From NCBI GenBank assembly GCA_021828285.1, contig JAKASG010000029.1, positions 1 through 33,420 of the forward strand: a stretch of DNA of 33,420 bases. The letters run 5' to 3'. Positions 1-33,420 of this stretch are shown in pieces (position 1 is the first letter of the stretch; every line of letters starts with the position of its first letter). Under the pieces are notes generated by a model. That model was not told where the DNA came from, made no database searches, and worked only from the letters and a program-made list of their open reading frames with translations. A program made the position numbers and the translations under genes. The DNA is from Acidobacteriota bacterium (GTDB lineage: Bacteria; Acidobacteriota; Terriglobia; UBA7540).

Positions 1-42
1 CAGCTTGAACTCCTTCGTGAACTGCCGTCGAGACAAACCCAT
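1..42 (-). CDS. Transposase OrfA N-terminus (partial, IS3/IS911 type)
   Basis: Fourteen codons are visible, starting at an ATG at 42 and running off the left edge. They read MGLSRRQFTKEFKL, the typical opening of IS3-family OrfA proteins, which are small helix-turn-helix DNA-binding proteins that work with OrfB (DDE transposase) through a programmed frameshift. A good Shine-Dalgarno sequence (AAGGGAG) lies upstream of the ATG, which supports this start. Nothing of OrfB or the frameshift site is visible. Confidence 0.65.
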   Translation of the reverse strand, partial: MGLSRRQFTKEFKL

Positions 43-121
43 GACTCATCTCCCTTCGATGGCATTTTCATACCATTCGCTGAATTTTGAGTCTTAACCG
101 TTTGTCTCAAATTTGGGGACA
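1..121 (-). mobile_element. 5' end of an IS3-like insertion sequence
   Basis: The minus strand carries the start of a transposase gene (see next entry) and, upstream of it, a candidate terminal inverted repeat that reads TGTCCCCAAATTTGAGAC outward to inward and ends at 121 with the TG/CA terminus usual for IS3-family elements. The remainder of the element lies outside the window to the left. The element abuts an open frame that begins abruptly at its edge, so it appears to have inserted into and truncated that gene. Family assignment rests on the transposase N-terminus and the TG...CA ends only. Confidence 0.6.
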
Positions 122-432
122 AGTCCAAGATACCACTTGATGCGAGCGGAGACAAGGAGTTATATCTGATTTGTTTCACGCAAAAAACGACCGCGCAAAC
201 TCCCCGGCCTAGCGATACTGATATTTACGTTGCCGCCGTGCTCGGGAGCAATGGTACGTCTGAGCCACGTTTTACGAAACTCTGGGATCGGAAGCTAGAG
301 ACAGACGCGTTTTACGGGGAATTCACGGTTCAGAAAATTCCGGATCTGGGTCCGTTCATTCTGCTTTACTGGGGAGACTTGGGCGGAAGCGGGGGACAGG
401 ACGCGATGAATGTCTACCGCATCACGGAGTAG
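122..432 (+). pseudogene. 3' remnant of an unknown gene, truncated by the IS
   Basis: The frame is open from the IS edge to a TAG at 430-432 and encodes about 103 residues. An internal GTG at 238 is the first usual start codon and would give 64 residues, but the open frame and protein-like composition extend upstream to the IS. The sequence is mixed polar and aromatic (for example FILLYWGDLGGSGG near its end), with no recognisable catalytic motif or membrane helix. It stops 12 bases before the first Rhs fragment in the same frame. By analogy with the three downstream tip/immunity pairs it could be the remains of an immunity gene of an earlier cassette. That is only positional inference; I do not recognise the family. 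Confidence 0.45.
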
Positions 433-444
433 GCCCAACAGCAG

Positions 445-1449
445 ATGTCGAGCCTTCAGTTCCTAGGGCAGGAACTTCCAGGAGTCTACGACACGACTCT
501 CGCGGGCACTGTCAGCACGACGTATCTCTATCATGAGGACGCGCTGGGTTCGGTGCGCGCCGTCACGGCGGCGAACGGGTCGCTGACGGGCGACGGGATG
601 TATTATCCGTGGGGCGAGGAGTGGAAGAAGACGGGCAACGCGGTGGCGATGTTCGGCGGGTTCGAGGGTGCCGACAGCGTTTGGCAGGAGCAATATGTGG
701 CCGTGCACCGCGTCTATCAGCCGAATTACGGCCGCTGGCTGACGCCCGACCCGGGCGGAATCAAGGTCGTGAACCTCGCCGACCCGCAGACCTGGAACAT
801 GTACGCTTACGTGACGGACAACCCGACAACGCTGAACGACCCTACCGGGCTGGGGGCGCACTGTACCGGCCAGAATACCGAACACAACAACGTTCTCACC
901 TGCGAGCAGGCACAGGCCGCCGCCCAGTTGACGGCGACGCTGAAGAACTCGACTCAGGAGCGGCCCCAACAGCAGATTGGACCGGACTACATTCCATCGG
1001 GTGGCAGTGAAACACTTGCTGTCACAGCCGGAAGAATCAATAATGAAACGAACGGCATGAAGAACTCGAAGAGCGAGAACATGTCCCTCTCCGACGCCGA
1101 AAAGCTGATGGCTCACCAGAGATTCAACGCGGAAAGGCGCTACGGAAAGAACGTCCAAAACCGCGCCGGGATGATGGCCCCTCTAATGCATGGACCAGGA
1201 TACAAGCGCGCCCTCGCAGCCACTATCGCAGCCGCACGCGAAGATGCGACTGGCTATGACCCGACCCTCGGAGCGAATCACTACAACATGCGTACGCCCG
1301 CGGAGGCCAACGGGATGCACCCCTTTTATGGGTATGGCGTTCATACCGTCTCCGGACCGTACATCTCACCCGGCCCATACAAATACATAGTTACCTACGG
1401 CCCGCCGATTTATGCGGACCCGGCCCTACCAGATCCGGGGGGCGGATGA
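445..1449 (+). CDS. Orphan Rhs C-terminal tip 1 (Rhs core end plus variable domain)
   Basis: The 334-residue product begins inside an Rhs core. YLYHEDALGSVRAVT (about residues 27-41) is the usual Rhs/YD motif, YQPNYGRWLTPDPGG (from residue 91) and LNDPTGL (around 130-136) form the Rhs core-associated ending where full-length proteins self-cleave. A constant segment continues to about residue 177. The last ~155 residues are unrelated to the other tips. The stretch DPTLGANHYNMR after an alanine-rich helix resembles the end of SleB-type cell-wall hydrolases, which hints at a peptidoglycan-degrading toxin; this is weak. No ribosome-binding site precedes the ATG and the N-terminal 1000 or more residues of an Rhs protein are missing, so this is probably a silent cassette used by recombination. 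It is followed by a gene with a strong RBS at 1577. Confidence 0.75.
   Translation: MSSLQFLGQELPGVYDTTLAGTVSTTYLYHEDALGSVRAVTAANGSLTGDGMYYPWGEEWKKTGNAVAMFGGFEGADSVWQEQYVAVHRVYQPNYGRWLTPDPGGIKVVNLADPQTWNMYAYVTDNPTTLNDPTGLGAHCTGQNTEHNNVLTCEQAQAAAQLTATLKNSTQERPQQQIGPDYIPSGGSETLAVTAGRINNETNGMKNSKSENMSLSDAEKLMAHQRFNAERRYGKNVQNRAGMMAPLMHGPGYKRALAATIAAAREDATGYDPTLGANHYNMRTPAEANGMHPFYGYGVHTVSGPYISPGPYKYIVTYGPPIYADPALPDPGGG
751..976 (+). repeat. Rhs constant block, copy 1
   Basis: This 226-bp block is nearly identical to 2602-2827 and 4153-4378, with scattered, mostly synonymous differences. It encodes the end of the Rhs core from the PDPGG motif through the DP(T/S)GL motif and a conserved linker that ends in KNSTQER. 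Sequence identity stops immediately after it. Copy 1 additionally shares about 45 bp upstream (from 706) with copy 3. Confidence 0.9.
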
Positions 1450-1576
1450 GTAGCCATCGCGAGCGCACTGGGCGATCAGCATCCCCATGCCGCGAGTCCA
1501 AGCCGATCTCGGAGTGCTATTTATGCCCCGACTATGAAGAACACCCGATTGCAGCCTGAGAGGGAAGGAGGCGCTA

Positions 1577-2134
1577 ATGTCCAAGCTTGGAAATCCGCTT
1601 GGGGGCTCGCCGGGCGATTGGCGACGGGTCCCATCGCGAGCGGCTCTTTGTGTGATTTTCCTTTTGCTTTCGTCGCTCGGTTTGCGGGGGGGACAAAACA
1701 AGGCCCGCCGGATGGCCGCCCCACCGCGGCTGCGGAAGGCAATAGGGTGCCTGGTCGCAGCGGATTACGTACAACAGTATGGTCTGAAACCTATTGGACT
1801 ACGCGTTGGTGACCTTGCATGGGTTCGGTACGGGATCGGTTCGATCCCGGAGATAGGGGGCACGCCCGGACTCTGGAACATAATCGTGTATTCTCAGAAT
1901 GCTCAGCGCGGTGCGCTCTTGTTTGCCGACCCAAATCGCCAGGGCGGTTTCGAAGCCATAAGGAATGGCTACAACCTAGTGAAACACCATTCACACTGGA
2001 CCGCATCGGGCGGACAAGGAGGATTCCGTCTTTACGAGGCCGTCGGACGGTATGTTACGGCGCTTTCCGCGCACTCTCGATACCGGGTGAGGCTTCTGCC
2101 CGGAAACTCCGAATGCACCCAAGAACAGAACTGA
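1577..2134 (+). CDS. Candidate immunity protein for tip 1, exported
   Basis: The product is 185 residues. A textbook Shine-Dalgarno (AAGGAGG, 1565-1571) five bases before the ATG shows this frame is translated, unlike the upstream tip. Residues ~20-38 hold an arginine followed by a hydrophobic run (ALCVIFLLLSSLGLRGG), which fits a signal peptide or single N-terminal anchor. The remainder is soluble and rich in Gly, Tyr and Trp, with no family I recognise. Position immediately 3' of an Rhs tip is the usual place for the cognate immunity gene. An exported protector would fit a toxin that acts on the cell wall or in the periplasm, but both points are inference from context. Confidence 0.5.
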   Translation: MSKLGNPLGGSPGDWRRVPSRAALCVIFLLLSSLGLRGGQNKARRMAAPPRLRKAIGCLVAADYVQQYGLKPIGLRVGDLAWVRYGIGSIPEIGGTPGLWNIIVYSQNAQRGALLFADPNRQGGFEAIRNGYNLVKHHSHWTASGGQGGFRLYEAVGRYVTALSAHSRYRVRLLPGNSECTQEQN

Positions 2135-2450
2135 GCGGTCGTCTGGAGGGTGAGCGAGCCAAAGCGGCTATGAAGTGAGCGATTAGCACCGGGTTGCCGC
2201 CGGTTAACGCGGAGCGCCGGAAAGGACGTAGTTTATCCCGGCACGGAGCTGTTCGTTAGAAATCGGAGCGAAATGATTACGACTTGGGATGGCGGCTATT
2301 TTGAGCTGGTGAGAACGGGTACGTGCTCCCGTTAGTGGGCCCAACAGACGAACCGTGTCAAGGCATTTAAGAATGTAACTTTCGTGCGTACCTGTCGCGC
2401 CATTTAAAATGTAACCGAAGGCCTTGATGAATTCGGGCTGCTTCGCCGGT
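2135..2450. other. Gene-poor stretch between tip cassettes 1 and 2
   Basis: No supported coding sequence is seen here. Two short imperfect direct repeats, gcatttaagaatgtaact (2363-2380) and ccatttaaaatgtaacc (2400-2416), are spaced as transposase-binding repeats sometimes are at IS21-like ends. They could be the scar of a lost insertion sequence. The second repeat lies just before the conserved leader block of tip 2. Confidence 0.3.
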
Positions 2451-2539
2451 CCGCGAGGGCTCGGCTTCGACGTGCGGTAATTTCGCCTCGATGTTCGGAG
2501 AAGGCGGCGTGAGCAATTTTTATCTGACACCGCACCGCG
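2451..2539 (+). repeat. Tip leader block, copy A
   Basis: An 89-bp segment is shared almost perfectly with 4026-4114, immediately upstream of tips 2 and 3. It includes the ATG used for both tips and encodes MFGEGGVSNFYLTPHR, the stretch before the terminal Rhs core motif. After this block the two copies diverge for about 60 bp and then converge again in the constant block. Confidence 0.85.
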
Positions 2540-3291
2540 ACTATGAGCCCACCCTCGGGCGCTGGCTCTCCGCTGATTCGTCAGTGGACGAACCTGTGGG
2601 TCCGGGCGGAATCAAGGTCGTGAACCTCGCCGACCCGCAGACCTGGAACCTGTACGCTTACGTGACGGACAACCCGACGACGCTGAACGACCCCACCGGG
2701 CTGGGGGCGCACTGTACCGGCCAGAATACCGAACACAACAACGTTCTCACCTGCGAGCAGGCACAGGCCGCCGCCCAGTTGACGGCGACGCTGAAGAACT
2801 CGACTCAGGAGCGGGCCCAAAAGCAGAACAACACTGAGAGTTCCCATAAGACGGCAGAGCGCCTAGTAATGGCAGGCGAGGCTGCGCTCAACGTCGAGAT
2901 CGCAAAGGTGAAGATTGGAATAGCTCAGAAGCTAGGAGAGGCAGCGGCTGCGGAGCCTGAGACGGCACCCGTCACCTTGGTCGGTGCGGCTGCCCTTGGC
3001 ATTTCAGCTTCCGGCAACCTGGCGGCGGCGGGCGCGCAAGTCGCTGGCGCTGCCACGGGACACATAAAGGGCGCAAACGCCGCAGCGCAGGTCGGGACGG
3101 TCGCCACAAGCGCCGCTGGACTCGTTGCGCTTGTGACGACGAATGGAAACGTGCAGAAGGCAGCGCGGTGGGCAGCACTTGAGGGCGTGGTCACCGCAAA
3201 CCCAGACGAGCTGCTCCACGGGACGTTGGTCGAAGTAACGGCCAAGGTAATTGATTACCTCGGAAACGTGAATCACGCCCTCGGCTTCTGA
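2491..3291 (+). CDS. Orphan Rhs C-terminal tip 2, Ala/Gly-rich candidate membrane-active toxin
   Basis: The product is 266 residues. Residues 1-112 are the end of an Rhs core: a YEPTLGRWLSADSS variant of the terminal YD motif, LNDPTGL and the constant KNSTQER linker. From about residue 113 the sequence is unique. It is dominated by Ala, Gly and Val, with a long small-residue region (about 145-210, including GAAALGISASGNLAAAG) that resembles glycine-zipper or pore-forming membrane segments, then a more polar end. No catalytic motif is evident. There is no RBS at the ATG, and the ORF lacks the body of an Rhs protein. The following gene encodes a four-helix membrane protein, the architecture usual for immunity to pore-forming toxins. 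Confidence 0.7.
   Translation: MFGEGGVSNFYLTPHRDYEPTLGRWLSADSSVDEPVGPGGIKVVNLADPQTWNLYAYVTDNPTTLNDPTGLGAHCTGQNTEHNNVLTCEQAQAAAQLTATLKNSTQERAQKQNNTESSHKTAERLVMAGEAALNVEIAKVKIGIAQKLGEAAAAEPETAPVTLVGAAALGISASGNLAAAGAQVAGAATGHIKGANAAAQVGTVATSAAGLVALVTTNGNVQKAARWAALEGVVTANPDELLHGTLVEVTAKVIDYLGNVNHALGF
2602..2827 (+). repeat. Rhs constant block, copy 2
   Basis: This is the second copy of the 226-bp block, equal in length to copies 1 and 3. Differences from copy 1 visible by eye include an M/L codon change after the DPQTW stretch and third-position changes near the LNDPTGL codons. Homology ends at 2827. Confidence 0.9.
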
Positions 3292-3318
3292 ATCTCTTGC
3301 GGGGCGTACGGGGGAAGC

Positions 3319-3699
3319 ATGGCGGATAAAAAGGGTCGGTATAGCTTCGTGATAATCGTCTACGTTGTAGCGGCGACGCTCGTCACGGTTTCAGCCCTGG
3401 CGCTTCACTTTCGCACGCTCTACTTGGTGGCCTCAGTGCTCGCTATTGTCATCGGGGGGGTGTACGCCTGGCGGAGATTTGCAACCCCTTCCAAGCCTGG
3501 GTCCTCCTTCGCAGTGTTCGTTAGAGGAAGCCTGATCTTCTTCGGGGGCGCTGCCTATGGCGTGACCTTGTGGTACCACGACGGGTGGCAATGGTCTGGC
3601 TGCCTGTACGCGCTTTACCCTCTGGCCATTGCAGGCTTGCTTCTTTGGGTCGCGTTCAGAATGAGGCGAAAGGCGCGCGCGCCTGGTGCGGCACGGTGA
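3319..3699 (+). CDS. Candidate immunity protein for tip 2, four-helix membrane protein
   Basis: The 126-residue protein has four hydrophobic segments at roughly residues 9-28, 31-49, 67-85 and 94-113, separated by short basic loops, and a strongly basic tail (MRRKARAP). The ATG is preceded by a purine-rich GGGGGAA sequence. It starts 27 bases after the stop of tip 2. No family is recognised. Polytopic immunity proteins of this size protect against channel-forming colicins by acting in the inner membrane, which would match the glycine-rich tip upstream. This pairing is inferred from position and topology only. Confidence 0.55.
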   Translation: MADKKGRYSFVIIVYVVAATLVTVSALALHFRTLYLVASVLAIVIGGVYAWRRFATPSKPGSSFAVFVRGSLIFFGGAAYGVTLWYHDGWQWSGCLYALYPLAIAGLLLWVAFRMRRKARAPGAAR

Positions 3700-3807
3700 G
3701 GGTCTTTCGACCATGCCCCTCGACGAACTGGCGCGGCTTCTCCTGGCCAAGTCGAAACGCTAGGCTGTGAACGACACCCGGGGCCGCCTCGTGGCTCCCA
3801 TTCGTGC

Positions 3808-3950
3808 CCTAAATCGGCCTTGTCTCAGGCGCGGCGGGGGCTGCGGTGCTTGCGCAGCGGCACGTCACCGTGATAATATCACAACACGATATAATCCCAT
3901 GCCCTGGATTCCCGCTTGCGCGGGAATGACGCGCCGGCGCGCAAGTCCGG
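3808..3950 (+). repeat. Long direct repeat flanking cassette 3, left copy
   Basis: A 143-bp segment beginning cctaaatcggccttgtctca is repeated at 5623-5780. Within it, attcccgcttgcgcgggaat (3908-3927) is a perfect stem with a four-base loop, of the REP or 'GGGAATGAC' type of dispersed intergenic hairpin. A run of ataatatcacaacacgatat precedes the hairpin. No protein-coding content is seen. Confidence 0.8.
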
Positions 3951-4025
3951 GTTGCAAATCTCGCATTTCAGATTGAAAATGGGCGCTGGGACGGCGCGCT
4001 GCGTTCGCCGGTGTTTGGGAACGTT

Positions 4026-4114
4026 CCGCGAAGGCTCGGCTTCGATGTGCGGTAATTTCGCCTCGATGTTCGGAGAAGGCGGCGTGAGCAATTTTTATCT
4101 GACACCGCACCGCG
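4026..4114 (+). repeat. Tip leader block, copy B
   Basis: This is the second copy of the 89-bp leader (see 2451-2539), with only a few substitutions. It fuses directly to the YQPNYGRWMTPDPGG version of the core end, as in tip 1, so tip 3 looks like a mosaic: leader as in tip 2, core end as in tip 1. Confidence 0.85.
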
Positions 4115-4821
4115 TCTATCAGCCGAATTACGGCCGCTGGATGACGCCCGACCCGGGCGGAATCAAGGTCGTGAATCTGGCCGACCCGCGGACCTGGAAC
4201 CTGTACGCTTACGTGACGGACAACCCGACGACGCTGAACGACCCCAGCGGGTTGGGGGCGCACTGTACCGGCCAGAGTACCGAACACAACAACGTTCTCA
4301 CCTGCGAGCAGGCACAGGCCGCCGCCCAGTTGACGGCGACGCTGAAGAACTCGACTCAGGAGCGGGCGCAAAGGCAGACAGACATTTACGAGCTGAACGG
4401 GGTGGTGACAGTTGAGACAAGCAACACAAGGACGATCACCGACGGCAACGGGAACAAGATCACTCAAGTGACCACCACGCAAGCGTTCTTCTCCGCCAAG
4501 AAAGGACAGGAGGGCGAATTCCTGGGTGCCCGGCAGACAACGTTTGTCGGAAGGGTTTTTAATCGTTGGAGCCGCAACATCAGCCTTAGTCAGGCGACAG
4601 CCATTCTCGGAAGCGGGGCAATCCAGGCGGGTACCGAGGCGACCGCTCCCGGCTTCTTCACCACGATGAATCGCGACGCCGCGGCACACCCGTACGAATA
4701 CGGTATGCATGCCGCGGGACTGGCGCTGCCTTTCCTGGGTGTCCCTATCGAGGTCGAGGGCATTATCACCGCGGTGGAGGCGGTGGAGATGGCGCATAAG
4801 CTAGACGAGGGTAGCCAATGA
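4066..4821 (+). CDS. Orphan Rhs C-terminal tip 3
   Basis: The start is placed at the ATG homologous to that of tip 2; the frame remains open further upstream through repeat DNA. The product is 251 residues. Residues 1-104 are the shared leader, the YQPNYGRWMTPDPGG and LNDPSGL core motifs and the KNSTQER linker. The unique tip (105-251) starts polar and threonine-rich (for example TITDGNGNKITQVTTTQ) and ends with two hydrophobic, helix-forming stretches around residues 215-240. I do not recognise the domain. No convincing RBS is present. Its stop codon overlaps the start of the next gene (ATGA), a translational coupling typical of toxin/immunity pairs. Confidence 0.7.
   Translation: MFGEGGVSNFYLTPHRVYQPNYGRWMTPDPGGIKVVNLADPRTWNLYAYVTDNPTTLNDPSGLGAHCTGQSTEHNNVLTCEQAQAAAQLTATLKNSTQERAQRQTDIYELNGVVTVETSNTRTITDGNGNKITQVTTTQAFFSAKKGQEGEFLGARQTTFVGRVFNRWSRNISLSQATAILGSGAIQAGTEATAPGFFTTMNRDAAAHPYEYGMHAAGLALPFLGVPIEVEGIITAVEAVEMAHKLDEGSQ
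4153..4378 (+). repeat. Rhs constant block, copy 3
   Basis: This is the third copy of the 226-bp constant block, slightly more diverged than copies 1 and 2 (DPRTW for DPQTW, LNDPSGL for LNDPTGL, GQST for GQNT). Similarity ends within the codons after KNSTQER. Confidence 0.9.
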
Positions 4822-5222
4822 GGCGTCAAGAGCCGCAATCTTGGGGCCCCTCCTTCCTTCCGAGGTTCAGGGGGCTGCGGTGGACGTGGCGAAGATGGGC
4901 TCTTTTGGCCTTTGCGGTCGTGTCCTTCTGCGACCAGTTTTTTATTCCCACCCCAAGGTGGGACGACAGCAGCGGGCAGGGCATGCTCTTCCTCATTCTC
5001 GGGTTCCGCGCTGTAGCCGCGGCCGAGCCTCCGCTGGTTGTTTTGGTCGCGGGTGGCTGCCAGGTGGCGCTGATGACCGGTATCAGTCACGGCATCGTTC
5101 CAGAGGTCAGCCCCGTCTGGACACCGATCGCATTCGGTCTCCTGATTTTTATCCTTTTGACCTGGCGCAGGGGGCGCAAGGACACAGCGCCCGATTCGGC
5201 GCCACGACCGGAGAGCACGTGA
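4818..5222 (+). CDS. Candidate immunity protein for tip 3, membrane protein
   Basis: The 134-residue product overlaps the tip 3 stop codon by four bases (ATGA), so it is probably translated by coupling. A basic N-terminus (RRQ, RFRGLRWTWRR) is followed by about three hydrophobic segments near residues 28-41, 55-90 and 102-117, ending WRRGRKD. No family is recognised. The overlap with tip 3 is the best evidence that it is the cognate protector. The adjacent membrane protein at 5301 is an alternative or a partner. Confidence 0.55.
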   Translation: MRRQEPQSWGPSFLPRFRGLRWTWRRWALLAFAVVSFCDQFFIPTPRWDDSSGQGMLFLILGFRAVAAAEPPLVVLVAGGCQVALMTGISHGIVPEVSPVWTPIAFGLLIFILLTWRRGRKDTAPDSAPRPEST

Positions 5223-5300
5223 GAAACGCCTTGAGTGCCTGCGGTGGACCTGGTCTACAGCTTAGAAAACTAGCCGTGTGCTCGGAGGCGGACTAAAGAT

Positions 5301-5627
5301 TTGTCCATCGGCGTTTCCAGAACGGTGCTGCTCCTAGCGATGGCAATCTGCTTCGTGGAGGCGGCCAGGGTGCCGCACAACGACCCCGGAACGGTGGCGA
5401 CAGCCGTGATGGGGATCGTGCTGTTGCGTCGACTGCTTGTAATTTCTCCGCAACCGATTCCCCCAATCGCTTCCGGATGCGTTCTCGCCGCTGCCGCGGT
5501 TGCTGGCGACCAGGGACTAATAAATATCAACAGGCCTATCTGGATAGCACTTATCGTGGTGGCCGGGGCTGTCTTCGGCTTGTGGGAGCGGATCCAGAGG
5601 CTTTGGACAGACCGTGAGTCCTCCTAA
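5301..5627 (+). CDS. Small membrane protein, second candidate immunity gene of cassette 3
   Basis: The 108-residue product starts at TTG with only a distant GGAG upstream, so the start is uncertain. Hydrophobic stretches lie near residues 7-21, 33-48, 53-69 and 80-96, and the tail is charged. It is about 80 bases downstream of the 4818 gene and ends at the right copy of the long direct repeat. No family is recognised. It may be an orphan immunity gene left from another cassette, which is common in Rhs arrays. Confidence 0.45.
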   Translation: MSIGVSRTVLLLAMAICFVEAARVPHNDPGTVATAVMGIVLLRRLLVISPQPIPPIASGCVLAAAAVAGDQGLININRPIWIALIVVAGAVFGLWERIQRLWTDRESS

Positions 5628-5780
5628 ATCGGCCTTGTCTCAGGCGCGGCGGGGGTTGCGGTGCTTGCGCCTCGGCTGATGGCGCTGCGACACGTCACCA
5701 TGATAATATCACAACACGATATAATCCCGTGCCCTGGATTTCCGCTTGCGCGAGAATGACGCGCCCGCGCGCAAGTCCGG
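5623..5780 (+). repeat. Long direct repeat flanking cassette 3, right copy
   Basis: This matches 3808-3950 in the same orientation, with a ~15-20 bp insertion after cttgcgc and a partly decayed REP-like hairpin (atttccgcttgcgcgagaat, where the stem is now mismatched). Together the copies bracket tip 3 and its two membrane genes. The repeat could have mediated insertion, loss or duplication of the cassette by homologous recombination. Confidence 0.8.
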
Positions 5781-5788
5781 ACGGCGAG

Positions 5789-5817
5789 TTGAATCGCGGT
5801 GCGGGTTTCATTATAAT
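5789..5817 (+). promoter_or_regulatory. Sigma-70-type promoter for the GAF gene
   Basis: TTGAAT (5789-5794) and a perfect TATAAT (5812-5817) are separated by exactly 17 bases and precede the ATG at 5855 by about 38 bases. The promoter begins just after the end of the right direct repeat, marking the border between accessory and core DNA. Confidence 0.75.
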
Positions 5818-5854
5818 GCGGGCGCGAGGAGCGGGTGCAGCCCGAGGGGTCACA

Positions 5855-6424
5855 ATGGCGGAAATGGAACTTGCATTGGCGGTAGCAAAAGCGGTTGAGG
5901 AAATGCGCAAAGCGGGCGGATGGCCTGCGGAGGATGCGCTTGCGAATCTCGCGGCGCAGATCGGCGGCGCATTCAATGTGAAGAGAGATGAGGTGGCCAT
6001 CATGCGTCTTTCAGCGGACGGCTTGATGCTTAGCTTTCTTTTTCCGGCGCGCCTTGCGAAAATCGGCACGATTCCGGTGACCACGACGCATTCGCTTGCG
6101 GTCAAAACGATTCGCGACAAGCGCGGTGAATGCGTGAATAATTTTGGCGTGTACAAGCACCCGACAGTTTTTGAATCGGTGGACCTTTCCACGGAAGAGA
6201 AGGCGACTCCCATCCAGAAAATTGTGAGCGCGCCCATGATAGCGGAGGGAAAAGTTGCGGGTGTGATTCAGGTGAGCCGCAAAGCAAAGCCCGGTGACGC
6301 CGCCGGTCCCGATTTTACTTCGCAGGATTTGAGCGAGCTTACGACGGCCGGCTCGATTCTCGGGAAATACTTGTCAACTCTTCGTGCGGCGCCGCCCAAG
6401 CCGGCGGACCCTTCAAAATCCTGA
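5855..6424 (+). CDS. Stand-alone GAF-domain protein
   Basis: The 189-residue product starts at the ATG after a GAGGGG Shine-Dalgarno; the frame is open upstream through repeat DNA but a start there is unlikely because the promoter lies at 5789-5817. A short helical N-terminus is followed by one GAF-like sensory domain (about residues 25-175), with the pattern TTHSLAVKTIRDKR, then VSAPMIAEGKVAGVIQVSRK, the characteristic C-terminal GAF strand pair, and finally a proline-rich tail. There is no output domain, so it may bind a ligand and act on a partner. It is transcribed alone and converges with the RNase E/G gene (52-base gap). Confidence 0.7.
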   Translation: MAEMELALAVAKAVEEMRKAGGWPAEDALANLAAQIGGAFNVKRDEVAIMRLSADGLMLSFLFPARLAKIGTIPVTTTHSLAVKTIRDKRGECVNNFGVYKHPTVFESVDLSTEEKATPIQKIVSAPMIAEGKVAGVIQVSRKAKPGDAAGPDFTSQDLSELTTAGSILGKYLSTLRAAPPKPADPSKS

Positions 6425-6476
6425 ACGCGTTTCGCGCCGGCCTTTCGCTCAAGGCGCGGCGAACGAAGAAGCGGGA

Positions 6477-8960
6477 TCAGAAAATTTCAAAGCGCTCCTG
6501 ATGAACCGTCGGATCGCTCTTGATGACGACTTCCTTTCCGGTCAGACCTTCCAATTCCGTCACAAGCGCTCCGCCGTGCGCGCGAAGCGCGTGGGCGACT
6601 TCGGGATTGACGCGGAGGTTCATCGTTTTTCCCTCGACTTGCTTCGACATCTTCTGCGCTTCGACGAAGATTTCGTTGCACACAGTTTGAACGGACTTCA
6701 CCCAGCCGGAACCGTTGCAGTAAGCGCAGGGATCGCAGAGCGTCCGCTCGAGCGATTGCTTGACGCGCTTGCGCGTAATCGCCACCAGACCGAAGTCGTT
6801 GAATGAAAGCAGCTTCGTGGGCGCACGATCGCGCCGCAGCGCTTCCTCCATGGCCTGGATGACGCGGTTGCGGTTGCGGCGCTCATCCATATCGATGAAA
6901 TCGATGACGATGATCCCGCCCAGGTCGCGCAGGCGAATCTGGCGCACAATCTCATTGACCGCATCAATGTTCGTCTTGAGGATCGTATCTTCAAGCCGGT
7001 TCGTCTTGCCCACGTACTTGCCGGTGTTGACGTCAATCGCCACGAGCGCTTCGGTCTGATTGATGACGATGTAGCCGCCGGATTTCAGCCAGACCTTCGG
7101 CCTCAGCGCCTTCTCGATTTCGGCGTGAATCCCGTATTCTTCAAACAGCGGCACAGGACGCGTATGCAGTTTGACGTGGCTGACCAGCGAGGGCTGGCAG
7201 TCATTGACGAAATCGAGGACGCGCGAGTAAACCGATTCACTGTCCACGCGAATGGATTTGAAATCGGGCGTGAGAATGTCGCGCAGAAGACGCTGCACGA
7301 GGTCGAGATCACGGTAAATGATCGCGGGCCCTTTCGACTGCTCGGCTTTGGTGTGAATCTCATTCCACAAAGCCGTCAGGAACTTCAGATCGGCCTTGAA
7401 CTCCGCCTCCGAACGGCCTTCGCCGGCCGTTCGAACGATGAAGCCGCCCGTCAAAGGACCGCGATTCTCGAGGATGATGTTGCGCAGGCGCAATCGTTCC
7501 TGCTCGTTGCCAATGCGGCGGGAGATTCCGATGTGCTTGATCGTGGGCATATAGACCACGTAACGCGCAGGCAAAGCGATGTGCGACGTGATGCGCGCCC
7601 CCTTGGTCCCAAGGGGCTCCTTGGCGATCTGAACCAGAATTTCCTGGCCTTCCTTGAGCAAATCGGAAATCTTTACGGGCTGGTCATTGCCTGAGCGCGT
7701 AGCTTCGGGGCGAGCGTTGGGGGCAGGGCGGCCTCCATGGTGCCGTCCTCCGCGGCGCCGGCCGCGACGGCCGCGCCGTGGCGCAAAACGCGGTTGGACG
7801 TTGGACTCGCGCAGGGTGTATTCGCGAGGCTCGGAATCAGGCGTGGGCGCTTCGGCGGCAGGGGAAGGACTTTCCTGGCCTTCGGCCGCAAGCGCTTCCT
7901 CCGCCTCGCCGGCCTGCGGCAAGGTCGCCTGTACTTCGGAAGCAAACGGCTGTTCTGCCGATTCCTTTTCGACGTGCATTGCCGGCTCGGCGACGGAAGA
8001 AATCGGTTCTGCGTCCGTCTCGCCAACCGGAGGAGGCTCGAAATCTTGAGCGGACGATGGGGGTTCTTCACGAACACCACGGTGCGGGACTGCCGCGGTT
8101 CGATTGGGCGTCTCAATCGAGGGCGCGCTTGAAAGTTTGGATGGGGCTGGGGAAGGAGCCTGAACCTCTGATCCTGCTTGAGCCGGAGGCGCCGCCTCAG
8201 CCGCCCGATGCTGTTCCGCTTCTGTCCTAGCTGCCGGGAACGCCGGTGTTTCCTCCGACCTCCGATGTTTTGCGAGTGATTCGCCCGGCAGGATTTCAAA
8301 AGACTGTGCTTCCGAAGGCGCGTGATCCCGGGGTGGCTCGGGGGAGCGCGGACCGGAGTGACGGTGCTCTCCGGAACCGGACCACCGGCGGCGGCGACGG
8401 CCGCCACGGCGATCGCTTCGATGGCCGGAACCCTCTTCGCGGAATTTTGCCGGCGGCGCGGCAGAAGCAGGCTCGGCAATGGAGGGGACGGGGCTCTTGG
8501 AGGGGGCGGGGCTCTCTGCACGCTGATCGGCGGGTTCAGAGTGATGCGCCGAAGCAATATCATCGCTTGGCGCCGTGATCGCGGGCGCGCTCGCCGGCTC
8601 CCTTTTCTGCGCGCCATCAATCGGCTCCGACGGCGGCGCCACCTGAGGCGGTTCATCCACGTGCGGTTCCGCGGTTACCGCAGCCACTCGCGATTCTGTT
8701 TCATCGAGCAGCGTATCGAACTCTTCCTGATCCTCAAGGAAGAAATCGGAAACGTAAAGGAACGCATCGCGTTCGAGCCCAATATCCACGAACGCGGATT
8801 GCATGCCGGGCAGGACGCGGTTGACCCGCCCCTTATAAATGCCGCCCGCCATTCCGACGTCGGTATCGCGCTCGAAATAAATCTCAACCAGCTGCTCCTC
8901 TTCCAATACTGCAATTTTCGTCTCGTGTGGAGACGAGGCAATATACATCTCCTTGGCCAT
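6477..8960 (-). CDS. rng: Ribonuclease E/G family endoribonuclease with long disordered insert
   Basis: The 827-residue protein is a single-strand endoribonuclease acting in rRNA processing and mRNA decay in the cytoplasm. Residues 1-76 are the first half of the S1 domain (IYKGRVNRVLPGMQSAFVDI). Residues ~77-428 are a low-complexity Pro/Ala/Glu region with Arg/Gly-rich patches (GGRRRRRW, RRGRRGRRRGGRHHGG). The S1 domain then resumes (VKISDLLKEGQEILVQIAKE). The catalytic magnesium aspartates are D643 (AIDVNTG) and D687 (VIDFIDM), 44 apart as in E. coli RNase E. The zinc-link is PCAYCNG (C745, C748). An AAGGAG RBS six bases before the ATG fixes the start. It could equally be called rne; with no C-terminal degradosome scaffold, RNase G is the closer name, the disordered insert perhaps serving as scaffold. 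Confidence 0.92.
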   Translation of the reverse strand: MAKEMYIASSPHETKIAVLEEEQLVEIYFERDTDVGMAGGIYKGRVNRVLPGMQSAFVDIGLERDAFLYVSDFFLEDQEEFDTLLDETESRVAAVTAEPHVDEPPQVAPPSEPIDGAQKREPASAPAITAPSDDIASAHHSEPADQRAESPAPSKSPVPSIAEPASAAPPAKFREEGSGHRSDRRGGRRRRRWSGSGEHRHSGPRSPEPPRDHAPSEAQSFEILPGESLAKHRRSEETPAFPAARTEAEQHRAAEAAPPAQAGSEVQAPSPAPSKLSSAPSIETPNRTAAVPHRGVREEPPSSAQDFEPPPVGETDAEPISSVAEPAMHVEKESAEQPFASEVQATLPQAGEAEEALAAEGQESPSPAAEAPTPDSEPREYTLRESNVQPRFAPRRGRRGRRRGGRHHGGRPAPNARPEATRSGNDQPVKISDLLKEGQEILVQIAKEPLGTKGARITSHIALPARYVVYMPTIKHIGISRRIGNEQERLRLRNIILENRGPLTGGFIVRTAGEGRSEAEFKADLKFLTALWNEIHTKAEQSKGPAIIYRDLDLVQRLLRDILTPDFKSIRVDSESVYSRVLDFVNDCQPSLVSHVKLHTRPVPLFEEYGIHAEIEKALRPKVWLKSGGYIVINQTEALVAIDVNTGKYVGKTNRLEDTILKTNIDAVNEIVRQIRLRDLGGIIVIDFIDMDERRNRNRVIQAMEEALRRDRAPTKLLSFNDFGLVAITRKRVKQSLERTLCDPCAYCNGSGWVKSVQTVCNEIFVEAQKMSKQVEGKTMNLRVNPEVAHALRAHGGALVTELEGLTGKEVVIKSDPTVHQERFEIF

Positions 8961-9277
8961 GGAAACTCCTTTTCGCCGGAACTCATGAGAGGATCAATCC
9001 GCGAGGCGGAGATCAACCCGCACGGGTCCGGTCTTAAGCATAGACCGCGGCGCCGGCCGCGATCCGCTGAATGCCAGGACACACCCGGATGTGATTTTGG
9101 GGTTTCCCGGCGAGACGCCCGGGACGCCGTCATTGAACGGCATCGCCACGGCAAGCAGGCAAAGGACTGACTCCATCCTTGGAGCGCTTAAGCTCCAGCC
9201 TCGCCGTGACCGTCTCTCGTCGAATCTCACTCGGTTCGTTCGAGCCGTTGCCGTGCGGAATCCGCGCGGCGCGGCTC
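8961..9277. other. Intergenic region between rodA and rng
   Basis: No supported gene is present on either strand; the short open frames here have no family resemblance and no RBS. A small stem (TGGAGC/GCTCCA with a six-base loop, 9180-9197) lacks a U-run and is not a convincing terminator. A promoter for rng is expected here but I see no strong match. Confidence 0.4.
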
Positions 9278-10369
9278 CTAATTCACAAAGCGTTGTTTCC
9301 GCACGCTCATCGCCAGTCCCAATCCCAAAAAGACGGCGAGAATCGAAGATCCCCCCTGGCTCATGAGCGGTAACGGAATACCCGTCATCGGGATCAAGCC
9401 AATCATCATCCCGACGTTAACTGCAATCTGGAAAAACAACACTGAAGCAAAACCTGCCAGCAAAAACGCTCCGGCCCGGTCCGGAGCCACTTGCGCACAA
9501 TCCAGCAAACGAAGCAGCAGGATAAGGTACAGTGCTAATGCCAGCACCACTCCTGCAAAACCTTGCTCTTCCGCGAATGCCGCGAAAATGGCATCTGCGT
9601 GGGAAACGGGAAGGAAGCCCAAATTACTTTGCGTTCCGTGTCCCAGCCCCTGGCCCCACAAGCCTCCGGAGCCAACGGCAATCTTGGTTTGTTCGAGCTG
9701 GTAGCCGGAGCTCTGAGTGCTTTCGGAGGGGTGAACGAATGTCAGGAGACGTTGACGCTGGTACGGCCGCATGAAATGCCAACCGAGAGGCAACAAAGCG
9801 ATTCCCAGAAGGAAAATCAAAAAAACCTGCCGCCAACGAACGCCCGCGAGGAACGCCCCTGCGGCCGCGATTGGAACAAAGGTCAATGCCGTTCCAAGAT
9901 CGGGCTCGAAGGCGACCAAAGCCGCGGGCAAACCCACCAAAACACCTATTCCGAGCAACTGGCTCCAAGTGACGGTTTCGCTCGCGCTCCGGCCAGCGAG
10001 GAAAGCTGCCACCACCATAATTATAATCAACTTGGCCAATTCTGACACCTGAAAAGTCATGCCCGCCACATGGAACCAGCGGCGTGTGCCGCCTATACGG
10101 GGTGCGATGACGAGGACGGCTCCGAGCGCCAGAATGGTCAGTACGTACAACCAGGGAGTCTGTTCGAGCAGAAGGTGATAGTCAAACTGGCTGATGACGA
10201 GGGCCGCAACGACGCCGAGAATGATCCATTCGATCTGCCGCTTATATTCCACGGCAAGAGGCGTGTTCGCGGTGGCGCTGTGGATTTCAACGGCGCCGAT
10301 GATCGCGAGAATCACCGCGATCACAATCAACAGCCAATCGAAATCCTTGAAACTGATGAGGTCCCGCAT
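9278..10369 (-). CDS. rodA: Rod-shape peptidoglycan glycosyltransferase RodA
   Basis: This 363-residue SEDS-family integral membrane protein has about ten transmembrane segments. It polymerises lipid II into glycan strands together with its cognate transpeptidase PBP2 during cell elongation. Family motifs include GGTRRW after the fourth helix, FEPDLGTAL, and the conserved loop carrying the catalytic aspartate (D259 in SHADAIFAAFAEEQG; D262 in E. coli). The C-terminus has the usual MTGIPLPLMSQGGSS signature. Its ATG shares one base with the TAA stop of mrdA (TAATG), so the two are translationally coupled. Length and start agree with the family. Confidence 0.97.
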   Translation of the reverse strand: MRDLISFKDFDWLLIVIAVILAIIGAVEIHSATANTPLAVEYKRQIEWIILGVVAALVISQFDYHLLLEQTPWLYVLTILALGAVLVIAPRIGGTRRWFHVAGMTFQVSELAKLIIIMVVAAFLAGRSASETVTWSQLLGIGVLVGLPAALVAFEPDLGTALTFVPIAAAGAFLAGVRWRQVFLIFLLGIALLPLGWHFMRPYQRQRLLTFVHPSESTQSSGYQLEQTKIAVGSGGLWGQGLGHGTQSNLGFLPVSHADAIFAAFAEEQGFAGVVLALALYLILLLRLLDCAQVAPDRAGAFLLAGFASVLFFQIAVNVGMMIGLIPMTGIPLPLMSQGGSSILAVFLGLGLAMSVRKQRFVN

Positions 10370-12285
10370 TATTTCTCCGGCTTTTGCGGAGGATCGTCCG
10401 ACTTCGGATCCGCCTGTTTCGCTTGCGGAGCCGGCGCCGTCTGAGCCTGAAGCTGCTGATTCACCGGGTTACCCGGTGTTCCTTGCTGTTCCGCGTAATA
10501 GGCTTTGATGACTTGGCCCGCAATGGGCGCGGCGACGGAAGATTCTCGCCCTGCTACGACCAGCACGGCCACAACAATGCGAGGGTCCCTTGCCGGGGAG
10601 AGTCCGACAAACCAGGCATTATCCCTGAATTGCCCGCGGTCTTTTTGGGCCAAGCCCTCGCTCACGACCTGAGCTGTACCGGTTTTTCCCCCGATATCGA
10701 TGCCGGGGCAGCGCGCGCCCGCCCCCGTGCCGCCCTGGTTGACCACTCCCCACATGCCGCTCGTCACGGCTTTCACCGTTTGCTTGTGGAGAGGGAAGTC
10801 AAATGTCCCGTGCGCGGGCGGGTCGAGGTCGAGCTTCTCCAGCTCGCTGTGGAAGACCAAATGAGGACGATGGAAGACTCCTCCGGACGCGATACCGCCC
10901 AGGGCATAGGCGAGCTGCAAGGGCGTGACCATGACGGCGCCTTGGCCGATGGCGACGGAAATCGTTTCACCCGGCCACCACGGATGCTTGAAGCTCCGCT
11001 CGACCCAGGCCGGTGAAGGAATGAGCCCCGGCTCCTCGCCCGGCAAGTCAATGCCGGTCAACCGTCCGAGACCCAGATGACGCGCATAATAATCAATCTT
11101 GTCGATGCCGAGCATTTTGCCGACGGTATAGAAATAAGCGTCGGACGAGAAAACGATCGCGCGATGCAGGTTAACGTCGCCGAGGGCCGGAACGTTTTCC
11201 CAATAGGTCCAGCTATGAAAAACGTGGCCGTAAATGGCGGTTTCACCGGTATCGTCAACCGTGAATTCAGGCGTGATGGTTCCGCTCTCAAGCGCGGCTG
11301 TCGCGACGACGATCTTGAAAACCGAGCCGGGCGCGAGTTGCGCCTGAATCGCTTTATCCATTAGCGGGTTTTCAGGGTTCGTCAGGAGCTGCTTCCACTC
11401 TTTGGATGTAATCCACGTAGCAAACCAATTCGGATTAAAGCTCGGATGGCTGACCATGGCGAGGACCTGGCCGTTGCGCGGATCGAGCGCGACGACGGCG
11501 CCGGGATTTGAACCGAGCGCATTTTCGGCCACGGTCTGAAGGTTAAGGTCGAGCGTCAACCGCAATTCGCGGCCCGGCCGGGCGGGAATCGCTCCTAATT
11601 CACCAACTTGCTCGCCTAAGCTGTTGACGACGACGCGCTCAAGCCCGTCGCGGCCCCGTAATACGCGATCGTATTCGCCTTCGATTCCCGACTTTCCCAC
11701 GATGTCGCCGGGCAAAAACCGTGATTTCGAGCGTGCGATTTCTTCCTCAGAGACGTCGCCGACGTGCCCGAGGACGGCCGCGGCCATCTCGCCGAGCGGG
11801 TACTTGCGTTGTGGCGTTTGAATGATTTCGAGTTCGGGAAATTCGAGCTGGTGCGAAGCGACGAACGCGGCATCGTCTATTGAGGCGCCTCGCTTGAGCA
11901 CCACCGGCTGAAAGCGCGGTAAGGACCGGGCGCGGCGAACGTCCCTCAAAACTTTATTCGGGTTGAGCCCCAGGCCCTCGGCAATGCGGGTGAGATGCGC
12001 GGGGGTGAGCGACTGGGGATGGTCGCGCTCAAGAAGGACGGTGAAGGCCGGGACGTTATCAATTAGCACGCGCCCGTCGCGGTCTACCACGCGGCCGCGA
12101 GGCGCAATGATGGGCAGAGCGCGGATGCGGTTTTCTTCCGCCAACTCCGCGTAAAACTTGTGCTGCCCAATCTGCAGTTGCCAGTATCCGACGAGCAGAG
12201 CGGCAATCGTGGCAGCAACAATGCCCTGAAGCAGACTGATTTTCCACTTGGGCAGCCGGTTATCTTCAGGAAAACGAAGATCCAT
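10369..12285 (-). CDS. mrdA: Penicillin-binding protein 2 (elongasome transpeptidase)
   Basis: This 638-residue class B PBP cross-links peptidoglycan on the periplasmic side and partners with RodA. There is one N-terminal transmembrane helix (about residues 16-38), then the pedestal domain (IIAPRGRVVDRDGR), then the transpeptidase domain with the nucleophile S321 and K324 (APGSVFK), the second motif S380-S381-D382 (FSSDAYFY) and the third motif K534-T-G (GGKTGTAQ). A Gln/Pro/Lys-rich tail of ~40 residues ends the protein. mreBCD, commonly upstream of mrdA, is not present here. Only a weak GGA precedes the ATG. Confidence 0.96.
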   Translation of the reverse strand: MDLRFPEDNRLPKWKISLLQGIVAATIAALLVGYWQLQIGQHKFYAELAEENRIRALPIIAPRGRVVDRDGRVLIDNVPAFTVLLERDHPQSLTPAHLTRIAEGLGLNPNKVLRDVRRARSLPRFQPVVLKRGASIDDAAFVASHQLEFPELEIIQTPQRKYPLGEMAAAVLGHVGDVSEEEIARSKSRFLPGDIVGKSGIEGEYDRVLRGRDGLERVVVNSLGEQVGELGAIPARPGRELRLTLDLNLQTVAENALGSNPGAVVALDPRNGQVLAMVSHPSFNPNWFATWITSKEWKQLLTNPENPLMDKAIQAQLAPGSVFKIVVATAALESGTITPEFTVDDTGETAIYGHVFHSWTYWENVPALGDVNLHRAIVFSSDAYFYTVGKMLGIDKIDYYARHLGLGRLTGIDLPGEEPGLIPSPAWVERSFKHPWWPGETISVAIGQGAVMVTPLQLAYALGGIASGGVFHRPHLVFHSELEKLDLDPPAHGTFDFPLHKQTVKAVTSGMWGVVNQGGTGAGARCPGIDIGGKTGTAQVVSEGLAQKDRGQFRDNAWFVGLSPARDPRIVVAVLVVAGRESSVAAPIAGQVIKAYYAEQQGTPGNPVNQQLQAQTAPAPQAKQADPKSDDPPQKPEK

Positions 12286-12584
12286 TTCCAGGTGCCGAAA
12301 CCCCAGGGTTTTGATTTACCGGCACGATCTTTACGGCGAGATTGGCTTTCAATACCAACTCCGAACCCGCTGACCGAGCGCTCCCCCCAACTTGTGCACC
12401 CTATCACAACGCCCGGCGGATGACAAGGCTCTAAACAAGCGGAAAAATCAGGCGCCAGCGCATTCCGGGAGCGCCGCGCGAAGCTCCTTCGAAACGGCGC
12501 TTTGACGGAGCAGGCGGCGGCTGGACTCTGCATCAAGGTTCTTGCAGGTTAACGGGACGAAATGACGCGGACCAGCAGGAAATC
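12286..12584. other. Intergenic region upstream of mrdA
   Basis: This stretch separates the divergent mrdA and GYD genes. No supported gene, strong promoter or terminator is seen. Open frames here are antisense extensions of neighbouring genes. Confidence 0.35.
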
Positions 12585-12955
12585 ATGGCGAAGCATATTT
12601 CATTCGGGTCGTACACGGCCGAAGGAATCAAGGGGCTTGCGCGCCATGGCGGCGCCGCAGGGAAGGCCGCGATTGCTAATGCCAGCGAAGGGCAGGCGGA
12701 AAACTGGAGTCTGTCTATTTTGTATTCGGCAAATATGACGGCGACAGCATTTTCGATATCCCTGATCACATCACGGCTGTCGCGCTCGCTCTCGCCGTGG
12801 CTTCAGCGGGAATCGTACCTATTCACACCATGACGTTGATTACTCATGAGGAAATGGACCAAGCGACCCGTAAGGGCGTCCACTATTCACCGCCGGGCTG
12901 GTATTCGCGAAATGGCCGCTTGCAGAAGGCGAGGACGGTTTCGTCCGCGGAATAG
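12585..12955 (+). pseudogene. GYD-domain protein gene interrupted by a frameshift
   Basis: Translation from the ATG at 12585 (AGGA RBS) gives MAKHISFGSYTAEGIKGLAR, the standard start of GYD-domain proteins (small cytosolic ferredoxin-like-fold proteins of unknown role). The frame then loses homology near 12690-12705. In the -1 frame the family sequence resumes as GGKLESVYFVFGKYDGDSIF and runs to a TAG at 12953-12955, including LITHEEMDQATRKGVHYSPPG. Rejoined, the protein would be about 123 residues, normal for the family with a short tail. A single base appears to be missing near 12690-12697. Decay and assembly error are both possible. The GGAAAAC at the junction is only a poor match to a programmed slippery site. 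Confidence 0.8.
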
Positions 12956-12964
12956 ACCGAAGGG

Positions 12965-15064
12965 TCAGCCTTCGACGGGCTCCACGACGCCGAAGATATG
13001 GACGCCGTCCTCTTTGCCTTTCACCTGGGCGACTCCGAGATCCACGCAAGGGACCTTGTCTTTGACCTGCTCGTAAACCTGCTCGTTCACGAGAATCTTG
13101 TAATCGAAATTTTTGGTGAGCCCTTCGAGGCGGGAAGCGACGTTGACCGTGTCGCCGATGACGGTGTATTCCATGCGCCGTTCGGAGCCGATGTTGCCCG
13201 AAATGGCGTCCCCGACGGTGATGCCGATGCCGTTTTCGATGGGAGGGATGCCGCGAGACATTCTCGCCCGATTGAACCGGCGCAAGGCGCGGCGCATTTC
13301 CAGGGCCGCTAGCACGGCGCGCTCCGCGTTATCTTCGCGGCTCACCGGCGCTCCGAAGACGGCCATAATGGCATCACCGATAAATTTGTCGAGCGTTCCC
13401 TCATACTGAAAAATCGGGTCTATCATGTGGCCGAAGTAGTCGTTCAAGAGAGCGACGACGTCTTCGGCGCTCGAACGCTCGGAGAGCGTCGTGAAATTGC
13501 GGATGTCGGAGAAGAGCACGGCGACCGTTGAGCGGTTTCCGCCCAGCTTAAGGCGGTCGCGATCCTTGAGGACCTGCTCGGCGATTTGCCTCGTCACATA
13601 GCGGCAGAGCGTGCTCATCAGACGCTGCTCCTGCGTGATGTCATCCGCGACGACGACCACGCCGAGCGATTGTCCGCGACTGTCCTGGAGCGGCAATGCG
13701 TGAAGATTGATGTTCAGCGGCTCTTCGTTCGCGCGGTGATATTGCAATTCGTAAGCCGTGTAAGCATCTCCGGCATGAACCGCTTCACGGAGTCCGGCGC
13801 CAAGCGCGGGGTTGAGATCCGACCGGAAGAACGCTTCGAAAGCCTGGCCCGAGGCCGCCTCTTCGCCGCCCGCGAAAATCTTCGCTCCCGCGCCGTTCGC
13901 ATAGGCAACGCGTCCTTCGGGGTCGAGCGTGACGACGCCCGTAGCCATGGTGCGCAGGATGCTCTCGTTGTAATTCTTCATGAAGCGCACCTCTTCAAAC
14001 AAGCGGGAGTTTTCGAGCGCAATCGCCATCTGCGAGCCGAGGGCGCCGAGCAGATTTTCATCTTCTTCCGTGAAAACTCCGGCCCTTTTGTTGAGCACTT
14101 GAAGCACGCCGACAATTTCTCCCTTTTCGTTTCTGATCGGCATGGCGAGGATCGTCCGAGTGTGATACCCGGTGCGCCGGTCGACTTCGGGATTGAAGCG
14201 CGCATCCCGGTAAGCGTCCTGAATGTTCACGGTCTCGCCGCTGAGCGCGACGTGGCCCGCGAGACCGATGCCGCGAGGAACGCGAATCTCATTCATCTCC
14301 GCACCCTGGGCCACTTTCGACCAGAGCCCTCCGGTTTTCCGGTCAACCAGAAAGAGCGTGCACCGGTCGGCGTTCATCGCTTCGGAAGTCTTGAGCACGA
14401 TGGTTTGAAGCAGATGGTCAATTTCCAGCTCGGAGGCGACGGCGCGCATCACATTGAGGAGAATTTCGGAGGTTTCGGTGCGGCGGCGCAATTCCTGGTG
14501 GAGCACGGCAATCTGAAGGGCCACCGCGGCTTGAGCGGCGAACGCTCCGAGGAGTTCTTCGTCGCCTCGCGTGAATCCTCCGCCGCGCTTGTTGAGGACC
14601 TGCAGCGCGCCGAGAATTTTTCCGTCCTCGTTTTTCACCGGCATGGCGAGGATCGTTCGCGTACGATATCCGGTTTTCCTGTCCACCGCCGGGTTGAAGC
14701 GGGCATCGCGATAGGCGTCGCCAATGTTGATGGTCTCACCCGTCTTCGCCACCTGGCCTGCGATTCCTGAGCCGAGCCGCACGCGGATCTCTTCAATGTT
14801 TCCGCCTTGCGCGGTCTTTGACCAGATTTCCTGCTTCGCTTCATCCACGAGAAACAGCGTGGAGCGGTCGGCCTGCATGACTTCGGAAGCCTTCACCATA
14901 ATTTTCTGGAGCAGCCGGTCCAAATCCTGCTCGGTGACGAGCGCGGACATGATGTCGAGAAGGGCTGCAAGGGTTTCGGCGGAGGGAGTGGCGACGCCCA
15001 TCACAGCGGCCGCAGGCTTCGAGCCGCGAGAGCGATGCCCTGGCTTTCGGACTTTCTCAGACAC
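12965..15064 (-). CDS. Class III adenylate cyclase with two GAF domains and a PAS domain
   Basis: The 699-residue protein makes cAMP from ATP in response to signals sensed by its N-terminal domains. Order: GAF1 (about 35-187), GAF2 (about 205-360), a PAS-like domain (about 370-490, ATGVVTLDPEGRVAYANGAG) and the cyclase homology domain (about 505-695). The metal-binding aspartates are D520 (VLFSDIRNFT) and D564 (KFIGDAIMAVFGAP). The lysine of DKFIGD and the Asp of VIGDTVNVASR match adenine selection, and N/R of NVASR match the transition-state pair. The two GAF domains are strikingly alike, indicating tandem duplication. There are no membrane segments. Start is GTG after GGAGG; a promoter is at 15112-15141. 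Confidence 0.93.
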   Translation of the reverse strand: MSEKVRKPGHRSRGSKPAAAVMGVATPSAETLAALLDIMSALVTEQDLDRLLQKIMVKASEVMQADRSTLFLVDEAKQEIWSKTAQGGNIEEIRVRLGSGIAGQVAKTGETINIGDAYRDARFNPAVDRKTGYRTRTILAMPVKNEDGKILGALQVLNKRGGGFTRGDEELLGAFAAQAAVALQIAVLHQELRRRTETSEILLNVMRAVASELEIDHLLQTIVLKTSEAMNADRCTLFLVDRKTGGLWSKVAQGAEMNEIRVPRGIGLAGHVALSGETVNIQDAYRDARFNPEVDRRTGYHTRTILAMPIRNEKGEIVGVLQVLNKRAGVFTEEDENLLGALGSQMAIALENSRLFEEVRFMKNYNESILRTMATGVVTLDPEGRVAYANGAGAKIFAGGEEAASGQAFEAFFRSDLNPALGAGLREAVHAGDAYTAYELQYHRANEEPLNINLHALPLQDSRGQSLGVVVVADDITQEQRLMSTLCRYVTRQIAEQVLKDRDRLKLGGNRSTVAVLFSDIRNFTTLSERSSAEDVVALLNDYFGHMIDPIFQYEGTLDKFIGDAIMAVFGAPVSREDNAERAVLAALEMRRALRRFNRARMSRGIPPIENGIGITVGDAISGNIGSERRMEYTVIGDTVNVASRLEGLTKNFDYKILVNEQVYEQVKDKVPCVDLGVAQVKGKEDGVHIFGVVEPVEG

Positions 15065-15111
15065 TCACGCGCCTCCGCACCCGCTCGATTGCGTCATATT
15101 AAATTGAAGTT

Positions 15112-15141
15112 ATCTTAGGGCAAGGGTCAGTGTTCAGTCAA
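15112..15141 (-). promoter_or_regulatory. Candidate promoter of the adenylate cyclase gene
   Basis: On the minus strand TTGACT (15141-15136) and TAAGAT (15117-15112) are separated by 18 bases, about 48 bases upstream of the GTG start. The -35 hexamer matches five of six consensus positions, the -10 four of six. Confidence 0.5.
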
Positions 15142-15166
15142 TTGTCGCGCCGAAGCCGCGCGACGG

Positions 15167-15197
15167 TGGACAGAATACCATGCCGCCGTGTTATCCT
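15167..15197 (+). promoter_or_regulatory. Possible promoter of tRNA-Asp
   Basis: TGGACA (15167-15172) and TATCCT (15192-15197), spacing 19, sit about 17 bases before the tRNA 5' end. The hexamers and spacing are suboptimal; an overlapping TATAAC at 15199-15204 is an alternative -10. Confidence 0.3.
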
Positions 15198-15213
15198 GTA
15201 TAACGATTCCGAA

Positions 15214-15290
15214 GGGGACGTAGTTCAGCTGGTTAGAACGCATGCCTGTCACGCATGAGGTCGCGGGTTCGAGTCCCGTCGTCCCCGCCA
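15214..15290 (+). tRNA. tRNA-Asp (GTC)
   Basis: The 77-nt cloverleaf has acceptor arms ggggacg/cgtcccc, a D-arm with the agctggttagaa loop, an anticodon stem catgc/gcatg around the loop ctgtcac (anticodon GTC at 15248-15250), and a T-arm with gttcgagtc. The discriminator G and an encoded CCA end (15288-15290) are present. Confidence 0.97.
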
Positions 15291-15627
15291 GCATTTGAAC
15301 CGCTAGTGTCGCGTCGGCGAAATAAGTTGCACATCCGATAACCCGTCATTCGGAGCGCAGCGAAGAATCCGCTTTCCCCTGTTCCTCCGGAGGAACGGCG
15401 GATGCTTCGCCCAGCGTGGCCGCGCGACGACAGCATGTATCACTTTCTATTGTTCCATGACATCCGCGGCTCTGGGCTCCGATAGAGGCTTTTTTCGCAA
15501 TGTTCCGCGTGGCGCGATTTCCAGAAAACTCTCGTTGCCGGGGGAAGTTCGACCCGGCGCACGACGAAGCCTCGCCTCCAACTGCCTTGACAGAAATGCG
15601 CAGCCAACCCAGAATAGAAAATCAGTT
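15291..15627. repeat. Intergenic region with a nested stem-loop dispersed repeat
   Basis: No gene is supported here. At 15360-15410 the arms gcgaagaatccgc and gcggatgcttcgc (12 of 13 pair) enclose a perfect inner palindrome gttcctccggaggaac (15381-15396). The flanking words gtcattcggagcgcagcg resemble an abundant intergenic element of acidobacterial and other genomes. It could fold in RNA from either strand and might end tRNA-Asp transcription. Confidence 0.55.
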
Positions 15628-15703
15628 GCCGCGGTAGCTCAGGTGGTAGAGCGCAGCCCTGAAAAGGCTGGCGTCGGCGGTTCAACTCCGTCCCGCGGCA
15701 CCA
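15628..15703 (+). tRNA. tRNA-Phe (GAA)
   Basis: The 76-nt cloverleaf has acceptor arms gccgcgg/ccgcggc, a D-arm with aggtggta, an anticodon stem cagcc/ggctg around ctgaaaa (anticodon GAA at 15661-15663), and a T-arm with ggttcaact. A discriminator A and encoded CCA are present. It lies tail-to-tail with truB. Confidence 0.97.
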
Positions 15704-15734
15704 CCGTTATATCGCTTGCCCAGCCGGCGGTTCG

Positions 15735-16727
15735 TTAAACGAGGACGAGTCCGGGGTGGTAAATCGCGCCTTCAACGTGACGAGCGACGGCGATGAGGCG
15801 GCGGTCTGCGTTCAGGATTTTGAGGAGCGAAGGAGGGCGAGCCGGCTGTCCGCTGAGGCGCGCGACCTGCGCAAGCTCGAAGCGATGTCCGTGGCGAATA
15901 CTCTTCTCCTCGCCGCCCCGAACCATAAGCTCAGGAAACTGCGGCAGCAGCGCTTCAAGCGGAATCAGCAGACGCCCGGCTTCGCCCGCCTTCGCCGCTT
16001 CATCGAGCTTTTCGAGCGTCGCGCTTTGCGCTTCGGTGAATTCCGCCACGGCGGTGCGGCGCAGTCCCGCGAGGTGCGCTCCGCAGCCGAGCTTCCCGCC
16101 AATTTCGTGGGCGAGCGAGCGCACGTAAGTCCCGCCCGAACACTCGACGGCAAAACGGGCGACCTCGGCTTCAAAGGAGAGCAATTCGAGCGCGTAGATT
16201 TCGACTTCGACGGGCTTGAGATCCACGGGCTTTTGCTGCCGCGCGAGTTTATAAGCGCGCGTTCCGGCGACGCGCTTCGCGGAGAACGGCGGAGGGGTTT
16301 GCAATCTGCGGCCGGTGAGTTGAGCGAAGACGTGCTCGATTTCAGCCGCGGTGAGATCGACTTCGGCCGGTTCGCCTGAGGGCCGGCCCGTGGCGTCATA
16401 AGTGTCGGTCGCAACGCCAAAGCGAATCGCGCCTTCATAGGACTTCCGGGACTTCAGGTAGAATTGCGCGAAGCGCGTGGCTTTGCCGATAGACAGTGGA
16501 AGGACGCCGGTGGCAAAAGGGTCGAGGGTGCCGAAGTGGCCGATCTGCCGGATGCCGAGGATGCGCCGCGCGCGCGCAACGACGTCGTGGGATGTGAAGC
16601 CAGCGGGCTTGTCCATGACGAGAACTCCGGAGAATGCCGGGGTTTGAGCCTGCTGAGGTTCGCTCGCTGGATGGGCGCTTGGGACAGTCACATCAATTCG
16701 CGTGCGCGGGCGGGCTTTGTGTTCCAT
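15735..16727 (-). CDS. truB: tRNA pseudouridine-55 synthase TruB
   Basis: The 330-residue enzyme converts U55 to pseudouridine in the T-loop of tRNAs. GVLVMDKPAGFTSHD marks the usual N-terminus, D69 in HFGTLDPFATGVLPL is the catalytic aspartate, and SGGTYVRSLAHEIG is the conserved tRNA-binding/active-site strand. A C-terminal extension suggests a degenerate PUA domain. The ATG chosen adds about 35 residues before the conserved start and overlaps the end of rbfA by 35 bases; no strong RBS is seen, but no other usual start codon fits before the GVL motif except a GTG near residue 13. It is the last gene of the nusA operon. Confidence 0.95.
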   Translation of the reverse strand: MEHKARPRTRIDVTVPSAHPASEPQQAQTPAFSGVLVMDKPAGFTSHDVVARARRILGIRQIGHFGTLDPFATGVLPLSIGKATRFAQFYLKSRKSYEGAIRFGVATDTYDATGRPSGEPAEVDLTAAEIEHVFAQLTGRRLQTPPPFSAKRVAGTRAYKLARQQKPVDLKPVEVEIYALELLSFEAEVARFAVECSGGTYVRSLAHEIGGKLGCGAHLAGLRRTAVAEFTEAQSATLEKLDEAAKAGEAGRLLIPLEALLPQFPELMVRGGEEKSIRHGHRFELAQVARLSGQPARPPSLLKILNADRRLIAVARHVEGAIYHPGLVLV

Positions 16728-17037
16728 TCGCCCGCGGAACGCGCGGGTCGAGTAGGAAGCTCAGTTCGGGGGCTCGCCGCATCAGCAGCCTCGCGCTCAA
16801 CTCCCGGCGCAAATAGCCCGAGGCGGATTCCAATCCCGCGAGCGCCCGTTGCTCGTCCGTCGCATTGCCGCGGAGCTCGATCCAGACGCGCGCACGGCGA
16901 TAATCGGGGCTCATTTCCACCTCGGTCACTTCAACATCGCCGAGGCGCGGGTCGCGCAATTCGCCCGCGATCATTTCTGCAATTTCGAGGCGAATCTGTG
17001 CGGCGAGCCTTTCAGCCCGATGTCCGCCGGAGCGCAT
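16693..17037 (-). CDS. rbfA: Ribosome-binding factor A
   Basis: This ~114-residue KH-like protein binds the 30S subunit and helps mature the 16S 5' end. Its opening, RAERLAAQIRLEIAEMIAGE, and the DPRLGDVEVTEVEMSPDYRRARVW core are typical. The ATG at 17037 is used here; a TTG at 17046 that overlaps the stop of the preceding gene would add three residues. Its 3' end overlaps truB by 35 bases, an overlap that suggests coupled translation in the rimP-truB operon. Confidence 0.93.
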   Translation of the reverse strand: MRSGGHRAERLAAQIRLEIAEMIAGELRDPRLGDVEVTEVEMSPDYRRARVWIELRGNATDEQRALAGLESASGYLRRELSARLLMRRAPELSFLLDPRVPRANGTQSPPAHAN

Positions 17038-17042
17038 CGCGT

Positions 17043-17327
17043 TCAATCAAAAAATTCCACCACGTGGTCCGCCACATCGTCGCCGAGAGTGCGCTCTGCT
17101 TCGCGCAACACCTGATGGAAAACCGATTCGAGCAGCGTGCGGCTGTCAGAAACCGACGCGACGCCCAGCGTCGCCCTTTGCCAGACGTCCTGCGCATCGA
17201 GCTCCGCGACGGCCACGTTGAAGCGCGCGCGGATCCGGTCCCGCACTTTGCGGACCACCGCGCGCTTTTCTTTGAGCGAATGCGCTTCCGGAAGACGGAT
17301 TTCGAGCGTCAGGAGGCCCACCGGCAT
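17043..17327 (-). CDS. DUF503 family protein (YlxP-like)
   Basis: The 94-residue protein matches the DUF503/YlxP family: MPVGLLTLEIRLPEAHSLKE, then KRAVVRKVRDRIRARFNVAVAE, and a C-terminal helix. This family is commonly encoded between infB and rbfA and has been linked to ribosome or RNA function, but its role is not settled. It starts 12 bases after the infB stop, and its own stop touches rbfA. Confidence 0.88.
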   Translation of the reverse strand: MPVGLLTLEIRLPEAHSLKEKRAVVRKVRDRIRARFNVAVAELDAQDVWQRATLGVASVSDSRTLLESVFHQVLREAERTLGDDVADHVVEFFD

Positions 17328-17339
17328 GGCGTTTCCCGT

Positions 17340-19946
17340 TCAGGCGACCGCCGGCTCCATCACGCGCTCGACGACGAAGGCTTCGAGCACATCGCCGGTC
17401 TTGACGTCGCTGAAGTTTTCGAGCGCGATGCCGCATTCCATGCCGTTGCGCACTTCCGGCACGTCGTCCTTGAAGCGATGAAGCGAACGCGGCCGACCTT
17501 CATAAACCACCACATTGTCACGGAGCAGCCGGATTTTGGCTTCCCGATTGATCTTTCCTTCCGTCATGTAACAGCCCGCGACGGTTCCGACCTTTGAGAT
17601 GTGGAACGTCTCGCGCACTTCCGCCCGGCCGAGCACCGTTTCTTTGAAGACGGCCGCGAGGAGCCCGTTCATCGCTTTCTTGATTTCTTCGGTCACGTTG
17701 TAAATGATGGTGTGAAGCCGGATATCCACTTTCTCGAGCTGCGCCAGCTCCGTCGCCTTGCGTTCAGGCCTGACGCTGAACCCGACAATCACGGCGTTTG
17801 AAGCCGACGCGAGGAGCACGTCCGATTCCGTGATCGCGCCAACGCCGGCATGGATCATTTTGGTCTTGACGCGGTCGTTCGAGAGTTTGGTGAGCGTGTC
17901 GGCCAGGACTTCAACCGATCCCTGCACATCCGCTTTGATAATGAGAGGCAGTTCCTTGACCTCGCCCGCCGCCATCTGCTCGTGGAGCTGCTCGAGCGTG
18001 AGGCGCGCGGATTTGGCAAGCGCGGCCTCGCGCAATTTTGCCTGGCGATGGAGCGAGATTTGCCGGGCTTTCATCGTGTCCTCGATCGCCTGCAGGTGAT
18101 CGCCGGCCAGCGGCACGTCTTCGAGCCCAAGGACTTCAACCGGCGTCGAAGGCGGCGCTTCGAGCACCGGCGAGCCGTGGTCGTCAAACATGGCGCGAAC
18201 TTTGCCGTAATGCGCGCCCACAATGAAAGAGTCGCCCACATGCAAGGTGCCGTTCTCAACCAGCACGGTTGCCACCGGACCGCGGCCGCGATCGAGCTTT
18301 GCCTCGAGCACCGCTCCGGACGCCAGGCGTTTGGGATTGGCTTTGAGTGATTGCATGTCCGCAACCAAAAGAATCATTTCGAGCAGCAGCTCGAGGTTCT
18401 TGTGCTGTTTTGCGGAAACCTCAACCATGACCGCATCGCCGCCCCACGCTTCCGGCATAAGGCCGCGGTCGGCGAGCTGCTTGAGCACGCGTTCGGGTTG
18501 CGCTTCAGGCTTATCAACCTTGTTGATGGCGACGAGGATGGGCACTTTGGCGGCTTTGGCGTGGTCAATCGCCTCGAGGGTCTGCGGCATGACCCCGTCA
18601 TCGGCGGCCACGACAAGCACCACCACATCCGTCACTTTGGCGCCGCGCGCGCGCATGAGCGTAAAAGCCTCATGGCCGGGCGTATCGAGAAAAACAATCT
18701 TGCGGTGATTGACTTCCACTTGATAAGCGCCGATGTGCTGCGTAATGCCTCCGGCTTCGCCGGCGGCGACGCTGGTCTCGCGGATCGCGTCGAGCAAGGA
18801 GGTCTTGCCGTGGTCTACGTGGCCCATGACTGTGACGACGGGAGCGCGCGGAACGAGATCTTCGGGACGGTCCGCTTCCTCGACTTCCTGCTCAACTTCT
18901 TCTTCGAAACTCACGACCTTGGTTTCAGCGCCGAACGCGCGTGCGATGCCGGAGGCGGTCATTGAGTCGAGCGTCTGGTTGATGGTGGCGAAGACGCCCT
19001 TATCGAGCAATCGCTTGATCACGTCCTTGGCACGCACTTCGAGCTTTTCTGATAGCTCTTTAATACTGATGCCCTCGCTCAAAGTGATCGTGCGAACCAC
19101 CTTGGGCGCTTCAACCGGAGCGGAACGTGCCGGCGCGACCGCATGGGGCCGTGAATCATAATGAACCGGGCGAGCCGTCACCGGCTGATTTTGGCTTGCG
19201 GAAGCGGGGCGTGTTGCAGTTGGATGCATCGGCCGAGGTTCTCCGGGCCGCCGCGGCGCTGCGGGACGGCCGGCGATGCCTCGCGGCATTCCCGCCGCGG
19301 GATAAATGGGCTGATTGGATGCCGATGATTTCGCCGGACGCGCGGGCCGAGCGACCTTGGGTGGAGCAGAAGCGCTCGAAGATGCCGGCGCGCTCACGCC
19401 GGCCAGCTTCGCGGCCGCCGCCAGTTTCTCGCCAATCTCGGTCGTGGGAGCGGAATGAGCGACGTGCGGTTGCGGCGGCTCGGCTGGCTTTGCAGGCGCG
19501 GAGGGCGCGGGAGAGCGGCTCGGCGCCGCGATACCGGGTTTCACTTGTATTTCGTGAATGGCGGATGGCGGGGCGATTGCTTTTCGCGCCGCAGCCTTGA
19601 TCTCCGCAAGGGAACGCGTTAGAGGAGCGCTTGCAGGCCTGGGCGGCGCAGCAGGTTTTGGAGTGGGCGCCGGCGCGGGCGCAGGCTCACTCGCCGTTGG
19701 CGCCGCAACGGCAGGCGGAGGTGAAGGCGGAGTCGAAGCCGAAGGGCGCGCAGGCGCCGGCCGCTCGGCTCGTTCGACCGAAGCCAGCGCGCGGAAATGC
19801 GCTCGCACCTTGTCCGCAAGGTCGTCTTCGAGCGTGCTCGAGTGCGACCTCTTCTCGGTGATGCCGAGATCCGGCAGGAAGTCCTGGATGGCCTTGCTCT
19901 TGATCTCCAGCTCTCTTGCCAGCTCGTTAATGCGAATGCTTGCCAT
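17340..19946 (-). CDS. infB: Translation initiation factor IF-2
   Basis: The GTPase delivers initiator fMet-tRNA to the 30S subunit and promotes subunit joining. From the ATG at 19946 it is 868 residues. An upstream in-frame GTG at 20009 overlaps the nusA stop but adds 21 residues without family character; [15 protein letters not shown] is the standard start. Order: N-terminal IF2N helix domain, a long Pro/Ala-rich linker (about 60-280), a second IF2N-like segment ([21 protein letters not shown]), then the G domain with G1 GHVDHGKT (375-382), [20 protein letters not shown] and SAKQ, followed by domains II-IV. All GTPase motifs are intact. Confidence 0.96.
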
Positions 19947-20005
19947 GCGTTCCAAGTCTCCACATCGAAAGTCTGCCGGTTCAAATGCAATCCCGCGAGA
20001 GGGAC

Positions 20006-21484
20006 TCACTTTTTTTCATCTTCCAGCGGTGTTTCCGCGGACTCTGCCGGCTCGCCGGATTCCGAGGAAGAGGTCATCGCCGCTTCTGAGGTTTCGGCAA
20101 CAGCCTCGCCCTCAGTCGCCGGTGTTTCTGCGGAGGCCGTTTCAGCCTCGGCCTGCGGTTCGCCTGATTCTGCCGCCGCCTCCGCCAGCTCTTCTCCGGC
20201 TTCCTCCTGCTCGGCTTCCGAGCCCTTTTCGAAATAGTCCGTCACCACGCGCCGGATTTTTTCGACGGTCTTCTCGCCAATGCCCTGAATCTGGGTGAGG
20301 TCGTCCGGAGTCATTTGCGCGAGCTGTTCGACCGTCTCGACGCCGTGCTGCCGCAGGCGTTCGATGGTCTTTTCGCCGAGACCTTCGAGCTTTGACACCG
20401 GCGCGCCGCGCAACGCCATGGCGGCCATTTGGGATTCGATTTCCTGGCGCTTTTCCTCTTCGCTCTTGATGTCCACCTGCCAGCCGAGGAGCTTGGCCGC
20501 AAGCCTCACGTTCTGGCCTTTCTTGCCGATGGCGAGCGACAACTGCGTGTCGTCCACAATGACTTCCAAATGCCGTTCCTCGACATCAATGATGGAAACG
20601 TGATTGATTTTCGCCGGGCTCAGCGCGTTCGCGGCGAAGACCACGGCATCTTCGTTGTACTCGATGATATCAATCTTCTCGCCGCGCAGCTCGCGGATGA
20701 TGGATTGGACGCGCATGCCCTTCATGCCCACGCACGCGCCCACGCAATCCACGTCCGGATCCTTCGAATACACCGCGACCTTGGTGCGCTCTCCCGGCTC
20801 GCGGGCAATCGCCTTGATCACGACCGTTCCATCGTAGATTTCCGGCACTTCCATTTCAAACAGCCTCTGCACCAGCGCCGGAGCAGCGCGCGAGACGATG
20901 ACTTGCGGGCCGCGCGCGGCGCGATCCACTTGAATGATGACGACACGCAGGCGGTCATTGATCTGATAATTTTCAAGCCGCGACTGCTCGCGCCTCGGCA
21001 TGCGCGCTTCCGTCCTGCCAAGATCGAGAATCACGTCCGGCCCTTCGTGCCGTTTGACCGTGCAGTTCACCAGTTCGCCGATGCGCTGGCTGTATTCGGC
21101 GTAGACCGTGTCGCGCTCGGCTTCGCGCACTTTCTGGAAAATCACCTGTTTCGCGGTCTGCGCGGCGATGCGGCCCAGCACGTCCGTCGCTTTGGGAATC
21201 CGCACTTCCGATTCGATCGCAGCGTCGGCGTTGTACGTGTGCGCGTCATCGAGCGAGATTTCATGGTCCGGATCAATCACTTCCTGCACCACTCGCTTCA
21301 CCGCGAAGACTTCAACCGCGCCCGTATCCTTGTTGAAACGGGACTCGAGGTCTTCGGTGGTCTTGTAATACTTCCGCGTGGCCACCAGAATGGCGTCTTC
21401 AACCGCCGCGATGATGATCTGGGGGTCGATGCCTTTTTCGCGGCTCAATTGGTCGATCGTTTGAAAGAGCAAACTTGTTGTCAC
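20006..21484 (-). CDS. nusA: Transcription termination/antitermination factor NusA
   Basis: The 492-residue protein binds RNA polymerase and nascent RNA and modulates pausing, termination and antitermination. Order: N-terminal polymerase-binding domain (about 1-125), S1 domain (about 135-200, [19 protein letters not shown]), KH1/KH2 (about 230-345, with [14 protein letters not shown] and [14 protein letters not shown]), and a helix-hairpin-helix repeat ([16 protein letters not shown] and [12 protein letters not shown]). It ends in an acidic Glu/Ala-rich tail. It starts with GTG after a GAGG. The long acidic tail is longer than in E. coli-type proteins. Confidence 0.96.
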
Positions 21485-21603
21485 AACCTCATCCTTCCAG
21501 AAGCGTTCAGGGCGCTCTCATGCCGGGCCGTCAATCGAGACGCGCTCAGAAGACGCGCGTGACGCGAACGCTGAGGCCTCGAGCTACGCCCTTCGTGCGG
21601 AAA

Positions 21604-22203
21604 TTACCAGTCGAGAACCAACTTCGCTTTCGTGACGTTCGCCAGATCAACCTGCGCGGCGCCCTCCGCGCCGAGATCCAACTTGACGCGGCCGCTTTCG
21701 CAGCCGGCAATCACTCCCTCAAGAACCTTCCGCCCCGCCACCGGTTCCTTGAGGGCGATGCGTGCCTTTCGCCCTTTGAAGCGCTCGTAGTCGGTTTCCT
21801 TAACGAGCGCCCGCTCGAGGCCCGGCGAGGAGACCTCCAACAGATAACTGCCGGGGAAGGGGTCTTCGACATCGAGGATGGCGCTCATCTGCTCGCTGAC
21901 GCGCTGGCAGTCGGCGTGCGAAACGCCGCCTTCCTTGTCAATGTAAACGCGCAGCAGAGGATTCGACGACCCGCCTTTGACCTCAACGTCCACGAGCGCC
22001 AAGCCTTCAGAAATCGCTACGCGCTCCGCAATCGCCCGGATTTGATCGAGATCAACCCTGCCCAGCTTGAGACACCTGCTCTTCCGGCCGGCAATTCCAG
22101 TTTCACCAAGCCAAACAAAAAAGTGGGCATTAAGCCCACCTCTTAATTCGCCAAAAATAAGTATAACCGCTGGGGCATTCCGATTGCAAGCGGCTGTAAT
22201 CAT
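21604..22203 (-). CDS. rimP: Ribosome maturation factor RimP (start codon unresolved)
   Basis: RimP assists 30S assembly. The family region begins near 22056 (VDLDQIRAIAERVA) and contains LLRVYIDKEGGVSHADC, AILDVEDPFPGSYLLEVSSPGLER and RFKGRKARI, for ~150 residues of normal RimP. The only usual start codon in frame is the ATG at 22203, given here as the frame limit, but it lies upstream of the promoter hexamers (22160-22189) and its first 49 codons cross the leader terminator. The true start is probably downstream: candidates are an ATT (about 22095) after GGTGA, a CTG (about 22065), or the GTT at 22056 if it is a misread or mutated GTG. It is the first gene of the nusA operon. Confidence 0.9.
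   Translation of the reverse strand: MITAACNRNAPAVILIFGELRGGLNAHFFVWLGETGIAGRKSRCLKLGRVDLDQIRAIAERVAISEGLALVDVEVKGGSSNPLLRVYIDKEGGVSHADCQRVSEQMSAILDVEDPFPGSYLLEVSSPGLERALVKETDYERFKGRKARIALKEPVAGRKVLEGVIAGCESGRVKLDLGAEGAAQVDLANVTKAKLVLDW
22117..22139 (-). terminator. Intrinsic terminator in the rimP-nusA leader
   Basis: On the minus strand GTGGGC/GCCCAC form a six-pair stem with a five-base loop, followed directly by six T residues. It lies only ~15 bases after the predicted transcription start and before rimP, so it would act as an attenuator rather than an operon end. Confidence 0.75.
22160..22189 (-). promoter_or_regulatory. Promoter of the rimP-nusA-infB operon
   Basis: On the minus strand TTGCAA (22189-22184) and TATACT (22165-22160) are separated by 18 bases; the -10 matches five of six positions. 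The predicted start of transcription is around 22152-22154, immediately ahead of the leader terminator. Confidence 0.65.
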
Positions 22204-22223
22204 TCACGGGCGGCCAGGCAGCG

Positions 22224-22751
22224 CTATACCGAATGGACAGCGGGGAAATGCGTGGGATCAAAAGCGGTGAAGTGCGCCAACCCCGTCCGGTCCGTCGCTG
22301 TAAGTTCCGCGCTGATGCCCCCTCGCGATAGCTTCACCTGGAAATATCCGGAATAAGCCGATTCTGCGCTGTGGGATTAGGGCGACTCGAAGCCTCTGAC
22401 ACTTTCTTCCCAATTTCCGCTGGTTGCGGTGAAAAACACGTCGCCTTCGTTCGGGCAGCCGGGACCGCTCATGTGAGTCATGCTGAAGCCGTGGATTTCG
22501 TTCTGATAATAGTGATAGCCGTAACCGTGTTCTTCCGTGTCGGGACTCAGCACCGCCATGCCGAAGGGCACGGTCGCGCGCCCGAAAAAAATGATGCTGC
22601 CGCCCGGGCCCTGGCCCTGGCCCCTTCGGATAAAGGGATCGACTTACGATGCCGGCCCTGCGATCGCGTGCGCGCCTTGCGCCTTCGTGCCAAAGGGCCG
22701 CGCGCCAACCATCAGAAGAATTCCCGCCGTCATCGCAATTGTTTTCTTCAT
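22224..22751 (-). pseudogene. GH92 alpha-mannosidase-like gene remnant
   Basis: One frame, read through two stop codons, gives a coherent N-terminal part of a family-92 glycoside hydrolase (secreted calcium-dependent exo-alpha-mannosidases). An ATG at 22751 with a purine-rich GGCGGGAA in front starts a signal peptide (MKKTIAMTAGILLMVG). After a TAA comes VDPFIRRGQGQGPGG, then ATVPFGMAVLSPDTEE, IHGFSMTHMSGPGCPNEGD and, after a second TAA, YSGYFQVKLSRGGISAELTA. All are diagnostic N-terminal GH92 motifs. The frame ends at a TAG at 22224-22226, far short of a full enzyme of ~700 residues, so the catalytic (alpha/alpha)6 domain is missing. Confidence 0.82.
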
Positions 22752-22830
22752 TTCCCGCCGCCTTTTTGCCCGCGCCAGAGTATTTCGCAAAGAGAATCGG
22801 CTTTGAACCTTAAGAGTCTCGGCCCCCCTG

Positions 22831-22839
22831 TGCTAGGAT
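22831..22839 (+). promoter_or_regulatory. Possible extended -10 element for the HAD gene
   Basis: TGCTAGGAT fits an extended -10 (TGnTAnnAT-like) about 70 bases before the ATG at 22909. No good -35 is seen at normal spacing. Confidence 0.3.
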
Positions 22840-22908
22840 CTTTACCGCGCGAAGCAGGGGGGACGCTGGAGTGAAACACAAGAGGACATCGCCGGAGACG
22901 CGGCTCGC

Positions 22909-23799
22909 ATGACTGAACATTCGCAAGCGCGTCTTATCAGTTTCAAACCCCAGCACCCGTTTTTCGTGGGAATTGATTCCGATGGCTGCGTGTTCGACAC
23001 GATGGAGATCAAGCACAAAGAGTGCTTTATCCCCAAGACCATCGAACTTTGGGATCTCCAAGCGATTTCGAAATATGTCCGGCGCGCGGCCGAGTTCGTC
23101 AATCTTTACTCCCAATGGCGGGGAATCAACCGGTTTCCCGCGCTTACCAAAACGTTCGATTTGCTGCGCGACTGGCCGGAACCGGCGCGCCGCGCCGTCA
23201 AAATTCCGGAGGTTTCGAGCCTCGAAGCCTGGATCCAGTCCGGTGCGGCGCTCTCGAATCCCGCGCTCGAGCGTGAAGTTGCGCGCACACGCGATCCCGT
23301 CCTAGCACTGACGCTCGATTGGAGCAACGCGGTCAACCAGGCGATTGCGGAAATGGTCCACGGCATACCGCCGTTCCCGCTCTTTCGCGACTCGATGGAA
23401 AAGCTTGCCGGCCGCGCCGATATGATCTGCGTCTCGCAGACGCCGTCGGAAGCGCTCGAGCGCGAGTGGGCCGAACACGATATCGCGCGCTACGTGGCGG
23501 TCATTGCGGGGCAGGAAATGGGAAGCAAAACGGAACACTTGAGGATCGCGGCTCGAGGCAAATACGAACCTGACCGATTCCTGATGATTGGTGACGCACC
23601 GGGCGATCTCGCAGCGGCTCGCGGGAACGGCGCGCTTTTTTATCCCATCACTCCGGGCTACGAAGAGGATTCCTGGGAGCGGTTCCATGCCGAGGCGATT
23701 GACCGATTCCTGGGCGGCACATACGCGGGAGATTACCAGAAGGCTGTGATTGTCTCATTTGAAAAGCGGCTGCCTGCAACGCCCCCCTGGAAGCGATGA
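22909..23799 (+). CDS. HAD-superfamily hydrolase
   Basis: The 296-residue cytosolic protein is probably a phosphatase. Motif I is GIDSDGCVFDTM with nucleophile D23 and acid/base D25, followed by a long helical cap (about residues 40-155). Motif II is ICVSQTP, and motif IV is MIGDAPGDLAAARGNG with the magnesium-binding aspartates. The usual lysine of motif III may be in GSKTEHL. It is longer than phosphoglycolate phosphatase because of the cap, and the substrate cannot be told. It is divergent from the GH92 remnant and convergent with the protease gene, so probably monocistronic. Confidence 0.82.
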   Translation: MTEHSQARLISFKPQHPFFVGIDSDGCVFDTMEIKHKECFIPKTIELWDLQAISKYVRRAAEFVNLYSQWRGINRFPALTKTFDLLRDWPEPARRAVKIPEVSSLEAWIQSGAALSNPALEREVARTRDPVLALTLDWSNAVNQAIAEMVHGIPPFPLFRDSMEKLAGRADMICVSQTPSEALEREWAEHDIARYVAVIAGQEMGSKTEHLRIAARGKYEPDRFLMIGDAPGDLAAARGNGALFYPITPGYEEDSWERFHAEAIDRFLGGTYAGDYQKAVIVSFEKRLPATPPWKR

Positions 23800-23806
23800 T
23801 CTTTGG

Positions 23807-23828
23807 AGTGGGGGAGCTTGCCCCCGCT
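23807..23828 (+). terminator. Weak hairpin after the HAD gene
   Basis: AGTGGGGG and CCCCCGCT pair (eight pairs, one G-T) around the loop agcttg, starting seven bases after the HAD stop. Only a short T-run follows, so termination strength is uncertain. The rest of the gap to 24026 shows nothing. Confidence 0.45.
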
Positions 23829-24026
23829 TTGCCTTGCGGAAGATTCCTCATGCAGAACGCGGGAGGTTGCGGCAGGAGCGAGTTCCAGCTACAAAGAGCG
23901 GCGGCAATCCGTCGGGTGACGGACAAGCCGCCGGAATCCATAGGCTCCGGCAAAAGCAAGGAAACGCCAGGCATGATACACGGGATGGCTTTTCATCGTG
24001 CCAGCGACGGGGTGGAAGGGTAATTC

Positions 24027-25142
24027 TCAGAGATGAGTGGCGCCGGCTCTTCCGGGTCCCAAACGACGGCGATTGATGGCGGCCTGAATCATCAGGAATT
24101 CGCCGACGTTATCCATGGTGAGCAGGCCGACGAGACGGCCGTCGTGCTCGACGGGCACCGTGTGGCATTTACATTCATGGAAGAGCCGCAACGCGTCTTC
24201 GAGCATGTCGTGCGAATCGGCGATGGGAATGTCGCGGCGCATGGCGTCGCGCACTCGGGTGTCCGATCCGCCTTGCGTCAGCATGCGCATCAAATCCTCG
24301 CGCTGCAGGACGCCGAGCGCGTGGTGACCGAAGACGACCGGGAAATCATGCTGCCATCCCGCGAGCAGGTGCTCGACCGCGACGGCGAGGGTGTCATCCG
24401 GCTGAAGCGATCGAAAATCCGTCAGCATGACGTGCTGGACCGGAATGTTGCCCATTGAAGTGTGAATCTGCGCCATGGAGGCTTCCTGCTCGGCGCCCAT
24501 CCAAACGAACAGCGCGATGAAGAGAAGAAACGGATCGCCCAGCAGTCCCGCCAGGCCGAAGAGAAACGCCATGCCTTGTCCCACCCGCGCGGCAATGTGC
24601 GTTGCGCGCGTGTATTCCATGCGCATCCCGAGCAGCGCGCGCAGCACTCGCCCGCCATCCATGGGGAAAGCCGGGAGAAGATTGAATGCGACGAGCCATA
24701 AGTTCACAACCATCAATTGATCGAGGAAGTGCGACCCGGAGAGATCAATGAGCGAGAACTGTGGCGTCCGGCCCATCGCGAGAAGCAGGACGAATAGGCC
24801 GATGGCGATGACCACGTTGACTGCGGGGCCGGCGAGTGCGACCCAAAGCTCTTGAATCGGCTTATCCGGCATCCGCTCGAGCCGCGCGAGGCCGCCGATG
24901 GGCAGCAGCGTGATGTCGCGCGTTTTGATGCCGAAAGTGCGGGCCGTCAGCGCATGGCCCAGTTCGTGGAGCACGATGCAGCCGAAAATGACGATGACGA
25001 AGAAAGCGCCGACCAGCGCGGCTGCAAGATTGTGCCCGTGCGCCCAGGAGATATAGAGCACGAAGGCAATCAGCAGCCAGAATGTGGCGTGGACGTAAAG
25101 CCCGATGCCCGCCACCTGTCCGATTTTCCACGACCATCGCAT
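24027..25142 (-). CDS. Site-2-type intramembrane metalloprotease with CBS domains
   Basis: The ATG at 25142 gives 371 residues starting MRWSWKIGQVAGIGLYVH, as in this family; the frame is open 30 codons further but without family character. The protein is a polytopic zinc protease of family M50 that cleaves substrates within or near the membrane. HELGH (residues 59-63) binds zinc, and NLLPAFPMDGGRVLRAL supplies the third ligand (D162). Six or so transmembrane helices fill residues 10-215. The C-terminal ~140 residues form a CBS pair (VQHVMLTDFRSLQPDDTLA and MRRDIPIADSHDMLEDAL), which usually senses adenine nucleotides. The substrate is unknown; no anti-sigma factor gene is adjacent. Confidence 0.9.
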   Translation of the reverse strand: MRWSWKIGQVAGIGLYVHATFWLLIAFVLYISWAHGHNLAAALVGAFFVIVIFGCIVLHELGHALTARTFGIKTRDITLLPIGGLARLERMPDKPIQELWVALAGPAVNVVIAIGLFVLLLAMGRTPQFSLIDLSGSHFLDQLMVVNLWLVAFNLLPAFPMDGGRVLRALLGMRMEYTRATHIAARVGQGMAFLFGLAGLLGDPFLLFIALFVWMGAEQEASMAQIHTSMGNIPVQHVMLTDFRSLQPDDTLAVAVEHLLAGWQHDFPVVFGHHALGVLQREDLMRMLTQGGSDTRVRDAMRRDIPIADSHDMLEDALRLFHECKCHTVPVEHDGRLVGLLTMDNVGEFLMIQAAINRRRLGPGRAGATHL

Positions 25143-25428
25143 CTGAAAGATTCCGTCCCGATTCTTCGCATTGCTGCGGCGGCTCCGAACCAGCCCCATC
25201 TCGAAGTTAACACCCTGCCGGATATGCTGCAACCGCCGGATTGCCTTGGCGAGCCGGCCACTTCATGGCGCAGTCTGGCGAGCATCTGGCGCGAGCGCGA
25301 CGGCGCAGCGGTTCTTGGCGTGCGATGATACACTATGCACATCGCCGCCGGCGCCCGCGTGCGCGTGGAGATTTGGCGGCGCGGAATCTTCGCGGATCGA
25401 TTCCGTGCGGGTCTCAAGGGGGCAACGC

Positions 25429-26619
25429 ATGGTCGCCACGCACCGCAAAATCGAGCTCGCCGAGCGCATGAGCCGGCTCGGCACGGAAAGCGCCTTCGAA
25501 GTTCTGGTTCGCGCGCGGGAACTCGAGGCGCGCGGCAAGAATATCATTCATCTCGAAATCGGCGAGCCGGATTTCGCGACCCCGGCGAATATCGTCGAGG
25601 CGGCGATTCATGCGCTGCGAGACGGGTGGACGCATTACGGGCCGCCTGCGGGCTTGCCGGCGCTCCGCGAAGCCATCGCCGAAGAGGTCTCGAAAAGCCG
25701 CGGCATCAGCGTGGATCCCGCCGAAGTCGTCGTCACGCCCGGCGCCAAACCGATCCTTTTCTTCGCGCTTCTCGCCCTGGTCGAACCAGACGACGAAGTT
25801 CTCTATCCGAATCCCGGTTTCCCGATTTACGAGTCCATGATCAATTTTGTGGGCGCGAAGCCGGTCCCTTACGCTCTTCATGAAGAGCGCGCATTCGATT
25901 TCATTCCCGATGAACTGGCCGCGCTCCTGACTTCGCGCACACGGCTCATCATCCTCAACTCGCCGCATAACCCCACCGGAGGCGTTTCCCGCCGCGCATC
26001 GCTCGAGCCGCTTGCCGCGACTCTTGCCGGGCGCGATATTTTCGTTCTCTCGGATGAAATTTATCATCGGCTCATCTATGAAGGTGACGCGGTGAGCATC
26101 GCTTCATTTCCGGGAATGAAAGATCAGGTCATTATCCTCGACGGTTTCTCAAAAACCTACGCCATGACCGGCTGGCGGCTCGGTTACGGTGTGATGCGCC
26201 AGGACCTCGCGCAGGAATTCGCCCTGCTCATGACCAATTCCAATTCCTGCACGGCGAGCTTCACTCAAATGGCCGGCCTTGAAGCGCTCCGCGGCGATCA
26301 GGGTCCGGTCGAAGCGATGCGGATAGAATTCCGCGGGCGGCGCGAGGTGATCGTCGAAGGCTTGAATCGGATTCGTGGATTTCGCTGCGCCGAGCCGCAC
26401 GGCGCGTTTTACGTTTTCCCGAATATCAGCGCCACGGGCTGGAGCTCGCGCGAAGTCGCGGACGCGCTGCTGAATGAAGCAGGTGTCGCGTGCCTCGCTG
26501 GGACGGCTTTTGGCGCCTGGGGCGAAGGCCATCTGCGCTTGTCTTTTGCGAACTCGGTGGAGAATATTCAGGAGGCGCTCCGCAGAATGGGCGAGTGGGC
26601 GGAGAAGACGCTTCACTAG
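25429..26619 (+). CDS. Class I pyridoxal-phosphate aminotransferase
   Basis: The ATG at 25429 follows AAGGGGG by about seven bases and gives 396 residues; the frame is open further upstream but without homology. This is a fold-type I PLP enzyme of the aspartate aminotransferase group. HLEIGEPDFATP marks the N-terminal substrate loop, HYGPPAGLPALREAI the next helix, ILNSPHNPTGG the Asn contacting PLP, LSDEIYHRLIYEG the Asp/Tyr pair, DGFSKTYAMTGWRLGY the Schiff-base lysine (K242) and LRLSFANS the substrate-carboxylate arginine. The exact amino donor cannot be told. The next gene, a 2-hydroxyacid dehydrogenase, would suit a shared glyoxylate/hydroxypyruvate or branched 2-oxoacid route, as inference. 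Confidence 0.92.
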   Translation: MVATHRKIELAERMSRLGTESAFEVLVRARELEARGKNIIHLEIGEPDFATPANIVEAAIHALRDGWTHYGPPAGLPALREAIAEEVSKSRGISVDPAEVVVTPGAKPILFFALLALVEPDDEVLYPNPGFPIYESMINFVGAKPVPYALHEERAFDFIPDELAALLTSRTRLIILNSPHNPTGGVSRRASLEPLAATLAGRDIFVLSDEIYHRLIYEGDAVSIASFPGMKDQVIILDGFSKTYAMTGWRLGYGVMRQDLAQEFALLMTNSNSCTASFTQMAGLEALRGDQGPVEAMRIEFRGRREVIVEGLNRIRGFRCAEPHGAFYVFPNISATGWSSREVADALLNEAGVACLAGTAFGAWGEGHLRLSFANSVENIQEALRRMGEWAEKTLH

Positions 26620-26698
26620 AGTTCCCTTCGGGCCGTGATAGGATGGTGAAGGTGACGCGCGGAAAGCGCGAATTCCGCTTCTTTCCGTGATCGTTTCG

Positions 26699-27808
26699 AT
26701 GCCGGAACAACGACCCCGATACCGGGTTTTCGCCACTTGCGACATTGGCAAAGACGCGCTCGACCTGCTGCGCGAGCGCGGCTACGAAGTCGAGGTGTAC
26801 GATCGGCTCGAGCCTCCGCCGAAAAATCTCATCATTGAGAAAGTCCGCGCCGGCGTTGACGCGCTTATCACCACACTACGCGATCCGATTGACGCGGAAG
26901 TCTTCGAAGCAGGGAAGGGAACACTCAAAGTCGTCGCGCAGGATGCCGTCGGCTTTGACAACATCAACCGCGCGGACGCCAATCACTACAAGATTCCTTT
27001 CACCCACACGCCCGACGTCTTGAACGAGGCGACGGCGGAATTCGCGCTGTTCATCCTTGCTTCGCTCGCGCGCAAGCTCTACCCGAGCGAGCGTCTGGTG
27101 CGGGAAAATCGCTGGGGCGCGTGGCATCCGTATCTGCCGTTTCTCGGCGACGAAGTGACGGGGAAAACCATTGCCGTCATCGGGACGGGGCGCATCGGCC
27201 AGGCGTTCATCAAGAAGGCGGTTGCGCTCGACGTGAACTTCCTTTGCTTCGATCCGGTCAAGGAAGCGAAAGGGTTTGCCGAAAAAATCCAGGAGGAAAT
27301 GAACCTTCGTTTCCTCAGCGAGTTCACCGGCGAAAAGCGGACGATTCGATACGCGCGCTTTGAGGAATGCCTTGCGCAGGCGGATTTCCTGAGCCTCCAC
27401 GTGCCCCTGCTGCGCGAACGCGAAGCTCCGACGCCGACCTACCACCTGATCAACGAAAAAACGCTCCGGCTCATGAAGCCCACAGCCTATCTCGTCAATA
27501 CTTCGCGCGGGCCTGTTGTGGACGAGCGGGCGCTCGCTGAAGCGCTGAAGCAGAACGTCATCGCCGGCGCGGCGCTCGATGTGTTTGAAAAGGAGCCGCT
27601 GCCCGCCGATTCGCCTCTTCGCGATCCCGCGCTTGAAGACCGCGTCCGTCTGTTCCACCACTTCGCGAGCGCCGGGCGCATCACCCGGCTCTCAACCGAT
27701 CCCAATCGGGGAATGGCCGGACGCTGCATCCAGGCGCTGCAGGACGTGCTCGAGGGCGGCAAGCCGGCCGACGTTCCGTGGGTCGTCAACAAGGAAGCCT
27801 TCCGCTAG
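26699..27808 (+). CDS. D-2-hydroxyacid dehydrogenase (NAD-dependent)
   Basis: 369 residues from the ATG at 26699 (a GTG at 26687 would add four). Catalytic-domain halves flank a Rossmann domain with AVIGTGRIGQAFIKKA. The active-site residues are R270 (NTSRGPVVDE), E299 (DVFEKEP) and probably H321 (LFHHFASAG), so the enzyme should be active, interconverting 2-oxo and D-2-hydroxy acids. The PFLGDEV.. insertion and the overall pattern resemble D-lactate dehydrogenase or glyoxylate/hydroxypyruvate reductase; the substrate is not determinable by eye. No RBS is evident. It lies ~80 bases after the aminotransferase and may be co-transcribed with it. Confidence 0.9.
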   Translation: MPEQRPRYRVFATCDIGKDALDLLRERGYEVEVYDRLEPPPKNLIIEKVRAGVDALITTLRDPIDAEVFEAGKGTLKVVAQDAVGFDNINRADANHYKIPFTHTPDVLNEATAEFALFILASLARKLYPSERLVRENRWGAWHPYLPFLGDEVTGKTIAVIGTGRIGQAFIKKAVALDVNFLCFDPVKEAKGFAEKIQEEMNLRFLSEFTGEKRTIRYARFEECLAQADFLSLHVPLLREREAPTPTYHLINEKTLRLMKPTAYLVNTSRGPVVDERALAEALKQNVIAGAALDVFEKEPLPADSPLRDPALEDRVRLFHHFASAGRITRLSTDPNRGMAGRCIQALQDVLEGGKPADVPWVVNKEAFR

Positions 27809-27860
27809 AGAATCGTTTTTGCCTTCAGGCCCTCCGCTCGGCATAAGGCTGCGACCCCCC

Positions 27861-27889
27861 TTGCGCTTATTGAAATTGGACATTATTAT
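27861..27889 (+). promoter_or_regulatory. Possible promoter of the F0 cluster
   Basis: TTGCGC (27861-27866) and TATTAT (27884-27889) are 17 bases apart in an otherwise AT-richer patch about 140 bases upstream of atpZ. The -35 is weak. Confidence 0.35.
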
Positions 27890-28026
27890 CTTGCATTGCC
27901 TTCGGTGGCTCAGGCGGTCGCGGCATTGTAAGATAATTCTCGGTTTCGCTGCACGGTTGAGGGTTGCGCCCGTGCTCGAAGGGGACGAGAGCGCTTGGGG
28001 CGCCGCAAATTCCGTAAGGAGGGTGT

Positions 28027-28293
28027 TTGTCCTACGACAAGGACAAACTCGCCGAGATTTTTGCGCAGGTCGCCTATTATTCTGGTCTCGGGTTCATCAT
28101 GCCCGCCGGACTTGCGGGCGGATACGTTCTCGGCTGGTATTTGGACAGCAAGTTCAGGACTTCGCCCGTCTTTACGATTATTTTTGCCGCAATCGGCGCT
28201 GTCGGCGGAGTCATTGAAGTGATCAGGATCATTCTGCGAGAGGAAAAAATTGAAGAGCGAAGGAATTCCGGCGGACGGCCTCGCCAGGGCTGA
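28027..28293 (+). CDS. atpZ: AtpZ/ATPase gene 1-like small membrane protein
   Basis: The 88-residue protein has two transmembrane helices (about residues 17-38 and 47-67) with GLGFIMPAGLAGGYVLGWYLD, the pattern of the F0F1-ATPase 'gene 1' (AtpZ/AtpI) family that precedes the ATP synthase genes and has been proposed to aid magnesium/calcium transport or c-ring assembly. The TTG start is supported by a strong AAGGAGG a few bases upstream. Its end overlaps the next gene by 44 bases. Confidence 0.82.
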   Translation: MSYDKDKLAEIFAQVAYYSGLGFIMPAGLAGGYVLGWYLDSKFRTSPVFTIIFAAIGAVGGVIEVIRIILREEKIEERRNSGGRPRQG

Positions 28294-28687
28294 AGCGCGC
28301 TTGCCGCGCTGGATGGCCGGCATTGCCGGATTGGGCGCGATTGGGATCTTCGCGTTTGCTGGCTCGCGGGCGGCTTTCAGTTTTACGCTTGGCGGGGTGA
28401 TTTCCATTCTCGGGTATCGCTGGCTCGCGCGCGCCGTCGCGGCTGCGCTCTACGCGAGCGAGAAGCCCGTGGCAAAGGGAATCGTTCGCAATTTCATCTT
28501 GCGTTATGTTTTGGCGTTCGGCGCGGTGCTCGCGGTTTACGAGACGCACTTGCTTCCGGTCGCGTGGATGATTGCTGGACTGCTCGTTCCGGCTGCCGGA
28601 GCCATGGCGGAATCGCTCCTGCTCCTCGTGAAATTGGCCGGCAAGCCGCAGGATTCGAGCTTCAATCCCGCAAGCGGCGCGCGTTGA
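28250..28687 (+). CDS. atpI: ATP synthase subunit I-like membrane protein
   Basis: The 145-residue protein starts at TTG after an AGAGGA motif and overlaps atpZ by 44 bases. It has about four transmembrane segments (near residues 22-40, 44-62, 84-102 and 104-125), matching the ATP synthase I/AtpI group by size, topology and place directly before atpB. Sequence resemblance to well-known AtpI proteins is weak by eye, so the name rests largely on context. Confidence 0.65.
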   Translation: MKSEGIPADGLARAEARLPRWMAGIAGLGAIGIFAFAGSRAAFSFTLGGVISILGYRWLARAVAAALYASEKPVAKGIVRNFILRYVLAFGAVLAVYETHLLPVAWMIAGLLVPAAGAMAESLLLLVKLAGKPQDSSFNPASGAR

Positions 28688-28714
28688 CGCGGGAAAAGGT
28701 CGTTCAGGACGATT

Positions 28715-29470
28715 ATGGAACACGAACTCTGGTTCACGGCCCTGTTGAATAGATTGTTCGCTCACGGGGTCACGGCATTGCTGGTAATGATTTCGAGCCT
28801 GCCCGGTTTGGCCTTCGTGCGACCGGCGGACCCGATCCATCCCATCCCGAATTACTTCGCCGGGGAAGTTCTCGTATTCCTGGTCATTGTGATCGGCGCG
28901 ATTATCCTTCGCGCGCGGCTCTCCGTTGAAAATCCCGGCAAACTGCAGATGGCGGTGGAGACGTTCCTCCAATTCAATCACAACTTGGTGGATGAGGTCA
29001 TCGGCCATGATGGACGGCCCTACGTCGCCCTCATCGGCACACTTGGTTTATTCATTTTGCTTTGCAACCTCGAGGGGCTCATTCCCACTCTGATGACGCC
29101 CACGTCGGTCGTTTACGTACCCCTCGGGTGCGCGACAGTCGTCTTCCTTCACTGCAATTACCATGGATTTCGGGTGAAAGGGTTTTTCGGGTACCTGCGC
29201 CACTTAAGCGGACCGATGGTGTGGATTGCTCCCCTGTTTTTCTTCATCGAAGTATTCAGCGACTTTCTTCGAATGCTTTCGCTGACTGCGCGTCTCTGGG
29301 CGAACATGCTTGCGGGCGTAACGCTTCCCGACGTGTTTGGCTCCCTCGTGCCCATCGGAGTCCCCTCGGTCTTCATGCTGCTGCACCTGGTCGAGTCGTT
29401 TTTGCAGGCCTACGTCTTTATGATTCTTCCGGCTCTTTACGTGAGCCTGGCCACTTCGGAAGAGCACTGA
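28715..29470 (+). CDS. atpB: ATP synthase F0 subunit a
   Basis: The 251-residue subunit forms the proton (or sodium) half-channels beside the c-ring. It has 5-6 transmembrane helices. The essential arginine is R193 in LSLTARLWANMLAG (R210 in E. coli). The C-terminal helix ESFLQAYVFMILPALYVSLA and the SEEH terminus are nearly invariant features. It starts 27 bases after atpI. Confidence 0.95.
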   Translation: MEHELWFTALLNRLFAHGVTALLVMISSLPGLAFVRPADPIHPIPNYFAGEVLVFLVIVIGAIILRARLSVENPGKLQMAVETFLQFNHNLVDEVIGHDGRPYVALIGTLGLFILLCNLEGLIPTLMTPTSVVYVPLGCATVVFLHCNYHGFRVKGFFGYLRHLSGPMVWIAPLFFFIEVFSDFLRMLSLTARLWANMLAGVTLPDVFGSLVPIGVPSVFMLLHLVESFLQAYVFMILPALYVSLATSEEH

Positions 29471-29549
29471 TTTCTTGTTCGGTCCGCGAGCGTGAGGTCC
29501 CTTTGCCCCCGCAAAGGCTGACAACCACCCACTGGCGGAAATTCAAACG

Positions 29550-29575
29550 CCCTCCCGGGTGAAAGACCGGGAGGG
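29550..29575 (+). promoter_or_regulatory. Strong hairpin in the atpB-atpE gap
   Basis: CCCTCCCGG and CCGGGAGGG form a perfect nine-pair stem around an eight-base loop, ending six bases before the GGAGGG ribosome-binding site of atpE. No U-run follows, so it is not a terminator. It may act as an mRNA stabiliser/processing site or control atpE translation. Confidence 0.7.
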
Positions 29576-29588
29576 AACTGGAGGGAGT

Positions 29589-29909
29589 ATGAAAACGAAA
29601 CTGATTGGTCTTGCGACTTTCGTGATTGGCTTGCTTTATGCGGCGCCGGCGCTCGCGGCGGCAGCGGCGCCTGCGACTTCGGCGGGCGGTGGAACGGACT
29701 GGGGGCCGATTGGCGCGGGCGTGGGCATGGCGATCGCGTCCGGGCTTTGCGGATTGGGACAAGGCCGGGCAGCGGCAGGCGCCTGCGAAGGCGTTGCCCG
29801 CAATCCCGGGGCGAGGCCGGGAATTTTCCTGTTCCTGATTTTGGGGCTCGTCTTCATCGAGTCTCTTGCGCTCTACACGTTCCTGATTATTTTCCTCAAG
29901 ATCAAATAG
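29589..29909 (+). CDS. atpE: ATP synthase F0 subunit c
   Basis: The ATG at 29589 follows GGAGGGA; 106 residues. An N-terminal signal-like helix (MKTKLIGLATFVIGLLYAAPALA) is followed by the two-helix hairpin. GxGxG-type repeats (GAGVGMAIASGLCGLGQGR), the polar loop ARNPGARP and the ion-binding carboxylate E91 in VFIESLALYT are all present. The protein is longer than usual (~75-90 residues) because of the leader, which may be cleaved after ALA. Q58, E91, S92 and Y96 occupy positions used for sodium in some c-subunits, but the threonine after ES is leucine here. Confidence 0.94.
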   Translation: MKTKLIGLATFVIGLLYAAPALAAAAAPATSAGGGTDWGPIGAGVGMAIASGLCGLGQGRAAAGACEGVARNPGARPGIFLFLILGLVFIESLALYTFLIIFLKIK

Positions 29910-29946
29910 ACTGGTTTCAGACGAGACAAATCATCACACAGGCTCG

Positions 29947-29978
29947 CGAGGGGAAACGCGCGTTTCCCCTCGTTTATT
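29947..29978 (+). terminator. Terminator of the atpZIBE cluster
   Basis: CGAGGGGAAAC and GTTTCCCCTCG pair perfectly (11 pairs) around GCGC, followed by TTTATT, 37 bases after the atpE stop. No further ATP synthase gene follows on either strand. Confidence 0.85.
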
Positions 29979-30036
29979 CCATTGGCATGCCTCGGGACCG
30001 ACGGCTGCGTGTTTCCTCTGGACGCGGCTTTCATCG

Positions 30037-30384
30037 TTATTTGCCGACGAGCTTTCCATTTTTGTTCTGATTGCCGGGCTGCGCAAAAGCGCTACGCCAG
30101 CCGGAGAATCCCGCCGAGAAGACCATAAGGTAAATCGTTCCGGCTGACGCGATCAGTGTCATGACCAGCACGATTTGAGCCGCACCCAAACCAAATGGGC
30201 CTGACAGAAATCCAAAAAGGACTGCGCCCAGCGCCACGCCCGAAAAAGTCAGCACATTCGATGCAGCAGTCATGCGGCCTTTCGAATGCCGCCCGGCGCG
30301 CGCCTGCAAAAAGGCCGCGATGATGCGCGGCCGCGCCGTTCGCGAACTCGGGGTACAACCCGAGTCGGCCATGGCGCAAATCAT
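30037..30384 (-). pseudogene. C-terminal remnant of an MFS transporter
   Basis: Residues from AFLQARAGRHSKGRMTAASN through LGAVLFGFLSGPFGLGAAQI and a further hydrophobic helix (VLVMTLIASAGTIYLMVF) match the last two helices of MFS proteins of the lysophospholipid-transporter (LplT-like) type. The first ~30 residues of the frame have no family character, and the ten preceding helices are absent. No promoter or RBS is visible. It is most likely a leftover of a deleted transporter gene. Confidence 0.55.
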
Positions 30385-30436
30385 TGAACCGCGCGCCTAA
30401 TCATCTGTCAGCCGACTTCGTGCTCTTCGCGATGCG

Positions 30437-30758
30437 CTACTCGTTCATGATTTTTTCTAACTGGGCGGTAAACATTGGCAGTTTACTCTGAACAATGTCC
30501 CAGATGATGTCGCTGTCCACGCCGAAGTACTCATGGATCAGGATGTCACGAAGCCCTGCAATCCTTTTCCATTCGACCTCTGGATAGCGCACTCGGATAT
30601 CCTCTGGAATACGCTTGGCTGCTTCGCCGATAACTTCCAGGTTGCGGATCACGGCTTGCTGTCTTTGCTGAATTGTTCGCGAGATAAGGACGAGTAATAC
30701 GAATTCTTGTCGCTGCTTCCATAATGTCTTCAAGATAGACCCTATAGTCCGGCGGCAT
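30437..30758 (-). pseudogene. hepT: HepT (HEPN/DUF86) toxin gene with two frameshifts
   Basis: Reading from an ATG at 30758, [19 protein letters not shown] is a normal HepT start. After about 20 codons homology moves to the -1 frame ([15 protein letters not shown]), then by a second -1 shift to a third frame ([20 protein letters not shown]) that runs to the stop at 30437. Together they make a full ~105-residue HEPN ribonuclease toxin, with the catalytic RX4HXY motif intact (RDILIHEY). Two one-base losses (about 30701 and 30656) break it, so no full toxin can be made as assembled. A downstream start could make only a C-terminal piece containing the motif. It overlaps mntA by 17 bases. Confidence 0.8.
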
Positions 30759-31041
30759 GGACGGTCTCTTCAAGGATGGTTTGGCGGAGGCGGGGTTTAA
30801 GCGTATCCAAAAGTATCAAATCCACGCGGCAGTTGAAAAGCCCCTCAAGAAATTCCTTCACTTCCATGTAAGCATCGAATGAATTGCGATCGAGCTCCAC
30901 CAGAAAATCAAGGTCGCTCGCGGAATTGCTCTCACCGCGCGCTGCGGACCCAAACAGTCCCAGGCTTCGCACCCCGTAGCGCTGAATCGCTGCGCGGTTT
31001 GCTTCAAGCGTTTTTAGAATCGAATCCCGTGTCCTGAGCAT
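30742..31041 (-). CDS. mntA: MntA-type nucleotidyltransferase antitoxin
   Basis: The ATG at 31041 gives 99 residues (a TTG one codon earlier is possible). This is a minimal nucleotidyltransferase that neutralises HepT by AMPylating the tyrosine next to its RX4HXY motif. [10 protein letters not shown] and SDLDFLVEL contain the family GSX10DXD motif, with D43 and D45 as metal ligands and D74 (CRVDLILLD) as the third carboxylate. All key residues are intact, unlike its partner. The gene is first in the pair. Confidence 0.88.
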
Positions 31042-31118
31042 CAATTTCTTCTTTCGCGCTTACCATAGCATGTCCGCCTACAGCATTCCATGCGTGCTGC
31101 GCCCCTCGTCACCAATAC

Positions 31119-31143
31119 AAAAAGGCCGCGAGAAATCGCGGCC
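31119..31143 (-). terminator. Terminator downstream of hicB
   Basis: On the minus strand GGCCGCGA/TCGCGGCC form a perfect eight-pair stem with a four-base loop, followed by TTTTT. It lies 29 bases beyond the hicB stop and separates it from mntA. Confidence 0.85.
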
Positions 31144-31171
31144 CCGCCTCGGAAGACTTCTGGCTCGATCA

Positions 31172-31387
31172 TCACACGGGCGCTTCGACGTCGCTTGAAG
31201 AAGCGTGGGGCTCGGGCGCAGCCAGTCCTTCGAGGCTCAAGCCCTCAATGTGAAACTCGATGGCCTCGCGCACGTTTCGCTCGACTTCCTCGTGGGTACG
31301 GCCAGTCGAAACACAACCGTCGGGGTCTGGCGAGTAAGCCGAGAATCCAGTTTCCATCGGTTAAATCGCGATCAAGTATTTTTGCAT
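31172..31387 (-). pseudogene. hicB: HicB-type antitoxin gene with an early stop codon
   Basis: An ATG at 31387 with an upstream AGGA...GAGGG starts MQKYLIAI, the normal first strand of HicB, but codon 9 is TAA. The same frame continues with METGFSAYSPDPDGCVSTGR and EEVERNVREAIEFHIEGL, typical HicB, to the stop at 31172. An ATG at 31357, two codons after the stop, could restart translation (61 residues) without the first strand and without a good RBS. HicB normally neutralises the HicA mRNA interferase. No intact hicA is adjacent. Confidence 0.75.
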
Positions 31388-31411
31388 CCCTCGAGTCCTG
31401 CCTGCATTACT

Positions 31412-31894
31412 TCATCCATTTCTGTTAATCATGAGCTCGGCGATTCGTTCAATCTCAGCCCGTTTCCTTGTATTTAAGCTATATGGACCGGAACTTCCCT
31501 GGCTGATGAGGAGCCCCTTTTGGATCAGGTCCTTGATAGCGAGATCAAGCTGGTGGCTCTGCAATCGGGTATGCCTCTGAAGGGACTCCACACTTACACA
31601 GGCATTGCCCCACTTGTCATTCCGCCAGAGCTTCTCGATTACCAGCGCTGCGTTTTGATTTATAGGTAGTTCAAGTCGTTCTTGATCTCGTTCTGGAATA
31701 GTCTCTGGATTGGCACCAACAGGAGGTCTCCGACCAAACCTCTGCCAGTCCCCACTTCGAACAGCATCGACCCAGTGCTCCTCGATCTCGGGCCAGACAT
31801 CGTTGAACGAAAACCCCATCTCGACAAGGTAAAGAGTCAAGTTGGCGGGATGCAAACCAAGCGACCGGGCGGCTTCATGAGTTGGTTGCTTCAT
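31412..31894 (-). CDS. Unknown protein with predicted winged-helix C-terminus
   Basis: From the ATG at 31894 the product is 160 residues; the frame is open six codons more. The start overlaps the end of the coiled-coil gene by 20 bases, with GAGGAGG in the overlap as RBS, so the two are probably coupled. The N-terminus (THEAARSLGLHPANLTLYL) looks like a helix-turn-helix. The second half has a winged-helix pattern (VSVESLQRHTRLQSHQLDLA, then LIQKGLLISQGSSGPYSL). It may be a DNA-binding regulator or a winged-helix subunit such as those accompanying SMC-like or ATPase complexes. I recognise no family. Confidence 0.6.
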   Translation of the reverse strand: MKQPTHEAARSLGLHPANLTLYLVEMGFSFNDVWPEIEEHWVDAVRSGDWQRFGRRPPVGANPETIPERDQERLELPINQNAALVIEKLWRNDKWGNACVSVESLQRHTRLQSHQLDLAIKDLIQKGLLISQGSSGPYSLNTRKRAEIERIAELMINRNG

Positions 31895-32972
31895 AGACCA
31901 ACGCCTCCTCAATCTCCAGCGGAAGAGGACAAAACCGAAATATCAACGCAGGGGAAGGGGGCACTGAGAGACTGAAACCCTCCAAGGCAGCCATTTCGTC
32001 CTCGCTGAAATTACTTGCGAAGATACAACGCCCATCTTGAATATGAAATTCTCCATCGACCTTCTTCAAACCTCCTTCCTTCACCATGCTCCACACGAGG
32101 CGCATCGCCGTCGTCGTCCTCGCGCCCTTTTCCCCCTTCTCGATTCCAGTCCAATCGAGTTCGGATATCGGCAGGATGATCGACGTCTTCCCGCCACGGT
32201 CCTTGTAATAATGCAGTGCTTCGTTGAGAACTAATTCCTGCACTGTATCCTCTATAGACAAAGCTCCTGGATAGCGCCTCTGTAATTCTTCTTCAATCTT
32301 TTGAAGTGCCATCCCAAGGGTCACCTTTACTCCCGGAACGCTCGCCATTTCAATCAGTTGGCGGAATTGGTCGCGCTGGTCGCAGAGGTCGCCAATCTCG
32401 CGATCCTCGTGGCGTGCTGTCTTGAAAGCTTCAGAAGCCTCTAAACGTCGTTGCCTCTCTTCTTGACCCGCGAGCGTCTGCTCTATCCGCTCTGACAGCT
32501 CGGACAGATAAATGTCGAGAGATCTAACGTATGCTTCGCGCAACCGACTTTCGTAGCGGCTCTTTTCTGACTGAATTTCCTTTAACTCTTTGTCAGCCTT
32601 GTCATTGGCTGCTTTTGCCTCGTGAACGATAAGCCGGGCTCTTTCAGTAGCCTGCCTCGCCTCCTTGGAATGGTGTTCTGCTCCTCCTTTCTCATCTTGC
32701 TTCTCTAGGAATCGCCCAATTAATTCGGTGCGCTGCCGGTCGATTTCATCAAGTTGTTGTTGAAGCTCCTGTACTTCGTTGTCCATTTTAGCGACCAGGC
32801 GCTTCCTCTCCTCTTCAATCGCCTGTTGGCGCGTGACCTCCGTAGATGCACGTTTCCTACGATCTTCGGCGGAACTCCTCTCGCTCATCAGAACTGCACG
32901 CCGGCGATCAATCTGGATCAGTGAATCTCGAATATCCTGAGTTTGTTGGCGGGCAACATCCTGCAGTGTCAT
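31875..32972 (-). CDS. Unknown long coiled-coil protein
   Basis: The 365-residue product has a clear GAGGAG RBS four bases before the ATG. Residues ~10-200 are almost entirely charged heptad-like sequence rich in Glu, Lys, Arg and Gln (for example QQQLDEIDRQRTELIGRFLE), indicating a long coiled coil. The C-terminal ~150 residues are globular: a YYKDRGGKTSIILPISELDW stretch, then a possible beta-rich domain ending near the stop. No Walker A motif is visible. It lies between a small protein gene (21-base gap) and the winged-helix-like gene (overlap), so the three form one operon. Function unknown. Confidence 0.65.
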   Translation of the reverse strand: MTLQDVARQQTQDIRDSLIQIDRRRAVLMSERSSAEDRRKRASTEVTRQQAIEEERKRLVAKMDNEVQELQQQLDEIDRQRTELIGRFLEKQDEKGGAEHHSKEARQATERARLIVHEAKAANDKADKELKEIQSEKSRYESRLREAYVRSLDIYLSELSERIEQTLAGQEERQRRLEASEAFKTARHEDREIGDLCDQRDQFRQLIEMASVPGVKVTLGMALQKIEEELQRRYPGALSIEDTVQELVLNEALHYYKDRGGKTSIILPISELDWTGIEKGEKGARTTTAMRLVWSMVKEGGLKKVDGEFHIQDGRCIFASNFSEDEMAALEGFSLSVPPSPALIFRFCPLPLEIEEALVYEATNS

Positions 32973-32993
32973 AAGACTCCTCGTTACGTTTGC

Positions 32994-33278
32994 TTAGGAG
33001 CTTGGCCTCAACTCAGGCCACGTGTGAAAAACCGCGTCGTCCAACAGATCACATGCGATGACTGTCGCCCCTTCGATCTCGCTGCGCATGACTTCAGCGC
33101 TCGCACGTGGGCAAAAAATGCGGAGGGGTTTGGGATTTGTTCCGTCTTGAATTCCATCCCACAGATCCATAATGATCTGATCCGGAACCTCGCGAACTTT
33201 GCGTAGCAAATCGATCTCGCCCATATAAACATGATAGGTGGGGATATCTTTCTGAATGTATGAGGCGATTAGCGCCAT
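32994..33278 (-). CDS. Unknown small protein, first visible gene of the three-gene operon
   Basis: The 94-residue frame starts at an ATG at 33278 and ends 21 bases before the coiled-coil gene. It contains IPTYHVYMGEIDLLRKVREV and PLRIFCPRASAEVM and has no membrane segment. The frame is open about 13 codons upstream, reading PAEPGHGLPLCMALIASY, which looks like real protein before the ATG. A second frame (33306-33420) also reads like protein up to a stop at 33304-33306. The gene may therefore be the 3' part of a longer gene broken by a frameshift or continuing past the window edge. Family not recognised. Confidence 0.45.
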   Translation of the reverse strand: MALIASYIQKDIPTYHVYMGEIDLLRKVREVPDQIIMDLWDGIQDGTNPKPLRIFCPRASAEVMRSEIEGATVIACDLLDDAVFHTWPELRPSS

Positions 33279-33420
33279 GCAGAGCGGCAGCCCGTGTCCT
33301 GGTTCAGCCGGAAATGGAGTGCTGCGGTTTTTGATAAGCTAGATTTTCCGCCTTGGGGGCGGGGATTTTCAAGGCATGGGGGTCTATCGCTCTGATGAGG
33401 TCCGACGAAGTTGGGAAGGG

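Follow-up and report, generated by a model that had tools for sequence, protein, structure and literature searches.

The window, by which we mean the whole 33,420-nucleotide stretch analyzed here from an Acidobacteriota genome, carries rimP, nusA, and infB in that order on the minus strand, preceded by a very compact leader. The features are as follows.

22184..22189, minus strand: -35 element TTGCAA; among 22 family members anchored on the -10 element, the first T reaches 2.0 bits and the consensus is TTGC.
22160..22165, minus strand: -10 element TATACT, near-invariant in the 22 family members.
22147..22153, minus strand: predicted transcription start region TGGCGAA, at a second conservation peak 7-8 nt past the -10 element.
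22123..22139, minus strand: putative rimP-leader terminator hairpin GTGGGC-TTAAT-GCCCAC, recognized by fold, conservation, and pairing, and extendable with A/G-U pairs to 22144-22118.
22114..22122, minus strand: U-tract with a distal interruption, TTTTTTGTT; the tail T6-[G/A]-T-T is conserved over 130 leaders.
21604..22065, minus strand: rimP (PF02576, PF17384), with a probable CTG start at 22065.
20006..21484, minus strand: nusA (Pfam NusA_N and NusA-like KH; S1 falls under its cut-off).
17340..20009, minus strand: infB (IF-2), by Pfam.

Read along the minus strand, the order is TTGCAA-18 nt-TATACT (22189-22160), GGCGAATTAAGAG, GTGGGC-TTAAT-GCCCAC, the U-tract, and then rimP-nusA-infB. The -10 element lies 15 nt from the extended hairpin and 20 nt from the core stem. 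This matches the original prediction, which described a TTGCAA-18-TATACT promoter followed within about 15 bases by a hairpin and U-run and then by rimP, with the addition that both elements are on the minus strand, which was left unstated. The start of RimP itself requires comment. The first ATG of the open reading frame (22203) is upstream of the promoter, and from the hairpin to the conserved part of the protein the RimP frame lacks any ATG, GTG, or TTG. A CTG at 22065 occupies the position of the ATG in relatives, so that RimP is predicted to start there, either through a non-standard start codon or because of an assembly error, both of which are possible. Farther upstream, between the rimP promoter and a divergent 296-aa ORF on the plus strand (22909-23799; no Pfam match at 0.001), lies a minus-strand remnant of a GH92 N-terminal domain with in-frame stops (22380-22750; PF17678, E 6e-17).

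Consensus matching on its own does not distinguish either element from chance: there were two promoter-like sites versus 0.8 +/- 1.1 in shuffles, and three terminator-like sites versus 4.6 +/- 2.7, neither of which is significant. We therefore used relatives as the test, and it is on conservation, rather than consensus match, that we take the promoter and hairpin to be real. Loci located through rimP were drawn from 41 genomes, leaving out one whose contig edge was too near upstream. The exact 6-bp stem and U-tract occur in all 29 loci with enough upstream sequence (28 relatives plus the window), and the gap from the -10 element to the stem is 17-22 nt in the window's family. In that family, the only conserved columns are those of the -35 and -10 elements, the start site, and the hairpin plus tail; DNA 5' of the -35 element is not conserved. 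This conservation supports well the proposal of a compact attenuator ahead of rimP-nusA.

Within the start region, a GG-GA patch lying 7-10 nt past the -10 element is conserved in the family and marks the predicted start site, with transcription most likely beginning at the GG at 22152-22151. Our literature search for start-site mapping in Acidobacteria found no paper. We also considered the conserved start region GGCGAACGCA as a NusA-binding site and dropped it; past the GG-GA of the start site, conservation is weak and mostly at the family level.

The leader RNA folds at -24.4 kcal/mol, versus -13.3 +/- 2.35 for shuffles (z -4.7). Of the 378 pair cells in 54 independently located leaders, 377 hold standard pairs and one a non-standard pair. 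Pairs 1, 3, 4, 6, and 7 have changed on both sides with pairing kept, and the stem sequence is conserved beyond what pairing needs. In many Acidobacteriota leaders the hairpin loop is a GNRA tetraloop (GAAA, GCAA, GCGA, or GTGA), and GNRA also predominates among the window's close relatives, but the window has TTAAT. In the tails of the 130 leaders, position 7 carries G (54), A (27), T (44), or C (5), which makes 81 with G or A; T stands at position 8 in 109 and at position 9 in 113. For Bacillus subtilis, interruptions in the distal U-tract are reported to characterize NusG-dependent terminators, which are akin to NusA-dependent ones (PMC8060035), and the interruption of the rimP-leader tail at U7 matches those of both classes.

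How specific is this arrangement to rimP? Judged by pattern search, GTGGGC-N2-8-GCCCACTTTT is found once in this genome, at the rimP leader. A one-genome-per-species scan returned at least 119 stretches from Acidobacteriota, Nitrospirota, Proteobacteria, Rokubacteria, Chloroflexi, and others; among the matches listed, rimP or nusA is downstream in 86 of the 106 loci that extend 600 nt or more past the motif. The strict pattern is present in 97 of 297 genomes of the phylum, and both rimP and nusA follow in 28 of the 30 such loci fetched. For phylum genomes lacking the strict pattern, we took 40 regions upstream of nusA. Of these, 33 contain rimP, and a hairpin search run without a shuffle control found a variant hairpin and U-tail in 26 of the 33, with stems such as GTGGGT..ACCCAC and GCGGCC..GGCCGC.

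By its sequence, the window element is the Acidobacteria copy of a known and very widespread attenuator, the rimP-leader, which Naville and Gautheret (2010) ranked as the most widespread bacterial attenuator (PMC2965389). The shared features with their description are the position ahead of rimP-nusA-infB; a GGGc(...)gCCC stem followed by a U-stretch (GTGGGC-TTAAT-GCCCAC-TTTTTT in the window); a terminator 4-130 nt from the gene start (about 50-60 nt from the predicted CTG in the window); and no visible antiterminator or larger conserved structure, the window's stem being preceded by just 14 nt or so of predicted RNA. What departs from the general form is the promoter, about 20 nt ahead of the stem here, compared with a reported B. 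subtilis leader of 180 nt. The Rfam model RF01770 (rimP; covariance-model cut-off of 47 bits) has no match in this genome and, among 14 control genomes, matches only E. coli; the wider Rfam search gave no other credible RNA family, only weak sRNA matches far under cut-off. RF01770 describes the gammaproteobacterial form, which shares the gene context and, in E. coli, a GGGC..GCCC hairpin and U-tract before rimP, but it is 102 positions long, and no second upstream hairpin is seen in the window.

The interpretation in the original prediction is partly supported. It had called the very short promoter-hairpin distance unusual. For the rimP-leader this is wrong: short spacing is standard within the window's family and also occurs in other phyla. 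Defining a promoter-like pair as TTG-16..18-NAnnnT within 115 nt upstream, with dinucleotide shuffles as control, we found one in 86 of 130 non-redundant rimP-leaders from many phyla (10.6 +/- 3.1 in shuffles). Sixty-six promoter matches end 5-34 nt ahead of the stem (3.7 +/- 2.1 in shuffles), and Rokubacteria, at 9 nt, and Nitrospira, at 13 nt, are tighter still. Many Alphaproteobacteria leaders have no such promoter, so the compact form, though common, is not universal. What is new here is modest: as read from sequence, a compact promoter-hairpin spacing, present in several phyla, with scant space for an antiterminator.

From the sequence, its conservation, its pairing, and its position, we infer a start site, a termination event, and control by NusA. 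A housekeeping-sigma promoter would start RNA at about 22152, and the GTGGGC/GCCCAC hairpin would be made after about 14 nt, with the stem beginning near +14 and the U-tract near +31. At about +38 to +40, polymerase would either release a roughly 40-nt leader RNA or continue into the rimP-nusA-infB operon. An alternative antiterminator is unlikely given how little RNA precedes the hairpin, and a protein acting on the elongation complex would be the simplest switch. NusA, which aids hairpin folding and pausing at interrupted U-tracts, would be the best candidate, such that high NusA would give more termination and hence less NusA. We consider it likely that this is a rimP-leader attenuator at a housekeeping-sigma promoter whose read-through would most simply depend on an elongation factor, with NusA the foremost candidate.

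Precedent makes NusA feedback the best, and a plausible, mechanism for the regulatory step. Naville and Gautheret (2010) named NusA as the best candidate effector for a rimP-leader without an antiterminator (PMC2965389), a 2025 review reports that B. subtilis NusA is autoregulated via NusA-stimulated termination in its own 5' leader (PMC12288461), and in E. coli NusA controls the operon that encodes it (PMC6511841). The leader of the B. subtilis nusA operon (Mondal 2016, cited in PMC12288461) likewise has an intrinsic terminator; it is longer, and a NusA response is shown for it, where for the window that response is a prediction. Counting against NusA control, no specific NusA-binding sequence was identified, the conservation of the stem could be due to another factor (NusG, RimP, or polymerase itself), and the extended hairpin and U-tract might terminate efficiently without any factor.

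There are rival explanations. The attenuator may be real with read-through set by NusG, RimP, a cold-shock protein, or polymerase-intrinsic kinetics. We regard this as unlikely, as the strongest precedent is for NusA and nusA sits in the operon, but several observations speak for it. The conservation of the stem beyond pairing needs suggests a recognized motif. NusG, too, promotes termination where the U-tract is interrupted and the base of the stem holds weak A-U or G-U pairs (PMC8060035), and A/G-U pairs make up the extended base of the stem in the window. RimP was also raised as a possible effector (PMC2965389).

It is rather improbable that the hairpin acts without feedback, as a constitutive down-regulator or a pause for factor loading. 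In favor of this reading, neither a sensing domain nor an alternative fold can be seen, polymerase could pause at a hairpin near +30, and the conserved U-tract would slow it too. However, six uninterrupted U residues after a GC-rich stem form the architecture of a terminator rather than a pause, and NusA autoregulation is known in both E. coli and B. subtilis. Least probable by far is that the hairpin merely blocks read-through from upstream or from the other strand and has no role in regulating rimP. Its A-rich and T-rich flanks make it partly bidirectional, but its plus-strand copy lacks a good U-tract, and the upstream DNA holds only the broken GH92 remnant and the divergent ORF. The promoter-hairpin arrangement is also conserved, and with the promoter upstream, its own transcripts meet the hairpin.

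Returning to NusA feedback, a more speculative version, which we hold to be possible yet doubtful, is that the terminator at about +14 to +40 is met during sigma-NusA exchange. NusA must replace sigma before the terminator, so read-through could gauge the rate at which free NusA loads. If true, the leader of about 40 nt would be a direct sensor of NusA concentration, and the spacing between promoter and hairpin would encode its setting: about 20 nt for the window's family, 9-13 nt for Rokubacteria and Nitrospira.

Altogether, the element is an Acidobacteria form of a very common, little-studied attenuator, whose minimal promoter-hairpin form recurs across phyla. A leader this short would make NusA feedback testable with a template of less than 100 bp, free of riboswitch-type folding.
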